Source: Rhodopirellula sp. SM50 (GTDB lineage Bacteria; Planctomycetota; Planctomycetia; Pirellulales; Pirellulaceae). From it: 64,000 bases of DNA. The position numbers and the translations under genes are program-made. The DNA lies in the NCBI RefSeq assembly GCF_002289565.1, contig NZ_NTFY01000003.1, forward strand, positions 1-64,000. The letters run 5' to 3'. Positions 1-64,000 of the stretch are shown piece after piece (within the stretch, counting starts at the first letter, position 1; each line of letters opens with the position of its first letter). The notes under the pieces are model-generated. The model did not search any database. It was not told where the DNA came from and was given only the letters and a program-made list of their open reading frames with translations.

Positions 1-53
1 ACAATCGACACTTCATCAACCGCAACCTGCTCTGAACGCAACGGACGTCCCAT
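1..53 (-). CDS. 5' fragment of a possible REP-associated (RAYT/Y1-like) transposase-family gene
   Basis: A minus-strand gene starts here and leaves the window on the left. Only 17 complete codons are visible, reading MGRPLRSEQVAVDEVSI. A strong ribosome binding site (GGAGGAG, about 8 nt before the ATG) supports a real start. Planctomycete REP-associated tyrosine transposase-like proteins often open with a similar MARP-type sequence leading into a VHxxNR motif, but the diagnostic residues lie outside the window, so the family is only suggested. The many short palindromic repeats in this window would fit such a protein being encoded in the genome. Confidence 0.4.
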   Translation of the reverse strand, partial: MGRPLRSEQVAVDEVSI

Positions 54-285
54 GACATACTCCTCCCAGCAACTGAATGGTGGTGCGATCATACCCCGCA
101 GGGAAGAAAAGTCAAATGAATGGTGGGTGGCACCAATAGTAAAAAAAAAAATCGCCCTTGAAGGTGGGAGTTGAGGCCCATTTTGGGTGTTGCGGGGAGG
201 AACGCCCCGCCCGCACTTAAGCGTGGGGTATCTTTGGACTCAAGGTACCGGTCCCACTTTTCGCCCAATCACACCAAGCACGGCT
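54..285. other. intergenic region between divergent genes
   Basis: This gap holds the ribosome binding site of the left-edge gene and an A-run near 142-152. No clear promoter hexamers or repeats were recognised. Reading frames upstream of 286 run into the SPFH gene but look like intergenic sequence. Confidence 0.5.
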
Positions 286-1308
286 ATGTCATTTATCCTC
301 GGACTGATGATGGGCATCATCATCTACAGCTTCTTCCGCTGCATTGTCGGCGGTTTCTACACGGTCAGCCCCGATCAAAGGGCGATTGTGACGAGTTTCG
401 GGAAGGCTCAGCGATTAGAAGGGATGCAGGTCACCGGCGGTGACACGGATTCTGACGGTTTGAGCGACGAAGAACACCAACGGTACGAATACCCTCAAGT
501 CCGGGTCGTTGGCCCCGGCGGTCCCTATTTCAAAATGCCATGGCAGGACGTCCACAAGGTCTCCGTAGCGACCCAGGCGGTCGACCTTTCTTGGGACCCC
601 TCGAAAGCGCAGGACACGATCGAAGCGGTCACGAAGGATAACTTGACGACCGGGATCAACGGCCAACTCCGCTATCGAATCAGCGAAAGTAACCTTTACC
701 CGTACCTGTTCGGCGTGTCCAGTCCGCTCGAGCACGTGATGGGCTATTTCGTCAGCGTGCTTCGCGAGCGAGTCGCGAACTTCGTTGATCCGAAGGGCCA
801 AACCCTGCTGGTCGATGCGGATGTCGACGAGGACGCAGGCGAGCAAACGTCGCCCGCGATCGACCTGTCCGAAGGCGTCTCGATCAACGACTTGCGGAAG
901 AACTTGCCGCTGTTGAACCAGTACATGGAAGAGCAATGCCGTTCGACGACCGGTCGCTACGGGATCGAACTCGACGCGGCACTGATCACCGAGATTGATC
1001 CTCCCGGCGAAGTCGATCGAGCTTTGTCGGCGATCAACAGCACGCGAAACCAAGTTGCCGCCGACCTCAGCACTGCGCGGGCCGACAGCGAGCAGCAGAT
1101 CACGATGAGTGCCCGGGCCGTGGAGATCGCGACGAACAACGCACAAGCGGAAGTCGCACCCCTTCGTGAACTTGCCCAGACGCTCACCGAGATCAAGAAG
1201 GAAGGCGGATCGTCCTGCCTGCAAGCCTATCTACGGAACGCCCGGATTCCACTTTACTCCGTCGCTCGACGCGTGATCCAGACCACCCAGGCGGACACCG
1301 GCGGCTGA
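286..1308 (+). CDS. SPFH/band-7 domain membrane protein (first of pair)
   Basis: A 340-residue protein of the stomatin/prohibitin/flotillin/HflK superfamily. The first ~20 residues (MSFILGLMMGIIIYSFF) form a membrane anchor, followed by the family-typical FYTVSPDQRAIVTSFGKA strand, a PYFKMPWQ segment and the band-7 fold to about residue 260. The C-terminal part (STARADSEQQITMSARAVEIATNNAQAE) is the charged helical region that drives oligomerisation in this superfamily. An in-frame reading extends up to 187, but the ATG at 286 places the hydrophobic anchor at the N-terminus as expected. A second SPFH gene follows 64 bp downstream, suggesting a hetero-oligomer comparable in principle to HflK/HflC, although neither protein has clear HflK/C signatures. 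The residues between the anchor and PYFKMPWQ include an Asp-rich insert (GDTDSDGLSDEE) that resembles a calcium-binding loop; whether it binds metal is unknown. Confidence 0.8.
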   Translation: MSFILGLMMGIIIYSFFRCIVGGFYTVSPDQRAIVTSFGKAQRLEGMQVTGGDTDSDGLSDEEHQRYEYPQVRVVGPGGPYFKMPWQDVHKVSVATQAVDLSWDPSKAQDTIEAVTKDNLTTGINGQLRYRISESNLYPYLFGVSSPLEHVMGYFVSVLRERVANFVDPKGQTLLVDADVDEDAGEQTSPAIDLSEGVSINDLRKNLPLLNQYMEEQCRSTTGRYGIELDAALITEIDPPGEVDRALSAINSTRNQVAADLSTARADSEQQITMSARAVEIATNNAQAEVAPLRELAQTLTEIKKEGGSSCLQAYLRNARIPLYSVARRVIQTTQADTGG

Positions 1309-1372
1309 GATACGATTGATACAGGCTGGCATTCGAAACTGAAAATACAACGATTATTGATAGGGTGATACG

Positions 1373-2260
1373 ATGGGATGGTTCGGCGGCGGATTTATCT
1401 TCGGCTTGATGTTGATTCCAATTCTGCTTGGCTTCGCACGCTTCTTTGGGCTCTATGCCTGCGTCGGCGAATGCAAGGCACATGTCTTTACTTTGTTCGG
1501 CAAGGTGATCGGGACGCTTGACCAACCGGGGTTGCAGATCCCGGTGCTCAAGTTCGGCCCACGTGCCTTGCTGGTGCCGTTCTTCGGCAAGTCCTACGTC
1601 GTCGACACGTCGCTTCGTCAACATTACCTACGGAGCCAGATGGTCAATTCGGAAGAAGGCACGCCGATGGGCGTGGGTATCTGGTACGAGATGCGGGTGA
1701 CCGATCCGGTTTCGTATCTGTTCACCAACGCCAATCCCGATGGTTCGTTGCAAGCCAACGTGACCAGTTCGACCATTTCCACGCTCAGTAACTTGGAAAT
1801 GGAAAAGATGCTCGAAGACCGACATTCGCTCAGCCGAACGGTTCGCAAAACGGTCTCGCCGTTGTCAGAGAAATGGGGCTACACGCTGGGGTCGGTTTAC
1901 ATTCGTAAAGTTGCCTTCACCGATCGACTGATGGTCGACAACATCACCGAGAAGGTGGTCAAACGCTTGGTTCAAGTGACCAGCGCGATGAAGCAGGACG
2001 GGGAAAACCGCGTCGGCCTGATCAAGAGCGAAACGGCGTTCCGGGTGTCACAGAAAATGGCCGAAGCGTCCGCGTCACGCCCCAAAATCGTGGGCAAGGC
2101 GCTTAACGAAATCGCCGCCGCCGACCCTGAGATCCTGAACACCGTTTTGTCGGTCATGGAAGTCGACACGTTGATCGAATCGAACGCCGAAGTCGACTTG
2201 CTGCCCGATTCCAGCAACGTCCTGATCCAGGTCGGCCGGGGTGGCGGACGCGAGCAATAG
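1373..2260 (+). CDS. SPFH/band-7 domain membrane protein (second of pair)
   Basis: A 295-residue protein with an N-terminal membrane helix (GGFIFGLMLIPILLGFARFF), then band-7-like strands (ECKAHVFTLFGKVIGTLDQPGLQIPVL), a long central domain and a C-terminal amphipathic region rich in Ala and Glu. Start ATG at 1373 sits just before the hydrophobic segment. It lies 64 bp after the first SPFH gene in the same direction and probably shares a transcript. Proteins of this kind build ring or cage assemblies in the inner membrane and often control membrane proteases or local lipid order; the specific client here is not evident. The gene is followed directly by an intergenic minisatellite. Confidence 0.75.
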   Translation: MGWFGGGFIFGLMLIPILLGFARFFGLYACVGECKAHVFTLFGKVIGTLDQPGLQIPVLKFGPRALLVPFFGKSYVVDTSLRQHYLRSQMVNSEEGTPMGVGIWYEMRVTDPVSYLFTNANPDGSLQANVTSSTISTLSNLEMEKMLEDRHSLSRTVRKTVSPLSEKWGYTLGSVYIRKVAFTDRLMVDNITEKVVKRLVQVTSAMKQDGENRVGLIKSETAFRVSQKMAEASASRPKIVGKALNEIAAADPEILNTVLSVMEVDTLIESNAEVDLLPDSSNVLIQVGRGGGREQ

Positions 2261-2341
2261 GCCGGGGCTGAATGCCTGATCATTGTGTCAATGGATCGAT
2301 TTTGCCTGGCAGAGGATAGGCAGAACGATACGGGGCAAAAC

Positions 2342-2469
2342 GATGGGGGCAAAACGATGGGGGCAAAACGATGGGGGCAAAACGATGGGGGCAAAACGAT
2401 GGGGAGTGGCAGAATGATGGGGAGTGGCAGAATGATGGGGAGTGGCAGAATGATGGGGAGTGGCAGAAT
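2342..2469. repeat. compound minisatellite: four 14-bp units then four 18-bp units
   Basis: Four exact copies of GATGGGGGCAAAAC start at 2342, 2356, 2370 and 2384, preceded by a degenerate unit. From 2398 four copies of an 18-bp unit (GATGGGGAGTGGCAGAAT) follow at 2398, 2416, 2434 and 2452. Both units open with GATGGGG, so one probably arose from the other. The array lies between the convergent ends of the SPFH gene and the propeller gene. The same 14-bp unit with one substitution recurs at 6211. Confidence 0.95.
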
Positions 2470-2499
2470 GATGGGGAGCGGATGAGACGATTCGGTCGG

Positions 2500-4917
2500 C
2501 TATCGACTGACCAATTTGACTTCGTTCCAATAGGCCCATTCGTTGTGCCAGTCGTTGGCTCGATTTTCCAAGGTCAGACGGATCTGGCTGCCGGCATACT
2601 TGGACAGATCGACGTGGACGTCCAGCCATTCGTCCTTTGAGACGGTGCTCGAGCTGATCGTCTGATCCGCGAGGACGTGTTTTCCGACCAGGACTCGCAG
2701 TTGCCAATCGCCGTGCGGGTGATGACTGACACGCATCTGCAAGCTCGTTGTTTTGCCTTCGGGAATCTTGACATCGCGAACCATTCGGCAGGGTTGATTG
2801 CGATCTTTCGGATGCGTCTGCATCGCCGACCGGTTACGGAAGACTTTGTGGTGCACGATGCCTCCCTCGCCGACGTTGCGGACCTCAAATCCCGGTGCAA
2901 CTCGCGCCACCACGCGTTGCCAATCGGGGGCCGATCCCTCCGCCACGTCTCCCGTCGCCAAACGTCTGGCCACAAATTCTTGCAAGCTGGAAAGTTTTCC
3001 GTTGACGGCGAGCGCCAACGCCTGTTCTGGGAATTCTGGCACCATCGGTTCCAACGCGAACCAATACATCCGTGCCAGGTTGTTGTCCGTCGCATCTTCG
3101 GCGTGCATCGCCAAGGCCTGGAGGATCGGCCAACGGTCGGCGTACGGCAGACGCTGGACGGCAGACGCCAGGTAGAGCCGTACCACGGGCGATTCATCCT
3201 GTTCTGCCATCGACGCGAATTTGTTCAAGAGCTTCGCGTCCAACCCGGTCTGTGAGGAATCGACATCCGCCAAAAAGAAGGCGTCGACTGTCGTTTGTTC
3301 GCTCAACAGTTGGATCGTCCAGGCGCGAACATACGGATCGTCGTGATCGAGCAGCATCGTCAGTTCCGCAGGGGCCACCGATCCGGTCACGTGGGCCGCC
3401 CACAGGGCACGCAATCGTTTTGGCGAAGTGTCGGCCTGATGAAACATCTCAACCAGTTGTGTCTTCGCCCTCGATCGATCGAGCGTCCCGGCGGCGGCCC
3501 GAGCATGCAGCAACACGCGGGCTTGGCGAACGTACCAATCGTTGGCATGCCATTGCATGGCGATCAAATCGCTGTCGGAGAGTGAGCGTAGATTGGGGCG
3601 GTCAATGGGGGCCGCTCCTTCGGGCATGATCCGATAGACCCGTCCGCTTTGGGGAAAGTTAATTGCATTGCCGCAGATGTCGGTGTCGTGCCAATCCAGA
3701 ATGTAGACTCCGCCTTCGGGGCCGATCTCGACACTGAAACCAACCCAGGCCAAATCGTTGGTGGGCAGGAAATCGTCACCATGTTTGCCGATAAAGCTGG
3801 AACCGTTGGGCACCATCACGTCGGTCAGCACGCAGTGTTCGTGGATGTTGCACATGAACAGGCGATTGCGATATTCCTCGGGAAACGCATCGGCCAAATA
3901 GAACCTTGCCCCGCCATGGGCGGACAGGTGCGTGTGATCGCGGATGGTTTTGATGTCGTCGTAGATGTGCGGATTGATGTGCGGACGACTTTGCTTGGTG
4001 TAGACGCCGCCCTGGACGACGTGAAACAGGTGCGGGATGACGCAGCAAGTGGCGAAACCTTGACCGTGTTTGTCGAAATCGAAACCCCAGGGGTTCGACA
4101 GGCCACGGGCAAACACCTCGTATTTCTTCGTGACCGGGTGGAATCGCCAAATTCCGCCGTCGATGAATTGACGCCTTGAATCGCTTTCGCCGGGCCGGCC
4201 CACGCGTGACTGGGTGAACACCCCGTGGCATCCATACAGCCATCCGTCCGGCCCCCAGATGAAACTGTTCAACGTTTCGTGGCGGTCGTTGATGCCCCAT
4301 CCGTCCAGCAGCACTTGCGGTGGTCCGTCGGGACGATCATCCCCGTCGGCGTCGGGGATAAAACTAAAATTCGGCGGCGAACCCACGTAAACGCCGCCGA
4401 AGCCGACCGCGATTCCGGAGGTGAAGGTCAGGTCGTCGGCAAAGGTTTTCTTCGTGTCAAAGACGCCATCGCTGTCGGTGTCTTCCAGGATCTGAATCCG
4501 GCTGACTTTGTCGTCGGTGTGTTCGCGACGGGTGCGGTAATTCAAATTTTCGACCACCCACAAGCGGCCACGGTCATCGAAGCAGAACGCGATCGGTTCA
4601 GCCAAGTCGGGTTCGGCGGCATAGATCGATACTTCAAACCCTTTCGGGATCGACATCTTTTTGACCGCTTCGTCCGGTTTCAAGAACGGTGCGTCGCTGG
4701 TTCGGTGTTGTTGTTTGGGCAGCAGTTGTTGTGCGGTGACGGCGGCTGGGAAACAGAGCAGGATTGCCAGTGTGAGGCAGATACCTGAGAGCGGTGTCGT
4801 TGGGGCGTGGGCCCGTTGGCTAACGCCGAACGGTTGACCATCAACCGACATCTGCCGGTACGCGCCAGCGTCCGGGCGATCAGTGCGTTGAAATGAAATT
4901 GTTGTTGTGATGATCAT
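2500..4917 (-). CDS. PVC-type beta-propeller dehydrogenase-like protein with HEAT and C-terminal jelly-roll regions
   Basis: An 805-residue exported protein. A signal sequence (GICLTLAILLCFPAAVTAQQ) ends near residue 64. Residues ~75-420 form a soluble-glucose-dehydrogenase-type propeller (IPKGFEVSIYAAEPDLAEPIAFCFDDRGRLWVVE, then NSFIWGPDGWLYGCHG and GGVYILDWHDTDICG), about 430-640 is a HEAT-like helical region, and the last ~130 residues look like a carbohydrate-binding jelly roll. In many planctomycetes these parts are fused to a C-terminal CxxCH cytochrome; here the cytochrome is the separate gene immediately upstream, with a 4-nt ATGA overlap (stop of 4914 gene within the start at 4917), indicating coupled translation. 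The N-terminus before the signal sequence (residues ~14-37) is translated from a dispersed palindromic repeat. The alternative ATG at 4851 lies inside that repeat. Likely role: periplasmic oxidation of a sugar or alcohol with electrons passed to the cytochrome. Confidence 0.75.
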   Translation of the reverse strand: MIITTTISFQRTDRPDAGAYRQMSVDGQPFGVSQRAHAPTTPLSGICLTLAILLCFPAAVTAQQLLPKQQHRTSDAPFLKPDEAVKKMSIPKGFEVSIYAAEPDLAEPIAFCFDDRGRLWVVENLNYRTRREHTDDKVSRIQILEDTDSDGVFDTKKTFADDLTFTSGIAVGFGGVYVGSPPNFSFIPDADGDDRPDGPPQVLLDGWGINDRHETLNSFIWGPDGWLYGCHGVFTQSRVGRPGESDSRRQFIDGGIWRFHPVTKKYEVFARGLSNPWGFDFDKHGQGFATCCVIPHLFHVVQGGVYTKQSRPHINPHIYDDIKTIRDHTHLSAHGGARFYLADAFPEEYRNRLFMCNIHEHCVLTDVMVPNGSSFIGKHGDDFLPTNDLAWVGFSVEIGPEGGVYILDWHDTDICGNAINFPQSGRVYRIMPEGAAPIDRPNLRSLSDSDLIAMQWHANDWYVRQARVLLHARAAAGTLDRSRAKTQLVEMFHQADTSPKRLRALWAAHVTGSVAPAELTMLLDHDDPYVRAWTIQLLSEQTTVDAFFLADVDSSQTGLDAKLLNKFASMAEQDESPVVRLYLASAVQRLPYADRWPILQALAMHAEDATDNNLARMYWFALEPMVPEFPEQALALAVNGKLSSLQEFVARRLATGDVAEGSAPDWQRVVARVAPGFEVRNVGEGGIVHHKVFRNRSAMQTHPKDRNQPCRMVRDVKIPEGKTTSLQMRVSHHPHGDWQLRVLVGKHVLADQTISSSTVSKDEWLDVHVDLSKYAGSQIRLTLENRANDWHNEWAYWNEVKLVSR
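4809..4877. repeat. dispersed palindromic repeat core inside the propeller gene
   Basis: This ~69-bp imperfect palindrome starts with GGGCCCGTTGGCTAACGCC and ends with CGCGCCAGCGTCCGGGC. The last 17 bases are identical to 40378-40394, and the left half matches 40326 onwards with few changes. It lies in frame in the 5' end of the 4917-2500 gene, between the operon start codon and the signal sequence, and supplies one of the possible start codons (4851). Confidence 0.85.
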
Positions 4918-6146
4918 TGGGCCGCCTCCACTTGCGATTTCGTTTGCATGTATTTGACCAGATCGAACAGGTCCTTGCGGCTCAGCTGATCGAGTTGCCC
5001 TTCGGGCATCATGGACTTGTCGGACACCTTTCTGGCTTCGATGTCTTCTTTGGCGATCACCACCCTCGGTTGATCGACCGTCTTGAGCACAACGCGCTGA
5101 TTGTCCTCTTCGGCCAACACTCCGGTCAGCACGCGTCCATCCACGGTCTGGATCAATTGGGTGCGGTAGCCTTCGGGGACGTCCCCGCTGGGATCGACAC
5201 TGTTTAACAGTAAGTAGTCCAAATTGGCTCGGTTGGATCCGGTCAAGTCAGGTCCGACTTTGCCGCCAGTTCCGTACATCAAGTGACATGCCCCACAAGT
5301 CTTTTGGAACACCACCCGCCCACGGCCCGCGTCGGCACTGGCCAGCACGTCATCGGTGATCAACCGCTTGTACTTCGCGATCGTTTCGCTGGTATTCTTG
5401 TTTAGCTCAGGAATCTCGCCGTAAACCACCGTAAACTCCTTGCCGAGCATGTCGCGCAGGGACCGGGCGATGTAGGCGGGAATGTGTTCGCGGGGGACGC
5501 TCGTGTTCTTGATGCCGCGGACTAATTCTTTTGCGTAGGCTTTTCGCGTCGCGAGTGTTTCGATCGTGGCACGCTGTGCTTCGGGGGTTGCGTTGGGGTA
5601 GCGGTCGAGCAGGATTTTGGGGGCGTCTTGTTTCGCGATGATCCCGTACGCGCGAATCGCATCAAGTCGAAGTGCGTCGATCTCTAACAGCCCTTCCAGT
5701 TCGTCGGCCAAGCCCTCATAGCGCTGCGTTACCAACGAGCCGAGCGCGGCCTGTCGCTCGGACTCGGACGCGTTGGAATCACGGAGGGTCGCCAGCGCAC
5801 GCTGGGTTGCCGCGGCGTCGCCAAAAATCTGTGACAGACGATTGGCGGATTCTCGAATCGAAGCGTTCCCGCTACGGGACAGTTCCTTCGCCAGCACACT
5901 CCACTCGTCCGGCGCCTGGACGTTTCGTCTGCCTTCCAGCCCTCGCAGCATGCCTTTCATCAACGAAGCCCGCACGGTGTCTTGATCGCTCTGGCGAATC
6001 GTTCGAACGAGCAAGGCGAGTGTTGCGGATTCGTCAGCCGCGATTGCGGTGGGCTGGGAGGTAAACAGAATCAACAGGGGCAGCAGTACCAGTTGACCGG
6101 CTCGAGCGAGGAGTGCGTGGCAAGGTGGGTGGGGAATCGGTTTCAT
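4914..6146 (-). CDS. exported HEAT-repeat c-type cytochrome
   Basis: A 410-residue protein starting at MKPIPHPPCH with a signal sequence (LVLLPLLILFTSQPTAIAA). Residues ~35-250 are helical HEAT-like sequence; a heme-binding CGACH occurs at 284-288, followed by GGKVGPDLTGSNR and a candidate axial Met in KSMMPEGQ near residue 380. This matches the C-terminal cytochrome half of the PVC-type heme proteins that normally follows the propeller in one chain. Here it is an independent gene placed first in the operon and overlapping the propeller gene by 4 nt. It probably accepts electrons from the propeller protein in the periplasm. The frame stays open upstream to 6701 but that stretch is minisatellite, so 6146 was chosen. 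Confidence 0.8.
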   Translation of the reverse strand: MKPIPHPPCHALLARAGQLVLLPLLILFTSQPTAIAADESATLALLVRTIRQSDQDTVRASLMKGMLRGLEGRRNVQAPDEWSVLAKELSRSGNASIRESANRLSQIFGDAAATQRALATLRDSNASESERQAALGSLVTQRYEGLADELEGLLEIDALRLDAIRAYGIIAKQDAPKILLDRYPNATPEAQRATIETLATRKAYAKELVRGIKNTSVPREHIPAYIARSLRDMLGKEFTVVYGEIPELNKNTSETIAKYKRLITDDVLASADAGRGRVVFQKTCGACHLMYGTGGKVGPDLTGSNRANLDYLLLNSVDPSGDVPEGYRTQLIQTVDGRVLTGVLAEEDNQRVVLKTVDQPRVVIAKEDIEARKVSDKSMMPEGQLDQLSRKDLFDLVKYMQTKSQVEAAQ

Positions 6147-6210
6147 CTGGAAGCAGTCAGGGGCGGGGCATAGGTTGATGGGAGACTGATTGTAGTAGAT
6201 CCCGATTAGG

Positions 6211-6326
6211 GATGGGGGCAAGACGATGGGGGCAAGACGATGGGGGCAAGACGATGGGGGCAAGACGATGGGGGCAAGACGTTGGGGGCAAGACGTTGGG
6301 TGGGGCAGGCGTTGGGTGGGGCAGGC
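6211..6326. repeat. minisatellite of the 14-bp family in a divergent promoter region
   Basis: Five exact copies of GATGGGGGCAAGAC start at 6211, 6225, 6239, 6253 and 6267, followed by one GTTG-variant at 6281 and two 16-bp derivatives (GTTGGGTGGGGCAGGC) at 6295 and 6311. The unit differs by one base from the array at 2342 and has the same orientation. It fills the gap between the divergent cytochrome and efflux-adaptor genes; a short GTGTGTGGC duplication follows near 6345-6365. Confidence 0.95.
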
Positions 6327-6477
6327 GTTGGGACGGTGCGTGCGGCGTGTGTGGCGTGTGTGGCGGGCTGGGCCGGCAAATTCGTGAACGTCCGCTACTT
6401 GAGCTATGATGTGGGGTTTTAATCGAACACGATTGCACCGCCGCGTTGACAGCTTGAAGATACTACGGGTGTCGTTG

Positions 6478-8046
6478 ATGAATAAATGGATTCCGGCCCT
6501 TGGGCAGACGTTTCTATCGATCGCCATTTTGGCCACCGGCGTGGGCGGTTTTTTTCTGATGGGGACGCCCGAGGTTCCGGTCCAGGAACCCGTCCCGGCG
6601 CCTCCCCCGTTGGTGGTCGCCCGGCCCGCGGTGGCACACACCGAAGGCATTTCGTTTGACGTCGATGGCGTGGTCGTTCCGTACCGCGAAATCGATCTCA
6701 CGGCTCAGATTTCGGGTCGAGTTGAGTACAAGTCGGAGGCGTGTCGCAGTGGCCGCACGGTCCAGAAAGGCGACGTATTGCTTCGCATCGAACCGGACGA
6801 CTATCAGCTTGAGGTCCGGCGTCTGACCGAAGAGCTTGTTCAGGCCGACGCGATGATTTTGGAGCTGGATGCGGAAATCACTTCGTCGGAGAACCAGATC
6901 GAATCGTCGCGTCAACAATTGGCGATCGACGTCCGGCAATTAAAACGCAGCGAAGATTTGATGCGTCGCAGTGCCGCGTCCGATACGGAAGTCGACAGCG
7001 CACGCCGGGCCGAGCTGACGACCCGCAATACCCTGCAATCACAGATCGATCAGCGGAACTTGTTGATCCAACGCCGTCTGCGAATGGAAAGTGCCAAAGC
7101 ACTCGTGCAGGCGAATCTGGACAAGGCAAAATTGAATCTGACCCGCACCGAGATTGTTTCGCCGATCGACGGCGTCGTCGTCAGTGAAAGCGTCGAGCAA
7201 GACGGATACGTTCAAGCCGGAGGGCCTGTCGTCGTGCTGCAAGACACGTCGCAGTTGGATGTCAGCTGCAAACTGTACATGCATCAGATGCACTGGCTGT
7301 GGCAGAGCGATTCGGTCGACGGATCGGCCAACGGATATCAACGCGGCTACGATTTTCCCGAAACCCCGGCGACCGTCATTTATTCACTCGGTGAAGAAGA
7401 CTACGCGTGGCGAGGCGTTGTCGATCGTTATGATGGGGCTGGCGTGGATGCCCAAACACGCATGGTGCCGTGTCGCGTCCACGTCGATGATCCGACGTCG
7501 GTGATGAAGCTGAGTGAGATGGAATCAGCCAGGCGTGCCGAAGCGTTGGTGACCAAACCTTCGAATTCGAATCCCGTTAGCGACGACGCGACAGCGGACG
7601 ATGCGCCAAGTCTTGGCGCGGAAATCACTGCAGAGAGCGCCAATCTGCAACCGCCCACGCTGATGACGGGCATGTTCGTGAAAGTGCGGATTCATGCGTC
7701 GCCGCCGATTCCGTTGGTCCGATTGCCCCACCAAGCGATCCAGCCTGGCAACGCGGTCTGGATCGTTGAATCAGGCAAGCTTCACAAGAAATCGATTGCG
7801 ATCGCCAATTCGTCTGAACACTACGTCGTCGCATATCAGCGTAGTGGCGGTCTGCGCGCCGGAGATTTGATCGTGACGTCACCGCTGGCGACGCCTGTCG
7901 AAGGGATGCCGGTCAGCACGTCGGCTGATGCGGTGATCGGTGCCGGCCGACGCGGACCACCGGGTGGCAAGCCTAACGCAGCCGCAGCCGGTGGTGCCGC
8001 GGGGAAACGTCCCGGCGGCGCGACTCGGGGAGGGCGGCCCCAATGA
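6478..8046 (+). CDS. RND efflux periplasmic adaptor (HlyD/MFP family)
   Basis: A 522-residue membrane-fusion protein. It begins MNKWIPALGQTFLSIAILATG, an N-terminal anchor, then a Pro-rich linker, a first lipoyl half-motif (VVPYREIDLTAQISGRVE), a long helical hairpin (residues ~100-210, VRRLTEELVQADAMILELDAEI...), the second lipoyl half (LTRTEIVSPIDGVVVSESVEQDGYVQAGG) and beta-barrel domains. The C-terminal ~35 residues are Gly/Ala/Arg-rich. The stop overlaps the start of the RND pump by 4 nt (ATGA), so the two are translationally coupled. Reading upstream of 6478 adds an Arg-rich non-conserved tail, so this ATG was preferred. An insert with Ser/Asp/Ala (~360-385) interrupts the barrel region. 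No outer-membrane channel gene lies nearby; the pair presumably uses a TolC-like protein encoded elsewhere. Confidence 0.85.
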   Translation: MNKWIPALGQTFLSIAILATGVGGFFLMGTPEVPVQEPVPAPPPLVVARPAVAHTEGISFDVDGVVVPYREIDLTAQISGRVEYKSEACRSGRTVQKGDVLLRIEPDDYQLEVRRLTEELVQADAMILELDAEITSSENQIESSRQQLAIDVRQLKRSEDLMRRSAASDTEVDSARRAELTTRNTLQSQIDQRNLLIQRRLRMESAKALVQANLDKAKLNLTRTEIVSPIDGVVVSESVEQDGYVQAGGPVVVLQDTSQLDVSCKLYMHQMHWLWQSDSVDGSANGYQRGYDFPETPATVIYSLGEEDYAWRGVVDRYDGAGVDAQTRMVPCRVHVDDPTSVMKLSEMESARRAEALVTKPSNSNPVSDDATADDAPSLGAEITAESANLQPPTLMTGMFVKVRIHASPPIPLVRLPHQAIQPGNAVWIVESGKLHKKSIAIANSSEHYVVAYQRSGGLRAGDLIVTSPLATPVEGMPVSTSADAVIGAGRRGPPGGKPNAAAAGGAAGKRPGGATRGGRPQ

Positions 8047-11000
8047 TGAAGTCCATCGTCCAGGCCTCGATCAACAATCGCGCCGCTCTGAATCTGTGTA
8101 TGGTCGCGATCATGATCGTGGGCTGGTTCTGTTTGCGGGCCATGCACCGCGAATCGTTTCCCGAATTTGAACTCGACCGGATCACGGTGACGGTGCCGTA
8201 TCCCGGGGCGGCGCCGCAAGAAGCGGAGCAGGGGATCGGACAAAAGGTGGAGGAAGCGGTTCGTTCGATCGAAGGAATCAAAAAAGTCACGACGGTGGCG
8301 ATGGAAGGTTCCTGCACGGTGTTGATGGAGTTAGTTCCCGGCGCACGCTCTCCGGATCGCATCTTGGACGAGGTCCGCTCGGGCGTCGATCGAATCCCCA
8401 GTTTTCCGCTGGAGGCCGAAGACCCGATGGTCACCCTGGTCACCAACCGACGCCCCTCGATTCGCGTCGGCGTGTTGGCACCTCAATGGGCACCTCGAAA
8501 CGACGACGACACGCTTTCTTCGTCCGCAGAGTTGGATTTGCGAGAGGTCGCCGAGCGGGTCCGCGACGACCTGCTGGCGATCGAATCGGTTTCACAAGTC
8601 GACTTCCTCGCCGCACGCAATTATCAGATCGATATCGAGATTCCCGAACAGACGCTACGGGCTCATGGGCTCACGCTGCGTCAGACGGCGGAGATCATTC
8701 GGCGGGAAAACCGCGAGCTGCCTGCCGGTTCGATTCGCAGCCAATCACAGGAGGTGTTGCTGCGTGGGAACAATCGTCGTACCAGTGGCGACGAACTGGC
8801 CGAGTTGCCGTTGGTCACCGAGTCCAGTGGTGCGGTGTTGACCGTTGCAGACCTCGGTACCGTTCGTGATGAGTTCGCCGACGCGACGGCAATCAACGTG
8901 ATCAATGGGCAACCCGCATTGGCGTTGTCGGTCGAACGCAGCACCTCGGAAGACTTGTTCGTGATGATCGACGCGGTGAAAAGTTATGTCGAGCAGGCAG
9001 AGTTGCCGACGGGATATCAGCTGATGACCTGGAGCGACGAATCGGTCGAGGTGCGTGGCCGGTTGGATCTGTTGCTCAACAACGGGGCACAGGGATTGCT
9101 GATCGTATTTACGCTGTTGCTGTTGTTTTTGGATCCGAAGCTGGCGTTCTGGGTGGCGTTGGGAATCCCCTTCGCCATCCTCGCCTCGGGGATCTTTTTG
9201 TATTGGACGGGGCAAACGTTGAATCTGATTTCGATGTTCGCGTTTGTGATGGCGTTGGGCATCGTGGTCGATGACGCAATTGTCGTTGGCGAAAACGTCT
9301 TCGCCCATCGACAGATGGGCAAGTCTCACATGCGGGCGGCAATCGATGGAACGGTGGAAGTGATCCCGTCGGTGACGACGGCCGTGTTGACGACCGTGGT
9401 CGCGTTCGCACCGCTGCTGTTCGTCAGCGGGACGATGGGCAAATTCACGGCGGTGATGCCGGCGGCGATCATCGCGATCTTGCTGGTGTCGCTGATCGAA
9501 TGCGTCACGATTTTGCCCTGTCACCTGGCACACGAAGACAGCATCATTTTTCGGATCTTTCACGTTGTTCTGTACGTTTTTCGACCGCTGCTGTTTGTCG
9601 CCCAAAAACTGAACGTGGCGGCCACGTGGCTGTTGGGCCGCTACATCGACCGCGTCTATCAGCCGACACTGGAGTGGTCGTTGCGCAATCGGTCAATCGC
9701 AGTCGCCCTCTGTTTCGCGGCGTTGATCTTGACCGGTGGTTTGTACCGATCGGGGATCATTCAATTCAACTTCTTTCCAAGGGTCGACGGCAACACGCTC
9801 AGTGCGAGCGTGGTGTTTCCTGATGGGACACCGGAAAGCGTCACGATCGCGGCGACCAAGAAGGTCGAGGATGCGTTCTGGCGGATCGCCGATCGCTATG
9901 AAAAGAAAGGCCAACCGATTGCAAAGACCTCCTATCGTGTCATCGGTGCCTCGGTGCAAGGCGGCGGCCCCGGTGGATCTCCCATGCCGTCCGGTAGCGG
10001 CGGTCACAAGGGCAGTGTCGAAGTGGAACTGGTCAATGCGGAAAGCCGCGGCGTGCACAGTCGGGCGATCGTCGCCCAGTGGCGAGAAGAGGTCGGAACG
10101 ATCGTGGGTACCGAAGAACTGACCTTGGGCACCCGGTCATTTGGACCGGGCGGGACGCCGATCGAATTCAAATTGCTCGGGCCGTCGCGTCGTGTCGCTG
10201 ATTTGGAAGCGGCGGTGATCGAGTGCAAAGAAAGACTAGCCAAGTATCCCGGCGTTTATGACATCAAGGACGATTCGGTGCCGGGCAAGTGGGAATATCG
10301 TTTTCGCGTCAAACCCGAAGCGTTTGCGATGGGCGTGCGGACCGCGGATTTGGCCGAAACCGTGCGTGCGGCCTACTACGGTGAAGAAGTCATGCGGGTC
10401 CAACGCGGACGTCATGAAGTCAAAATCATGGTCACCTACCCGCGCGAAGATCGCCGGTTGTTGGCCAACTTTGACGAGGTCCGGGTGCGGCTGAGTGACG
10501 GAATTGAACGTCCGATCACGGAACTGGCCGAGATCGATGTCGTGCGAAGCTATTCCGAAATCAATCGGATCGATCAAGCCAGATCGATCACGGTGTCGAG
10601 CAATCTGGACGAGGAGACCGGCAATGCGGAAGAGATTGTCGCGGATCTACAAGCGGAGTTTATGCCGGGATTGCTGTCCAAATACCCCGACATTCGAGTG
10701 CGATGGGAGGGCCAGCAGGAGCGCCGTGCCGAGTCGATGGGTAGCTTGTTCAGCGGGTTCGGTGTGGCGTTGTTCGTGATGTACATCTTGCTGGCGATCG
10801 AATTCAAGTCCGCGATGCAGCCGTTGTTGGTGATGTTGATCATTCCCTTTGGGGCGCTCGGTGCCGTGGTCGGGCACTTGTTGATGGGATTGCCGCTGAC
10901 GCTGTTCAGTTTTTATGGAATCATCGCGTTGACCGGGATCGTGGTCAACGACTCGATCGTGTTGATCGACTTCATCAATTCCCGCGTCAGGGGCGGGATG

Positions 11001-11303
11001 CCGATCGGTCAAGCACTTTCTGAATCGGGGATGCGACGGTTTCGCCCCGTCTTGTTGACCACGATCACAACGATCGGAGGATTGGTTCCGATCTTAATGG
11101 AGTCGTCGATTCAGGCGCAGATTTTGATCCCGATGGCGACCAGCATTGCCTTCGGAGAATTGTTCGCCACCGTCGTGGTCCTGTATCTGGTTCCGGTCAC
11201 GTACTCGTTGTACTGGAGCGCCGGCGGGCGATTGGTTCACGAATCGGAAGACGCCAGCGAAGGGTATCAGAGCGATGAACCTGCCGTGCCCGTACCGGTG
11301 TGA
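8043..11303 (+). CDS. RND-family efflux pump (AcrB/MdtB-like)
   Basis: A 1086-residue inner-membrane proton-driven transporter of normal RND length. It starts with a membrane helix (LCMVAIMIVGWFCLRAM), then the porter domain signature YPGAAPQEAEQGIGQKVEEAV, transmembrane helices 2-6 near residues 340-480 with the proton-relay DD in GIVVDDAIVVGENVF, a second porter domain, and helices 8-12 (GVALFVMYILLAIEFKSAMQPLLVMLIIPFG). A Gly/Ser-rich loop (GGGPGGSPMPSGSGG) sits in the second porter domain. It is coupled to the adaptor upstream by an ATGA overlap. Its substrate (drug, lipid or metal) cannot be read from the sequence; the second half lacks features of CusA-type metal pumps. Confidence 0.88.
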   Translation: MMKSIVQASINNRAALNLCMVAIMIVGWFCLRAMHRESFPEFELDRITVTVPYPGAAPQEAEQGIGQKVEEAVRSIEGIKKVTTVAMEGSCTVLMELVPGARSPDRILDEVRSGVDRIPSFPLEAEDPMVTLVTNRRPSIRVGVLAPQWAPRNDDDTLSSSAELDLREVAERVRDDLLAIESVSQVDFLAARNYQIDIEIPEQTLRAHGLTLRQTAEIIRRENRELPAGSIRSQSQEVLLRGNNRRTSGDELAELPLVTESSGAVLTVADLGTVRDEFADATAINVINGQPALALSVERSTSEDLFVMIDAVKSYVEQAELPTGYQLMTWSDESVEVRGRLDLLLNNGAQGLLIVFTLLLLFLDPKLAFWVALGIPFAILASGIFLYWTGQTLNLISMFAFVMALGIVVDDAIVVGENVFAHRQMGKSHMRAAIDGTVEVIPSVTTAVLTTVVAFAPLLFVSGTMGKFTAVMPAAIIAILLVSLIECVTILPCHLAHEDSIIFRIFHVVLYVFRPLLFVAQKLNVAATWLLGRYIDRVYQPTLEWSLRNRSIAVALCFAALILTGGLYRSGIIQFNFFPRVDGNTLSASVVFPDGTPESVTIAATKKVEDAFWRIADRYEKKGQPIAKTSYRVIGASVQGGGPGGSPMPSGSGGHKGSVEVELVNAESRGVHSRAIVAQWREEVGTIVGTEELTLGTRSFGPGGTPIEFKLLGPSRRVADLEAAVIECKERLAKYPGVYDIKDDSVPGKWEYRFRVKPEAFAMGVRTADLAETVRAAYYGEEVMRVQRGRHEVKIMVTYPREDRRLLANFDEVRVRLSDGIERPITELAEIDVVRSYSEINRIDQARSITVSSNLDEETGNAEEIVADLQAEFMPGLLSKYPDIRVRWEGQQERRAESMGSLFSGFGVALFVMYILLAIEFKSAMQPLLVMLIIPFGALGAVVGHLLMGLPLTLFSFYGIIALTGIVVNDSIVLIDFINSRVRGGMPIGQALSESGMRRFRPVLLTTITTIGGLVPILMESSIQAQILIPMATSIAFGELFATVVVLYLVPVTYSLYWSAGGRLVHESEDASEGYQSDEPAVPVPV

Positions 11304-11308
11304 GTCCG

Positions 11309-12376
11309 CTACCGGATCCACTCCCGGGCGATGTCGATCCATTGGTGTTTGGTCTGCAGTGTCGCGGTCAGCGGCAGTTGTGCGACGCCCAACAGACGCC
11401 GCAAGATCTCAAAGCCGGCAAAGCGTTGCCAAAGGTCGTGTCTGATGAATCTGTCACCGCGGTAGGCAGCCGAAATTTGCTCCTTCGCTTCGCCGCAATC
11501 GATTCCGCAGAACAACGTGTGAGCGAGCAGGACTCCCAAGTCAAACTCGGGCGGGCCGACAAAACAGAATTCGGGGTCGATGACAAAAAACGACGGAGCA
11601 TCGGTCGGATTGGCCGCCGGAGATCGCAGGAAGGAGCCTGGGTAATAGTCGCCGTGCAACAATCTCGCGTTCGGATCGTTCCAAGAATCGGCGTCGACGT
11701 ACACGTCGCCCATCTGTTTCGCGATCGCGAGCAAGTTGCCATCGGCGATGACTTGTCGACGCGTCGTTTCCAGACCAGTTGTGATCTGTTCCAAATCGAT
11801 CGGCAACTGTGATTGCAGCGGGATCTCAAAGATGTGCTGGTGATTGAGTTTTCGAAGTTCCACGTTTTGGAACGATGCGCATTGGTCTGGCTGCAACTCG
11901 ATCGAATGCAATTGGCCGAGCCAACGCGCTGCGGCGTCCAGCGGAAGCGAAGCTTGTCCATAAGCATCGGTCATGTCGACGGAGCCGGAAAGATCCGTCA
12001 AGCAGAGCGTGTAGTTGGCGGTGTCTTTGCCGACCAGTGTTGGCATCTGCGCGGCGACTTCCGCAACGGAACCGACACATTCGTAAAAACGTGCTTCGGA
12101 CCATGCACGCTCGACGGGCGCGGCAATGGTGGGATACTTTTCGACCCAGGGACGTGATTGTTTCACGATCAGCGTTCGTTCGCGACCGGCTGGGTCGCGG
12201 AGCGTCGCGCGTAGCGTGCAGTTCATGTTACCTTCGCCGGCCGATTCGACGCCGACTAGGATTTCGTCGTCTCGCATCCATCCGTTTCGCCCCAGCGACG
12301 TGGCGACCGACGCCGGATCATTCTTCGAGATCGGGTCGAAGTGGATGGGGCCTGGCTGCGGTTGGTCGTGATCCAC
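11309..12376 (-). CDS. APH-superfamily phosphotransferase resembling 5-methylthioribose kinase
   Basis: A 355-residue kinase-fold protein. The phosphotransferase loop LLHGDYYPGSF and the metal-binding VIDPEFCFVGPPEFDLG are close to the MTR kinase (MtnK) patterns, as is the ATP-side IVKQSRPWVEKYP. These suggest phosphorylation of a thiosugar or similar small alcohol in the cytoplasm. The start is GTG at 12376, 6 nt after the upstream gene's stop, with AAGG about 10 nt before it; the GTG is the first codon giving the complete N-lobe. The stop is only 5 bp from that of the convergent RND gene. No other methionine-salvage genes are nearby, so MtnK itself is not asserted. Confidence 0.65.
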   Translation of the reverse strand: MDHDQPQPGPIHFDPISKNDPASVATSLGRNGWMRDDEILVGVESAGEGNMNCTLRATLRDPAGRERTLIVKQSRPWVEKYPTIAAPVERAWSEARFYECVGSVAEVAAQMPTLVGKDTANYTLCLTDLSGSVDMTDAYGQASLPLDAAARWLGQLHSIELQPDQCASFQNVELRKLNHQHIFEIPLQSQLPIDLEQITTGLETTRRQVIADGNLLAIAKQMGDVYVDADSWNDPNARLLHGDYYPGSFLRSPAANPTDAPSFFVIDPEFCFVGPPEFDLGVLLAHTLFCGIDCGEAKEQISAAYRGDRFIRHDLWQRFAGFEILRRLLGVAQLPLTATLQTKHQWIDIAREWIR

Positions 12377-12382
12377 GTGGGG

Positions 12383-13129
12383 TTACCTTGCAAATCTCAG
12401 TTGTTGATGTTCGGCGCGGTCGGCAGCTTTCAATAGCGTTCGACACCATTCGTCGACCGACTCGCCGAAGTCGACTTGCAGACGCGTTTCGACCTGGCGG
12501 ACCATGGATTCGGGAAATACTTCGCGTCCATGAATCGCCCCGATCCACGCCCCCAGCAACTGTGCGTAGGAATCAGTGTCGTGACCGAAATCGAGACACA
12601 GGTTCATCGCCGCCATCGGGTCGTCGCGACAGAGGTGCATGATTGCCAGCGGCACCACGAACGTGAAATGGGCATCCCACCAGTAATGGGGCTTTCCCTC
12701 CTGCTCCAGTTTCTCGAACAGTTGACGCGGATCGTCCGTGATGGTGCCTGCCGGTGCACGTTTTCGCCACGGTCCGAAGGGCGCCGTTTCGGGACGTAGC
12801 GTTTCGTAGCCACGCAGCCGAAGCGTTCGGGCAAGAGTTTCGCAGTGCGTCGCTGTCAGTTTCGTTCCGGCTTTCCAATGACGGACGTGCGGCATGTCGT
12901 CGGGCAAACGGTCGGGGTCGGAAAACTCGATCGGTCCGCCAAGTGCGTCTCCCAAAAGCGACCCGATCAGAAAACCGCGCAAGCGGTCGAGTGAAATGCC
13001 GAGCCGATGAGCGAGGTCTTCGGTCGTGTCGGTCGTATCAGATTGCTCCGCAGCAGTCTGGGCGCTCACCCTGACGGCCGAGGCAGCCAAGAGGAATGCG
13101 AATGACGAGAATATTCTGCGACGTTTCAT
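12383..13129 (-). CDS. short exported ADP-ribosylglycohydrolase-family protein
   Basis: A 248-residue protein with a signal sequence (MKRRRIFSSFAFLLAASAVRVSAQ), then the family opening motif GFLIGSLLGDALGGPIEF (~53-70), a metal-site-like TITDD (~130) and the second metal motif GHDTDSYAQLLGAWIGAIHG (~180-200). Canonical family members separate these motifs with more helices and usually exceed 300 residues, so part of the helical core seems to be missing. The usual TDDT is TDDP and the usual GGDTD is GHDTD. The ATG at 13129 precedes the signal peptide; a longer frame to 13252 has no such feature. An exported location is unusual for enzymes that act on ADP-ribosylated proteins or nucleotides. 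It shares a transcript direction with the kinase downstream (6-nt gap). Confidence 0.6.
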   Translation of the reverse strand: MKRRRIFSSFAFLLAASAVRVSAQTAAEQSDTTDTTEDLAHRLGISLDRLRGFLIGSLLGDALGGPIEFSDPDRLPDDMPHVRHWKAGTKLTATHCETLARTLRLRGYETLRPETAPFGPWRKRAPAGTITDDPRQLFEKLEQEGKPHYWWDAHFTFVVPLAIMHLCRDDPMAAMNLCLDFGHDTDSYAQLLGAWIGAIHGREVFPESMVRQVETRLQVDFGESVDEWCRTLLKAADRAEHQQLRFAR

Positions 13130-13262
13130 AATTCCTGCTCGAACGAATGCCCCACCAATTGGCCGCGTTCGTTCAGGCCATCCGACAATGACTGAATCAT
13201 CTGCCTCTGGTGCGGTGGTGCTCGGTTCAGCGTCGCCGGCGGCATCCCACAATGCTGCCGAC

Positions 13263-13907
13263 TAGAGCCAGCATCGCGAAGGAACCGGGTTCAGGAATCG
13301 CAACGGGGATAGCGATAAAGCTTGTTTGGCTGTCAAAATAGTAAGGGCGATTTGAGGTTGGATTTTGGAGCGAAACGCTGTTGATGCTGTTCGCCCCCGT
13401 ATTGTCGACCAACCCGAGAAAGTAGCCATTTGCGGGGCCTGGCAAATCTATCACGGTGCTCGTTGCTTCGAGCGACTGACTGCCGCCTGCCGACGTGAGC
13501 GAGAACGAGGTCGACAAGGAGCCTTCGTAGACAACGAAGATGCCCGCGGCGGAACGTCCAGTGCCGAAGCTCATGGTGATCACTTCATTCTCGAATTCAG
13601 GAAAAGCAAAGTTTGCGTTGCCAATGAAATTATCGGGGCTGATGGTGCCGTCGGTGATACCGTCGGTCACATAAACACTCATGGATCCGCCGCTCGAGAA
13701 CGTGACGTCGTCAATCGTGTTGATGCTATTGCCGCCGGGGATTGAGTCAAAATCAATGACACTTTCGCTGCCGAACGCGGCAGATTGGAACGATGCGTAG
13801 TCCGTGTACCCGACGATGGCTGCGGAGGCGTTGGGATGCTCCATCACGATGAAACTGAATAGTAAAAACGTCCAGAAGAGGGTTGCGGGTTTCATAACGC
13901 CAGACAT
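13263..13907 (-). CDS. PEP-CTERM sorting-domain secreted protein (stop taken at the end of the visible sorting signal)
   Basis: A secreted protein of about 215-226 residues. A signal peptide (FWTFLLFSFIVMEHPNASA) is followed by a Ser/Gly/Thr-rich beta-sandwich-like body and a C-terminal IPEPGSFAMLALVGSIVGCRRRR. That tail is the PEP-CTERM tripartite signal: a PEP motif, a hydrophobic helix and an Arg cluster, recognised by exosortase systems. The same frame includes the ATG at 13895 (MKPATLFW), an equally plausible start. The reading frame's stop lies at or near 13263, past the Arg cluster. The substrate or surface role is unknown. It lies upstream of and in the same direction as the glycohydrolase gene, but the ~100-bp gap makes an operon uncertain. 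Confidence 0.75.
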
Positions 13908-14060
13908 CTCAAGGGGGGCAACATGGTGAATGATTCTGTGCCGCGGCGGAAAAGCCGGCTTCGATCAAGTTGTTAAACTAACCGAAAGTCGAGACAGGTT
14001 TGGAGTCATCGCGTCACGGTGAGCTGGATTTGGCTGTTTTTCTCAGAAAACCGCGTTTGG

Positions 14061-15542
14061 ATGTCCCGCATGAAACGAATTCGATTCTCGATTCGAACAC
14101 TCCTGCTGCTAGCCGTTATCACGGCGGTGGGCATCGTCGTTTATCAGCGTCATGCGCGGATTCACAGCACCGTCAAGCGATTTGAGTCGCTTGGCGGGAC
14201 GGTCGGGTACCGTGCATCTTTTCTGGATGGGTTTCATGCTTGGACGGGACACTTCTGGGCCACGCCGATTGAGGTCCAGCTGTCGCACAGTCGGATTCGC
14301 CGTGGCGATTTGGTGGGAATCGAGCATCTTGAATCGTTGGAGAGACTGTATCTCAATCGCACCGGGATCGCTGTCGATGACGTTGCCGAATTGGTCAAGT
14401 GCAAGCGACTGAAACGATTGTCTTTGTGGGGCAATCACAACATCACCAGTGGCGCGATCGATCATCTGACCACGTGCCCGATGCTGGAGGCGTTGGATCT
14501 TCACGACACTCGGATTAATCCCTCAGCGCTCGGGCGTTTGAGTGAATTGCCGCGTCTGAGCCGGCTGGTGTTTTCTGCGGAGTTCTACCATCAGGAAAGT
14601 AGTCGGATGAATGGAAGCGTGATGCGTCAACTCGCATCGATTGATCAATTGCAACCGGTCGGTTCATGTTTCTTATGGGATTTTGACGCCGAAGAGATAC
14701 AGATGTTTTGCCAGACGGACACGTCACGGATGGATAAGTTGCTATTGCGCGAGTGTGAGCTCACCGATCAGGCGTGCAGGGCGATCAGCGCGCTGCGGGC
14801 GAGAGAATTGGATTTGCAATTGTGCGATCTCGATGATCGTCGATTGCAACGGATCGATCCAACGCGTTTTGGCCGGATCGATATTGCCAACCGAAAGGGA
14901 ACTGAACGACCCGACATCACGCTTGACGGAATCACCGCCTGGCTGCCGGCGGGATTGCGAACCGTCGGCGTGTACGACGGGTATGTCGAGTTTATTGACG
15001 CGCCTAGCACGCGTTGGAAGTATCGATTGTCGATTCCAACGCAGCCGTTGAATCGAGCCCTGCTGCAAAAGTGGCTTGACCTGGGATTAAAAGAACTGGA
15101 TCTCAACGTCGAAGAAAACCTCACCCGTGATCTGGAGCTCGTCGCATCGATCAACCCGCCCATCGACCTGCTGATACGCAACCACCTGTTCGTCTGGCCG
15201 TTCCTGTCGCGGATGGATCAATTGCAAGGACTGACGTTATACAACGCTGTGCCGACTCCGATAAGATTCGTCGATGGACTCTCGCTGCGATCACTTTCCT
15301 TGTACGGCAGGTTCTATCCGAACAAGGGAACGTTTCAGCAGATCGCGAAGTTGCAGCAATTGTCGTGGCTGCAGATACGTAACCGCAACCTGGTGACTTT
15401 GGAAGACGTTCAACCGCTCGGGGAACTAAAACATCTCACCACAATCCGAATCAGCAAGCTGACGCCGGAGGCCGAGGCGTATCTGGATCGGGTTTGCGCG
15501 GCGAACGAAGCAGGCGTTTCGGGCTCGGTGAATGATCCGTGA
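14061..15542 (+). CDS. membrane-anchored leucine-rich-repeat protein
   Basis: A 493-residue protein opening with the planctomycete membrane motif RFSIRTLLLLAVITAVGIVVY. After the anchor come leucine-rich repeats: LEHLESLERLYLNRTGI, CKRLKRLSLWGNHNITS and TCPMLEALDLHDTRINP around residues 90-160, with weaker repeats later (LQGLTLYNAVPTP, LRSLSLYGRFYP, LQQLSWLQIRNRNL). Such proteins usually act as protein-binding scaffolds on the periplasmic or paryphoplasmic side. ATG at 14061 was chosen; 14070 is nearly as good and 14019 would add an extra hydrophobic stretch. No operon partner is evident. Confidence 0.7.
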   Translation: MSRMKRIRFSIRTLLLLAVITAVGIVVYQRHARIHSTVKRFESLGGTVGYRASFLDGFHAWTGHFWATPIEVQLSHSRIRRGDLVGIEHLESLERLYLNRTGIAVDDVAELVKCKRLKRLSLWGNHNITSGAIDHLTTCPMLEALDLHDTRINPSALGRLSELPRLSRLVFSAEFYHQESSRMNGSVMRQLASIDQLQPVGSCFLWDFDAEEIQMFCQTDTSRMDKLLLRECELTDQACRAISALRARELDLQLCDLDDRRLQRIDPTRFGRIDIANRKGTERPDITLDGITAWLPAGLRTVGVYDGYVEFIDAPSTRWKYRLSIPTQPLNRALLQKWLDLGLKELDLNVEENLTRDLELVASINPPIDLLIRNHLFVWPFLSRMDQLQGLTLYNAVPTPIRFVDGLSLRSLSLYGRFYPNKGTFQQIAKLQQLSWLQIRNRNLVTLEDVQPLGELKHLTTIRISKLTPEAEAYLDRVCAANEAGVSGSVNDP

Positions 15543-15555
15543 ACGTCTTTGTCGC

Positions 15556-16758
15556 TCAACCGTGAAAACGATCTTCGTTTGGATCGTAGAGTTGGAACTT
15601 GCGGGTGCGATGGTTCCACGATGTCACGTCGAGTTCGGCGAGATCGTCGATCGTGTGGTCGTGATTTAATCCCTGTCGTAACCGGCTGGAGCCATAGATG
15701 ATGTCGATCGGTGGTTTCTGCGTTTCGTATTCGTAGGGTGGATCGAGCCAGCGAAACTCATCGGGCCAATGGTGCTGGATTACCGAGAGGATTGCGATCG
15801 ATGTTCTCAGTGATCGAAACCGCTGGGGGTCGGTGATGTGGATCGAAATGCCTCCGCACAACTCGTCCGCCCATTTGTCAAACGTGGGACGGAAATAGAG
15901 CGGCAAGAAATGAACGCCGGGCAAGTCGATGTCGGTCAACGCCAGGATCAGCGTGTCAGGATCGACGAACGGCGCCCCAACGATTTCGAAGGGCGTGGTG
16001 GTGCCGCGGCCTTCGGACAAATTGGTTCCTTCCAGCAAGACTTGGCCGGGATAGACGATGGCGGATTGGGCGGTGGGCAAATTTGGCGAGGGTAAGAGCC
16101 AGTGTCGGCGGAGTGAATCGAACGTTTCATCGGGCGACCATCCTCGGAGGGGAATGATTTCCAACGAGACGTCGATTTGCAGTTCGGATTGCAGCAACAA
16201 CGCCAACTCGCCCATTGTCAGCCCATGACGCATGGGAATCGACGCCCCGCCGACAAAGCTGGTAAAGGCATCTTCTAGCAGGGGGCCTTCGACGATCCGG
16301 CCGCCGATCGGATTGGGGCGGTCCAGCACCAGGACCGAAACGTTTGCTTCGGCGCACGCGTGCAGGCACTGCAGCATTGTCCACACGAAGGTGTAAACGC
16401 GCGTGCCGACGTCCTGCAGATCGATCACCAAGCAATCGATCCCGGCCAGCATCTCCGGCGACGGTCGTCGCGACTCGCTGTACAAGCTATAGATCGGAAC
16501 ATTGAAACCCGGGTGCCAACCGTGGTCGGTTTCGATCATGTTGGCTTGGGCATCACCCCACAGCCCGTGCTGGGGCGTGAACAAGGCGGCGATTTGACCC
16601 GGATAGGCGTCGTTGAAGAGATCACACGCCAGGCGAAGATCCCGGTCGACCGACGCACGGTTCATCAGCAATCCGATTCGCGCGGATTGCAGCACCCGAG
16701 GTCGCTCCGCCACACACGTTTCCAGTCCCAGTTGCGATTGGTGCTGCATCGCTTTCAC
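15556..16758 (-). CDS. DUF1343/NamZ-family protein, cytoplasmic paralogue
   Basis: A 400-residue member of the exo-beta-N-acetylmuramidase (NamZ/YbbC) family, which removes terminal MurNAc from peptidoglycan fragments. Family motifs are present: VIDLQDVGTRVYTFVWTM, VLDRPNPIGG, MRHGLTMGELA and EGRGTTTPFE. Two differences stand out against its neighbour. It has no signal peptide, so it is probably cytoplasmic, and the PEHG motif reads PQHG (Gln63-His64). The start is GTG at 16758, overlapping the upstream stop by 4 nt (GTGA); an ATG at 16749 is possible. It is the last gene of the symporter-NamZ-NamZ operon. It may process imported MurNAc-containing disaccharides, or be a non-catalytic or differently specific paralogue. 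Confidence 0.8.
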   Translation of the reverse strand: MKAMQHQSQLGLETCVAERPRVLQSARIGLLMNRASVDRDLRLACDLFNDAYPGQIAALFTPQHGLWGDAQANMIETDHGWHPGFNVPIYSLYSESRRPSPEMLAGIDCLVIDLQDVGTRVYTFVWTMLQCLHACAEANVSVLVLDRPNPIGGRIVEGPLLEDAFTSFVGGASIPMRHGLTMGELALLLQSELQIDVSLEIIPLRGWSPDETFDSLRRHWLLPSPNLPTAQSAIVYPGQVLLEGTNLSEGRGTTTPFEIVGAPFVDPDTLILALTDIDLPGVHFLPLYFRPTFDKWADELCGGISIHITDPQRFRSLRTSIAILSVIQHHWPDEFRWLDPPYEYETQKPPIDIIYGSSRLRQGLNHDHTIDDLAELDVTSWNHRTRKFQLYDPNEDRFHG

Positions 16759-17981
16759 GGTTCGCCTCTGCCGGCATCGCGGTACAGCAAGAACGCTTCT
16801 CGGCGGTGTTTGAAATCGCTGAGTTCATCTTGGTAGGCCCTTATTAATTGTTCAACCGATTTGGCGCTGAGAATTCCGTCGCGTGTCTTTTCGCTGACCA
16901 GCAATCGGTTCAGCGACTTCGTTTGCCAATCTTGGGGATAGAGTCGATGCAGTGTGGTGGCCAAGGTCAGTCCGGTCTCCAGCGGGTCAAACGCGGCTCG
17001 GTCGGTCACGATCAAGTTGACGCCGCCGCATTTCTGAGCCTCGTGTTTGCTCGCGTCGGGTGTAAACTCGATCGGCACAAACCGGATTCCGTCGAGCGGT
17101 TGAGCGTTCAATTCGCGGGCCAGGGTGATGGCATCGATCCAGGGGGCGCCCAAAACTTCGAAGGGAGTGTCGGTACCGCGTCCGACCGAGACGTTGGTCG
17201 TTTCCAGCAGCCCGACTCCCGGATAAAGCAACGCTTGCGTCAAACTGCGCATGTTCGGAGACGGGTTGATCCAGAGACGTCCAGTGGCGTCAAACATTTT
17301 GCTGCGATCCCAGTCCTCGATGCGAATGATTTGCAACTCGACATCAAGCTCCCATTCGGCCTTGAACATCATTGCCAATTCGCCGACGGTCATCCCATGA
17401 CGAACGGAGATCGGGTGGTAACCGACGAAGGATTCGTCACCGGGATCCAGAACGGGACCTTGCACGGAGACACCATTGATCGGGTTCGGTCGGTCCAGCA
17501 CCACAAAACGGATTTGGTGTTGGGCGGACGCTTTCATCGCCCCGCCCATGGTGGAGATGTAGGTATAGAAACGCGTTCCGATGTCTTGAATATCAAACAC
17601 AAGTGTGTCGATCCCCTCGAGCATCTCGGCCGTGGGGACTCGGGTCTTGCCGTACAAGCTATGGACTTTCAAACCTGTCAGCGAGTCGCGTTGATCATCG
17701 ATGTTTGCTTGGTCCAAGACGCCGGCGAAACCGTGTTCGGGGCTGAACAGAGCCACCAGCGTGACGTTCGGTGATTCATGGAACAGCTTGACGGTAGAGA
17801 CTCCGCGCGCGTTTGTGCCGGTATGGTTGGTGATCAAGCCAATTTTTCGGCCGGCGAGTTGTTGGAATGCGTCTCGTTGGAGCACATCAATGCCCGCCAA
17901 AACTTGCCCGGCGGCATGACGCGGCAAAGTCGCCATCAGGGCAAGGGGGAATAGCAGTGAAAGGAAGACATGCTTGTTCAT
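16755..17981 (-). CDS. namZ: NamZ-type exo-beta-N-acetylmuramidase, exported (DUF1343)
   Basis: A 408-residue protein with a signal peptide (MNKHVFLSLLFPLALMATLPRHAAGQ) and the full DUF1343 fold: RKIGLITNHTGTNARG, VALFSPEHGFAG (Glu82-His83), VFDIQDIGTRFYTYISTMGGAM, VLDRPNPINGVSVQGPV, VRHGMTVGELAMMF and VGRGTDTPFEVLGAPW. Members of this family in Bacillus and Tannerella cleave MurNAc from the non-reducing ends of glycan fragments. The ATG at 17981 overlaps the symporter stop by 4 nt, and the following paralogue overlaps this stop by 4 nt, so all three are translationally coupled. Predicted role: release of MurNAc in the periplasm for uptake by the coupled symporter and use by MurQ encoded divergently. 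Confidence 0.85.
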   Translation of the reverse strand: MNKHVFLSLLFPLALMATLPRHAAGQVLAGIDVLQRDAFQQLAGRKIGLITNHTGTNARGVSTVKLFHESPNVTLVALFSPEHGFAGVLDQANIDDQRDSLTGLKVHSLYGKTRVPTAEMLEGIDTLVFDIQDIGTRFYTYISTMGGAMKASAQHQIRFVVLDRPNPINGVSVQGPVLDPGDESFVGYHPISVRHGMTVGELAMMFKAEWELDVELQIIRIEDWDRSKMFDATGRLWINPSPNMRSLTQALLYPGVGLLETTNVSVGRGTDTPFEVLGAPWIDAITLARELNAQPLDGIRFVPIEFTPDASKHEAQKCGGVNLIVTDRAAFDPLETGLTLATTLHRLYPQDWQTKSLNRLLVSEKTRDGILSAKSVEQLIRAYQDELSDFKHRREAFLLYRDAGRGEP

Positions 17982-19522
17982 CTTGATTCCTCGTCGTGTG
18001 GTGAGTCTTTCTCGACGCTGGATGCAGCAGGGGATAGGGATGGAATGAATTGACTGGCAAGGTAGCCGGAGGCGAAGGTGGCGAGCGATCCGATGATTGC
18101 AAACCAAGGCCAGGCGATGGAGGTTCCGAATTTGATCGCGGTCAACACAGCGATCCCGGTCACCATTCCCACCAGGGCGCCGCGTTGGTGGGCCGAGCGG
18201 CTGAACATGCCCAGCGCGAACACTCCCAGCAAGATGCCTGCGGTAAAGCCCGCGATCGCCAAGGCATCGCCGACGACGCTGCGGGAGAGGTAGCTGGCTC
18301 CCATGCCGATGGCGATTTGTAGCACGCCAAAAACGATCGTGAAGACGCGACCGGCGGACAGCAGTTTGTGTGAGTGATCGGTTTGGGAATCATCTTCGGC
18401 AATTTCGGGGTAAGCCCACGGCGCGTAGAAATCGGAGACGGCGGCCGCGGCCGATGAATTCAGTGAGCTGGAAAGTGTCGACATCGCTGCGGCGAAAACC
18501 GCGGCCAGCGTGATTCCGACGAGGCCGATCGGTAGATGATCGACGATGAAGGTCGCGAAAACTTCGTCGTTGTGTTCGAACGTTTGTGGTTCGACCGCGG
18601 TGTAATAGGCGGCCAGGGCGACGCCCAGCAGCAGAAACAGCGCGAACTGGGCGAAGACCACCACACCACTGGCAATCACCGCACGTTGCGCGTCGCGCGA
18701 ACTGCGGGCACACAAATAACGCTGGACAAACATTTGGTCGGTACCATGGGTCCCCAACGTCAACACTGCACCTCCGATCAAACCCGACCAAAACGTGTAG
18801 GTCTCGGTCCACAGGCTGAATGTTTCGCTCGACTGCCAGCGGAAATCGAGAAGCTGAAATCGTCCGCTGGAGTTGCCAAATTCCCACAGTTCCGCCCAAC
18901 CTCCGGGCAAGAAACCGACCAGGATCTTGAGCGCCAAGAGTCCCCCAGCCATGTAAACAACCAGTTGCAGACAGTCGCTCCAGATCACGGCCTTCATCCC
19001 GCCGAAGAACGTGTACAGGATGGTGGCGATGCCGATCAATGCGATGCAGAGGTGGAGGTCGATTCCCAGCACCTTTTCGAGTGCGATGCCGGCTAAAAAG
19101 AGCCGTAATCCGTCACCCAGATTCCGCGTGATCAGGAACAACAGCGAGGCACATTGCTTGCTCGCCCCTCCAAATCGCTGTTGCAGGATTTCGTAAGCGG
19201 TAAAGATTTTGCCGCGGCAGTACAGCGGCACCAGCACGATTGCGACGATCACGCGGCCCAACAGAAACCCCAGCGCGAGCTGCAAGAACCGCATGTCGCC
19301 GCCGGCGGCGAACGCGATCCCCGGCACGCTCAAGAATGTTGCGGTGCTGGTTTCTGTGGCGACGATCGAACCCAGGATGGCCCACCACGGCAAATCACGC
19401 CCGCCCAGCAGGTATCCCGAAAGATCTTTCTGGTCACGCCCCACCCACACGCCCAACGCCACCATCGCCAGCATGTAGACGACTAAGATCGAAGCGTCGA
19501 TCAAACTGATTGACAAATCCAT
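17978..19522 (-). CDS. sodium:solute symporter (SSS family), candidate MurNAc importer
   Basis: A 514-residue polytopic transporter with about 13 hydrophobic segments. SSS hallmarks are GGRDLPWWAILGSIVATETSTATFLSVPG near residues 41-70 and AAVFAAAMSTLSSSLNSSAAA near 345-365. It is the first gene of a three-gene operon with two NamZ proteins, and diverges from murQ and a sugar kinase. SSS members carry sugars, amino acids and sialic acid with sodium; the context points to MurNAc or a MurNAc-containing disaccharide. A transporter of this general kind (MurT) accompanies the MurK/MurQ genes in Tannerella forsythia, as I recall it. The substrate assignment is inference from the neighbours. Confidence 0.8.
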   Translation of the reverse strand: MDLSISLIDASILVVYMLAMVALGVWVGRDQKDLSGYLLGGRDLPWWAILGSIVATETSTATFLSVPGIAFAAGGDMRFLQLALGFLLGRVIVAIVLVPLYCRGKIFTAYEILQQRFGGASKQCASLLFLITRNLGDGLRLFLAGIALEKVLGIDLHLCIALIGIATILYTFFGGMKAVIWSDCLQLVVYMAGGLLALKILVGFLPGGWAELWEFGNSSGRFQLLDFRWQSSETFSLWTETYTFWSGLIGGAVLTLGTHGTDQMFVQRYLCARSSRDAQRAVIASGVVVFAQFALFLLLGVALAAYYTAVEPQTFEHNDEVFATFIVDHLPIGLVGITLAAVFAAAMSTLSSSLNSSAAAAVSDFYAPWAYPEIAEDDSQTDHSHKLLSAGRVFTIVFGVLQIAIGMGASYLSRSVVGDALAIAGFTAGILLGVFALGMFSRSAHQRGALVGMVTGIAVLTAIKFGTSIAWPWFAIIGSLATFASGYLASQFIPSLSPAASSVEKDSPHDEESR

Positions 19523-19545
19523 GTTCCTGTATTGTGATCACCGCA

Positions 19546-19636
19546 CGGTAGGGTCGTTGGTGTTTCGATTCCACTGTCGCTGCGATGCAGCGACAGTGGA
19601 CGGCTAAAGCCTGCACACCAACACTCATGCCCGTAT
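19546..19636. repeat. dispersed palindromic repeat (family B) with perfect 13-bp hairpin in the salvage-cluster promoter region
   Basis: CCACTGTCGCTGC at 19571-19583 and its exact complement at 19587-19599 form a hairpin with a 3-nt loop. The flanks GTCGTTGGTGTTT and GCACACCAACACTCATGCC (19613-19631) recur at 24515-24533 and, inverted, at 40260-40289 and 40425-40500. It occupies the ~225-bp space between the divergent symporter and murQ starts, so the promoters must lie beside or within it. Confidence 0.85.
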
Positions 19637-19747
19637 CATTCGTACCTGGCCCCTTTTTCGTTGGGGTCGGATAGTTTATCGAATCGAATCGCCGCCGTGG
19701 TTTGTCAACGGAGGCCGAAATCAGGTGTAGAACCCCAACAACCCGAC

Positions 19748-20647
19748 ATGCTGAACAATTTGACCACTGAAGCCCGGAATCCAGAATCGAGCGAAATTGA
19801 TTCGCTGTCGGCACTGGAGATCGTTCGGCTGATGAACCGCCAAGATGCATTGATCGCTGCCGCCGTGGCCGCACAAGCGGAGTCGATCGCCGCAGCGATC
19901 GACGTGATCGCCGACCGTTTCCGTGCCGGGGGGCGGCTGTTCTACATGGGGGCGGGGACTTCGGGCCGATTGGGGGTGCTCGATGCGAGTGAATGTCCGC
20001 CAACCTTCAACACCCGGCCAGAGATGGTGGTCGGCTTGATTGCTGGAGGCGAGAAAGCGTTGACGCGTGCGATCGAAGGCGCCGAAGATCATCCTGAGTT
20101 GGGTCAACGCGACTTGGCCGACAAAGAACTGTCTGATCAAGATGTCGTGATGGGGATCGCGACGAGTGGGCGAACCCCCTACGTGATCGGCGGCTTACGA
20201 TTCGCCAACCAAGTCGGCGCCTTCACGATCGGATTGAGCTGCAATGCCGACTGTGAACTGAGTCCCCATAGTCAAATCATGATCACGCCGGTCGTCGGCC
20301 CCGAGGTGATCAGCGGTTCGACGCGGATGAAGGCGGGGACCGCCACAAAAATGGTGCTCAACATGCTCACCACCGGTGCGATGGTCCGGATCGGTAAGAC
20401 GTATGGCAATTTGATGGTCGATCTGCGTGCCACCAACGAAAAACTGACCATGCGATCCTGTCAAATTGTTGCCGAACTCACGGGGGTACCACCGCTAGAG
20501 GCACGTCAATTGTTGGACCGCTGCGATGGCGAAGTGAAGACGGCAATCGTTTCGCAGTTGAGAGGCGTCACCGCCGATGAGGCTCGTCAACAACTCTCCG
20601 AGTGCGATGGCCATTTGCGCCGCGCACTTCAACGAGACGACGCGTGA
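19748..20647 (+). CDS. murQ: N-acetylmuramic acid 6-phosphate etherase
   Basis: A 299-residue cytoplasmic SIS-fold enzyme that removes D-lactate from MurNAc-6-phosphate to give GlcNAc-6-phosphate. Diagnostic segments are [25 protein letters not shown] (catalytic Glu in ASECPP), [39 protein letters not shown] and [18 protein letters not shown], followed by a C-terminal helical UBA-like region. Length is normal for MurQ (about 300). ATG at 19748 gives the typical [10 protein letters not shown] opening; the frame upstream is not conserved. The stop overlaps the next start by 1 nt (TGATG). It anchors the functional reading of the whole 15556-21579 cluster as MurNAc salvage. Confidence 0.95.
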
Positions 20648-21579
20648 TGCATCAAGACGACTTGATCCTCGCCATCGATGGGGGCGGATCAAAGACGATG
20701 GCGTGGCTTGCGCGTCGTGATGACCAAGGCGGTCTCCAAAGAATCGGGGCCGGGCGGTCGGGGCCTTCCAACGCGCGCAGCGTCGGCTTTGAACAAGCGA
20801 CGGCGAACCTGGATCTCGCCATCGACGCTGCCTTTGATGATGCCGAGCGAGCCCGCACGACGGTGGCTAGCGCCTGTCTGTCGCTCGCCGGTGCGGATCG
20901 CGAGTCCGAGCAAGCCGAAATTCGAAGTTGGGCGCAGCAACGCGAGCTATCGCATCACTTGAAGATTACCAATGATGCGATTCCGGTGTTGTACGCGGCA
21001 TCCGACGCCGGAGTGGGGATTGCATTGATCTCCGGGACCGGTTCACTGGCGATCGGACGCAGCGCTACCGGAGCGACCGCGCGGTGTGGAGGTTGGGGCG
21101 GATTGTTTGGTGATGAAGGGAGCGGATATCAAATCGGTGTTGCCGGTTTGCGCGCCGTCGCGCGGGCTGCCGATGGTCGCGGTCCCCAAACCAGCTTGCT
21201 GCCACGTTTCCTGGAGCGATTTCAAATCGCCAATCCGAGCGAATTGGTTCCGATCATTTATTCCGAGCAAACCAATCGCTCCTCGATCGCACGGCTTGCC
21301 CCGATCGTGTTTGCGGCTGCTGAGTCGGGAGATGTCGCCGCAGCAGGCATCGTCGAGTCCGCGGCAGCGGAGTTGTCTGAGATGGTGGCAGTGCTGGCGC
21401 ACCGCCTGGGGTTCGTCGATGCGCCGTTTGTCTTTGCCGTCACGGGTGGTGTGCTAACGCAGCAGCCAGGGTTTGCCGAGCGGATACGGCTGCTGCTGGT
21501 TGATTCGAATCTGCAGCCAATGCTGCAACGGATCAATGACCCGGTTGCTGGATCGTTGGTCTTGGCCGCAGCCGAGTGA
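20647..21579 (+). CDS. BadF/BadG-type N-acetylhexosamine kinase, candidate MurNAc/GlcNAc kinase
   Basis: A 310-residue sugar kinase of the ASKHA fold. Phosphate-1 motif LAIDGGGSKTMAWL at the N-terminus, KITNDAIPVLYAAS, phosphate-2 GIALISGTGSLAIGR, CGGWGGLFGDEGSGYQIG and the adenosine motif FAVTGGVLTQQ are all visible. This family includes GlcNAc kinase and MurK, which phosphorylates MurNAc and GlcNAc at position 6. It overlaps murQ by 1 nt, which strongly suggests it supplies MurNAc-6-phosphate to MurQ. Start ATG 20647; a GTG codon at 20644 is directly adjacent. It follows that the symporter imports free rather than phosphorylated sugar, in contrast to the PTS route of E. coli. Confidence 0.85.
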   Translation: MHQDDLILAIDGGGSKTMAWLARRDDQGGLQRIGAGRSGPSNARSVGFEQATANLDLAIDAAFDDAERARTTVASACLSLAGADRESEQAEIRSWAQQRELSHHLKITNDAIPVLYAASDAGVGIALISGTGSLAIGRSATGATARCGGWGGLFGDEGSGYQIGVAGLRAVARAADGRGPQTSLLPRFLERFQIANPSELVPIIYSEQTNRSSIARLAPIVFAAAESGDVAAAGIVESAAAELSEMVAVLAHRLGFVDAPFVFAVTGGVLTQQPGFAERIRLLLVDSNLQPMLQRINDPVAGSLVLAAAE

Positions 21580-21633
21580 GAGCATTGGAGGCGTGCGGAA
21601 TGACGCTCGAACGGGGTAACGCCCGATACGAAC

Positions 21634-21820
21634 CTTGTCTTCACTTAGCGGCAGGGCGCGAGCCCTCCGGTGCTTCTTGTCTTCACTTAGCGGCAGGGCG
21701 CGAGCCCTCCGGTCTTTCACGGTGTTTTTGAAACGCGACCGGACGGCTCGCGCCGTTCCGCTAACACCGTTAGAGCCAAAGTAAGTGACATTAGGCTCGC
21801 GCCCTACCGCTAAAAATGCT
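21634..21820. repeat. dispersed repeat family C: two direct and two inverted copies
   Basis: The unit TTAGCGGCAGGGCGCGAGCC plus CTCCGGT occurs twice in direct orientation with a 42-bp period (starting near 21643 and 21685), followed by two inverted, more diverged copies (GGCTCGCGCC near 21740 and 21794, each leading into CCGCTAA). The same unit is found at 51193-51353. The block fills the space between the kinase and the convergent metallohydrolase gene and can fold into long stems. Confidence 0.9.
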
Positions 21821-21862
21821 TCGAAGTCTCGGGGCGATGGGATTTCGGAACGAACTCCCTGG

Positions 21863-24277
21863 CTACTGTTTTGATTCTGCAAGAATCGTTCGATAACGCT
21901 CGGCGGCGCGATCGTAGGCGGCTCTGGCTGCTGACCGTTCGGATTCTCGGATTTGACCTCGCTTGGAATTCCAGCACGTCTCGACGGCATCGACGCACCA
22001 TTGGGCACTTTTCTTGCTGGCCCGGATCGGTTCGCCGGCGACGTGGACGAAGACCGGATTGGTGTGAACCGAGGGCAGGATGCGGACGGCCACCCACGAG
22101 GATGCTTGGATCTCGACGGGTATCGAATGAGAGGTCTGCGATCCGTCGGCGACGATTTCGCGTGTTGCGACGACGTGCCCATTGACGATGACTTCCACCG
22201 GGACGCGGCGTGAATCACCGAGTCGACAGCGTTCAATGTGCCAGTACGGTTTTTCATCCAAACGGAGTTTTCGAATCCGCTCGGTTTCCTCGGTCGGCGT
22301 TTCCTTCAGCAACGCCGCGACGTCGAAGGTGACGTCGACGGTCTGGGGGCGATCGAGATCGAGGCGGCTGGTCGCGTCGTTTGCCGATTGCTTTTGTCCC
22401 ACGCCCAGGCCATCGACGGCGAAATCGATGATGTGACTCAAACCGTCCCCGCAATAGCTGCGACCGTCCTTTAACCCCGCGATCCAATTTTCATAATGGA
22501 GAGGTTGATCTTCGTCGAGCTGGACATAGATCCGACCCAAGCCGACGCGGTCGCCATAGATACAGGGGAAATCGGTTTCGCCGCTGATCCGGGCGGTCAT
22601 GCCACAGTTGAGCGTGTGGTACCAGATGTTCAATTCCCAGATGGCCGGCGTGTCGACGGCGGAGATGAAATCACAGACGTCTTCGGTCACGGTGACGATG
22701 TATTCGTTGGCTCCGATGCCATCGAATTTGGGCATCGCATAATCGGGCAGCGTCTCGGCCGCTTGGCCTCTCCAGTCTCCCGTGGCTCCGCCCCAGGGAC
22801 GACCGACAAACTTGCGAGACCCGTCGGGCATTTTGTCCGGCAGAGCCAATCCCCATCCGCTATGGCTGTAGCCGACAACACCGCCTTGTTGTTTGCCCCA
22901 CTTGAGCACCGGCAAGGTCCAGCTGGGCCAGTCTTCAAGAACTTTCGTGCCCGGATAATCGTCTTCGGAAAGATTCAGCAGGCACAGGTGACCGGCATGC
23001 GAGCTGGGGAATCCGCTGACTTCGACGTCATAACGCATCAGGTTGTCAGCGGTCGATAGCGCGGACGTTTGGCCGTTAAAGAATTCCTTTTGGGTGTACC
23101 AGCAGGGGCCCCAACTGAGCACGCAGCCGACGTTGACATCTTCGCCCAGCAGGTGTCGCATCATGTCTTCGGGACCGACGCCTTCGGTGGGGCTGTCATA
23201 GTGGGCACAGCCGGCGGCGTGGACATGGTGGTCGCCGGAATACCAGCGGCGTTTGGCCAGATGGATCCAGCGTTTGAGTTGAAAGGATTCGTGATGCTTG
23301 GCGGCTGCTGGGATTTGGAGACGGCGTCGGATCGGAATGTACTCCGGCCCGCGCGTGACCGAGACGTTGTATTCGCCCGGTGGCAGCAAGACGGATTCTC
23401 CGTCGGCCCGGTAGACCTGCTGGTGGAAGAAGAAATCAGGCGCCAGCCGCTTGGCAGGGTTCGGGTACACGCGTCCCAAATCGTCGGTGATCAGCAGTGA
23501 CGCCATGGCCGGTTTGCCATCGACATCGGTGATTCCCAGCTGCACGTCGACGGCACGCTGGCAATCGAACAGGATCGCCACACTGTTGCGAAAGCCGATG
23601 TCCTGCGTTCCCTGGCCGACATGGAAGGAGAGGCCGGCTTCGCGTTTCCCCGCGTCGCGGCTGCTGAGCATGATGATTCGGTACTCGAGGTTGAGACCGC
23701 TGAGTTGCTTTTTCAGCGGTGCGCGGTTGAGCATCGATAGATCCAGCCAACGGTCTTCGGTTTCATCGGGATCGACCAAGTCTTCGTCGGTACGAGGCTG
23801 CTGTCGCGCGCCGCGTCCCTTCTGATAGACCGGTGCGGCGTTGGGGCTGTCGGCGACCAATTCAGGTGTGATGCCAGCTTCGTTGTGGACTTTGACCAGG
23901 AAGGCCCGCCAGCCCTGTTGCATCAGTTGCTTTTTGACGGGCCCTTCGGCGACTTTGACGCGGCTTTCGGCATTGATGTGCACCGACGCCAAACACAACG
24001 GGTCCAATGTCGATTGAATGGCGCGGGACACGTCGGCGGGTTTGTCGAGTTCCGCGGCCAACCGGATCGCCGCGAGCGTCGTCTCACTGAGCGGCGATCC
24101 GGCGAATTCCATCGCTTCGACCAACCGCCGTGTCGCCGCCAAGAGGGGTTGTTTGGGGACGTGATGAACGATCGCCAAGTCGTCTTGTCCGTTGGCCAGA
24201 CGACTGGTCGGCATCAAACAGATTGCGATGCCGAGCGTCAGAAGATGACAGCGGGACACGGATCGAACAGTGCTCAT
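21863..24277 (-). CDS. exported CehA/McbA-type PHP-like metallohydrolase
   Basis: An 804-residue protein with a signal peptide (CHLLTLGIAICLMPTSRLANGQ). Residues ~30-350 carry helical and beta-sandwich modules (one resembles a prealbumin-like domain: GKPAMASLLITDDLGRVYPN...LPPGEYNVSVTRGPEY), then the metal-site motif WYSGDHHVHAAGCAHYDSP near residue 370 and the rest of a PHP-type barrel (VVGYSHSGWGL, DGIGANEYIVTVTEDVCDFI). This combination is seen in planctomycete CehA/McbA-family proteins; family founders hydrolyse carbaryl, but the planctomycete substrates are unknown. The start ATG at 24277 has a good ribosome binding site (AAGGA, 7 nt spacer) and begins the signal peptide. The C-terminal ~40 residues are a charged helix. 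Confidence 0.7.
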   Translation of the reverse strand: MSTVRSVSRCHLLTLGIAICLMPTSRLANGQDDLAIVHHVPKQPLLAATRRLVEAMEFAGSPLSETTLAAIRLAAELDKPADVSRAIQSTLDPLCLASVHINAESRVKVAEGPVKKQLMQQGWRAFLVKVHNEAGITPELVADSPNAAPVYQKGRGARQQPRTDEDLVDPDETEDRWLDLSMLNRAPLKKQLSGLNLEYRIIMLSSRDAGKREAGLSFHVGQGTQDIGFRNSVAILFDCQRAVDVQLGITDVDGKPAMASLLITDDLGRVYPNPAKRLAPDFFFHQQVYRADGESVLLPPGEYNVSVTRGPEYIPIRRRLQIPAAAKHHESFQLKRWIHLAKRRWYSGDHHVHAAGCAHYDSPTEGVGPEDMMRHLLGEDVNVGCVLSWGPCWYTQKEFFNGQTSALSTADNLMRYDVEVSGFPSSHAGHLCLLNLSEDDYPGTKVLEDWPSWTLPVLKWGKQQGGVVGYSHSGWGLALPDKMPDGSRKFVGRPWGGATGDWRGQAAETLPDYAMPKFDGIGANEYIVTVTEDVCDFISAVDTPAIWELNIWYHTLNCGMTARISGETDFPCIYGDRVGLGRIYVQLDEDQPLHYENWIAGLKDGRSYCGDGLSHIIDFAVDGLGVGQKQSANDATSRLDLDRPQTVDVTFDVAALLKETPTEETERIRKLRLDEKPYWHIERCRLGDSRRVPVEVIVNGHVVATREIVADGSQTSHSIPVEIQASSWVAVRILPSVHTNPVFVHVAGEPIRASKKSAQWCVDAVETCWNSKRGQIRESERSAARAAYDRAAERYRTILAESKQ

Positions 24278-24617
24278 GCAACGTTCCTTGTGCGAGGGAT
24301 GTGGGGTCGTGCGGGGTATCATTTTGTAACGTATCCATCGCTGGAGCGTGTGTGCCAGGGATTTTCGAGGATCGCGGATTACAAATTCGTTCTCAAAAAA
24401 ACGCCGTCAGCGGGTAAACTAGTGGACAGGATCTGGGGTTCAGCAATCGTTGGTGTGTCTCGATTAGGCGATTCCTGGTCGCTGTTAGGCAGCGTCCGTA
24501 GGCGGCTCAAGCCAGCACACCAACACTCATGCCATTCGTCACTGCCCCTTCTCCGCAGCAGTTCTCTATCACGCCATCCGTTCCCTGGAATCCGCACCCA
24601 CCTCCCGCGACTGACCA
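24278..24617. repeat. intergenic region with a partial family B repeat
   Basis: Between the divergent metallohydrolase and MacA-like genes. Positions 24483-24537 hold a partial family B copy: GGCGGCTCAAGCC followed by GCACACCAACACTCATGCC (24515-24533), the latter identical to 19613-19631. Nothing else was recognised; the MacA-like promoter presumably lies downstream of the repeat. Confidence 0.75.
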
Positions 24618-26090
24618 ATGGCCCATCCGATCTCATTTGTTTCAATCTGGGGGCAACGAACGCTGATCGCGCTCGTCTTGCTGGGGGTCGTCGGTGCGGT
24701 CACCACGTTTGCGACCAGCACGCTCGATGGTGACGTCGAATCGTCGATTCTGACCCACCGCGTCTCACCCGGCAAACTGGCGGTCACGGTGACCGAAAAT
24801 GGTACGGTCGAAAGCAGCAACAACGAAGAAATCAAGTGCATGGTCAAGGGCGGCAGCACGGTCCTGTGGGTGATTGAGACCGGAACGATCGTCAAGCCCG
24901 GCGATGAACTGGTGCGATTGGACACGTCACAGATCGAAGACAATATTTTGGCTCAGGAGATCATTTACGAGAACGCCCTGGCCAACAAGATCACTGCCGA
25001 AAGCGACGTGGCGGTCGCGGAGACGAGCATCACGGAATACCTGGAAGGGACGTTCATTGAAGAACGAAGTACGATCGAAAAAGAGATCTTCGATGCCGAG
25101 CAAGCGCTCAAGCAGGCCGAACTGAGTTACGAGTCCAACGTTCGGATGGCCGCCAAGGGATTGATCAAGACGCTTCAATTGCAGGGTGAAAAATTTGCCG
25201 TCGATTCGGCTCGCAAAGCGTTGGAACTGAAAAACACCAAGTTGATGGCCCTGGAGAAATACAAGAAGCAGAAGGAGTTGCAGACGTTGGAGAGCAACTT
25301 GCGGGCGGCCAAGGCGCGACTTGCATCCTTCGACGCGTCACTGCGACTCGAACAGGCCCGCTTGGAACGCGAAAAAGAACAGCTGAAGAACTGCACGATC
25401 ACCGCCGAGATCGGTGGGATGGTAATTTTCCCCTCCATGGCCGACTGGAAATCGACTCCGGATATCGAAGAAGGGGCCGTTGTGCGTGAGCAGCAAACGC
25501 TGTTGGTGATTCCCGATGTCAGTCAAATGCAAGTCAAAGTCGGGATCCATGAATCGAAAGTGGATCGTTTGAAGGTCGGTATGCCGGCGAAAATTGAGTT
25601 GCAGGACGTCCAACTGGTGGGCGAAGTCAGCGAGATTGCCGAAGTCACCAAGCCGGCGGGTTGGTGGACCGGTAACTTGGTCAAATACGACACGATCATC
25701 AAATTGCAACAACGCGAAGGGTTGAAGCCGGGCATGAGTGCCATCGTCGATGTCGTGCTGGCCGAGCACAATGACGTGCTGACCGTTCCCGTGGCGAGCA
25801 TCTTGGAAAGCGACGGACAGTTTTTCTGTTGGGTGGAAGAACGCGGCAAGGTGACCCGTCGTCTGATCCAATTGGGCGACACCAATGACGAGTTCACCAT
25901 CGTCACCGCCGGACTGGCCAGTGGCGAGAAAGTCGTGTTGGATCCGTTGGCCTATGTCGATGAAGCGCAGCAGCAGGCCTTGCGCGGGGCGAAAGCGGGG
26001 GAGCAAGACGCTGCGGAGTTGGCCGGCATGGTGAAGCAGGATTCCGAGTCGCCCAAGCCGTCTTCGTCCAAGCCCGCTCCCGGAACGTGA
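24618..26090 (+). CDS. MacA/HlyD-type periplasmic adaptor
   Basis: A 490-residue membrane-fusion protein. An N-terminal anchor (LIALVLLGVVGAVTTFAT) is followed by a lipoyl half (LAVTVTENGTVESSNNEEIKCMV), a very long coiled-coil hairpin (~100-255, many Glu/Lys/Ala heptads), the second lipoyl half (LKNCTITAEIGGMVIFPS) and beta-barrel and membrane-proximal domains (HNDVLTVPVASIL). It lies 16 bp before a MacB-like permease. The pattern is that of tripartite ABC efflux, with the adaptor linking the permease to an outer-membrane channel. The C-terminal tail is Ser/Pro/Lys-rich. The Trp-containing VTKPAGWWTGNLVKYDT segment is common in planctomycete members. Confidence 0.8.
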   Translation: MAHPISFVSIWGQRTLIALVLLGVVGAVTTFATSTLDGDVESSILTHRVSPGKLAVTVTENGTVESSNNEEIKCMVKGGSTVLWVIETGTIVKPGDELVRLDTSQIEDNILAQEIIYENALANKITAESDVAVAETSITEYLEGTFIEERSTIEKEIFDAEQALKQAELSYESNVRMAAKGLIKTLQLQGEKFAVDSARKALELKNTKLMALEKYKKQKELQTLESNLRAAKARLASFDASLRLEQARLEREKEQLKNCTITAEIGGMVIFPSMADWKSTPDIEEGAVVREQQTLLVIPDVSQMQVKVGIHESKVDRLKVGMPAKIELQDVQLVGEVSEIAEVTKPAGWWTGNLVKYDTIIKLQQREGLKPGMSAIVDVVLAEHNDVLTVPVASILESDGQFFCWVEERGKVTRRLIQLGDTNDEFTIVTAGLASGEKVVLDPLAYVDEAQQQALRGAKAGEQDAAELAGMVKQDSESPKPSSSKPAPGT

Positions 26091-26106
26091 TCGAGGCTGA
26101 AACGAG

Positions 26107-27417
26107 ATGGGCAAATTCACGCAAACGCTAAAGCTGGGCTTCAAAAGTTTGATGGTCCAGAAGCTGCGTTCGGCGCTCGCAGCGTTGGGGATCTTCATCG
26201 GCACGACGACCGTGATCTGGTTAGTCGCGATGGGCGAAGGCGTCAGCTATGACGCCCAGCAACAGATTTTGCAACTAGGCGCGAAGAACATCATCGTCCG
26301 CACCATCGAGCCGCGATCGAGCGAAGATGCCGACGAACGCGTCAAGACCTATGGCGTCACCCGGGCCGACTATCGCCGCATTCTGTCCAATGTGCCGACG
26401 ATCGAAACGTCGGTGCCGATCCGCGAACTGCGTCGCGAATTCATGGTCCGTGGACGGCGGGTGGACGCCAAGTTGGTCGGATGCACGCCGGAACACTTGC
26501 AGCTGAACCGATTGGAGATCGCCCGTGGGCGGTGGATCAATGAACGGGATGACCGCGAAAACGTGGTCGTCCTGGCCGACGGAACAGCCAAGCGGTTGTT
26601 CCCCCAGGAAGATCCGATCGGCCAGAAAGTGCGCGTCGAAAGTGATGTCTACCGGGTGATCGGGCAAACCAAACCACGCGAAGCGTCCGCCGCGGTCGGC
26701 GGGTCGCTCGATGCGCGTGAATACAGCAGCGACGCCTACATCCCGCTGAAAACGTTCCAGCATCGGGTGGGCGATCAAATCATGACGCGGACCGGTGAGG
26801 GGTTTAATTTCAAGGGTGAGATCGTCGAATTGACGCAGATCACGTTGTCGGTGCGTGACATCAAAGACGTCGACGTCACCGCCGCGATCGTCAAGCACTT
26901 GTTGGAAACCTATCACGAGCAAGAAGACTTTGCGGTCGTCGTGCCCAAGGAACTGTTGCGTCAGGCCGAACGAACACGCACGATGTTCAACGTCTTGTTG
27001 GTGGTCATCGCGGGGATCTCGTTGTTGGTCGGCGGGATCGGGATCATGAACATCATGTTGGCGACGGTGACCGAACGGACACGTGAGATCGGGATCCGCC
27101 GGGCGTTGGGGGCCAGACGCATCGACATCATTCAACAATTCTTGACCGAGACGCTGGTGTTGACCGGAAGCGGTGGTCTGTTGGGCGTGCTGTGCGGGCT
27201 GCTGTGCGGGCCGATCTTTCGCGGCCTACGATCCATCGTGGCAACCGTTTCGCCGGACATCTTGCCCGAGATCGTTTATACTCTCGAGCCTCGAATTGCG
27301 TTGTGGTCGGTGCTGTTGTCGCTGTTTATCTCGCTCGGCGTGGGATTGATTTTTGGGGTCTATCCGGCGCGGCGCGCGGCGTACATGAGCCCGATCGAAG
27401 CCCTGCGTCATGAATAG
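26107..27417 (+). CDS. MacB-like ABC transporter permease (no fused ATPase)
   Basis: A 436-residue permease of the MacB/FtsX type. TM1 lies at ~18-42 (LRSALAALGIFIGTTTVIWLVAMGEG), then the large periplasmic MacB-type domain (~45-285), and three C-terminal TMs with the signature GIGIMNIMLATVTERTREIGIRRALGARRIDI. E. coli MacB carries an N-terminal ATPase; here there is none, and no ABC ATPase is found in the flanking genes, so the nucleotide-binding subunit must come from elsewhere. Such transporters move toxins, peptides or lipoproteins by mechanotransmission rather than direct membrane translocation. It ends 8 bp before a small membrane protein gene. Confidence 0.82.
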   Translation: MGKFTQTLKLGFKSLMVQKLRSALAALGIFIGTTTVIWLVAMGEGVSYDAQQQILQLGAKNIIVRTIEPRSSEDADERVKTYGVTRADYRRILSNVPTIETSVPIRELRREFMVRGRRVDAKLVGCTPEHLQLNRLEIARGRWINERDDRENVVVLADGTAKRLFPQEDPIGQKVRVESDVYRVIGQTKPREASAAVGGSLDAREYSSDAYIPLKTFQHRVGDQIMTRTGEGFNFKGEIVELTQITLSVRDIKDVDVTAAIVKHLLETYHEQEDFAVVVPKELLRQAERTRTMFNVLLVVIAGISLLVGGIGIMNIMLATVTERTREIGIRRALGARRIDIIQQFLTETLVLTGSGGLLGVLCGLLCGPIFRGLRSIVATVSPDILPEIVYTLEPRIALWSVLLSLFISLGVGLIFGVYPARRAAYMSPIEALRHE

Positions 27418-27425
27418 CCATTGAG

Positions 27426-27884
27426 ATGGTATCGGAAATCAACCCCTACGCGGCGCCGCAGAGTGCTCCGGAACGACCGCCGCCGCTGCCGAGCGATCTC
27501 GGGAGTCGAAGATTGCGATTTGCGGTCGGGTTTGCCGCGTTGTTGATGACGGGATCGCTGCTCGCGTCGGCATGCGCGGTTTATGATATCGAGTCGATTG
27601 TGGTCAGCGGTCCGTTGTTGTCGGTGTGCGCGATCATTCTTGCCGTCCTTTCGATTCGGCCTGGACTGCGCGGGTTTTGGATCCTCAGCGCGTCGATGAT
27701 CGCAATGACGATCGGTTGTTTTCTGACGATCCTTTTGCTGAGCTGGAGTCCCGGGGACGCACAGACCCCGATCGGAGCGGCAACGGTCGTGTTTGCGATC
27801 GTGATCCAGGCGGGATGGATCATCGTGGGGAGTGTTCGCAATCGAGAGAAGCAGTTCGAGTTGCAGTGGCGAGCGGAGGGCTGA
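27426..27884 (+). CDS. small four-helix membrane protein, NPYAAP N-terminus
   Basis: A 152-residue protein starting MVSEINPYAAPQSAPERPPP. This NPY(A/Q)(A/S)P opening with a Pro-rich tail is common to many small planctomycete membrane proteins. Four hydrophobic segments follow (about 33-55, 58-78, 85-108 and 118-138). No functional motif is recognised. The 8-bp gap to the MacB-like permease suggests one transcript, so it could be an accessory of that transporter, but this is inference from position only. Confidence 0.6.
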   Translation: MVSEINPYAAPQSAPERPPPLPSDLGSRRLRFAVGFAALLMTGSLLASACAVYDIESIVVSGPLLSVCAIILAVLSIRPGLRGFWILSASMIAMTIGCFLTILLLSWSPGDAQTPIGAATVVFAIVIQAGWIIVGSVRNREKQFELQWRAEG

Positions 27885-27988
27885 TCAATCCGTAAGGTCA
27901 CGCAGTTGACGCCGGCATCGGGATGCACGAGCAATCACGTGACATTTGGCGAAGGGCTCGAACGGATCCTGTGCGACCGAGTCGGAAT

Positions 27989-28603
27989 TCAGTTCCCCAC
28001 GACGACTCGATTGTCGACTTGGTTGACGCCGGGTTCCAATCGCATCAGCAATTCACTCATGCGGCGATCTTTCTCGCTGGCGACAGAGCCGGTCAGGACT
28101 GCGGTGTTCCCGTCCATGGTGACGTTGACGCCAGGGATGCGACTGCTGTGCGGTAGACGCCTCAAGAGCTGCCGCGCGGATTGCTGGATTTCGGTGACCG
28201 GCCGCGGTGGCACCTCGATCCCGGATCGCAGTCGGACACGGATGATCGGTTTTTGAGTGGACGTGCCTTGGCCTCCGAAGGCCCCGCCGAGTGCGCCGAA
28301 CAATCCTCCCAATCCACCGCCACCGAAGCCGCCGCCACCGGCCCCGCCGGCGGTTCGTCCGGCCGTTCCGCCGGCTTCTGCGACCACACCAAAGCCCTGG
28401 GTAGCGGCCGTGCCGATCGAGTCGCCTCGTTCGACTCCTTCGAACACACTCAAGTCCGGCTCGGCACCTTGGAACTGCGTCCCGCCGGTGTCTTCGGCCC
28501 CATCCTGCGCTTGCGCGGATCCACCGCTGGCGGCGAAAACGGCGGCCAGCAAAACGATCGAGAGCGAACGACACAACCGAGTGATTCGATTCGGTGAGAC
28601 CAT
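27989..28603 (-). CDS. secreted BON-domain protein
   Basis: A 204-residue exported protein: signal peptide (LSIVLLAAVFAASGGSAQAQ), an acidic segment, a Gly-rich stretch (~85-112, repeated GGG with Leu/Phe), then a BON domain (~135-204) with the typical VNVTMDGNTAVLTGSVASEKDRRMSELLMRLEPGVNQVDNRVVV. BON domains bind membranes or phospholipids and stabilise envelope structures. The ATG at 28603 is the natural start for the signal peptide. It is divergent from the large secreted protein at 28905; a functional link is not evident. Confidence 0.75.
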   Translation of the reverse strand: MVSPNRITRLCRSLSIVLLAAVFAASGGSAQAQDGAEDTGGTQFQGAEPDLSVFEGVERGDSIGTAATQGFGVVAEAGGTAGRTAGGAGGGGFGGGGLGGLFGALGGAFGGQGTSTQKPIIRVRLRSGIEVPPRPVTEIQQSARQLLRRLPHSSRIPGVNVTMDGNTAVLTGSVASEKDRRMSELLMRLEPGVNQVDNRVVVGN

Positions 28604-28904
28604 GACGGAACCTTGGACAAAAGATGGGCAACCAGATTTATTGATCTGTTACGTTAGTCTAACCATCGGCGCCTCCAAACGTTTCGGTTTCTGCCGAGTA
28701 CACTTCGTGGGTTGCCAACCAAGATCGAGCCCGGAGAATCGAATCATCCGTCATGTCCAGCCCGCACTTGCCTGTCGGCGACGGTGCATGGGGTGGCGAC
28801 CGGGCCGGCTGGACTGCAACGGCTGTCGTTTGCCCTGAAACCGTTTTTCCCCATTTCGAACGACTTCACGGGCGTTTTTCTCCCTTCTACCTAAGACGAA
28901 ATCG
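28604..28904. other. intergenic region between divergent genes
   Basis: About 300 bp between the BON protein and the DUF3352-like protein. It must hold both promoters. No strong hexamers, repeats or RNA-like structure were recognised. Confidence 0.4.
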
Positions 28905-30833
28905 ATGTCGATCTCTTCTCCCGTCTCCGTTTTTCGCGCCACCGTGCCGGTGTTCGCATCGGCATGTGTTTGTTTGATGTTGGCTGCCGCTCCGGTTTCC
29001 GCGGCCGATGGCGGCAAGCCGGGCGCGGACGACGCCCCCGGTGCACCCCGTTTGTTACCAAGTGATACACTCGTCTACATCCGGCTGGACAGTGCCGATG
29101 ACTTGCGGAAGCAGATGGACAAGACGTCGATCGGCAGGATGATCAACGACCCCAAAATGAGGCCGTTTGCGGATCAGTTCTACGCGACCGCGCGCGACCT
29201 GTTCGATCAAATCAGCGATCGGGTCGGCGTCAATCTGGATGAGTTGCTGGCGATTCCGCACGGCCAGGTGGCGTTCGCGATCCACCCGGTCAAGCCGCTG
29301 GAGGAGGACGAAAAACCGGAGATTCAGGCCCGAGAAAACGAAGACCAAGACGCGGTGGAGCAGCGGCGGGAGCGTCAACGGCGACGAGAACAGTATTCGT
29401 TCGGCGGAACGTTGATCATCGATGCGGATAACAATATCGAACAACTGATGTCGATCGTCGAGCGATTCGAGGAGCAGGTCTTGCAAGGCCGGTACGTCCG
29501 ACGGACTCGGGAAATCGGATCGACCGAAGTCACCCGGTTGTTGCCTGGACGTGTTGGCCAGCAACCGATCGAGTTCTTTGAGAAAGACGGAACCTTGGTG
29601 ATCGGGGTCGGGCATTCGACTGCACAAGATGTGCTCAATCACTGGTTGGACAAAAACGATGAACCGACGTTGGCCGACAACGCGAAATTCGGAACGATCA
29701 TTTCACGTTGTATCGGTGCCGAAGACACTCGCCCCCAACTGACGTTTTTCGTCGATCCACACGCGATCGTCGATCGAATCATCAAGCGCAGCGGATCGTT
29801 GACGGCCGGCTTCATTTGGCCGGTGATCCAGGACCTGGGCGCAAATCGCATCGGCGGGATCGGCGGCAGTTCGTTTTCCGGCGGCGACGTGTTTGAGGGG
29901 ATCGCGCACTACCACATCAAAATCGATCCGCCGCGCGATGGGGTGTTGGGCGTGTTGCGGCCCGAAACCGGCGACACCACCCCGCCCAACTGGGTCCCCG
30001 ATTCCGTGGCCGGTTACACGTCGATCAATTGGGATTTTGAAAAAGCGTATGACAACGTCGGCAAGGTGATCGACAAACTGCAACAGCGGACCGACGCCTT
30101 GAAAAAATTCGCCGAGGCGCCGATCGAGCAACGTCTGGGCGTGAAACTTCGCGAAGATCTGCTGCAGAATATGACGGGCCGGCTGGTGCGCGTGACGTGG
30201 ATGGAAAAACCGATTCGCTTCAACAGCGGAGTCAACGTGCTGGCGATCGAAATCAAAGACGCGCTCAAAACCAAATCCAATCTGGCGCAGATCCGCGACC
30301 GCATGCCGAATCAAATGAAGGTCGATTCGATCAGCGGGCACGTCGTTTATCGGCTTCGTGGTCCCGGCGAAAATTTTCCACAGAACATGCGCCGTCCCGA
30401 ACCGAGTTTCATGATCTTGGGGAAATGGTTGATCTATGCCGACAGCACCCAATTCATGGAAAAGGCTGCGTTGGCTGATGCCGGCAACTTGCCGCGTCTG
30501 GTTGAATTGCCCGAATACGATTTGGTGGCGAGTGAATTGGGCGGCAAGCTGGATGGGGAATCGCCGTTTCTGTTGTCGTTCATCGACGGCGCCCAAGGGA
30601 TCCGCGTGATCTACGACTTGGCCAAAGACGAGAACTCACGCAACATGATTCGCCGCGCGGGAGAGAACAACATCGTGGCGCGAAAGTTCTCCGAGTTGCT
30701 CGATCAAAACGAGTTGCCACCGTTTTCGGAGTTCGAAAAGTATTTCGCACCGACCGGCTTTTTCGGATACGACGAGCCCGACGGGATTCACTTCGGGTTC
30801 TTCACCCTGCGGGCCGATCCGACCGACGATTGA
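28905..30833 (+). CDS. large secreted protein, DUF3352-like
   Basis: A 642-residue protein with a signal peptide (VFASACVCLMLAAAPVSAA) and an N-terminal segment LLPSDTLVYIRLDSADDLRKQMDKTSIGRMINDP that resembles planctomycete DUF3352-type proteins. A highly charged insert (EEDEKPEIQARENEDQDAVEQRRERQRRREQ, ~125-160) separates two beta/alpha modules. No catalytic motif is seen. A distant, longer protein of the same general style lies at 53848-57087. The function is unknown; the family is abundant in planctomycetes and may be part of the cell envelope. The gene is followed by a long 16-bp tandem array. Confidence 0.65.
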   Translation: MSISSPVSVFRATVPVFASACVCLMLAAAPVSAADGGKPGADDAPGAPRLLPSDTLVYIRLDSADDLRKQMDKTSIGRMINDPKMRPFADQFYATARDLFDQISDRVGVNLDELLAIPHGQVAFAIHPVKPLEEDEKPEIQARENEDQDAVEQRRERQRRREQYSFGGTLIIDADNNIEQLMSIVERFEEQVLQGRYVRRTREIGSTEVTRLLPGRVGQQPIEFFEKDGTLVIGVGHSTAQDVLNHWLDKNDEPTLADNAKFGTIISRCIGAEDTRPQLTFFVDPHAIVDRIIKRSGSLTAGFIWPVIQDLGANRIGGIGGSSFSGGDVFEGIAHYHIKIDPPRDGVLGVLRPETGDTTPPNWVPDSVAGYTSINWDFEKAYDNVGKVIDKLQQRTDALKKFAEAPIEQRLGVKLREDLLQNMTGRLVRVTWMEKPIRFNSGVNVLAIEIKDALKTKSNLAQIRDRMPNQMKVDSISGHVVYRLRGPGENFPQNMRRPEPSFMILGKWLIYADSTQFMEKAALADAGNLPRLVELPEYDLVASELGGKLDGESPFLLSFIDGAQGIRVIYDLAKDENSRNMIRRAGENNIVARKFSELLDQNELPPFSEFEKYFAPTGFFGYDEPDGIHFGFFTLRADPTDD

Positions 30834-30885
30834 CACGTTCCGCGGGGGCAAGCGTTGTGGTTCCCGTGCGAAGCGTCAGCGGAAA

Positions 30886-31130
30886 GATTGATTGGTCAAA
30901 AGATTGATTGGTCAAAAGATTGATTGGTCAAAAGATTGATTGGTCAAAAGATTGATTGGTCAAAAGATGAATTGGTCAAAAGATGAATTGGTCAAAAGAT
31001 GAATTGGTCAAAAGATGAATTGGTCAAAAGATGAATTGGTCAAAAGATGAATTGGTCAAAAGATGAATTGGTCAAAAGATGAATTGGTCAAAAGATGAAT
31101 TGGTCAAAAGATTGATTGGTCAAAAGATTG
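30886..31130. repeat. 16-bp tandem array, 15 full copies in two blocks
   Basis: Units of 16 bp: five copies of GATTGATTGGTCAAAA (30886-30965), nine copies of GATGAATTGGTCAAAA (30966-31109), one more of the first type (31110-31125) and a partial unit. The two variants differ at two adjacent positions and are segregated in blocks, which indicates expansion by duplication of already diverged units. There are no spacers. The motif TGGTCAAAA also appears inverted just downstream (TTTTTTGACCA near 31180-31205). The array lies between the convergent ends of the DUF3352-like gene and dnaB. Confidence 0.97.
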
Positions 31131-31329
31131 GGGGCTCCGTGGATGGCACACGGCTTGCGGGGAACCGTTGCTGAGATTTTTTGACCACCACATTTTTTGA
31201 CCATTTCTCGCAGCAAGAAGTCTCGGCCTTGCCGGCGACACGGATCCACGCCAGCGACGGGGCACGCGTTGCACCCCATTAGCGCGGACTTCAATCAGCA
31301 ATGGGTGATCCGGTGATGTCGGCGTCCAA

Positions 31330-32772
31330 TCAGAATCCGCCGGGCGCGGTGAACTCGGCGTAGTCGCTGAATTCATCGTGGTGTTCGGGGGCGCGGTTGC
31401 TGAACCGGGTGAAGTCGGATTCCCAGGTCAATTGCACGTCGCCGACCGGGCCGTTCCGCTGTTTGGCGATGATGATTTCGGCTTGCCCGGCGTACTGGGC
31501 GCGTTCTTCACCGCGATGGTAATACTCCTCGCGGTGGACGAACATCACGACGTCGGCGTCTTGCTCGATGGCCCCGGATTCACGCAAGTGGCTGAGCTTC
31601 GGGCGGTGGTCTTTGCTGTCTTCGGCCTGGCGATTCAATTGCGACAGGCACAACATCGGAACACCCAGTTCCCGCGCCATCCCTTTCAGGCGACGGGCGA
31701 TCTTTGCGACTTGTTCTTGACGGGGATCGCGCGAGTTATCCGGTTCGATCAGTTGCAAGTAGTCGATCACGATCAAACCGAGGCTGCCGTGCCGTCGTTT
31801 GATCCGCCGTGCGGCCGCGGCGATTTCACTGACCGTTCGGCTGGGGGAGTCATCGACGAAGAACGGCGCGGTGCTGATTTCGTTGGCTTTGTTGATCAAG
31901 CGGGTTTGATCCTCGGCGCTGATCGTTCCGTTTCGCAGGCGGTGACCGTTGACGCGGGCGAGTGAGCAGAGCATCCGGTCGGCCAATTCGATGCCTGACA
32001 TTTCCAAGCTGACAAACAGCACCGGTTGTCGCATTTCGATCGCGCCGTGTTCGGCGATATTCATCGCCAGCGCCGTTTTTCCCATCGACGGTCGGGCGGC
32101 CAGAATGATCAATTCGCCGTTGTGCAACCCGCCGGTCATGGTGTCGTAGTCGGCCAGACCGGTTTCGACGGTGCCGTCGGTGACTTCACCGCGCAAGCGG
32201 GCTTCCATGCGGTCCATCGCGGCGTGCAGCACATCGTTCATCGAGTGCAGGGAGTTGGACGAGCGTCCGTCCATGATCGAGAACACTTTCTGTTCCGCCT
32301 GAGCACACAGCTCTCGCGCGTCGCTGGCCTGGTCGTAGGCATCGCGGAGGATTTCGGTGCTGGCGTTGATCAGGTTCCGGTAGACCGCTTTTTCGGAAAC
32401 GATGCCGGCATAGTAGACCGCGTGTGCGGCGTTGGGTACGGAGTTGGAGAGCTTGGCCAGATACGCGGCCCCACCGATCTTGTCGAACTCGTCCGACGTT
32501 TTCAGCCGGGAAACGAGCAGCATCACATCGATCTTTTCGCCGTTGTCGTACATGTCACGCAAGTGCGTGTACAAGATCCGATTGGCATCGTCGTAAAAGT
32601 CGTCCGCTTTCAAAGACGCGGTGTCGTCACAGACTTCGGGCAACAGCAAGATGCTGCCCAGCACGCCCATTTCGGCCTCGAGATCATAGGGCGGCTGACG
32701 CTGAAGGATTTCGGCAGCCGAGAGCGGTTTCTTTTTCTTTTTGTCCCACGGACGTTCGTTCTGGTCAGCCAT
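31330..32772 (-). CDS. dnaB: replicative DNA helicase
   Basis: A 480-residue DnaB. The N-terminal collar domain (PPYDLEAEMGVLGSILLLPEV) is followed by the RecA-like helicase core: Walker A AARPSMGKTALAMNIA, LFVSLEMSGIELADRML, Walker B LGLIVIDYLQLI, and the C-terminal QLNRQAEDSKDHRPKLSHLRESGAIEQDADVVMFVHREEYY and IIIAKQRNGPVGDVQL. The Lys-rich start MADQNERPWDKKKKKPLSAAEILQRQ is a short extension; ATG at 32772 fits the family length. It unwinds DNA at replication forks and is loaded at the origin with DnaA. dnaA lies directly upstream on the same strand, separated by ~300 bp of 7-bp repeats. Confidence 0.95.
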   Translation of the reverse strand: MADQNERPWDKKKKKPLSAAEILQRQPPYDLEAEMGVLGSILLLPEVCDDTASLKADDFYDDANRILYTHLRDMYDNGEKIDVMLLVSRLKTSDEFDKIGGAAYLAKLSNSVPNAAHAVYYAGIVSEKAVYRNLINASTEILRDAYDQASDARELCAQAEQKVFSIMDGRSSNSLHSMNDVLHAAMDRMEARLRGEVTDGTVETGLADYDTMTGGLHNGELIILAARPSMGKTALAMNIAEHGAIEMRQPVLFVSLEMSGIELADRMLCSLARVNGHRLRNGTISAEDQTRLINKANEISTAPFFVDDSPSRTVSEIAAAARRIKRRHGSLGLIVIDYLQLIEPDNSRDPRQEQVAKIARRLKGMARELGVPMLCLSQLNRQAEDSKDHRPKLSHLRESGAIEQDADVVMFVHREEYYHRGEERAQYAGQAEIIIAKQRNGPVGDVQLTWESDFTRFSNRAPEHHDEFSDYAEFTAPGGF

Positions 32773-32881
32773 GAAGTTTCCGATCCCTGGAAGGTTTTGG
32801 AGAAGCAGCGGCAAAGTCCGCCGAGCGGGAGGCTAGGTCAGTGTCTGGTGTTTCGCCAAAAGTTTCAAGTTGCGGGCGTTA

Positions 32882-33077
32882 AGTTTCGAGTTTCGAGTTT
32901 CAAGTTTCACGTGAGTTGGCAGTTGGCAGAAAAATGGATGGTGGAAAACGAGAATCAGACAAGAAAATATCGGGTGGTTTCATAGAACCTGAAACCTGAA
33001 ACCTGAAACCTGAAACCTGAAACCTGAAACCTGAAACCTGAAACCTGAAACCTGAAACCTGAAACCTGAAACCTGAA
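32882..33077. repeat. two oppositely oriented 7-bp iteron-like arrays between dnaA and dnaB
   Basis: At 32987-33077 thirteen exact tandem copies of ACCTGAA (same phase as TGAAACC) run up to the dnaA stop codon. At 32882-32909 four copies of AGTTTCG/AGTTTCA lie in the opposite sense (complement TGAAACT). The two arrays are related and about 77 bp apart, so they could pair as a large imperfect hairpin. The dnaB promoter would have to lie in this region if dnaB is not transcribed from dnaA. Confidence 0.95.
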
Positions 33078-33079
33078 AC

Positions 33080-34786
33080 CTACCCCGTTTTCAGCATCGA
33101 TTCGATTCGGCGGATCGCTTCATCGGTTGAGAGGGCGGCTTGCCCCCTGCCGACGCTGCGTCCTGCATCGAGCCATTGGCGGACACGCTGATTGGCCAGG
33201 ATCGCGGTGCTGTGGCTGCGTCCCCCGAAGTGCCCGCCAATTTCGGAGTAGGCGCTGCTGGTCATTTCGCGGGCCAAGTACATCGCCAGCATTCGCGGTT
33301 CGGTGATGGACTTGGTTTGTGAACCCGACTGCAGCGATTTGGAATCCAACTGAAAGACTTTTTCGACGGCCCGTTCGATGGCGCTGAGCGTGATCGGGAC
33401 ACCGGAGGAGCGGAGCAGGTGGGCACCATGCTGACGGATTTGGTCCATCGAGGGCATTTGGCCGTGCATCCGTTGCAGCAGGGCGACCAGATTGACGATG
33501 CCGCTGAGCAGTCGGCCGTCACCGCCGGCGACCGACGCGATTTCTTGGAGCGTCGCGTCGGGCCAAGGGATCAAGCACCGTTCTTCGGCGTAGCGTGCGA
33601 GCAGTTGCGTGCGCGTCCGGGTGTCTAGCGATTCGACTTGGCAAACCAGCCCCGAAGCCAATCGTCCGGAAAGTTCTCCGCCCAGTCCATTGATCTCATT
33701 GGGCGACTTGGTTCCGGCAAACACCAGGGGTTTGCCGACTTCGGCAAGCATCTCGATGGTGTGGTGGAGTTCGCGAATCGTGGCCTTCTTTTCGACGAAG
33801 AATTGGATGTCGTCGATCAACAGCGCGTCGGCGTCACGAAAACGAGACCGAAAGGCGGGCAAGCAGTTTCCGTTGAGCGCCTTGATGAAGTCATTGGTGA
33901 ATTCTTCCGCGGACAGGTAAACGACCCGTCGCATGCGATGGAGACCGCGGAGTTTTCCGGCCACGGCGCTCAGCAAGTGCGTTTTGCCCGACCCAGGCGG
34001 TCCCCACAGGACCAAGGGCGACGCCAGACCGGGGCTTTCGATGGCCATTTTGCAGGCCGTCCGCGCCAACTCGTTGCACTGACCGCCGACAAAGTTCTCC
34101 CAACTGCATTCGCTTCGCGTGTTGGAGGCGTGTTTGGTCGTCTCGGCGGTCGATGGCTTGGCTGCTGCTTTTGTTGCCTGCGATGTGATCCCGCCGGAGA
34201 GCTCGCCAACGGCCGATGCCGTCGGTCGCGATGTCGTCGCGGTTCGTTTCGGCCGCGGTGACTTGCGTGAATCGGTGCCGTCTCGCAGGATCGCTTGCAG
34301 CGACTGGGTGCCCCGCGGCTTCCGCACGACGGACGCTGCGGCTGCTTTCGCCGCGGTTCGGCGTTCCTGTTGCACCGAGGGGGCGGGGCGGGACGCCGCG
34401 TTAGGCTCGCTAACGCCGGTGGCATCGCCGGCGCCGGTGGCATCGCCGGCGTCCCCTTCGGCAAACGGCAACTCGGCTTGGTGTTGGGGGCGATCCTCGA
34501 CATGGACCCTGACGGTCGTCGACGCTCCACAGGCCGATGCGGCGGCACCGCGCATCGCTGCCAGGTAGTGATTGCTCAAACGGTCGGCGGCGAACTGTCC
34601 GGCCGCGACGGCGACGATCGATCGCGAGGGGTCAGCGGGACTGGCAACGGCGTCAGCGGCTTCGAGAACAAAGCGAACGCCCGAGAACCAAATCTGGAAA
34701 CGCTCGTGCCCCACACGTTGCTTCAAAGCCTCCTTGAATGTCGCGATGACGTCCGAGTCATCGGTGCAGCCGTGCGGTGTGGACAT
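33080..34786 (-). CDS. dnaA: chromosomal replication initiator DnaA
   Basis: A 568-residue DnaA. Domain I (FKEALKQRVGHERFQIWFSGVRFVL, ~15-45) mediates oligomerisation and helicase loading. Domain II is an unusually long low-complexity linker (~110-225) rich in Ala, Thr, Lys and Arg, with an in-frame 18-bp duplication giving GDATGAGDATG. Domain III is the AAA+ core (LWGPPGSGKTHLL with Walker A at ~262-269, DADALLIDDIQFF). Domain IV is the DNA-binding helix-turn-helix (EMTSSAYSEIGGHFGGRSHSTAILANQRV). ATG 34786 gives the standard domain I; ATGs at 34807/34810 with GGAGG nearby are alternatives. The stop abuts the 7-bp array. Binds origin DnaA boxes and starts replication. Confidence 0.93.
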   Translation of the reverse strand: MSTPHGCTDDSDVIATFKEALKQRVGHERFQIWFSGVRFVLEAADAVASPADPSRSIVAVAAGQFAADRLSNHYLAAMRGAAASACGASTTVRVHVEDRPQHQAELPFAEGDAGDATGAGDATGVSEPNAASRPAPSVQQERRTAAKAAAASVVRKPRGTQSLQAILRDGTDSRKSPRPKRTATTSRPTASAVGELSGGITSQATKAAAKPSTAETTKHASNTRSECSWENFVGGQCNELARTACKMAIESPGLASPLVLWGPPGSGKTHLLSAVAGKLRGLHRMRRVVYLSAEEFTNDFIKALNGNCLPAFRSRFRDADALLIDDIQFFVEKKATIRELHHTIEMLAEVGKPLVFAGTKSPNEINGLGGELSGRLASGLVCQVESLDTRTRTQLLARYAEERCLIPWPDATLQEIASVAGGDGRLLSGIVNLVALLQRMHGQMPSMDQIRQHGAHLLRSSGVPITLSAIERAVEKVFQLDSKSLQSGSQTKSITEPRMLAMYLAREMTSSAYSEIGGHFGGRSHSTAILANQRVRQWLDAGRSVGRGQAALSTDEAIRRIESMLKTG

Positions 34787-34810
34787 ACCGGGAGCGCAGT
34801 CCTCCATCAT

Positions 34811-35608
34811 GGATGTTCGCGGGATCAGTCGGGAACCAACCAGACGACACGGACATGCGGCCACGCATCGTTGTGCTGTGTCGATCGGGTTGGTGTGTTC
34901 TTGGGGAACCCATCGAGCCGGAAAAGCAGCCAAAGCGTTGGCAAGAAAAGCAGCCAACCTAGCTCCGCTGGGTGGCATCTCAGCCTCCCGAATCGATGAG
35001 AGTCTTGAATCGTCGACGTTGAAACTGAGCCCCCCCGGTGGTGCTGTCCACAGCGTTTGCGGACACGTTGGTGTTGGGGCGCGATTTCTTCACGTCGCGT
35101 TCATCAAGTGGGCGAGATTCTATGTTTGCTAGCACGCAAGTCAAACCGAATGCTAGCAAGTTGCGGATGCTTTTTTTTTCGACCCGGACGATCATTCGAC
35201 TGGGGCAATAATTCCCGGTCACATGGTCCGAATCTGGCCGTGCCCGTTGTCAAACCTGCCCGCTTTGTGCGAGTTTTCCGGGGCGTGGAAAAAGTGTCGC
35301 CCGCGGCGGGGGCGAGTGCCATCTGGCATCAGCGGTGTCTCCGTAACGTATTGCTGTGCAGTGGTTTGTGGCGTTTGCTTGGCGATCAAAGTCGAAAACC
35401 GGCCGCACCAACGGCGGCGGATCGATGCGGCCCGATCCACGAAAATCTGTCTTCGCTGGCGACAACGCGTCGGGAAAACGAACGGCACGCCGATTAGCAC
35501 TACGGTATTGGACAGATGTGCTCCTAATCATTTCGGCACCGGTTCAATTCCGCACGATTTAATGCCGGGGGTCCTGCTATACTCCATCTGGCCCGTGTCC
35601 GGGTTTCA
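34811..35608. other. ~800-bp gap between divergent dnaA and lexA
   Basis: No convincing gene is seen. Isolated sequences resembling DnaA boxes occur (TGTCCACAG at ~35045 and the complement of GTGGAAAAA at ~35286) but do not form a cluster, and there is no strongly AT-rich block apart from a T-run near 35171-35179. It could hold the dnaA promoter. Small open frames here lack codon bias or motifs. Confidence 0.5.
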
Positions 35609-35637
35609 TGGACTTTGGCAAATAGACCGCCTATACT
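35609..35637 (+). promoter_or_regulatory. candidate lexA promoter
   Basis: TGGACT at 35609-35614 and TATACT at 35632-35637 are separated by 17 bp, matching 4/6 and 5/6 of the housekeeping sigma consensus. Transcription would start around 35644, about 40 bp before the lexA ATG. Confidence 0.4.
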
Positions 35638-35641
35638 GTTC

Positions 35642-35662
35642 ATGTTGTCACTGCGACGACAT
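35642..35662. promoter_or_regulatory. candidate LexA operator (inverted repeat at the predicted start site)
   Basis: ATGTTGTC at 35642-35649 and GACGACAT at 35655-35662 form an 8-bp inverted repeat with one mismatch around ACTGC. It overlaps the predicted transcription start of lexA, where autoregulatory operators lie in many bacteria. The planctomycete LexA box is not known to me, so this is a hypothesis. Confidence 0.3.
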
Positions 35663-35685
35663 CACACCGTTTACTGAGAAGGCTA

Positions 35686-36288
35686 ATGGGGACCAAGCAA
35701 CTCACCGACCGCCAACGGCGGGTATACGAGTTGATTCGAGAGTTAATTCTCAACCGGGGCTATGGACCAACGGTTCGTGAGATCGGCGAGGCATTTGGCA
35801 TCAAGAGCCCCAACGGGGTGATGTGTCATTTACGCGCGCTGGAGCGAAAGGGATTGATCCACCGCAGCCCCAACAAGTCGCGGGCGATCGAGTTGACCGA
35901 AAAGATCGATCGCCAGAATCACAGTCTTCCGATGGCCGGGATGGTTGCCGCCGGAACGACTGCCTTGGCGTTTGAGCAGAGCGACACGATGGATTTCAGC
36001 GGGATGTTCTGCCAGAACGATCGTTTTATCCTGCAGGTGTCGGGTGATTCGATGATCGAAGCGCACATCCAAGACGGCGACTTTGTCGTCATCCAAAAAC
36101 AGGAATCGGCTGAACCGGGCCAGATGGTGGTGGCGGAGCTGCCTAGCGGAGACTCGACGCTGAAGTTTTGGTTCCCCGAAGAGGGTCGCATCCGGCTGCA
36201 GCCGGCCAACGCCGAGATGTCGCCGCTGTATGTCGACGACGCCAAGGTTGTCGGCGTCGCCGTCGGCGTGGTGCGGAACGTGCTGTAA
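35686..36288 (+). CDS. lexA: SOS-response repressor LexA
   Basis: A 200-residue LexA of normal length. The N-terminal winged helix-turn-helix spans ~1-65 (RQRRVYELIRELILNRGYGPTVREIGEAFGIKSPNGVMCHLRALERKGLI). The cleavage site is Ala89-Gly90 in MVAAGTTALAF. The catalytic dyad is Ser122 in VSGDSMIEAHIQDGDFV and Lys160 in STLKFWFPE. It represses DNA-repair genes until RecA filaments trigger self-cleavage. Ribosome binding site GAGAAGG lies 4-5 nt before the ATG. It is divergent from dnaA, and a candidate operator lies just upstream of it. Confidence 0.95.
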   Translation: MGTKQLTDRQRRVYELIRELILNRGYGPTVREIGEAFGIKSPNGVMCHLRALERKGLIHRSPNKSRAIELTEKIDRQNHSLPMAGMVAAGTTALAFEQSDTMDFSGMFCQNDRFILQVSGDSMIEAHIQDGDFVVIQKQESAEPGQMVVAELPSGDSTLKFWFPEEGRIRLQPANAEMSPLYVDDAKVVGVAVGVVRNVL

Positions 36289-36640
36289 GCGGCCTGTTCG
36301 ATGCCGGCCTGTCGCCTTCCTGCGGGACGTCAATTGTATAAGTGACGAATTTGACCGTGGTGGAAGGCGCCAAGCAACGCACGGAAAATAAGTGGGATAG
36401 GCTTCCAGCCTGTCGACGTTGGAATGACAGGCTGGAAGCCTATCCCACTGGCTAGATCCGACACTGAGTTTCCGTTCGGTTCCAAGACGTCCGCTGCGCC
36501 GGCCCTCTCTGGCGTTTGCGTGCTGCGCAAACGCCGTCTCTCCCAGAGTGAGAGAGGCTCAATGGGTTACCAAAAGCTGCCGTTATACAATCGGTGCCCC
36601 CCAGGAGGGTGGTGTCTTCACTCGATGCCTCGGGCGTCAG
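36289..36640. repeat. intergenic region with hairpin-forming repeats
   Basis: Between lexA and the convergent ndk. Positions 36392-36414 (GTGGGATAGGCTTCCAGCC plus TGTC) and 36426-36448 form a perfect 23-bp inverted repeat with an 11-nt loop, a sequence type seen as a dispersed repeat in planctomycetes. A second perfect 10-bp inverted repeat, GGCGTTTGCG / CGCAAACGCC, lies at 36511-36535, flanked by CTCTCT / AGAGAG arms. Either could act as a bidirectional terminator, though there is no T-tract. Confidence 0.8.
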
Positions 36641-37111
36641 TTATTCGTCGCCGGCGCGCATGAAGGGCGTCAGGACGGGTTCGTAGCGGCAGATCTCGCT
36701 GTCGTCGAAGTAGATGCCCAGCTCTCGTTTGGCCGCTTCGGCACCGTCGCTGGCGTGGACCAGGTTCATTTGCCGGCTACTGCTGAAATCGCCGCGAATG
36801 GTGCCGGCGGCGGCGTTGAGCCCGCTGGTGGCGCCCAGCATGTCGCGAACGACTTTGATGACGTCGAGTCCATCGATCGCCATGGCGACGATCGGGGCCG
36901 AGGTGATGAATGCTTCCAGGCTCGGGTAAAACGGCTTGTCGACGTGTTCGGCGTAGTGCTTTTTCGCCATTTCCGGCGTCACTTTCAGCATCTTCATTGC
37001 AACGATGTTCAAGCCTTTGGCTTCGAATCGCGCGATCAATTGTCCCATCAATCGCCGCTGGACCGCGTCGGGTTTGAGAAGAACGAGGGTGCGTTGCATC
37101 AGATCACTCAT
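36641..37111 (-). CDS. ndk: nucleoside diphosphate kinase
   Basis: A 156-residue Ndk, slightly longer than the usual ~140-150. Motifs: TLVLLKPDAVQRRLMGQLIARFEAKGLNIVAMKM, the ~50-residue substrate region with LEAFITSAPIVAMAIDG, and the catalytic histidine in NLVHASDGAEAAKRELGIYF (canonical NxxHGSD, here HASD). Balances NTP and dNTP pools by a ping-pong phosphohistidine mechanism in the cytoplasm. ATG at 37111 was chosen; 37099 (MQRTLVLLKPD) is the alternative giving the canonical length. GTGGAG lies about 10 nt upstream of 37111. Confidence 0.95.
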   Translation of the reverse strand: MSDLMQRTLVLLKPDAVQRRLMGQLIARFEAKGLNIVAMKMLKVTPEMAKKHYAEHVDKPFYPSLEAFITSAPIVAMAIDGLDVIKVVRDMLGATSGLNAAAGTIRGDFSSSRQMNLVHASDGAEAAKRELGIYFDDSEICRYEPVLTPFMRAGDE

Positions 37112-37442
37112 CAAAAATAAACTCCACTCAAGCCTTTCGGATGTTTGCGGCAGCCGCCTAGGACTTTGTGCGGGGCCGTGTCGAAACGATTTCGGAACGA
37201 ATTATCCGCTTCTGTCGCGGTTGCGCGAAGCGGGTATTAAGGGAAGGGTTCGGACCTGATAGATTTCAGCGTCCCGACCCAGCGGTGAGGTTGGCCCGAC
37301 CGTCAGGTTGGCCCGACCGTGGCAACGGCGCGACCGAGGGAATTGATTGTCGGCGTGTCGCGCGCCCGAGCGGGGCATCGATTGGTGCCCGGGCCTGTAG
37401 TTGGATCGACATCGGAAGTAAGAATCTCAAAAAGGCGACACG
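37112..37442. other. intergenic region with a short tandem duplication
   Basis: Between divergent ndk and a membrane protein gene. A 17-bp unit (AGGTTGGCCCGACCGTC) is repeated twice at 37288-37321; it contains the palindrome TTGGCCCGACC-like arms. Nothing else was recognised. Confidence 0.5.
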
Positions 37443-38222
37443 ATGACAGAAGCTGAGCAGCATGACGAGGACGAGGCCCAGGGAAACGAGCAGCATGGGC
37501 ATGCCCATGTGCATTCGCATGGATCGGGTGGATCACAGAAAAAGCGGATCTATCTGGTGCCGTATCCCAAGTTCATTTTCATGTACCCGACGTTGATCAT
37601 CTCGATCCTTTCGACGTTGGTGTTGTGGATCGGTGGCCATTCGATTGCCGATCCGTCCCAGACCGTCCCGGTCGTCATGACGGGGGTGTTTCTGTGCGTG
37701 ATGATGGCCAACTTGTTCATCATCGTCTTTGATTTCCCCAGGGCGACGTCGCTGACGCTGGTGTTTATCGTGACCACGGTCGCGATGGGGGTGTGGATGT
37801 TATTTCTCACCCGCCCCGATTTGTTGCCTGCGGTGGGCGTTTGGATCAAGCGGATCCGCCCGGTCGCCAACACGACGTTTTTTCTGTGCACGACGATCGG
37901 AATGGCGTTGATGTACATCGCGGTCTTTGTCAGCACCAAATTCAACTATTGGGAACTGTCCAACAACGAACTGCTGCATCACCACGGTTTGCTGAGCGAT
38001 TTGAAGCGTTATCCGGCGCCTAACTTGCGCGTCGACAAGGAGATCAACGACGTGTTTGAATACATGTTGTTGGGGGCGGGGCGATTGATTTTGCACCCGA
38101 CAACGGAGAAGCGGGCGATCGTGCTGGACAACATTCTGTTCGTCGGAAAGAAAGAAGAGCAGATGACGAGAATGCTGGGATCGATCAAGGTCAAGATCGG
38201 CGACGACAGCGGTTCCAGTTAA
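37443..38222 (+). CDS. His-rich-tailed four-helix membrane protein
   Basis: A 259-residue protein of unknown function. The cytoplasmic-type N-terminus is acidic then His-rich (QHGHAHVHSHGSGG, ~18-31), suggesting metal binding. Four membrane helices follow (~46-64, 75-98, 103-122 and 143-163), then a ~90-residue soluble domain (WELSNNELLHHHGLLSDLKRYPAPNLRVDKEI...ILFVGKKEEQMTRMLGSIKVKI) reminiscent of bacterial PH-like domains. The ATG at 37443 is preceded by GGCGAC only. Its stop overlaps the convergent gene's stop. No operon partner is seen. Confidence 0.6.
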   Translation: MTEAEQHDEDEAQGNEQHGHAHVHSHGSGGSQKKRIYLVPYPKFIFMYPTLIISILSTLVLWIGGHSIADPSQTVPVVMTGVFLCVMMANLFIIVFDFPRATSLTLVFIVTTVAMGVWMLFLTRPDLLPAVGVWIKRIRPVANTTFFLCTTIGMALMYIAVFVSTKFNYWELSNNELLHHHGLLSDLKRYPAPNLRVDKEINDVFEYMLLGAGRLILHPTTEKRAIVLDNILFVGKKEEQMTRMLGSIKVKIGDDSGSS

Positions 38223-39283
38223 TCGAGTTCGTGGTCGGCAAAGTCGTCTTGCCCGGCCGACCGCGCGGTTTCAGACCGTTTGCGAAGCGGGGCGAGCATG
38301 CGGTCGAGGGCTTTCAGGGCGACCGGCATCGCCGCCCCGGCGTCTTTCCATTGGTCCCACCAGTTCGCGACGATCTTGCCGACCGACTCGTCGCCGAGCC
38401 GCCACAACGCCACCGCGGTCTGGATCGGCAGCGGATCGGCGCGGAACAATTCCAGATTCGCCCCGGCGGTCAACACGACCGGCACGCAGCCGAGATCCCA
38501 GGGCAACGACGTGCGGCGGTGGGTTCCCGAGCCGAAGTCTTCGGGGTGGCTGGGGGTTTCGACCTGTCCCAGCGTTGCCGCCAAGTGGCGACCGACGGCG
38601 ACTTGTGTGACCCAGAATGCCAATCGAAAGATCTCGCTCACGGCGGGATCGGCGTCGGTCAACATCGCTTCGATCCAGACGCGGCATTGGCCCGAGTCAA
38701 ACCCGCCATCGCCGCCGCGGACCGGTTGGACCAACAGGCAATCGACGTGCTCGGGCCACCATTTCTCCGGCGGTGCCGAACCCCAGATCTGTCGCGCCGT
38801 TTCGATCAACAGGCCCGGACCATAGGTTTGCCAGCGGTCTTTGAGGGGACCGGCTCGCAGACCGAGCTGTTGTTCCAGCTTGGGAAAACGCTGTTGGTAA
38901 GCGATCCGGCATTGGTCGAGTTGGGTTCCCAGCGCCGCGGCGGTCTGGTCGATTTGAAGTTCGCTGCAGCCGGCGGCGGCCAGGGCCGGTGGACAGGACT
39001 GCCGGGCGGTCCGCCCGGCGGCAACCGAGGCGAACAGTGCCGACCAGAACGCTCGGACGTCGGCCAGGGCCGACACCAGCCGGGTGTTGATTTCGCTGGT
39101 CGGACCGCTCAGTGCCGATTCGGTCCGCTGGTCGCTGCAGACGCCACCGGTGGCGACGACGAACGAGGCGTGAATCACGCTCAAATCGACCGCAGGGTGA
39201 AATCGGACGTTGGATTTCTTGGCCAAGGCTTTGAAACTCGTGCAGCGATCTAGGGGCTGGAAGACAGTTGGGACTGGATCCAT
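38219..39283 (-). CDS. protein of unknown function downstream of aroH
   Basis: A 354-residue, probably cytoplasmic protein with many Trp and Ala residues and no signal peptide or membrane segment. No recognised motif; [28 protein letters not shown] near the N-terminus and [34 protein letters not shown] in the middle look like structured core. Its ATG lies 34 bp inside the end of aroH on the same strand, so translation is probably coupled. The stop codon overlaps that of the convergent membrane protein by 3-4 bp. Confidence 0.6.
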
Positions 39284-39678
39284 TGTTCCAGTTCGTCAAA
39301 ATCCACCGGCGGAAGCTCCGACAGATCGGGTCGCAATTTTACCGCGTCGTGCAAGTAGAAATGCTGGATCTCGGACTGTGATTTCTCGGTGTTCCAGTGC
39401 AACAACACGCGAATGCAGCGTGGCAACGATTTTTCGACGGTGATTTCGTATCCGCACAACAACGGGACTTCCAACCAACCGAGTTGGCGCGCGGCCAACG
39501 CGGGGAATTCCGCCGACAGGTCTTTGGTCACGGTGAAGTAGGCGCTGGCCAAGTCCGCCGTGTCGATCCCGTTTTGGCGAATCATCAGCGCCAGCAACTG
39601 TCTCGTTGCGAGCAAGATTTCGTCACGATCATCCGCTTGGACCGTTGTCGCACCGCGGACGCCTCGGCAAGCCAACAT
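39250..39678 (-). CDS. aroH: monofunctional chorismate mutase, AroH class
   Basis: A 142-residue protein closely matching the Bacillus AroH type: [30 protein letters not shown], then [53 protein letters not shown]. It converts chorismate to prephenate for Phe and Tyr synthesis. The active-site Arg of RGxRGATT and the Cys-containing VPLLCGYEI strand are present. ATG at 39678 has a well-placed AAGGA; an in-frame TTG further upstream is less likely. The gene overlaps the next one by 34 bp. Confidence 0.9.
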
Positions 39679-39917
39679 ACTTTCTGATTCCTTAGGGCAA
39701 TGGACCAATCGCCGTGGGATCGGCGTGAGCCGGCCAAGGGCGCGTTTTGCTCATCGCCCGATTTCGACGGTGGTCAGAATTGACGGGTTTCCTGACGCCG
39801 ATTTAGCCGTATAAAGCTTACTCGGAAACGCCTACTATAGGGGCCGAACCGCCCGGCCGATAACCGTCTTGACCGGCCCATGACATTCGACCACACCTTT
39901 CCATTCGGAAACCGAAT

Positions 39918-40172
39918 ATGAGCGACCACCGTTCGCCCTATCAAGAACGAATTATCAAGAATTACTACCAAAATCGGGATTCGATCGGGATCCAAAAGGC
40001 TCAAGAAGCGGTCAGCGAACTGTACCTGAGCCAAGGCAAAAAGCGAGAAACCGTCTGGAAACGGCTGATCAGCCATCTGGAGAAGGCCGGATTGCCGGCC
40101 GACCAGATCGAACATCTGCGCGAAAAAGACGACCCCGCGTTGGTCGCCGAGGCGATCGGAAAGCTCGCTTGA
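39918..40172 (+). CDS. small helical protein of unknown function
   Basis: An 84-residue, charged, all-helical protein (SPYQERIIKNYYQNRDSIGIQKAQEAVSELY...). It looks like a small conserved planctomycete protein, but I cannot name a family. No membrane segment or signal peptide. ATG 39918 is the only reasonable start. It stands alone between aroH (divergent) and a repeat block. Confidence 0.65.
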   Translation: MSDHRSPYQERIIKNYYQNRDSIGIQKAQEAVSELYLSQGKKRETVWKRLISHLEKAGLPADQIEHLREKDDPALVAEAIGKLA

Positions 40173-40259
40173 GGCGGCGATCGGCCGAGAACATCGACGA
40201 CGGCCAGTCGATGGGGTGGTGTTTGTCGAACGCAAAAAGGGGGCAGCTGCAAACCGCAC

Positions 40260-40500
40260 GGCATACGTGTTGGTGTGCAGGCTTTAGCCCAATACCGCTA
40301 AGTTAAGCGTCGTTTCTTCAGATGAGGGCCCGTAGGCTGGCGCCAAACGGCTGATATTCGTTTGATATCAGCCGGTTCGCGCCAGCGTCCGGGCCCCCTC
40401 ATTCATGTTAACTTAGCGGTATTGGGCTTTAGCCGCTCACTGTCGCTGCGTCGCAGCGAACGGGAATCGCCTCAAGGCTAAACACCAACGATTGCTGCGT
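40260..40500. repeat. family B palindromic repeat interrupted by a 135-bp element
   Basis: The left part (40260-40289, ending GGCTTTAGCC) and right part (40425-40500, starting GGCTTTAGCC then GCTCACTGTCGCTGC) join into one family B copy matching the complement of 19546-19636, including the hairpin CACTGTCGCTGCGTCGCAGC and the end AAACACCAACGA. The two copies of GGCTTTAGCC flank the inserted element. Confidence 0.9.
40290..40424. mobile_element. 135-bp MITE-like element with 17-bp terminal inverted repeats and 10-bp target duplication
   Basis: The ends CAATACCGCTAAGTTAA (40290-40306) and its exact complement (40408-40424) form perfect terminal inverted repeats. The element is flanked by a direct duplication of GGCTTTAGCC (40280-40289 and 40425-40434), and removing it with one duplicate restores a family B repeat. 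It encodes no protein. Its interior (40326-40396) is a palindromic core shared with 4809-4877. A non-autonomous element moved by a transposase encoded elsewhere is the natural reading; a 10-bp duplication is compatible with IS4-related or ISAs1-type enzymes, but the family is not established. Confidence 0.85.
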
Positions 40501-40636
40501 CCCTTGTTTCTTCTGCCCGTGCCATCGGCGACACCCTCGGGTGTCGCGCCGGGGATCTGGAAAGGGAGCTGCGCGGGACGACTGGCGCGATCCGGCTGAT
40601 CTCGATCGATGGTCAGCCGGAACCGCAGAGCCGTGC

Positions 40637-40885
40637 TCAGTTGCGAGACTGTTTTTCTTGGGCACGAGCGGCTTTGAGAGCCGCCGCTTCACGGGAGAGT
40701 TTGAACTCCGGCCCGCTCGGGAAATACTGTACGTCGTCCTGCAAGTAATAAGGACTCGGCAATGTCTGCCCGTTAATGCCCACTTGGCAACCGCTCGCGC
40801 CGATCAGGCAGGTGCCCGCGAAGAGGGCGATAGCGGTAGCTCGTGTGATGCGTCCAGATGTCGGTTTTCGGCTCATGGCTTCCAT
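40637..40885 (-). CDS. small predicted lipoprotein
   Basis: An 82-residue protein with an Arg/Lys-rich start, a hydrophobic segment (ATAIALFAGTCLIGASGC) ending in a lipobox (IGASGC, Cys33) and a short mature part NGQTLPSPYYLQDDVQYFPSGPEFKLSREAAALKAARAQEK. The PSPYYLxDDVQYF...GPEFKLxxEAAA pattern is one I associate with small planctomycete lipoproteins of unknown role. ATG at 40885. Likely anchored in the envelope. Confidence 0.7.
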   Translation of the reverse strand: MEAMSRKPTSGRITRATAIALFAGTCLIGASGCQVGINGQTLPSPYYLQDDVQYFPSGPEFKLSREAAALKAARAQEKQSRN

Positions 40886-41032
40886 GCCTTGTTTGAATCG
40901 TCACGTACCGGGGCCGTCGAATGAATTCGAATCCCGTCACAACCGGTATCGGATGAATAACCGGCAAAGATTAACCGGGCATTGAGAATTTGTCGAAATC
41001 GTGGGCGTGGCCCACGCATTCTTCGGGCGTTG

Positions 41033-43255
41033 TTATTGTTCGGGCGGTGGGGCTTGGCCGGTCGTGCGGAGCAGGGTCTGGGGGGCATCGGGCCATTGGA
41101 CGAAGGCGTGCAGGTGCAATTTGACGTTCTGCTCGATTCTGTCCGCAAGCTCCCCGAGCTGCTTTAACCGCTCCAAAACCGCCTCCGAATGCTCCAGCTG
41201 GGCATCGAACCTCTGCCCACGTGGCCGCATCATCCTGCGATCCAACTGACTGGCGGATTGGTAGCTTTGTTTGAACATCTCGCGCTGCATCACCAGTTTG
41301 CCGTGATTCGCTTGCCACACCGTCTTTTCTGCGGCAAGACTCTCTCGGCTGAGCAAAACCCAGTTCATTGAGGGATCGAGCCGGCCGCCGAATTGCATCC
41401 GGCAAGAGAGTTTTCGCGAGCAATTGATGTCCAGTTTGACAGCAATTGCAACCGTCTCTCCATCGGTCGGTGTCAAGATCGCGATCGCCGAGCCGTTGTG
41501 GGGGCGTGTCGGCTCGAAGGGCGTGTGCCAAGCCAAATCGACCGAATCGGGGACGGACAACTCGATTTCCAATCGCGACACGTCGGCTGGCAGCGAGGCG
41601 CCGAGTGGCCAACTGGGACGCCACCGCCGCCGATCCAGCGAAAGCGGAAACGGATCGGCCTCGATCGACGGTCGCAGGTAGACGGATTGTCCGTCAGAGA
41701 GCACCAGTCGCCCATGCAACAGTTTCTGTGACAGTCCGTCTCGGGCGGCGTTGTCAGACCAGCGGAGCACGGTGGCGGGGCCGGTTCGGATCAGTTGTGC
41801 GATCGGATTTCCGTTCTGTTGATTGATCAGGTTCCACGTGTCATCCGTTGTCGCATCGGCAAGTGCGATGGCGACCGGGCTGGGAAACTCGATGCGTCGG
41901 ACCGAGGCGGTCGAGGGGGCGATGATGAGTTCCGTGTTGCTGTCGCCGCTAGGTGGCAATTCGACGAATCGATCTCCGGACGGCCGGGTCTGTTGGGGGA
42001 CTTCGGCGGCCTCTTGATCGGAGGTCTCTGAATTGAGCACCGATTCCAGCGTTTCGTTTGTTGGGTCGCTTTCAGAAAAAGCGAAGGAGCTTGATCGGGC
42101 GGGATCGCCCGGACGCGAATCCTCGCTCGGTTCGAGTGCAGGTTTGAATTCTGATCTTTCAAGCGCCAGTGTTTCGGGGGGCTCAATTGCGGAGTCGAGC
42201 GAGGGGTCAGGCATGTCCGTGGGCGCGCCAGAGTTGCCGCTGGCGAGCAAGTCATCCAGATCGTCCATGACATCGAATCCGCCGCGAACGCGTTCACGAT
42301 CCATGACCGAGGGGACGGTAAACTCCAACGGCGCGACCTGGTCGTCTCGATCACGATTTTGATCGATTGGCGGGGAGGCGACCGATTGCGGCGTTGGTGG
42401 TGGTTCAGGTTCGGTTGTTTCCGTGGGGGCAAGAGGATCGCCGACCGACGGTGTCGCCGATGGTTCGACCGCTGTCATTCCGCTGACACGAATTTCGTCG
42501 CGTTTGGAGCGAAGTTGATGGAGTCGGATCGCGGTGCCGATCAAGGCGATGACGACCGTGGCCGATGCGACACCCAGGACCAGGTTCCAATTGAAACGAC
42601 GATCGCTCGCGATCGGCTGGGGTTTGCCGGGGCGAATTTTCTCTTCGCCCAGCTCGGGCGGGGCGACCGAGGCGTGCCCGAAGCGATCGACCAGCGACGC
42701 GGTGAATTGTTCGATCAGTTTTTCTCGTCGAGCCTGTTCGATGCTGGACAGCGCAAGCGATTGCGTCTCTTCGGCGACGTGCGTTTCAAAACGATTACGG
42801 GATTTGAGATGGTCTCGATCGACGCGCAGCGGGCTGCGGAAGGGGGCGCTCCGGCGTGCGATCGCGGGGCGTGGAGCGGAAAGTTGTTGCAGGAACTCTG
42901 CCGAGAGCAGTTCGAGATCTTGGCTGCCTTGATCGGGCGGCGGTGCGATACCGGTGAATAAAAGCTCGCCATGAAGGCCGATCGTCCAATCGTTCAGATT
43001 GATTGCGGCGATGGTTTCGCCGTCGGCCAGGCGTTGTCGACAGGCGTCCTCGAAACGTCGTACCAGTTGTGCGGCAAGATCCGGCGGTGGTGTCCCCAAA
43101 CGTCTGATCAATGCCGCGACCGATTCAGCGGCGGCAGGGATGGGGCGAGGCTGGCTGTCGCCCGGCGGACGTTTTCGTTCTCCTCGCGCTGACCTTGTCG
43201 CGGGAACGTCTTGCGATCCACTGCGATTCGATGCGTCGGGCGAGGAGGGGGACAT
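41033..43255 (-). CDS. large single-pass membrane protein of unknown function
   Basis: A 740-residue protein. Residues 1-~215 are a soluble cytoplasmic region with Pro/Arg-rich start and a helical part (AAESVAALIRRLGTPPPDLAAQLVRRFEDACRQRLADGE). One membrane helix (NLVLGVASATVVIALIGTAIRL, ~223-244) follows. The rest is presumably outside: an acidic, Pro/Ser-rich disordered stretch (~265-430) and a C-terminal beta-rich domain with a coiled segment (RGQRFDAQLEHSEAVLERLKQLGELADRIEQNVKLHLHAFVQWPDAPQTLL). No catalytic motif is seen. A TTG-initiated longer form (43270) is possible, but the ATG at 43255 is more likely. It may sense or scaffold at the membrane; this is a guess. Confidence 0.6.
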   Translation of the reverse strand: MSPSSPDASNRSGSQDVPATRSARGERKRPPGDSQPRPIPAAAESVAALIRRLGTPPPDLAAQLVRRFEDACRQRLADGETIAAINLNDWTIGLHGELLFTGIAPPPDQGSQDLELLSAEFLQQLSAPRPAIARRSAPFRSPLRVDRDHLKSRNRFETHVAEETQSLALSSIEQARREKLIEQFTASLVDRFGHASVAPPELGEEKIRPGKPQPIASDRRFNWNLVLGVASATVVIALIGTAIRLHQLRSKRDEIRVSGMTAVEPSATPSVGDPLAPTETTEPEPPPTPQSVASPPIDQNRDRDDQVAPLEFTVPSVMDRERVRGGFDVMDDLDDLLASGNSGAPTDMPDPSLDSAIEPPETLALERSEFKPALEPSEDSRPGDPARSSSFAFSESDPTNETLESVLNSETSDQEAAEVPQQTRPSGDRFVELPPSGDSNTELIIAPSTASVRRIEFPSPVAIALADATTDDTWNLINQQNGNPIAQLIRTGPATVLRWSDNAARDGLSQKLLHGRLVLSDGQSVYLRPSIEADPFPLSLDRRRWRPSWPLGASLPADVSRLEIELSVPDSVDLAWHTPFEPTRPHNGSAIAILTPTDGETVAIAVKLDINCSRKLSCRMQFGGRLDPSMNWVLLSRESLAAEKTVWQANHGKLVMQREMFKQSYQSASQLDRRMMRPRGQRFDAQLEHSEAVLERLKQLGELADRIEQNVKLHLHAFVQWPDAPQTLLRTTGQAPPPEQ

Positions 43256-43787
43256 TTCCGATCGTGGCAACGGGCTTGGGGAGGCGTGAAGGGGTTGAGG
43301 GCAGACCGACCCCGATTTCAGCGAACTGCTATTGTCGGTAGGAGACAGCCGTCAAGCAAACCCAACAGCGTGTTGCTCCCCCGACGAAGGTCAAAAAAAA
43401 CATGACTTTTGGCGTATCCGTATTGACTGATACAGATTTCCTGAGTGGTTCTACCGGAATTAACCAAACCACCGGGGTGGTCTTTGCCGATAACTCCGCT
43501 TGAAGCGATTCTTAGGACGCATCCGATGCACCGATTGAGGCGGGGATTGACCCGGTTTGATGGACGCGGTTTGCCGAGCGGGATTCGTTTCAACATTGAA
43601 TTACCAGGGGGGAACTGGTTGATCGCTGCACCTTGATGCGGCGGGCGTGGATGCGTTGCATCGACGCGCCGGTCATTTCCTCTCTCCAAATTGCGGCTCG
43701 GGATCCCAGCGTGGCACAGGTGTGCACGCATGGCTCGGGCGAACGAGCCCCAACAGCGAGGCGGCTGCGACCGCGGAGACGTTTGCG
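43256..43787. other. intergenic region before the BBP7 gene
   Basis: About 530 bp between divergent genes. An A-run lies near 43393-43400 and TTGACT at 43423, without a well-spaced -10. No RNA gene or repeat was recognised. Open frames here continue into the BBP7 gene but look non-coding. Confidence 0.4.
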
Positions 43788-45368
43788 ATGCACCGAATGA
43801 TTCGAAACATGGTCAACCGTTTGACAAACACAGACAGCGAAGCGGGTACGTCCCGTCTGCCCGCTGCCAAACCTCTCCCTGGTCTTTACCGTGCCGGTTC
43901 GGCGCTGGTGGGGACCGGCCTAGCAGTGGCCGCGGCAATTTTTGCCGCCGGACTACTCTCCGGCGAGGCTTCGGCACAGGGTTATCCCTCATCGGGCGTA
44001 TCGCTTGCCAATTATGACTTAGCCGCCAGCGGCTTCGTCACTCCAGCCGGAATGCCGCCGATCGGCGCTCCTGGCATGATGGGAATGAGTGGGTCACCGG
44101 TGATGCCGGTCGGCTACAACAGTGGATGTGACGCCGGCGGTTGCGGTGCACTGCCGATGCAGGCTTGCATGGACCGCATGGTCTGTGGAACCTGTGGCGG
44201 CGGAGGCGGTTGTTCGTGCAACGGCATGCTCGGCAGCGGTGGCATCCTTGGTAAGCTCCGCAGCGGCGGCACGGGTTGCCTGTTCTGTCGCGGTGCCGGA
44301 TGCACGGCGTGTAAAGAGCTGCCGTTCGGCTATGCGGGCTCGTGCCTGGCATCGGCCGTCAGTTTGTTGCGTCCCTACGAAGAAGCGGGCATTTGCAACC
44401 AACGCTGGTATGACATCAGCTTGGAAGCGTTGTTCTTGGATCGGCAAATCAAGGGGACCAGTTCCTCGGTCATCGCCCAACGTGGCAGCGGCACCAGCGG
44501 CACTCCCGCTTTGTCGCTCAACAGCGACGGCCTGGATGATTTGGAAGCCGGCGTGCGAGCGTCGGTCGCCTTCATCTGGGGTGTGGGTGGCAACGTCGAA
44601 TTGACCTACATGGGCGGCAATGAATGGAAGGAAGGTGCATCGGCAACCGCGGATGTGATCGGCACCAACTTGGAAGGCAACCTGTATTCCTTCCTCACCG
44701 ATTTCGGCACCGACCCGGTCGCCGGTGGTTTCGACGACACCGACCGTTCGACCACGCAATCGATCGAAGCACGAAGCCGATTCCACTCGGCGGAGTTCAA
44801 CTATCGCCGCCGCACGATGTTCCCCTACTGCCGATTCCAAAGCTCATGGCTCGTCGGTCTGCGATTCATGCGATACGACGATGGGCTTCGCTACTCGACT
44901 CAGGGACAAACTCGGTTGACGGTCGGTACCACCACGACGATTCAGGACCGGTTCTTCAATGCCGACTCCGATACCGAAAACCGATTGTTCGGGCCGCAGA
45001 CCGGATTCGATTTCTGGTGGAACGTGGCTCCGGGAATCTCGCTCGGCCTGGGTGCGAAGGGAGCTTGGGTGCAAAACGATGTCGACCGATCGATTCAGAT
45101 CTCGGCCAACTCGCTCGTCCCCCAAAACGTCGTCGACGGCGATCAACGCGGGACGATCTTGACCGACCTTGAACTGAAAGGAATCTATCGCCTGTCGCAC
45201 TCGCTGACGCTTCGCGGATCCTACTACGTCCTGGCTGTCGACGACATTGCCTTCGGCGGCATGGACTTCCAGGCCAACAGTTCACCCCAAAGCGTGACCC
45301 CCGGCAACCTGACCTACGACAGTCTGACTCTGCAAGGTTTCACCGTCGGTGCGGAATACATGTGGTAG
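43788..45368 (+). CDS. BBP7-family outer-membrane beta-barrel protein with Cys-rich N-terminal region
   Basis: A 526-residue exported protein. The start ATG 43788 has GGAG 9 nt upstream and precedes a long positively charged lead and signal segment (GTGLAVAAAIFAAGLLSGEASAQ). Residues ~100-215 are very rich in Cys and Gly, including CGTCGGGGGCSC and CLFCRGAGCTAC, which recall CxxCxGxG zinc-binding motifs. The rest (~220-526) is beta-rich with barrel-like alternation and ends in aromatic Trp, as in outer-membrane barrels; SLEALFLDRQ and GFDFWWNVAPGISLGLGAKGAWVQ fit the BBP7 family of planctomycetes. The function is unknown. A strong intrinsic terminator follows. Confidence 0.82.
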   Translation: MHRMIRNMVNRLTNTDSEAGTSRLPAAKPLPGLYRAGSALVGTGLAVAAAIFAAGLLSGEASAQGYPSSGVSLANYDLAASGFVTPAGMPPIGAPGMMGMSGSPVMPVGYNSGCDAGGCGALPMQACMDRMVCGTCGGGGGCSCNGMLGSGGILGKLRSGGTGCLFCRGAGCTACKELPFGYAGSCLASAVSLLRPYEEAGICNQRWYDISLEALFLDRQIKGTSSSVIAQRGSGTSGTPALSLNSDGLDDLEAGVRASVAFIWGVGGNVELTYMGGNEWKEGASATADVIGTNLEGNLYSFLTDFGTDPVAGGFDDTDRSTTQSIEARSRFHSAEFNYRRRTMFPYCRFQSSWLVGLRFMRYDDGLRYSTQGQTRLTVGTTTTIQDRFFNADSDTENRLFGPQTGFDFWWNVAPGISLGLGAKGAWVQNDVDRSIQISANSLVPQNVVDGDQRGTILTDLELKGIYRLSHSLTLRGSYYVLAVDDIAFGGMDFQANSSPQSVTPGNLTYDSLTLQGFTVGAEYMW

Positions 45369-45402
45369 AGCTGTGAAAGCCAGCGACCAGCAACGACAAA
45401 AA

Positions 45403-45432
45403 CCCCGCTCGGTTGACGAGCGGGGTTTTTTT
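45403..45432 (+). terminator. rho-independent terminator of the BBP7 gene
   Basis: CCCCGCTCG at 45403-45411 pairs perfectly with CGAGCGGGG at 45417-45425 around a 5-nt loop, followed by seven T. It lies 35 bp after the BBP7 stop codon. It is the clearest intrinsic terminator in the window. Confidence 0.95.
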
Positions 45433-45832
45433 GTGGTTGAACCAAGCGCAAGCTGGAAGCTTACGCCACTAGGCTCTGTCCCTAAACGACGTTCACCGCC
45501 AGTAAACCGCGAAAACGGGGTCAGGAGTCAATAGCCGGAACGGCCCTACGGGTGCTTCGCACTATTGACTCCTGCCCCCCTTTTCGCTCGCAGGACAAGA
45601 TCCACTGCGCTTTTCGTGCTCCGTTAGCTCTTGAGTTTCACTACCGCCAGGATCGCCTCAATAGACTGGCCGCACCGCTCGGGAAATTTGGCGTTGGGAC
45701 CACGTTTCTTGTGGAAAGTGAGAAAAAAACGCGGCCGTTTTGCTCTTCACGCGAAATAAGACGAGAATAGATGTCTGCGTCATGCCCCCCAAATGACATC
45801 GCTCCCCAATTGTTTTTAGAGCAAACGTACTC
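45433..45832. repeat. intergenic region with a GGGGTCAGGAGTCAATAG inverted repeat
   Basis: GGGGTCAGGAGTCAATAG at 45517-45534 pairs with its complement at 45562-45579 with one mismatch, around a 27-nt GC-rich spacer that has its own palindromic bits. A fragment AAGCTGGAAGCTTACGCCAC (near 45450-45470) also looks like a dispersed repeat. Such CAGGAGTC/GACTCCTG repeats are the kind associated with REP-type transposases. The promoter of the following operon would lie in 45600-45830. Confidence 0.75.
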
Positions 45833-47152
45833 ATGAAGAAACAACATCGACGTTCACTCTTGAAAGGATTGGGTGGTGCGTTGACGCTGCCGTTGCTCGA
45901 ATCGGCGGCGAACTCGACAGCGGACTCAGCGGTGGCCGAGTCCGCCCCCTCCCGTGCTCCGCTGCGGTTCCTGGTCGTGGGAAATCCGTTCGGAATGCAT
46001 CCGGACAACTTTTTCCCCGAACAGTTCGGAAAGAAATACCGATCCCCAAAGACGCTTCAGTCACTCGATTGGTTGCGGGACCGTCTGACGATCTTGTCGC
46101 ACACCGATCACGGCATGAAGAGTGGGCATGGCCGCGAAGTGGCGTTTCTGAGCGGCGTGTTGCCCGAAACCAGCGCGGCGTTTCCGGAGAAAAACATGTC
46201 GATCGATCAGTTGATCGCCCGGCGGACGGGAGGCGACGTGCGATTCCCATCGATCCACACGACGCTGCAACGGGGCATCCGGATGAGCTGGAATGCCAAC
46301 GGCGTCGATATCAAACCCTTCACCGATCCACAGAGACTGTTCGACCATCTGTTCTTGAATCTGACGGAGCAGGAACGTCAGGTGCGGCGGCAATTGCTCA
46401 AACGGAACGGCAGCGTGTTGGATACCGTGGGGGAGCAGTTCGCGATCATCCGTCGCAATGCATCCCCAACCGATCAACAACGATTGGATCAGTTTGCAAC
46501 GTCACTGCGAGAATTGGAACGCAACTTCTCTGACCGCACGGTCTGGGTTGATCGCGACAAGCCCAGATTTGACATCTCGGAACACTTCGACGATTCGGAA
46601 GTCACGATCGCCAATCGCTACAACGCGATCTTTGACATGATCGGCTACGCGTTCCAAACCGACCTGACTCGCGTGGCAACCGTCGGGTTTTCACCCGATC
46701 TGTCTTACACCGACGTCGATGGGGTCACCCGGGGATACCACGCCTGCACGCACAACGGAAAGAAGGAAGACATCGTCAATGAACTCGTTTCGATCGAGTC
46801 GTTTCAAATTTCCCAGCTTTCACGTTGCCTGAAGAAGCTGGACGAGATCCCGGAACCCGACGGTGACGGTTCGATGCTCGATCACACCGTGGTGTTGTTC
46901 GGCAGCGGCATGGGATACGGTGGGACACATTCCAATCGCGACCTGCCGATCTTGGTCGCGGGCGGCGGATTCCGGCATCTCGGTCACGTCGACACACGCA
47001 ATGCCAGCGGCAGCAACATGCCGCTGTGCAACCTGTATGTGACCTTGCTGCAGCGTTTCGGAATCGAACGCGATCAATTCAACACCAGTACCGGCAGGTT
47101 CGAACTGAACTTTGAATCAGAACACAGCAATCCGACCGCACAACCAAGTTGA
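45833..47152 (+). CDS. DUF1552 protein with Tat-type signal
   Basis: A 439-residue protein starting MKKQHRRSLLKGLGGALTLPLLES, a twin-arginine-like signal. The body carries DUF1552 features: LRFLVVGNPFGMHPDNFFPE, LTILSHTDHGMKSGHGREVAFLSGV, SIDQLIARRTGGDVRFPSI and LFGSGMGYGGTHSNRDLPILVAGGG. The last part resembles the alkaline-phosphatase-like fold of the related DUF1501 proteins. It is followed 1 nt later by a DUF1592 cytochrome gene, a pairing that recurs across planctomycetes. Biochemical role unknown; probably periplasmic. Confidence 0.85.
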   Translation: MKKQHRRSLLKGLGGALTLPLLESAANSTADSAVAESAPSRAPLRFLVVGNPFGMHPDNFFPEQFGKKYRSPKTLQSLDWLRDRLTILSHTDHGMKSGHGREVAFLSGVLPETSAAFPEKNMSIDQLIARRTGGDVRFPSIHTTLQRGIRMSWNANGVDIKPFTDPQRLFDHLFLNLTEQERQVRRQLLKRNGSVLDTVGEQFAIIRRNASPTDQQRLDQFATSLRELERNFSDRTVWVDRDKPRFDISEHFDDSEVTIANRYNAIFDMIGYAFQTDLTRVATVGFSPDLSYTDVDGVTRGYHACTHNGKKEDIVNELVSIESFQISQLSRCLKKLDEIPEPDGDGSMLDHTVVLFGSGMGYGGTHSNRDLPILVAGGGFRHLGHVDTRNASGSNMPLCNLYVTLLQRFGIERDQFNTSTGRFELNFESEHSNPTAQPS

Positions 47153-47153
47153 T

Positions 47154-49670
47154 ATGAACGCCTCTCAATCTGCAATCGTGAAGTCGCCTGCTATGAAAAT
47201 CCTGCTCGGTTTGTTGGCGCTTTGCGTCTTGGTCCAGCAAGACGTATCAGCCGACATCGCGTTGATGAAAACACATTGCTCCAAGTGTCACAGCGGTGCC
47301 GATCCTGAAGGCGACTTCAATCTGGTCGAATTGAAACAGACGCCGGATGAAGACAACCTAGAGGATTGGATCCAAAGCCTGGAGAAGGTCAAATCGGGGG
47401 ACATGCCTCCCGCGGATGAAAACCGAATGTCGACTGCCGAGCGGCAGCAGTTGATTCAGTTTCTACGCCATCGCGTGCTGCTGCACGAAGAGCGGGTACG
47501 TCGACCGCTGCGGATCCCGCCAAGGCGAATGAATAACCGTGAACTGGCCAACAGCCTTCGCGACGTTTTAATGATCGAAGACGTCGGCACCCAACAACCG
47601 CTGGCGATGCTCTTGGGCGACAACCTATACAAGGGCTTTGACACGCACGGCGAAACGCTCGGGTTCAGCGAATACCACCTCGATCAGTACGTGACCGCGA
47701 TTCGCAACGTGCTGGACGCCACGATTCTGGTCGGGGATCGACCGGCGACACGATTCTACGACGTCCCGACCGCGAAGCTCGCCATTGCCGACACCTCCAA
47801 CCGGGCTCGGTCCGAACAAGCGAATCGAACCGCCACCAGCATCGAATTGCTGGACCTCAAAAAGTTCGCTTATTTCACCAATTTCAAAACCGTTCCGACT
47901 TCGGGACGCTACCGCATCAAGATTCGAGCGGTCGCGGTTGATCGCCATGTCTACGATTCTGAGGAGACCGGCATCTATGACGGTGACCCGCTGCAGTTGC
48001 GAGTTCATCTGGGGGACCGTGTTCGCGATTTTGATCTGGTCGAAGGTGAACCCCAGGAATTGGTGCTCGACGAGTGGCTCGCCGCGGGCACGGACTTGCG
48101 TCTGACGTATCCGACCGACGGCCTGCGGTTGCGGGGCAACGGAAACTTTAAGTTCCAGTACCGGATCGCCCACGATTACATCAAGGCAAACGATCCCGAG
48201 CTTTATCGGCGGGTCGTCACCGAAGAAGTGCCTCGCAGTAAAACACGGCGCGACAATCCAGAGCACTGGGTTCACTGGACCGGCTATTGGCAGGGCCCAC
48301 GACCTCGATTGTTCAGCGCGACGGTGGAAGGTCCGTTCTACGCAGCCTGGCCCCCGCAGCGGCAAACGGCTCTGCTTGGAATTGCCCCCGACGCGGCCAA
48401 CGCAGCCGAAATTTTGAAGCCGATTGCCCGACGCGCCTGGCGACACGACCAGGTCGACGAACAACTCGCCCCGATCGTCAAGCTGGTGCAGACGCAAGCG
48501 GAAACGTTGGGCGACGTTGAGTCCCTGAAAGAGGGCATTTTGGCCATCCTGGTCTCGCCGTCGTTCCTGCTGATCAATCCGGATGAAGGAACACCCGAAG
48601 ATCGGTTCGCGACGAAGCTCAGTTACTTCTTAAGCAGCACGGTGCCAAACCAACGACTGCGAGCCGCGTCGAACGCCGGAAAGCTTGATTCGTTCGATGA
48701 GGTGCGCGGCGAACTGCAGCGACAGATCGCCGACGGTGGTGCAGACGAGTTGCTGCGCGAGTTCCCCCGGGCCTGGTTGCAGCTGGATCGCATCAACTTC
48801 ATGGCCCCCGATCCGGAGCGCTACCCGTTGTACGAAAAGAAGTCGATCAACGAAGACATGGTCAACGAGGTGCTGCACTTTTTTCGACACGCCGTCCGAG
48901 AAAACCGTCCCGTCCCGGAAATGCTGGCGGGAGATGACTCCTTCGTCAACGCAGACCTTGCCAAGATTTACGAACTCGACGGCGTCGCTAACGATTCAAT
49001 CTTTCGCCAACACACCTTCACCGATGGCCGTCGTGGCGGTTTCCTCGGCATGGGCGCCTTCCTGACGTTGACGGCCGACAGCCTTGGCACCTCACCGATC
49101 CACCGAGCTGTCTATGTGATGGAAAACTTCATGGGCATCGAGCCTTCGCCCCCGCCGGCGGACGTGAAGATTGAAGAGCCAGACGTTCGCTCGGCGACCA
49201 CGATTCGGGAGGTGCTGCAAGCACACCAGTCGGATCGAAGTTGCGCGGCCTGCCATCAGGCGATCGATCCTTTCGGTTATGCGTTTGAGAACTTTGACCC
49301 CGCCGGCGCCTGGCGTGACCACTACCAGCCCGTCTCGACCGGATCGAACGACAACACAATGCGGAAATCGAACGCCGTGGTCATTCCGATCGACGCGTCG
49401 GCATCGTTCATGAGCGGTGCGGAATACAGCGACATCGTGGGATTTCGCAAGATGATGAAAACCAGGACCAACCAAGAGCGTTTCGTCCGCTGTTTCGTGT
49501 CGAAGTTGCTGCTATACGCCAACGGAATCGAAGCGGAGGATTATTCGGCGGTGGACGCGATTGTCAAAGAATCTTCCCGGCATGAGTATCGCATCATCGA
49601 AACAATTGCGGCGGTGATCGATAGCCCGCTCTTCCGTGAAGCCCGACCCGCCGTCGCACGATCCGAATAA
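47154..49670 (+). CDS. DUF1587/DUF1592/DUF1588/DUF1585 planctomycete cytochrome
   Basis: An 838-residue exported protein (signal KILLGLLALCVLVQQDVSAD). An N-terminal planctomycete cytochrome-c-like domain has CSKCH (~43-47 of this start) and GDMPPADENRMS. Next come DUF1587 (RMNNRELANSLRDVLMIEDV), a carbohydrate-binding-like insertion (TSGRYRIKIRAVAV...), DUF1595/1592 (FATKLSYFLSSTVPN, INEDMVNEVLHFFRHAVRENRPV), DUF1588 (RRGGFLGMGAFLTLTADSLGTSPIHRAVYVMENF, then CAACHQAIDPFGYAFENFD) and DUF1585 (FVRCFVSKLLLYANG). The second CxxCH suggests two hemes. ATG 47154 is 1 nt after the upstream stop; ATG 47196 directly at the signal peptide is an alternative. Works with the DUF1552 partner; substrate unknown. 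Confidence 0.85.
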   Translation: MNASQSAIVKSPAMKILLGLLALCVLVQQDVSADIALMKTHCSKCHSGADPEGDFNLVELKQTPDEDNLEDWIQSLEKVKSGDMPPADENRMSTAERQQLIQFLRHRVLLHEERVRRPLRIPPRRMNNRELANSLRDVLMIEDVGTQQPLAMLLGDNLYKGFDTHGETLGFSEYHLDQYVTAIRNVLDATILVGDRPATRFYDVPTAKLAIADTSNRARSEQANRTATSIELLDLKKFAYFTNFKTVPTSGRYRIKIRAVAVDRHVYDSEETGIYDGDPLQLRVHLGDRVRDFDLVEGEPQELVLDEWLAAGTDLRLTYPTDGLRLRGNGNFKFQYRIAHDYIKANDPELYRRVVTEEVPRSKTRRDNPEHWVHWTGYWQGPRPRLFSATVEGPFYAAWPPQRQTALLGIAPDAANAAEILKPIARRAWRHDQVDEQLAPIVKLVQTQAETLGDVESLKEGILAILVSPSFLLINPDEGTPEDRFATKLSYFLSSTVPNQRLRAASNAGKLDSFDEVRGELQRQIADGGADELLREFPRAWLQLDRINFMAPDPERYPLYEKKSINEDMVNEVLHFFRHAVRENRPVPEMLAGDDSFVNADLAKIYELDGVANDSIFRQHTFTDGRRGGFLGMGAFLTLTADSLGTSPIHRAVYVMENFMGIEPSPPPADVKIEEPDVRSATTIREVLQAHQSDRSCAACHQAIDPFGYAFENFDPAGAWRDHYQPVSTGSNDNTMRKSNAVVIPIDASASFMSGAEYSDIVGFRKMMKTRTNQERFVRCFVSKLLLYANGIEAEDYSAVDAIVKESSRHEYRIIETIAAVIDSPLFREARPAVARSE

Positions 49671-49775
49671 GCGACGAGTGGCGTGAATGCGTCCCTCCCT
49701 CGTTCAGAACACGTTGCGGGTACAATGCTCGATCTCAAATCGACCTACAAACGCATCCCGTGGAACCAATCAACG

Positions 49776-51152
49776 ATGCTCAAACGTCACATCCTTTTTC
49801 CAGTCTTGATGCTGCTCTTGATCGCTGCCGCGGGGGCCGACGACGGGTGGCAAGCGGGTGTCGCGAAGCAGAACATCACGCCGGACGGATCGATGTGGAT
49901 GGCCGGTTACGGCAGTCGCGACCGGCCGTCGGAAGGAAAATTGACCGATTTGTGGGCCAAAGCCCTCGTGCTCCAAGACGCCTCGGGCAATCAGGCCGTG
50001 CTGATCACGTTGGATCTGGTCGGAATCGATCGCGAACTCGCGACGGCAATCACCGACCAGATCCAGACCGTCCACCAACTCGATCGATCGCAGATTGCGA
50101 TTTGCTGTTCGCACACACACACCGGGCCGGCGCTCAAGAAGAACCTCGCACCGCTGCACTACCTGATTGTCGAAGAAGACCAGCAGCAGAAGATCGCAGC
50201 GTACGAGCGGAGGCTGCAGCAGCAAATCCTGGCTGCCGTCGATGATGCTTTCGCGAAGCGACAACCGGCACAACTCTCCTGGGGCAGCGGATCGACGACC
50301 TTCGCCACCAATCGGCGTGAGAACCGGCCCGAAGGCAAGGTGACGCAGTGGCGGCGGGAAAGGACGTTGAAAGGCCCCGTCGATCATGATGTCCCGGTGT
50401 TGGCGGTCAGGGACCGCCAAGGAAAACTGATCAGCGTGGTCTTCGGCTATGCCTGTCACGCGACCGTGCTGGGCGTTTATTCCTGGTCGGGCGACTACCC
50501 CGGTTTCGCCTGTGCGACGTTAGAAGCATCGCATCCCGATTCGATCGCGTTGTTCTGGGCAGGTTGTGGTGCGGATCAAAACCCGCTGCCGCGGCGAACC
50601 GTTGAACTCGCCCAACACTACGGGCGACGACTCGCGACGGCCGTGGAAACGGTGTTGATGACGATCCAGATGCAGCCGCTTGCCCCGAAGCTGTCGACGA
50701 AGTTTCGAGAAATCGACCTGCCGCTCGGACCGCTTCCCTCGCGGGAACAAATCGAAGCAAACTCGCGATCGAAGAACAAATGGGAGGCCGCCAGGGCAAC
50801 GATGTTACTCGAGCGACTCGATCGTGGCGAGACACTGGCGCAGACGTATCCGTACGCGGTCGGTAGTTGGACGTTGGGTGACGACATCGACATGGTCTTT
50901 CTCGGTGGCGAAGTCGTTGTCGATTATGCCCTGCGATTGAAAAGCGAATTGCGTGGCGAGCAGTCATGGATCGCGGGTTACGCCAACGACGTGATGGCCT
51001 ACATCCCCTCGCGGCGGGTGTTGCAGGAAGGTGGCTACGAAGGCGGCACCTCGATGGTCTACTACGGTCTGCCCGCCCACTGGTCGCCCGAGGTCGAACG
51101 CCACATCGTCGACGAAGTGCATCGGCAATTAGCGGAATCGACGCAACACTAG
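49776..51152 (+). CDS. exported neutral/alkaline ceramidase-like protein
   Basis: A 458-residue protein: signal peptide (HILFPVLMLLLIAAAGADDGW), then the ceramidase N-domain pattern WQAGVAKQNITPDGSMWMAGYGSRDRPSEGKLTDLWAKALVL, metal-binding SHTHTGP (~115) and GYACHATVLG. True neutral ceramidases have a nucleophilic Ser in a GDVSPN-type loop; the corresponding CGADQNPLPRR here lacks it, so sphingolipid hydrolysis is doubtful. The common planctomycete form has this altered loop. It is probably a zinc hydrolase of unknown substrate. It follows the DUF1592 gene by ~105 bp. ATG 49776 directly precedes the signal peptide. Confidence 0.7.
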   Translation: MLKRHILFPVLMLLLIAAAGADDGWQAGVAKQNITPDGSMWMAGYGSRDRPSEGKLTDLWAKALVLQDASGNQAVLITLDLVGIDRELATAITDQIQTVHQLDRSQIAICCSHTHTGPALKKNLAPLHYLIVEEDQQQKIAAYERRLQQQILAAVDDAFAKRQPAQLSWGSGSTTFATNRRENRPEGKVTQWRRERTLKGPVDHDVPVLAVRDRQGKLISVVFGYACHATVLGVYSWSGDYPGFACATLEASHPDSIALFWAGCGADQNPLPRRTVELAQHYGRRLATAVETVLMTIQMQPLAPKLSTKFREIDLPLGPLPSREQIEANSRSKNKWEAARATMLLERLDRGETLAQTYPYAVGSWTLGDDIDMVFLGGEVVVDYALRLKSELRGEQSWIAGYANDVMAYIPSRRVLQEGGYEGGTSMVYYGLPAHWSPEVERHIVDEVHRQLAESTQH

Positions 51153-51192
51153 TGGTCCGTCTATCGGTAAAGGTCACGCCGTGAACGATTTG

Positions 51193-51395
51193 TTAGCGGT
51201 AGGGCGCGAGCCCTCCGGTGTGTTGGCAAAGACGCGCAGGCCCAATGCGATCTACTTTGACGCCAAGCGGGGTGTTTTTGTTAGCGGTAGGGCGCGAGCC
51301 CTCCGGTGTTGTGGCAGAGATGAAGAACCGGAGGGCTCGCGCCCTGCCGCTAAAACCTCAAGTTTCCGGCGGTGCGCTAACGCGACCACCGGCTA
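51193..51395. repeat. dispersed repeat family C: two direct copies and one inverted
   Basis: TTAGCGGTAGGGCGCGAGCC plus CTCCGGTG occurs at 51193-51220 and 51281-51308, and inverted at 51326-51353; a weaker GCGCTAACGCGACCACCGG remnant lies near 51376-51394. The copies match those at 21634-21820. The block separates the ceramidase-like gene from the esterase-like gene. Confidence 0.92.
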
Positions 51396-51592
51396 CTGAC
51401 TTTCACCCCTAGCGGGGTGCTGGATGACAAAGTGCGCCAGACGGACCAGTCGGTCATGCTGTGCATGACACCCGCGACGCGGCGTTCGAGAGTTTGCCCC
51501 TTCCTAATTCCAACGCCCGGTCAACGGACGCGGTACAATCGTCCCCGAACCCACCTCAACGCCCCCATCCCGCGGCAGCAAGGCTCACCCCC

Positions 51593-52804
51593 ATGAGAAC
51601 GCGAACCATTGCCTTCCTCACCTTTTGCCTGTTCTTCGTTCCGCACCTTGCTGCGAAGCAACCGCTCAAGGTCTTCATCCTTGCCGGTCAGTCGAACATG
51701 CAAGGGCATGCTCAGCTTTCGACCTTCGACCATCTCGCCATGGATCCGCGGACGGCGCCGATCCTGGCCGAGATGCGAACCGCCGACGGAACACCGCGGA
51801 TCTGCGATCAGGTTTGGATCTCATCGATCGGCAACGACGGGACCGAACAGGAACACCATGGTCGATTGACGGCCGGTTATGGAGCGATGGGGCGGGAACC
51901 CAAGATTGGTCCCGAGCTGACCTTCGGGATCTACATGCAGAAACAGCTCGATGAACCGATTCTGATCATCAAGACGGCGTGGGGCGGCAAATCGTTGCAC
52001 ACCGATTTTCGGCCTCCGAGTGCGGGTCCCTACGAATTCAATGAATCACAGTTGGCTTCGATGCAAAAGCAGGGCAAAGACATCGACCAGATCAAGCGAG
52101 ACCGCGCCCAGGCGACCGGCCGCTATTACCGGCTGATGATCGATCACGTGAAACAAGTCGTCGGCGACATCCAACGTGTCTATCCGGATTACGATCGGCA
52201 AGCAGGGTACGAGATTGCCGGCTTCGTTTGGTTCCAGGGATGGAACGACATGGTCGCCCGAGACGTGTATCCCAACCGGGACAAACCCGGCGGGTACGAT
52301 CTTTACAGCCGCTTGCTGGCCGACTTCATTCGCGACGTCCGCAAAGATCTGTCGGCCCCCGAAATGCCATTCGTGATCGGCGTGATGGGAGTCGGCGGTC
52401 CGGTCGACAAGTATGGCCCCAGCCAACAGCGATACAAAAGCACTCATGATGGTTTTCGAAAGGCCATGGCCGCACCGGCCGCGATGCCGGAGTTCCGGGG
52501 GAATGTCGCGGCCGTCCTGACCGAAAACTATTGGGACGCCGAACTGGACGAACTGAAAGACCGCGGCGGCAAGATCAAAGCGAAGTCCCAGGAATTAAAC
52601 AAAGACCCCAACCTGAGCCGCCAGCAGCGCGAACAGGCCTTGGCCCAGTTCCGGGAAAAACTCTACACGCCACGCGAACTGGAAATTTTGAAGGGAAGCT
52701 CCAATGCCCAATACCATTACAATGGATCTGCCAAAATCATGGCACAGATCGGCAAGGGATTCGCCGAAGCGATGGCAGAGCTGAGCGAATCAGGGACTGA
52801 ATAA
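51593..52804 (+). CDS. exported sialate O-acetylesterase-like (SASA) carbohydrate esterase
   Basis: A 403-residue protein with a signal peptide (TIAFLTFCLFFVPHLAAK). The SGNH/SASA block I contains the nucleophile Ser in FILAGQSNMQGHA; the oxyanion-region Gly/Asn appear in TAWGGKSL and FVWFQGWND; the catalytic His is probably in QYHYNGSAKIMAQIGKGF near the C-terminus. Such enzymes remove acetyl groups from sialic acid or other glycans and are widespread in planctomycetes that degrade marine polysaccharides. A Lys/Glu/Gln-rich helical insert (~330-375) precedes the His. ATG 51593 precedes the signal sequence. Confidence 0.8.
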   Translation: MRTRTIAFLTFCLFFVPHLAAKQPLKVFILAGQSNMQGHAQLSTFDHLAMDPRTAPILAEMRTADGTPRICDQVWISSIGNDGTEQEHHGRLTAGYGAMGREPKIGPELTFGIYMQKQLDEPILIIKTAWGGKSLHTDFRPPSAGPYEFNESQLASMQKQGKDIDQIKRDRAQATGRYYRLMIDHVKQVVGDIQRVYPDYDRQAGYEIAGFVWFQGWNDMVARDVYPNRDKPGGYDLYSRLLADFIRDVRKDLSAPEMPFVIGVMGVGGPVDKYGPSQQRYKSTHDGFRKAMAAPAAMPEFRGNVAAVLTENYWDAELDELKDRGGKIKAKSQELNKDPNLSRQQREQALAQFREKLYTPRELEILKGSSNAQYHYNGSAKIMAQIGKGFAEAMAELSESGTE

Positions 52805-52860
52805 GGTTCTCACGGAATCAAACGCGGATTTTGAGTACCGAACACCAACCTGGGCGAGTG

Positions 52861-53793
52861 ATGATGAAACGATTGAATCGATGGTCGGTCCGCGCACCAC
52901 GAATTGCGACGGTGATCGCAGCTGCATGGGTGTTGTGCGCGTTGACGTCGTCAACTGAGGCCGCGGACAACAACAGATTACAGTTTTCCAAAAAGCTGTC
53001 CGCCGACCAACCGTACGGCGACACCACCACGCCAACCAATTTTTCGTCCGCCAGCGCGTCGAGTTCGTCTTTTTCGCAGATCGATTCCAACGGCCGAACC
53101 CGAAGTCGTAGTGACGCGACGGCGACCGCCACCGGAAACGCGGCCAGCTGGGCAGCGGCAAACGGTCAAGCCCGTTCGCTCAGAAAGAAGGATGGACACG
53201 CGGCGCAGAAGAATCGAGCCGCCAGTTCGGCGCGGGCAAAAGCCAAAGGCAACGCTGCACCGACCGATCGCTATTCCGATTCGAAGTTGCCACCAGAAAA
53301 CAAGCTTGCAACTTCCACCGCAACGGTGGTCAAGAACGGCATCAAGATCACGCGGTCGATCAATGCGACTGACGAGGGAACTGTGACGACCTTGGACGTG
53401 GTGACCAAGACGGATGAGCTTTCAGTGCTCGAAGGCCGCGACGGATCGATCGAGGTCCGTGTCCGCGATCGCAACAAGAACGCCGCCGGAAAGGTCGACG
53501 AGCAAGTTCATTCCGCCGCGTCACGTGACGAACTCAGGAAACAATCACCGAAACTGGTTCGCAAAATCGAGGCCTTTGAAAAAATTGCAGGCACGGTTCG
53601 TGCGTCGGTGGATCCCCGAACGGCGACCGCGTTCGGCAAAACCGCCGACGATCCTGGGCAACCACTGGAATTCGGGCAAGCCGGCAAGGCCAAGCAAATG
53701 ATGAAGCAGCATCTCGAAAACATGCTCCAGCAGAATCCGGACAACCCGCAACTGCAACAGATGATTCGCAAGCTGATCGAACAGCAGCGCTGA
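52861..53793 (+). CDS. small secreted protein, Ser/Ala-rich, unknown function
   Basis: A 310-residue protein starting MMKRLNRW with a signal peptide (IATVIAAAWVLCALTSSTEAA). Residues ~50-135 are low-complexity Ser/Ala/Thr/Lys. A beta-rich middle (KLATSTATVVKNGIKITRSINATDEGTVTTLDVVTKTDELSVLEGRDGSIEVRVRDRN) and a charged C-terminal helix (KAKQMMKQHLENMLQQNPDNPQLQQMIRKLIEQQR) follow. Not recognised. Its stop codon lies inside the first unit of a 19-bp tandem repeat. Confidence 0.6.
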   Translation: MMKRLNRWSVRAPRIATVIAAAWVLCALTSSTEAADNNRLQFSKKLSADQPYGDTTTPTNFSSASASSSSFSQIDSNGRTRSRSDATATATGNAASWAAANGQARSLRKKDGHAAQKNRAASSARAKAKGNAAPTDRYSDSKLPPENKLATSTATVVKNGIKITRSINATDEGTVTTLDVVTKTDELSVLEGRDGSIEVRVRDRNKNAAGKVDEQVHSAASRDELRKQSPKLVRKIEAFEKIAGTVRASVDPRTATAFGKTADDPGQPLEFGQAGKAKQMMKQHLENMLQQNPDNPQLQQMIRKLIEQQR

Positions 53794-53864
53794 CCGCAAT
53801 CGCCGGCGCTGACCGCAATCGCCGGCGCTGACCGCAATTGCCGGCGATCAACGCAATCGCCAGC
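53789..53864. repeat. 19-bp tandem repeat spanning two convergent gene ends
   Basis: Units GCTGACCGCAATCGCCGGC at 53789-53807 and 53808-53826, a one-base variant at 53827-53845 and a more diverged unit at 53846-53864. The first unit supplies the stop of the plus-strand gene (53791-53793), and the fourth supplies the stop of the minus-strand gene (53848). Confidence 0.92.
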
Positions 53865-56800
53865 GGACGCTGCTGCGAAGTCCGTCGTCCTCGAATTGCA
53901 TGTTCAGCTGGATCGAATCGATCCGGTTCATCAATCCGAACGGCTGTTGCGGGTCGAACGCCGGTTGGCGCTGCCGGGTCGGTTCGCCGTAGGTGTCGCT
54001 GACCATTCGAAAATCGGTCCAACGCCATTGGTCACCGTCCAGTTGGCGGGGATAAAAACCGTACAGTCGCTGATGTTCCGCCGCCGCCTGCGGCACGCTC
54101 TTGGATCCGCTAAGCATGAAGGGATAGAGTCGCCCCAGGCCGGACATGACGGCTTGACGATTGGCATCCGACGCGGCGGCGAAGAGCCCCGGCAATTGCG
54201 CTTTGCAGGCCGACGGAGAGACCTGCAGCAAGGCGGCATTCAAATCAGCCGGTGCGACACTGACCACGCGATCGTCGCTGGACCAGGGGATGTTGCGAAT
54301 CACCAGGTAATTGTCGACCACTTCGACGCCATACCGCAGCTTCACGACGCCCAACACGTCCATCGTCCAAACCCATTCGTCCCGATCTCCGACCTGGTAG
54401 AACGAAGCCCGGAAGTCGCGGTCACGACGCTCGCGCGAGAGACCGGACAGAGCTGCTTGACGCAGGTATTGCGACGTCCGCTCGGGCGACTTCGTTTCGA
54501 CCAGAATGCTGCAGGGACGCGTCAACATGGACAGCGCAACCGGGATCATCATCATTTCGTTGCCACCGCCCCGTAGCACATTGCCGCCGAAGGCACCAAA
54601 GATGTCGCCACTTCCCATCGCGATGATCGGATCGGCGTCAAAGACTGCGACGTGCACGCTGGGGCCAAAATCGTCCATCATCGCCGGGCTTGCGCCGGAA
54701 TAGCGTGTGAAGAACTCCGAGAAATTCCCGGCCATCACCTGCCAGGCCATGTCTTTTAAATTGGCTGAAAACTGCAGCACCGGCGTCGGTTCCACGATCG
54801 GCACACGCAGCGCGGTCTGGTCGTCCTGGTGCGCCATGAACATCTTCAACCCGTTGTAGATCGAATTATCGACCAGCGGCAGGATGAACGTGGACAGTTC
54901 CAGTTGATCGCGACCGACGTCATCCAATCGAATCGCGATCGGATCGAAAAAGCGGCGCCAATACCGGGAGTAGTTTTCGACATACCGACGGTACGCTTCC
55001 GCTTCGGCCGGCGTCACTTTGTCCAGTGGGACTTCGGGCAACGTCCGCATGCGAGGCAAAGAATCATAGTGCTCGCTGCGCACCAGTCCGTTCGCGTCGA
55101 CCATCACGTCCTCGCGCTGCCAGCCTTGCGGAAGGTATCCGCTGTCCACCAGGGCGGGCAGAGAATCAATGTTGGCATGACCATCCAATCGAGCGAGCAT
55201 GACCTGGGCGGTGAGTGCCTCCATCTTGGCCTTGGCGATGACCCGCCTGCGTTGACCGATCTTCATTCGCGGCCCCACCAATCGTCGCACGAACGGATCG
55301 GACAGATACGCATACAAACGCGTCTCTTCGTTGACCGGCAATTGCGTCAACATGTAGCGAAACTCCGCGCTCGCCCCGAGACTGTCCGCACCGTCGCGCG
55401 CGTGCAGATCGATCGCTTGTTGGAGTTCACCGCGATGGGTACTGGCAAACAAGAGGTCGTCTCGGAGCGCTAAATACGCAGGGCCACCCGATTGAGTGGG
55501 CAACTCCATGACGGACTCCGTGCTCAGATCGGATGCGCCGAGCAGCCCCAGCAGGTTGCGTAACAGTTGTGGCTGTCTCAATCGCGCGACGATCGTCACC
55601 TCGGTGCCATCGATGAAAAACAGATCCGGCGCGAACAACGCCATCTCGCTGGTCAAGCCAGACGTCAACACGGCATCCACCCAATCCCGGGTCATTCCCA
55701 GTCGTGCGAGATAACGCGATTGCAGGTTGTACTGAAGGCAATTGCCCGTCAGCGTGGTACCGATGCTGGCGATGAAGGGGGCGCCGGTATCCAGCAACGC
55801 CGAAATCGACTCGGGTTTGCCGACGTAGACAAAGAAACGGTCCGGTGGCACACGACGAGCCATGTCGAGGCTGCCGCCGGGTTGTCCGTCCAACATTTCT
55901 TCAAACGGGTGCGACTTGACTTCGACACCCGCAAGTGATTCCACATCGATCGTCGCCGCTTGGCCCGAATCGGTCGCGCGGAGCTGTTGCAGTTGAAGGG
56001 TTTCTTCGATCGCGGCGCGGCCTCCCAAGACGGAAAACATCGAGAGATTGCGTTGCGGGTCGGCGTCCGGCGGAGCGGTCAGCCCGGCCTGATCCCAGAC
56101 CTGTAACACACCCCCGTCGGCTGCGATCGCGTAGGGTCTCCAAGCGAATTTCCTGGCGTCGGCCAGTAGCTGGCGCAAGTCCGCGTAGGATGATTCGGAT
56201 CCGTTTGTGGCGTCCCACCGAATCGTCTGCTGGGTGTTCAGCACTTGGTTGTCGACCTGCAGATCCAGCGATTGGGCAAGCGGTTCGCCGGACACCAGCA
56301 CCAATCGATACTGCAAGTTGGGTTGCTCGGCAGCGAGCTTGGCACTGTCACGGTTGATGATCGGGCGAATCTTCACCTGCTGGGTTTGAATCAATTGCCG
56401 GTCAATGGCGACACGTTCGCATTGGCCGTCGGTGTACAGCACCCAGTGTTTTCCGTCGTCAACGAACGGGCGCAATTGGAACGCCAAAACGGTTCGATTC
56501 TCGCGAGCAACGATTTGTCGCTGCTTCGGTTGGGACAGGGAAAACTGGAACCGGACGTCGGGGATCAAATGAACAAAGGGACCTTCCAGGGGCTGGCTGT
56601 CGATGAAATCGGTCAGCTCCTCGATCCGGAAATTGGCGGTCCCCCAACGCTGTGCAACGTAGTCCCACCGCTTGTCCTTGGCCAAGTCGGCGATCGAGCC
56701 TGGCCCCACCCCTTGTCCGTCCTGGGCGTACTGACGACAGGCCTCGAACCCCATTTGCACCTGCCAGCGACCGTTTCGGATTTGACGTTCTTCCAACGCC

Positions 56801-57087
56801 GCATACATCCGCTTGCCCAGCTGCCGCAACCGCGAGGGTTCGGTCGGCATCAGGTACAACTCGCGGACCGCAGCGTGGGACTCGGGCGCCCGTACTCGCC
56901 ACAGGCCATCGGCCGGCAGTGCAATGGTCCCGACGTAGGCGTGCAGCGGTCCGTCGGCGATCCGGCCATGTGACGTGTCACCGACGACCGTCTCGGCCTT
57001 GCCCGAAACCGTCAGTAACTGCAGCGTGACCAGACAGGCGACAAATCGAGATCCGATTGGCCAGGATGGGAGTGTTCGATGGCACAT
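53848..57087 (-). CDS. very large secreted protein of unknown function
   Basis: A 1079-residue protein with a signal peptide (GSRFVACLVTLQLLTVSGKAE). No family could be named. The middle third (FFVYVGKPESISALLDTGAPFIASIGTTLTGN... and AVLTSGLTSEMALFAPDLFFIDGTEVTIVARL) resembles secreted planctomycete proteins of the DUF3352 style, such as the one at 28905. The protein is rich in Arg, Gln and Asp, with no catalytic motif and a single hydrophobic segment. ATG 57087 precedes the signal peptide; a TTG at 57114 would add 9 residues. It stands alone, with convergent and divergent neighbours. Confidence 0.6.
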   Translation of the reverse strand: MCHRTLPSWPIGSRFVACLVTLQLLTVSGKAETVVGDTSHGRIADGPLHAYVGTIALPADGLWRVRAPESHAAVRELYLMPTEPSRLRQLGKRMYAALEERQIRNGRWQVQMGFEACRQYAQDGQGVGPGSIADLAKDKRWDYVAQRWGTANFRIEELTDFIDSQPLEGPFVHLIPDVRFQFSLSQPKQRQIVARENRTVLAFQLRPFVDDGKHWVLYTDGQCERVAIDRQLIQTQQVKIRPIINRDSAKLAAEQPNLQYRLVLVSGEPLAQSLDLQVDNQVLNTQQTIRWDATNGSESSYADLRQLLADARKFAWRPYAIAADGGVLQVWDQAGLTAPPDADPQRNLSMFSVLGGRAAIEETLQLQQLRATDSGQAATIDVESLAGVEVKSHPFEEMLDGQPGGSLDMARRVPPDRFFVYVGKPESISALLDTGAPFIASIGTTLTGNCLQYNLQSRYLARLGMTRDWVDAVLTSGLTSEMALFAPDLFFIDGTEVTIVARLRQPQLLRNLLGLLGASDLSTESVMELPTQSGGPAYLALRDDLLFASTHRGELQQAIDLHARDGADSLGASAEFRYMLTQLPVNEETRLYAYLSDPFVRRLVGPRMKIGQRRRVIAKAKMEALTAQVMLARLDGHANIDSLPALVDSGYLPQGWQREDVMVDANGLVRSEHYDSLPRMRTLPEVPLDKVTPAEAEAYRRYVENYSRYWRRFFDPIAIRLDDVGRDQLELSTFILPLVDNSIYNGLKMFMAHQDDQTALRVPIVEPTPVLQFSANLKDMAWQVMAGNFSEFFTRYSGASPAMMDDFGPSVHVAVFDADPIIAMGSGDIFGAFGGNVLRGGGNEMMMIPVALSMLTRPCSILVETKSPERTSQYLRQAALSGLSRERRDRDFRASFYQVGDRDEWVWTMDVLGVVKLRYGVEVVDNYLVIRNIPWSSDDRVVSVAPADLNAALLQVSPSACKAQLPGLFAAASDANRQAVMSGLGRLYPFMLSGSKSVPQAAAEHQRLYGFYPRQLDGDQWRWTDFRMVSDTYGEPTRQRQPAFDPQQPFGLMNRIDSIQLNMQFEDDGLRSSVRWRLR

Positions 57088-57223
57088 GACAGCGGTTCCT
57101 GGGATGAGATGCAACGCGAGTCGTGAGCCAAAAGCTCACTCTCGACGGTTCAGCCTATGGCATCAGGGAGCCCGTGGCGAACAGCGTCGTGTGCAAAATC
57201 TTCGGAATCGCCAAATCGTGCCT

Positions 57224-57673
57224 TCAGAAGACGCGAATCACTTCCACGACAAAATGGAGTGTGGCGTTGGGCGGAATCGCGGGCGCACGGCCATCCTCAC
57301 CGTAGCCCAATTCCGGTGGAATCTCCAACTCGATCATTCCGCCTTCGCCGACCAACTGCAACCCTTCGGTGAATCCCGGGACGACTTTTTGAAGCGAGAA
57401 AATAACCGGCTCTCCCTGGGAATAAGAGCTGTCGAAGACGGTTCCGTCATCCAGTTTTCCCAAGTAATGGGCTCGCACATGGCCACCCGGCTGAGCTCGC
57501 TTTCCGTCCGACCGACGCAACACCCGATACTTCAGCCCTGATTTCGTCGTCGTAAACTCCTGCGGCGCGTCCGCGTCGGCCGGCCCCGGACCCGGCAACA
57601 ATCCGGAACATCCAGTCGCCAAACAGAGAGCGATGCAAAGTAAGCCGACCCGTGACATCCCAACGGTGTGCAT
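57224..57673 (-). CDS. FKBP-type peptidyl-prolyl isomerase lipoprotein
   Basis: A 149-residue lipoprotein: signal GLLCIALCLATGC with lipobox ATGC, a short linker, then one FKBP domain (TTKSGLKYRVLRRSDGKRAQPGGHVRAHYLGKLDDGTVFDSSYSQGEPVIFSLQKVVPGFTEGLQLVGEGGMIELEIPPELGYGEDG...NATLHFVVEVIRVF). Aromatic and acidic active-site residues (Tyr of HYLGKL, DSS, FSL, GYGEDG, LHF) are conserved. It catalyses proline isomerisation during folding of exported proteins. ATG at 57673 or 57658; both give the same mature protein. Confidence 0.92.
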   Translation of the reverse strand: MHTVGMSRVGLLCIALCLATGCSGLLPGPGPADADAPQEFTTTKSGLKYRVLRRSDGKRAQPGGHVRAHYLGKLDDGTVFDSSYSQGEPVIFSLQKVVPGFTEGLQLVGEGGMIELEIPPELGYGEDGRAPAIPPNATLHFVVEVIRVF

Positions 57674-57876
57674 GGTGTGCGATCCTGACGAAAGTTTCAA
57701 AAGCAGAAGAATGGGCGACCGCTTCGGGCACGCGCGGAGAACGGCCATCGGGCCGGACAAAGCATAGATTCACGGGAAAGCCTTTCACAAGCCCGGTAGA
57801 AATCGCATCACCCGATAAGGCCAGCAGCTATCATAAACAAAGGGGAGTGCGTGTCCCACGAGCCAAAGGTGCTCCA

Positions 57877-59691
57877 ATGAGTTCATCAACCTTGGAAAAT
57901 CGCCTCGGGGTGCTGTGCACCCTGATGGCTGTGATTTGGGTTCCCTGGCCGCTGGGTCAGCCCGCGCCGGGTCAGTCGGCGCTGGGTCAGCCCGCGCCGG
58001 GTCAGTCGGCGCTGGGTCAGTCGGCGCTGGGTCAGTCGGCGCCGGGTCAGTCGGCGGTACGGCAACGCATCCAGCCGGTCAGATTGAGAGCCGACGATGC
58101 CAGCCGGCGGTTTGTGGACCGTCTGGTGCCCGGCTCGCACGTCAAGGTTTTCATTCCCAGTCTGCCCTACATCTACATCTCGCACGCCATCAACGGTGCG
58201 ATGATCAAGCCCAGCGACAATGCCCGGGGCTGGGAATACGACATGGCGGTGTCGCATGAGCAGATCGACGACACCACCTACGAATTCAAACTCCGCCAAG
58301 GCGTTCAGTTTCAGGATGGGACGCGATTCGATGCCGACGCGGTGGTCAGGAACATGGACGCCTTCAAACTGGCTCCCACGTTGTACAGCAAGATCGACCA
58401 GGTTTTTGACCGCTGCGAAAAAGTCGACGACTTCACGGTCAGGTTTTTCCTGAAGGAAAAGTACGGCTGTTTCATGAACGATCTGATCTGGATGCAGTTC
58501 TACAGCGACGAGTACCTGAAGCTCGATGGGTGGAACGGAAAGGCAACCTGTCCCAATCTATCCGCCCCCGGACCCTACGGCCTGGGCCCCTACATCTTGA
58601 CCGAAGGTTACGTCGAAGGCGATCGCCAAACCCCCAAAGCCGTCCTGAAAGCGAACCCGAACTATTGGGACCAGCGTTATCCCAAAATCGAAACGATCAC
58701 CGTGTTCACGGAACTGGACAGTCGGCGGGCCAAGAACGGTGTGTTGGAAACCGAGGGCGAGTTGGACATCGCCTTCATCCCGCCGGAATACAAAGTCGAC
58801 ACGATCCTGTCCCCGTACGCCAAACTCGTCGCCTCGCCGACGACGAACAACATCGCGATCCACATGAATCTGATCAACGGCAATCCCAAGCTGTTGGAGG
58901 TCGACGTCCGCCGCGCACTCAACGAAGCCCTGCACCAACGCAATCTTTGGCACTTCGTCTTCGATCGTGAAGCCACGTTGTCTCCGACCCAGGCGTCACC
59001 CTTCTTTCCCGGCATGCGAAAAGCCACCCAGTTGTTGAAACCGTACTCCGAATTGGAGGATCCGTACGATGCCGCCAAGCGCGCTCAATTGAAACGGCGG
59101 CTCAACGGGCTGCGTCTCAAAGTCCTGACGCAAAACCGCTACATGGACTTGTGGCGCAGCATCGAAACCCAACTGGGCTACGTCGGCGTCACGTTGGACA
59201 TCGAGGAAGTCAAAAGCGAAAAAGAAATCTTTGATCCGTTACTGACGACCAATCAAGATCAAAATGAAGTCCAATGGGATCTGTTGGTTTGGGGCAACGA
59301 CGACTGGTTTTTCAACCATCCCTTCACCGCCTTTCTCGTCTATCGGACGCATAACGTTTGGAGCACCATTTTCCCAGATCCCATCTTGGATGGTTACATC
59401 GAAGAAATGTTCCAGGCGAGTGTCGAAGATCCGGGATTCGACGAGATCACCTACAAGATTGTCAAACGCGTCTACGACCAGGCCTACATGCTGTTCGTGC
59501 CAACGCCGAACAATGTCTTTGCGGTCAACAAAGAAGTCGGGTTCAAACCGTACCGCATGGCCTGTTATCCGCTGTGGAAAATCCAGGTGACCGACCAGCA
59601 CTGGTCGGTCCGCAAGGGGGCTTACCCGGAAGCAAGAAAAGAGCCGATGAAAGTGACTCGCATTCAATTCGACGCCGGAGAGAGCCCATGA
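57877..59691 (+). CDS. family-5 (dipeptide/oligopeptide-type) substrate-binding protein
   Basis: A 604-residue exported binding protein. After a signal sequence ([18 protein letters not shown]) comes a pentapeptide linker, residues 27-61, of seven GQ(S/P)A(L/P/V) repeats. The body is the SBP_bac_5 fold: [62 protein letters not shown]...[20 protein letters not shown] and [13 protein letters not shown]. No permease or ATPase genes follow; instead, its stop overlaps the start of a chemoreceptor gene by 4 nt (ATGA). It therefore probably senses rather than imports its ligand, presenting it to the receptor. ATG 57877 has AAAGG upstream. Confidence 0.82.
57955..58059 (+). repeat. 15-bp in-frame tandem repeat (seven copies)
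   Basis: Seven 15-bp units of the type GGTCAGTCGGCGCTG run from 57955 to 58059 in frame with the binding protein, giving the [10 protein letters not shown] linker. Unit sequences alternate, consistent with recent expansion. Confidence 0.95.
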
Positions 59692-61781
59692 AAAACCGAG
59701 GCGTACTGGGGAAACTGTTGCTGTTGGTAGGGATTTCCGTCGTCGCGTTCTGTGCGGTGGGCATCTTCGGGATCGTCAGCAACAAGAGAATCCACGATTC
59801 GGTCGACCGTGTTCGCTTGTCGGCCGAACAGTTTCAAAAGGGGGCGTTAAACATCACCGATCCGCTCAGCGAACTCAGGCAACTGACGCTGACGATGGTG
59901 ATGGCGCCGAATCTGGAACTGCAGGAGCAACTCAACGACGAGCAGCGTTTGCTGACCAATCGGCTGGACCAGACGTTCAACCAGTGGGACCTTGCGGCGA
60001 ACAGCCGACGTGAGAAGGAAGCGTTCCAGAACCTGCGGGCCAGCTGGGAGGACTACCGTGAGATCAAAGATTTCACCGTCGACAAGGTCATGGGCGGATA
60101 CCGAGAGGAGGCGTTCATCAATGCGATCCGGGCGGAAAACGATCAATTCCAGGTGGTCAACGACCACGTGCAAGGTTGGCAGCAGGCGATCATCGCCGAC
60201 GCCGAAGCCGTCAATCAGTCGGCCGGCGAGATTGCCGACAATGCCTTGCTCGTGTTCATCTTGGCGATCGTCATCGCCACCGCACTGATCGGCGGATTCG
60301 GTTTCATCACCACCCGCAGGATCGTCGGTCCGATCGAAACGTTGAAGAAGACGGCATCGAAGATCGCCGAGCACGCGTCGAGTGCGACGATCGGCGAGGC
60401 ACTGGACGAACGCATTGACGTTCATTCCAACGACGAACTCGGCGCGCTCGCACGTGCCTTCAACACGATGATCGAGAACATGCACGCGGCGATGGAAAAA
60501 TTGGACGTGGCCGAGAAACGCACCCAAGCGATTTTAAATTCGACGGCCGATGGCATCCTGACGATCGATGCCAAGGGCACCATCCAATCGCTCAACGCGT
60601 CCTGCGAATCGCTGTTGAACTATCGAGCGTCGGAATTGCGTGGGCAGTCGGTCACCGCCATCATCCCCAGCTTTCGATTCAACGGACGCGCCCCCGCTTC
60701 GACCGCCACCGCCGCGGGCGCGGGCCGAGCGTCCCGATCCGATCGCCATGGCGATGAGAGCGAAGCTTACGGCGTGGACAAGCAGGGCCGTCAGGTCCCC
60801 ATCGCGCTGCGCGTCACCCAAATGGAATTTTCAGGAGAACGGATCTTTATCGCGACGCTCCAAGACATCGAGCGTCGCAAACAAGACGAGCAGGAACGAA
60901 CGCGATTGTTTGAAGCCATTCGGGAAACCGTCAGCCACCTGTCGGTCGCCAGTTCCGAAATCTCGGCGACGATGAAACAGCAATCCCTGGGGATCGAAGA
61001 ACAGGCCAGCGCGGTCACGCAAACGTCTTCGGCCGTCGAAGAAGCCGCCCGAACCGCCCAGGAGTCCATGCATTTGGCCAACGAGGTCGCCGAAGCCTCG
61101 CGGCGGGCCGACGAAGTCGGACGCTCGGGACGCAAGGCGATCGAAGACACCCGGGTTTCGATGAACAACGTTCGAGAACGGGTCGAATCGACCGCCGACA
61201 GCATTCTGATGTTGGCCGAACGCGCACAAGCGATCGGGGAAATCATCACGACCGTCAACGAAATCGCCGACCAAACCAATCTGCTGGCGCTCAATGCGGC
61301 CATTGAAGCATCCCGCGCGGGCGAAGCCGGCAAGGGGTTTTCGGTCGTCGCCGCGGAGGTCAAATCGCTGGCCCAACAAGCCAGGCAATCCACCGGCCAA
61401 ATCCGCGAGATCTTGAGCGAGATTCAGCATGCCACCAACCACGCGGTGCTGGCGACCGAACAGGGCACGCAATCGGTCGGCGATGCCAGCGGCGTCGTCG
61501 TCAAGGCCGAGCAGACGATCGAAACGTTGGTGACCATGGTCGGTGAAGCTTCACGCGTTGCCACACGGATCGTGACCGCGTCCAGCCAGCAAGCGACCAG
61601 CATGGACCAGATCACCGAGTCGATGAACCAGATCGATCGGACAACCCGGCAGGCGATGGCGGCCACTCACCAAACCGCCCATTCGGCCGAAGACTTGAAT
61701 CAGCTGGGAAGTCGTTTGGCCGAACTGTTGGCAGACGACGCCTCGGTCGACCGACTGACCCCGGCATCACATTCGGCCTGA
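59688..61781 (+). CDS. methyl-accepting chemotaxis protein with internal PAS domain
   Basis: A 697-residue chemoreceptor. TM1 at ~8-30, a periplasmic four-helix-type sensor domain (~35-180), TM2 at ~185-208, HAMP (~211-275), a PAS domain (~285-395, [37 protein letters not shown]...[15 protein letters not shown]) with an Ala/Arg/Thr-rich insert, and the kinase-control domain with the conserved tip [47 protein letters not shown]. No pentapeptide tether for CheR is visible. It overlaps the binding-protein gene by 4 nt and the convergent histidine kinase by 82 bp. CheA/CheW genes are not in the window. Confidence 0.92.
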
Positions 61782-63322
61782 GTTTTGGGCTCTGACGACA
61801 AGTGCGGCAAGGTGAAATGGACCACCAATCCGCCCTGCCGATGCGGGGTCGTCCAGATCTGGCCGTCGTGGGCTTCCACGATCGTGCGACTGATCGACAA
61901 CCCCATCCCCAGCCCGTCTTGTTTGGACGTAAAGAACGCGTCAAACAATTTGTCCTGCTCCTGCTTCGGCACGCCCATCCCCGTGTCCTCCACCGAGACC
62001 TGGACCCTTGACTCGTCCAAGGCGGTCCGTACCGTGATCCTACGGAGCTCGCGGCCGGTGACCGCTTCAAGTCCGTTGCGAACCAGATTGACGACGACTT
62101 GCTCCAACTGCACGCGATCGGCATGGACGACGATCGGCGAGGGCGACAACTCCAGACGGATCGATGCGTCCGCGACGTGTGTCATCGGCGTCAGAATTGC
62201 CACCGCATCGCGAATCACCGCATTCATGTCCAGCGTGGAACGGACTCCATCGGTTTTGCCGACAAACGCTCGCAAACGCCGGATGATCTCGCCGGCCCGC
62301 ACCGCCTGCTCGGCGATCAGGCGATTCAATTCTTGCAGCGTTTGCCCCAATTCGTCGGGGCAGTTTTCGAGCTTCTTCTCGGCGACGGCCGCAAAGTTGG
62401 CAATCGCGTAGAGCGGTTGATTGACCTCGTGCGCGATGCCGGCGACCAACTCTCCCATCGTCGAGAGCCGTGAAACATGCGCGAGCTGGGCCTCTTTTTC
62501 TCGCAGCTGATTCTCGGCCTGTTTGCGCTTCGTGACGTCACTCATGAAACAGTAGTGGCCGTCGTGCTCGCCTCGTGCATTGAAGGTTTTCACCAACAAC
62601 AACTGCTTGAAGAACACCGATCCGTCTTTTCGCAGCGCGCGGCATTCCGCCGTCGCACGCCCCTCACGCAACATCGTCTCGTAACCCTCGCGCGCGACGA
62701 GTTGATTGTCTTCGGGGACGGTCACCGTCCACGATTGGCCGAGCAACTCGTCGGGTTGGTAACCCAGCATCTCGGCGTACTGCGGCTTGACCATGATGAA
62801 ACGTCCCTCCCGGTCCAGCCGCGAGATGCCTTGCATCGCATTCTCAATCGCTAAATTCAGCTGGTCGAGTTCCTCGTTCGCTCGCTTTTGGTCGGTGATA
62901 TCAATATCAATTCCGATGAACCCCGTCGGGTTCCCGGACTTGTCGGTGACCAGCGAAATGATCGTGGACGCCCAAAACTTGGTGCCGTCTTTTCGCCGCT
63001 GCTGATACACGCCCTTCCATGATCCGGTCTCAAAGACTTGCCGCATGCGTTCACGTTCGACCCGCTCTTCCTCCGGTTCGACGATAAACGTGACGGGTTT
63101 ACCCAAGACTTCTTCCGGCGTATAGCCGTACAACTCCTGGGCGCCGCGTCCCCAGAAGGTCACCTCGCCGTCCAGGTTGGTGCCGATGACCGATTCTTGC
63201 ACGCTATCGAGTAACTGCGACTGATAGTGCTCGCTCGTCGTCGGCTGGCCGGATCGGTTCGCCGTTTCGAACTCAGCCAACTGCGAACGCAGCGATTCAA
63301 TTTCGTTTTTTAATTCATCCAT
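61700..63322 (-). CDS. two-PAS sensor histidine kinase
   Basis: A 540-residue soluble kinase without membrane segments. After a short coiled coil are PAS 1 (~38-145, [40 protein letters not shown]) and PAS 2 (~155-265), a HisKA-type helix with [16 protein letters not shown] (phospho-accepting His298) and an HATPase domain with [19 protein letters not shown] and [19 protein letters not shown]. It is of the 'HEVNQPL' class often found with LuxR/NarL-type or C4-dicarboxylate-type regulators; no response regulator gene is adjacent. Its last 82 bp lie antisense to the end of the chemoreceptor gene and encode a Ser/Ala/Lys-rich tail. ATG 63322. Confidence 0.9.
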
Positions 63323-63424
63323 GGGCGCACGATGACACCGTCTTTTGGCTGCGAATCCGCTCGACACTTCTGTACCGCTCGATCCTTAACATAGCAGAAT
63401 TGTTGGACGGAAACGTCGCCGTTC

Positions 63425-64000
63425 TCACTCCCCTTCGCGTCCGTCCAGCGACGACAACAGTTCGCGCAGATCTAGACGAACGTACGGGCGTTCCGCGGCG
63501 GGGTGTCGGTGGTCGGCGTTGGCCACGTACATCACTTGATCGGCGGGCACGAACAACACGTTGTGCAGATTCGACTGCATCGCGACCGGTCGGCTCATCA
63601 GCCATTTGCCCACGTCGGCATCGATTTGACCATGCTTTTCGTGAACACGCTGCCGCAGGACTTTCAGCCGATCACCCGCCGAAAGCACGACCGCGTCCTG
63701 AATGCCTTCGCCCAACCGCGGATCGGCTTGGCCCGGTTGAATGAACTCAATCGAATCGGGATCGGCGGCCACACCGACGGCACGATTGGTCTTGCCGTCG
63801 GCAAACACATAGAAATATTCGCAGGTCCGTGGGCTGTCACGCCACAACGTGATCACTTCATCCAGTGTGCCGCACTCTTCAAGCGCCCGCCGCATCAACG
63901 TCGCCATCGGCACACCGTCCCACCGGCCTTCGCCACCACCCCCCATCTCGCCCAGCGAAATGGCTTGGGCGTTCATCCCGCTGACGCTGCCGATGAAGCC
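63425..64000 (-). CDS. C45-type autoproteolytic acyltransferase/hydrolase-like protein (5' end beyond window)
   Basis: The last ~191 residues of a gene that enters from the right edge; the visible reading starts GFIGSVSGMNAQAISLGEMGGGGEGRWDGVPMATLMRRALEECGTLDEVI. The G-F-x-G-x-x-x-GMNxxGISxGEMG pattern recalls the C45 family (acyl-CoA:6-aminopenicillanate acyltransferase-like), whose catalytic Cys would lie upstream, outside the window. The remainder (YFYVFADGKTNRAVGVAADPDSIEF) fits that fold. Substrate unknown. The true start is not visible. Confidence 0.6.
   Translation of the reverse strand, partial: GFIGSVSGMNAQAISLGEMGGGGEGRWDGVPMATLMRRALEECGTLDEVITLWRDSPRTCEYFYVFADGKTNRAVGVAADPDSIEFIQPGQADPRLGEGIQDAVVLSAGDRLKVLRQRVHEKHGQIDADVGKWLMSRPVAMQSNLHNVLFVPADQVMYVANADHRHPAAERPYVRLDLRELLSSLDGREGE

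Follow-up and report, generated by a model that had tools for sequence, protein, structure and literature searches.

A putative PTS-free MurNAc salvage island of Pirellulaceae with a Q-type NamZ protein that may substitute for AnmK

Results

Five genes in two divergent units

The window, that is, the entire 64,000-nucleotide stretch of Rhodopirellula sp. SM50 DNA that was analysed, contains a genuine five-gene set for MurNAc uptake and breakdown, in which three minus-strand genes face two plus-strand genes:

15556–16758, minus strand: NamZB, a signal-less NamZ_N+NamZ_C protein of the Q-type, with PQHG at residues 62–65 and PPYEYE at residues 340–345
16755–17981, minus strand: NamZA, an exported NamZ of the exo-beta-N-acetylmuramidase family, E-type, with PEHG (E82)
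17978–19522, minus strand: SSS-family sodium:solute symporter, proposed as MurNAc/anhydro-MurNAc importer from its Pfam SSF domain and its place in the conserved island
19523–19747, no strand: region between the divergent units, holding a perfect 14-nt inverted repeat at 19570–19600, probably a piece of a dispersed repeat
19748–20647, plus strand: murQ, MurNAc-6-phosphate etherase, with likely ATG start at 19748 (longest ORF from 19661)
20647–21579, plus strand: BadF-type sugar kinase, a proposed MurK-like MurNAc/GlcNAc 6-kinase

All five open reading frames lie where the preliminary description had placed them, and they overlap by 4 nt (NamZB/NamZA), 4 nt (NamZA/symporter) and 1 nt (murQ/kinase). 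The murQ frame spans 19661–20647 on the plus strand; the longest NamZA frame opens at 18107, within the symporter gene, and the ATG at 17981, directly followed by a signal-peptide-like N-terminus, is the sensible start. Pfam scans place NamZ_N and NamZ_C on both NamZA and NamZB, SSF on the symporter and BcrAD_BadFG on the kinase, and these two proteins are the only NamZ_N matches in their genome. Among the neighbours in the window that were scanned with Pfam, which are some of all neighbours, are an LRR-like protein, an ADP-ribosylglycohydrolase and two proteins without a Pfam match, and no regulator was recognised among them. The inverted repeat was considered as an operator, but its tail recurs elsewhere in the window with 3 mismatches, so that a dispersed repeat is likelier. 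Base composition gives no sign of a recent foreign origin of the island, with GC per kb at 0.54–0.61 throughout 10–27 kb.

The domains fit MurNAc salvage without a PTS, as originally proposed, by means of an exported NamZ, a sodium symporter, a MurNAc/GlcNAc-type kinase and MurQ. MurQ reaches the NCBIfam equivalog TIGR00274 with 399.6 bits (cut-off 302). Symporters of the SSS family are known for small solutes; the protein encoded here scores 240.7 bits against the SSS-family model TIGR00813 (cut-off 184) and passes no equivalog cut-off, and we infer MurNAc to be its substrate. The experimentally supported MurNAc transporter of Tannerella, MurT, is likewise placed in the sodium symporter superfamily, according to an excerpt of PMC5790795. 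The kinase belongs to PF01869 and its nearest solved chain is 8zo3 (E 1.3e-34), deposited as an N-acetylmuramic acid/N-acetylglucosamine kinase, whereas it stays below the equivalog cut-off of the NagK GlcNAc kinase model NF046058 (110.2 bits against 370). In Tannerella MurK, residues S133-P134-L135 and T94 set the specificity for MurNAc (PMC10465942, in part), and in our alignment the residue before the presumed catalytic Asp is Asn, the same as in 8zo3, but Thr in the Tannerella enzyme. Dual use of MurNAc and GlcNAc appears more likely for this kinase than strict use of MurNAc.

Conservation of the island in Pirellulaceae

The kinase-murQ pair stands divergent from the symporter-NamZA pair in 24 other Pirellulaceae loci among the 91 examined, and the full five-gene form is found in 10 further loci (11 of 92 places counting the window). 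Because both recur to this extent, the five-gene arrangement is not due to chance and represents a conserved island of the family. The full form is nevertheless patchy and was seen in none of six other genomes sampled from the same genus. The earlier expectation that the group is kept in relatives is supported, with this qualification for the full form. NamZB itself is absent from 24 loci that carry the kinase, MurQ, the symporter and NamZA, which counts against the explanation favoured below. Where it is separated from NamZA, it stands with the symporter in 7 loci. With frames overlapping the five genes set aside, even the most widespread other gene family occurs in just 12 of the 91 loci. 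A wider operon was rejected: the commonest neighbours, many of which lie at kilobase distances, are DUF1559 (12 loci), DUF1501 (10), an ABC ATPase (8), a ThuA/DUF7133 protein (7), an XylR-like regulator (6) and a gene in the AnmK position (6).

NamZB belongs to a distinct clade

The NamZ family corresponds to GH171 and DUF1343. Both NamZ proteins match NamZ_N and NamZ_C far above the Pfam cut-off, and neither has a match in the NCBIfam scan. By hydropathy, NamZA has a signal-like N-terminus and NamZB has none, in line with the proposed pairing of an exported and a signal-less NamZ. Q-type NamZB proteins in general lack the hydrophobic stretch seen in the N-termini of unfused NamZA proteins, again judged by hydropathy. 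The description of NamZB as simply a cytoplasmic NamZ needs amendment: the domains and the missing signal stand, yet NamZA keeps the Glu of the PEHG motif, whereas NamZB has Gln in its place (PQHG). In a tree of 217 sequences, this Gln is found in all 110 members of the NamZB clade and Glu in all 107 others. NamZB thus forms a distinct clade rather than a second NamZ copy, and the tree together with the fixed Gln rules out plain duplication of NamZA. Members further share a conserved, acidic and clade-specific YEYE/D motif; the clade occurs in many phyla and is apparently an unstudied subgroup. In literature that covers NamZ only in part, we recognised no account of Q-type NamZ or of AnmK-free anhydro-MurNAc hydrolysis.

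We take the Glu of PEHG to be the proposed catalytic residue of NamZ, and with this Glu replaced the reaction of NamZB may differ from that of NamZA; by the same token, NamZB might be inactive. The fold is retained. The predicted NamZB model (pLDDT 87.2) matches with E ≤ 0.001 only two solved DUF1343 proteins, 4k05 and 4jja (Foldseek TM 0.85 and 0.74), and 47 positions are at least 95% conserved in both the Q-type and the E-type groups.

MurNAc-metabolism genes linked to NamZB-type genes in other phyla

In 22 of 80 loci, none of them titled as planctomycete, a NamZB-type gene is followed on the same strand within 200 bp by a PF00483+PF01636 gene, and in 7 more the latter lies farther off in the locus. 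This is the domain make-up of MurU and AmgK; one representative was scanned with Pfam and the remainder are its homologues. Across 50 Q-NamZ genomes not titled planctomycete, the MurU-AmgK-like fusion is present in 32, its two halves as neighbouring genes in 12 (on opposite strands in G564), an edge piece of it in G545 and MurQ in 11, one of these just below the cut-off, so that at least one MurNAc sink occurs in 47. Two observations run against the explanation favoured below: no sink was seen in the other three genomes (G533, G566 and G570), and AmpG, which would import anhydro-muropeptides, scores above the cut-off in no more than 19 of 49 Q-NamZ genomes. The genome of the window likewise has no AmpG match.

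Inverse occurrence of AnmK and Q-type NamZ

AnmK is scarce where NamZB occurs. PF03702 has no match in the genome of the window, and in the Planctomycetota sample it matches none of the 10 Q-NamZ genomes, compared with 216 of 392 overall (P 2.9e-4; 2.4e-4 by genus; 6.4e-4 with the window genome left out). No match over the cut-off was found in 50 Q-NamZ genomes outside Planctomycetota or in 127 genomes of one class, both samples being without comparable Q-NamZ-free genomes; sub-threshold matches number 1 and 8, respectively. In that class the Q-NamZ model matches 122 of the 127 genomes, nearly always once. Some genomes are shared between samples (for example G000, G539, G549 and G573).

Within Pirellulaceae, strong AnmK (PF03702 score of 287 or more) is present in 9 of 149 genomes and Q-NamZ in 27, with no genome having both. 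When weak AnmK-family matches are included, 2 of the 27 Q-NamZ genomes score, compared with 39 of 149 (P 0.009); G004 and G070 combine Q-NamZ with PF03702 matches that exceed the Pfam cut-off, at 75 and 84 bits. Strong AnmK is confined to four genera, and the absence of overlap has P 0.013 among MurQ genomes and 0.16 among all 149, the inverse occurrence being partly phylogenetic. AnmK is close to the murQ cluster in six of the nine strong-AnmK genomes, at a distance of 7–3046 bp; a seventh genome has it 1040 bp away from murQ.

Discussion

A tentative role for NamZB

Every reaction and substrate in the following scheme, that of NamZB above all, is our interpretation of the observed domain identities, gene order and conservation, Q signature, linkage to MurNAc-metabolism genes and inverse AnmK occurrence. 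Outside the cytoplasm, NamZA would clip MurNAc off the non-reducing ends of peptidoglycan fragments, and the symporter would import MurNAc and probably 1,6-anhydro-MurNAc too. The kinase would convert MurNAc to MurNAc-6-P, which MurQ would cleave to GlcNAc-6-P and D-lactate. The cytosolic, Q-type NamZB would supply the kinase with free MurNAc, most probably by hydrolysing 1,6-anhydro-MurNAc, and would thereby stand in for the anhydro-MurNAc kinase AnmK. The leading reading, which we hold tentatively, is of an island for MurNAc salvage without a PTS, in which NamZB replaces AnmK in this manner. The pathway had been called self-contained; it covers the steps from MurNAc release to the etherase and stops at GlcNAc-6-P. 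With somewhat greater reserve, we suggest that Q-type NamZ proteins at large (PQHG plus YEYE) hydrolyse 1,6-anhydro-MurNAc in the cytosol and so replace AnmK, without a phosphorylation step, in Desulfobacteria, Nitrospirota, Acidobacteriota, some Planctomycetota and other phyla. Combined with AmgK-MurU, they would allow recycling to UDP-MurNAc with neither AnmK nor MupP, and together with the kinase and MurQ they would feed catabolism.

A less probable alternative is that NamZB performs the reaction of NamZA in the cytosol, hydrolysing a MurNAc-GlcNAc disaccharide or muropeptide imported by the symporter, with the acid provided from elsewhere, for example by PPYEYE. The common fold, the 47 shared positions and the symporter-NamZB pairing all suit such an enzyme, which would produce free cytosolic MurNAc equally. 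By itself it leaves the inverse AnmK occurrence and the invariant Gln unexplained, and disaccharide import by an SSS symporter is a guess, given the small solutes for which the family is known. It is improbable that the MurNAc pathway alone holds, with NamZB a minor accessory without special role and the AnmK pattern a phylogenetic by-product: the patchiness of the five-gene form and the rarity of strong AnmK in Pirellulaceae with or without Q-NamZ fit this view, but the inverse pattern recurs over several, partly overlapping samples, and of the 9 genomes with a strong AnmK copy, 7 have it in the same gene neighbourhood. A non-catalytic MurNAc-binding paralogue (serving as sensor, as chaperone or as an allosteric partner to the kinase or the symporter) is marginally less probable still, for although every member seen has lost an otherwise invariant Glu and the scanned neighbours include no recognised regulator, the clade keeps 47 other positions and its own acidic motif, is nearly universal and single-copy in one class and adjoins biosynthetic enzymes in other phyla.

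The new point of the locus is the signal-less, Q-type NamZB, whose widespread subgroup may substitute for a well-known enzyme of recycling, and not the MurNAc pathway itself. If AnmK is indeed replaced, many bacteria recycle the reducing-end sugar of their wall by chemistry other than the AnmK route, and a gene matched in nearly all sampled genomes of one class gains a function. For planctomycetes, the locus points to MurNAc use without a PTS as a trait that recurs in Pirellulaceae.

Comparison with known systems

The Bacillus subtilis cluster namZ-amiE-nagZ-murP-murQ, like the window, joins NamZ with MurQ, but employs a PTS importer in place of a symporter and kinase. A part resembling PF00144, presumably the family of AmiE, precedes the NamZ domains in 58 of 77 E-type NamZ frames of Pirellulaceae, whereas NamZA of the window is without it. 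The Bacteroides fragilis DUF1343 structures 4k05 and 4jja share fold and domain pair with NamZB, but both have PEHG where NamZB has PQHG.

The overall pathway resembles murTKQ of Tannerella forsythia plus NamZ and is thus of a known kind. There, MurNAc is imported without a PTS by MurT, phosphorylated by the MurNAc kinase MurK and processed by MurQ (PMC5790795, in part), and NamZ1/NamZ2 are named in a title in the reference list of PMC10465942. Going by description rather than by sequence, both systems combine sodium-symporter-type import with a MurNAc kinase, predicted as such in the window, with MurQ and with a pair of NamZ proteins. In contrast to the single murTKQ operon, the window has two divergent units, a kinase nearest to the dual MurNAc/GlcNAc kinase 8zo3 among solved chains, and one NamZ that is Q-type and signal-less. 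In an excerpt of PMC7670621, Tannerella has no predicted AnmK, grows to a restricted extent on anhydro-MurNAc (OD600 about 0.28), and its handling of this sugar is called unexplored, a gap on which the proposed role of NamZB bears. The excerpted part of a mycobacterial preprint (PMC13041923) makes no mention of NamZ.

Anabolic recycling in Pseudomonas runs through AnmK-MupP-AmgK-MurU, and an E. coli K-12 strain deleted for anmK is reported to secrete anhydro-MurNAc (PMC5371407, in part). In the fusion that lies beside Q-NamZ in other phyla, the domains are those of the last two enzymes of this route; in contrast to the route, the 50 Q-NamZ genomes are without AnmK over the cut-off, and Q-NamZ would give MurNAc directly.

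The five genes of the window

The window lies on contig C70 of the 9.8-Mb genome G000, and ORF calls confirmed both the positions and the overlaps (4 nt and 1 nt) of the five genes put forward in the preliminary description:

15556-16758, minus strand, NamZB (signal-less, Q-type: PQHG and PPYEYE)
16755-17981, minus strand, NamZA (exported, E-type: PEHG)
17978-19522, minus strand, SSS symporter
19748-20647, plus strand, murQ
20647-21579, plus strand, kinase

Domain searches revealed NamZ_N and NamZ_C in both NamZA and NamZB, and a NamZ_N search of G000 returned no third match. By hydropathy, the N-terminus of NamZA is signal-like from the ATG at 17981 and that of NamZB is not, in line with the proposed pair of exported and signal-less proteins. 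MurQ scores above the TIGR00274 equivalog cut-off. The symporter was assigned to SSF/TIGR00813 by domain and family searches, and the solved structure that it matches best, the putative sodium:solute symporter 5nv9, is one we take to be a sialic acid transporter. The kinase is BadF-type by domain search, and its top solved match, 8zo3, is deposited as a MurNAc/GlcNAc kinase. Since Asn precedes the presumed catalytic Asp of the window kinase as in 8zo3, and not Thr as in the MurNAc-specific kinase of Tannerella (available text of PMC10465942), its sequence makes dual use of MurNAc and GlcNAc likely. We consider that the locus very probably serves MurNAc salvage.

Between the symporter and murQ, the stretch 19570-19622 holds a perfect 14-nt inverted repeat followed by GACGGCTAAAGCCTGCACACCAAC, of which copies differing by 3 mismatches lie at 24501 and 40269. 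REP-like palindromic repeats TTAGCGGCAGGGCGCGAGCCCTCCGGT are located at 21634-21813 and 51192-51354 (5 copies in the window vs 0 expected).

Conservation of the island in Pirellulaceae

NamZ_N is present in 76/149 Pirellulaceae (family) genomes and MurQ above cut-off in 72/149. ORFs in 91 stretches around the family NamZ matches (L-numbers) were scored with the five window proteins, giving 92 places including the window. The complete form, with kinase-murQ divergent from symporter-NamZA-NamZB, was observed at 11 of the 92 (the window, L061, L065, L070, L079, L080, L081, L083, L098, L101 and L112), and a four-gene form without NamZB at 24, including L039 with a 4.4-kb gap. At two four-gene loci, MurQ and the BadF kinase are joined in one frame (L046:6026-7924 and L091:4807-6735), directly linking the two steps. 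A contig end interrupts the island in L066, no murQ or kinase lies within 7.5 kb in L102, and seven loci carry symporter-NamZB without NamZA (L037, L049, L062, L067, L076, L090 and L108). Many of the stretches, including several short contigs, carry only NamZA or only NamZB, which counts against tight linkage. Among six other genomes of the window's genus, G127 has the four-gene form, G086 and G111 have kinase-murQ-NamZA with symporter and NamZB absent, and G036, G138 and G148 lack a NamZ_N match. Thus, the expectation that the five-gene arrangement is kept within the family stood as to its recurrence, but not as to tight linkage, with none of these six genomes complete.

When frames overlapping the five genes were excluded, no neighbour family occurred in more than 12/91 loci. 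DUF1501 proteins lie 82-8774 bp from the island at 10/91 loci (L039, L101, L074 and seven more), which may merely mirror their abundance in these genomes.

An N-terminal PF00144-like (beta-lactamase/AmiE-like) part is found in 58/77 family E-type NamZ frames (for example L036:8306-10768, L061:7238-9868 and L040:4501-7134) vs 0/27 Q-type frames, and is absent from window NamZA. A Pfam scan of six long NamZ frames located PF00144 in five and not in L035. Such a fusion was already tabulated in 2008 as DDPept-DUF1343, according to the available part of PMC2605481.

A separate Q-type clade of NamZ

Among family NamZ proteins of at least 300 aa, PQHG is present in 26/26 NamZB, which form a single clade (support 1.0), and PEHG in 69/69 NamZA; the Glu of PEHG is presumably the proposed catalytic residue of NamZ. 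Seven further proteins (L094, L105, L116, L122, L077, L103 and L040) carry PEHG and fall outside both groups. L094, L105, L116 and L122 represent another signal-less E-type subgroup with GPEHGLHGQAQDL, murQ-island genes being absent from the stretches taken.

The closest NamZB relatives among the matches listed are from Stieleria sedimenti (89%) and genome G077 (82%). A contig scan with the NamZB alignment, from which the best 80 of 581 relatives were kept, reached sequences labelled Planctomycetota, Nitrospirae, Deltaproteobacteria, Acidobacteria, Gemmatimonadetes, Verrucomicrobiota, Aminicenantes, Latescibacterota, Armatimonadetes and others. All 80 carry PQHG; the scan patterns included WxxPPYEYE and not PQHG, so that YEYE was partly selected in this set. 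At loci taken by profile only, six of which yielded no frame, YEYE/YEYD is present in all recovered Q-type frames (27 from the class to which the Desulfatitalea MAG G549 belongs; 10 from the Planctomycetota sample, window included; 24 from Pirellulaceae) and in 0/99 E-type frames (76, 19 and 4).

In a 217-sequence tree, the 110 Q-type sequences form one clade with zero E-type members (support 0.936), and besides the PPYEYE insertion Q63 is the sole residue fixed differently between the two types. In the AlphaFold model of NamZB (pLDDT 87.2), Q63 lies just after strand 56-61, D113 ends strand 109-113 with D116 following it, and D146 comes after strand 141-145, from which we infer that Q63, D113, D116 and D146 line one sheet edge. 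The model matches structures 4k05 and 4jja, both with PEHG.

Neighbours of Q-type NamZ

At the loci of the best 80 of 581 NamZB relatives, the commonest neighbour is a ~620-aa protein with NTP_transferase and APH domains in the one representative scanned. This domain make-up is that of MurU plus AmgK, which carry out the final two steps of the Pseudomonas recycling route (available text of PMC5371407). At 22/80 of these loci the MurU-AmgK-like gene follows the NamZB-type gene on its own strand by no more than 200 bp, and at 7/80 it is farther off in the same locus. Among the matches listed for 50 Q-NamZ genomes not labelled planctomycete (50 of 55 chosen loci), the fusion is present in at least 32, being divided over contigs in G546 and G561 and shortened in G552, and the two halves are adjoining genes in at least 12, on opposite strands in G564 and with a stop within the match in G563. 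G545 has an edge piece of the gene, and no convincing match was listed for G533, G551, G558, G566 or G570. MurQ is strong in 11/50 (ten above cut-off, G551 slightly below). Because MurU/AmgK-like genes or MurQ were found in them, at least 47/50 have an outlet for MurNAc, free or phosphorylated. Judged from gene content, cytosolic MurNAc appears to be the factor common to Q-NamZ neighbourhoods, with kinase and MurQ in planctomycetes and AmgK-/MurU-like genes elsewhere.

Occurrence of AnmK

Strong AnmK (anhydro-MurNAc kinase, PF03702; at least 287 bits) is present in 9/149 family genomes and in none of the 27 with Q-NamZ, a zero overlap with P 0.013 among the 72 MurQ genomes and 0.16 over all 149. 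Thirty more family genomes, the Q-NamZ-bearing G004 and G070 among them, match PF03702 weakly (E 1e-31 to 5e-4, the majority above the Pfam cut-off); these matches represent divergent AnmK-like proteins in frames of ~360-500 aa (e.g. G054:C75:14188-15261). Pooling strong and weak matches gives 39/149 family genomes vs 2/27 Q-NamZ genomes (P 0.009). Across Planctomycetota, PF03702 (E <= 0.001) is found in 216/392 genomes vs 0/10 with verified Q-NamZ (P 2.9e-4; by genus 2.4e-4; with G000 excluded 6.4e-4), where, as in all AnmK tests here, samples share some genomes and descent is at most partly corrected. AnmK above cut-off was detected in 0/50 non-planctomycete Q-NamZ genomes (one sub-threshold match) and in 0/127 genomes of the class of G549, which we take to be Desulfobacteria (8 sub-threshold matches); the Q-NamZ model matches 122 of these 127, nearly always in one copy. 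The same searches recovered AnmK in the controls E. coli, Caulobacter and three others. AmpG scores above cut-off in 19/49 Q-NamZ genomes; G000 gave no match to it.

AnmK lies 7-3046 bp from the murQ cluster in six measured family genomes; in G043 its distance to murQ is 1040 bp, and in G032 and G052 it is on another contig. At the six loci with AnmK nearby, an XylR-like protein (Peripla_BP_3 and AraC HTH; including L085:16484-17689) is encoded 1.3-4.4 kb from the cluster and is a candidate regulator there. In L106, a cluster with AnmK nearby is adjoined by an 876-aa protein (L106:10941-13571) joining an N-acetylneuraminate-epimerase-like Kelch domain and an SSF symporter.

Possible role of NamZB and relation to known systems

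Because of the cytosolic-MurNAc neighbourhoods and the scarcity of AnmK, we suggest that NamZB would free MurNAc from 1,6-anhydro-MurNAc inside the cell, a tentative assignment for which doubt slightly outweighs confidence. Possibly, NamZB instead hydrolyses imported MurNAc-GlcNAc, which would likewise yield MurNAc.

Literature searches brought up no account that we recognised of the Q-type clade, of its MurU-AmgK-like linkage or of its inverse occurrence with AnmK; these may be new, evidence for which is weak because the founding NamZ papers lay outside the literature covered. The MurNAc salvage pathway of the window is itself already known in kind. In the available text of PMC5790795, Tannerella MurT is placed in the sodium symporter superfamily and termed a major facilitator in the discussion, two differing descriptions that leave its family unsettled there, and MurT together with MurK restores growth on MurNAc to an E. 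coli murP mutant.
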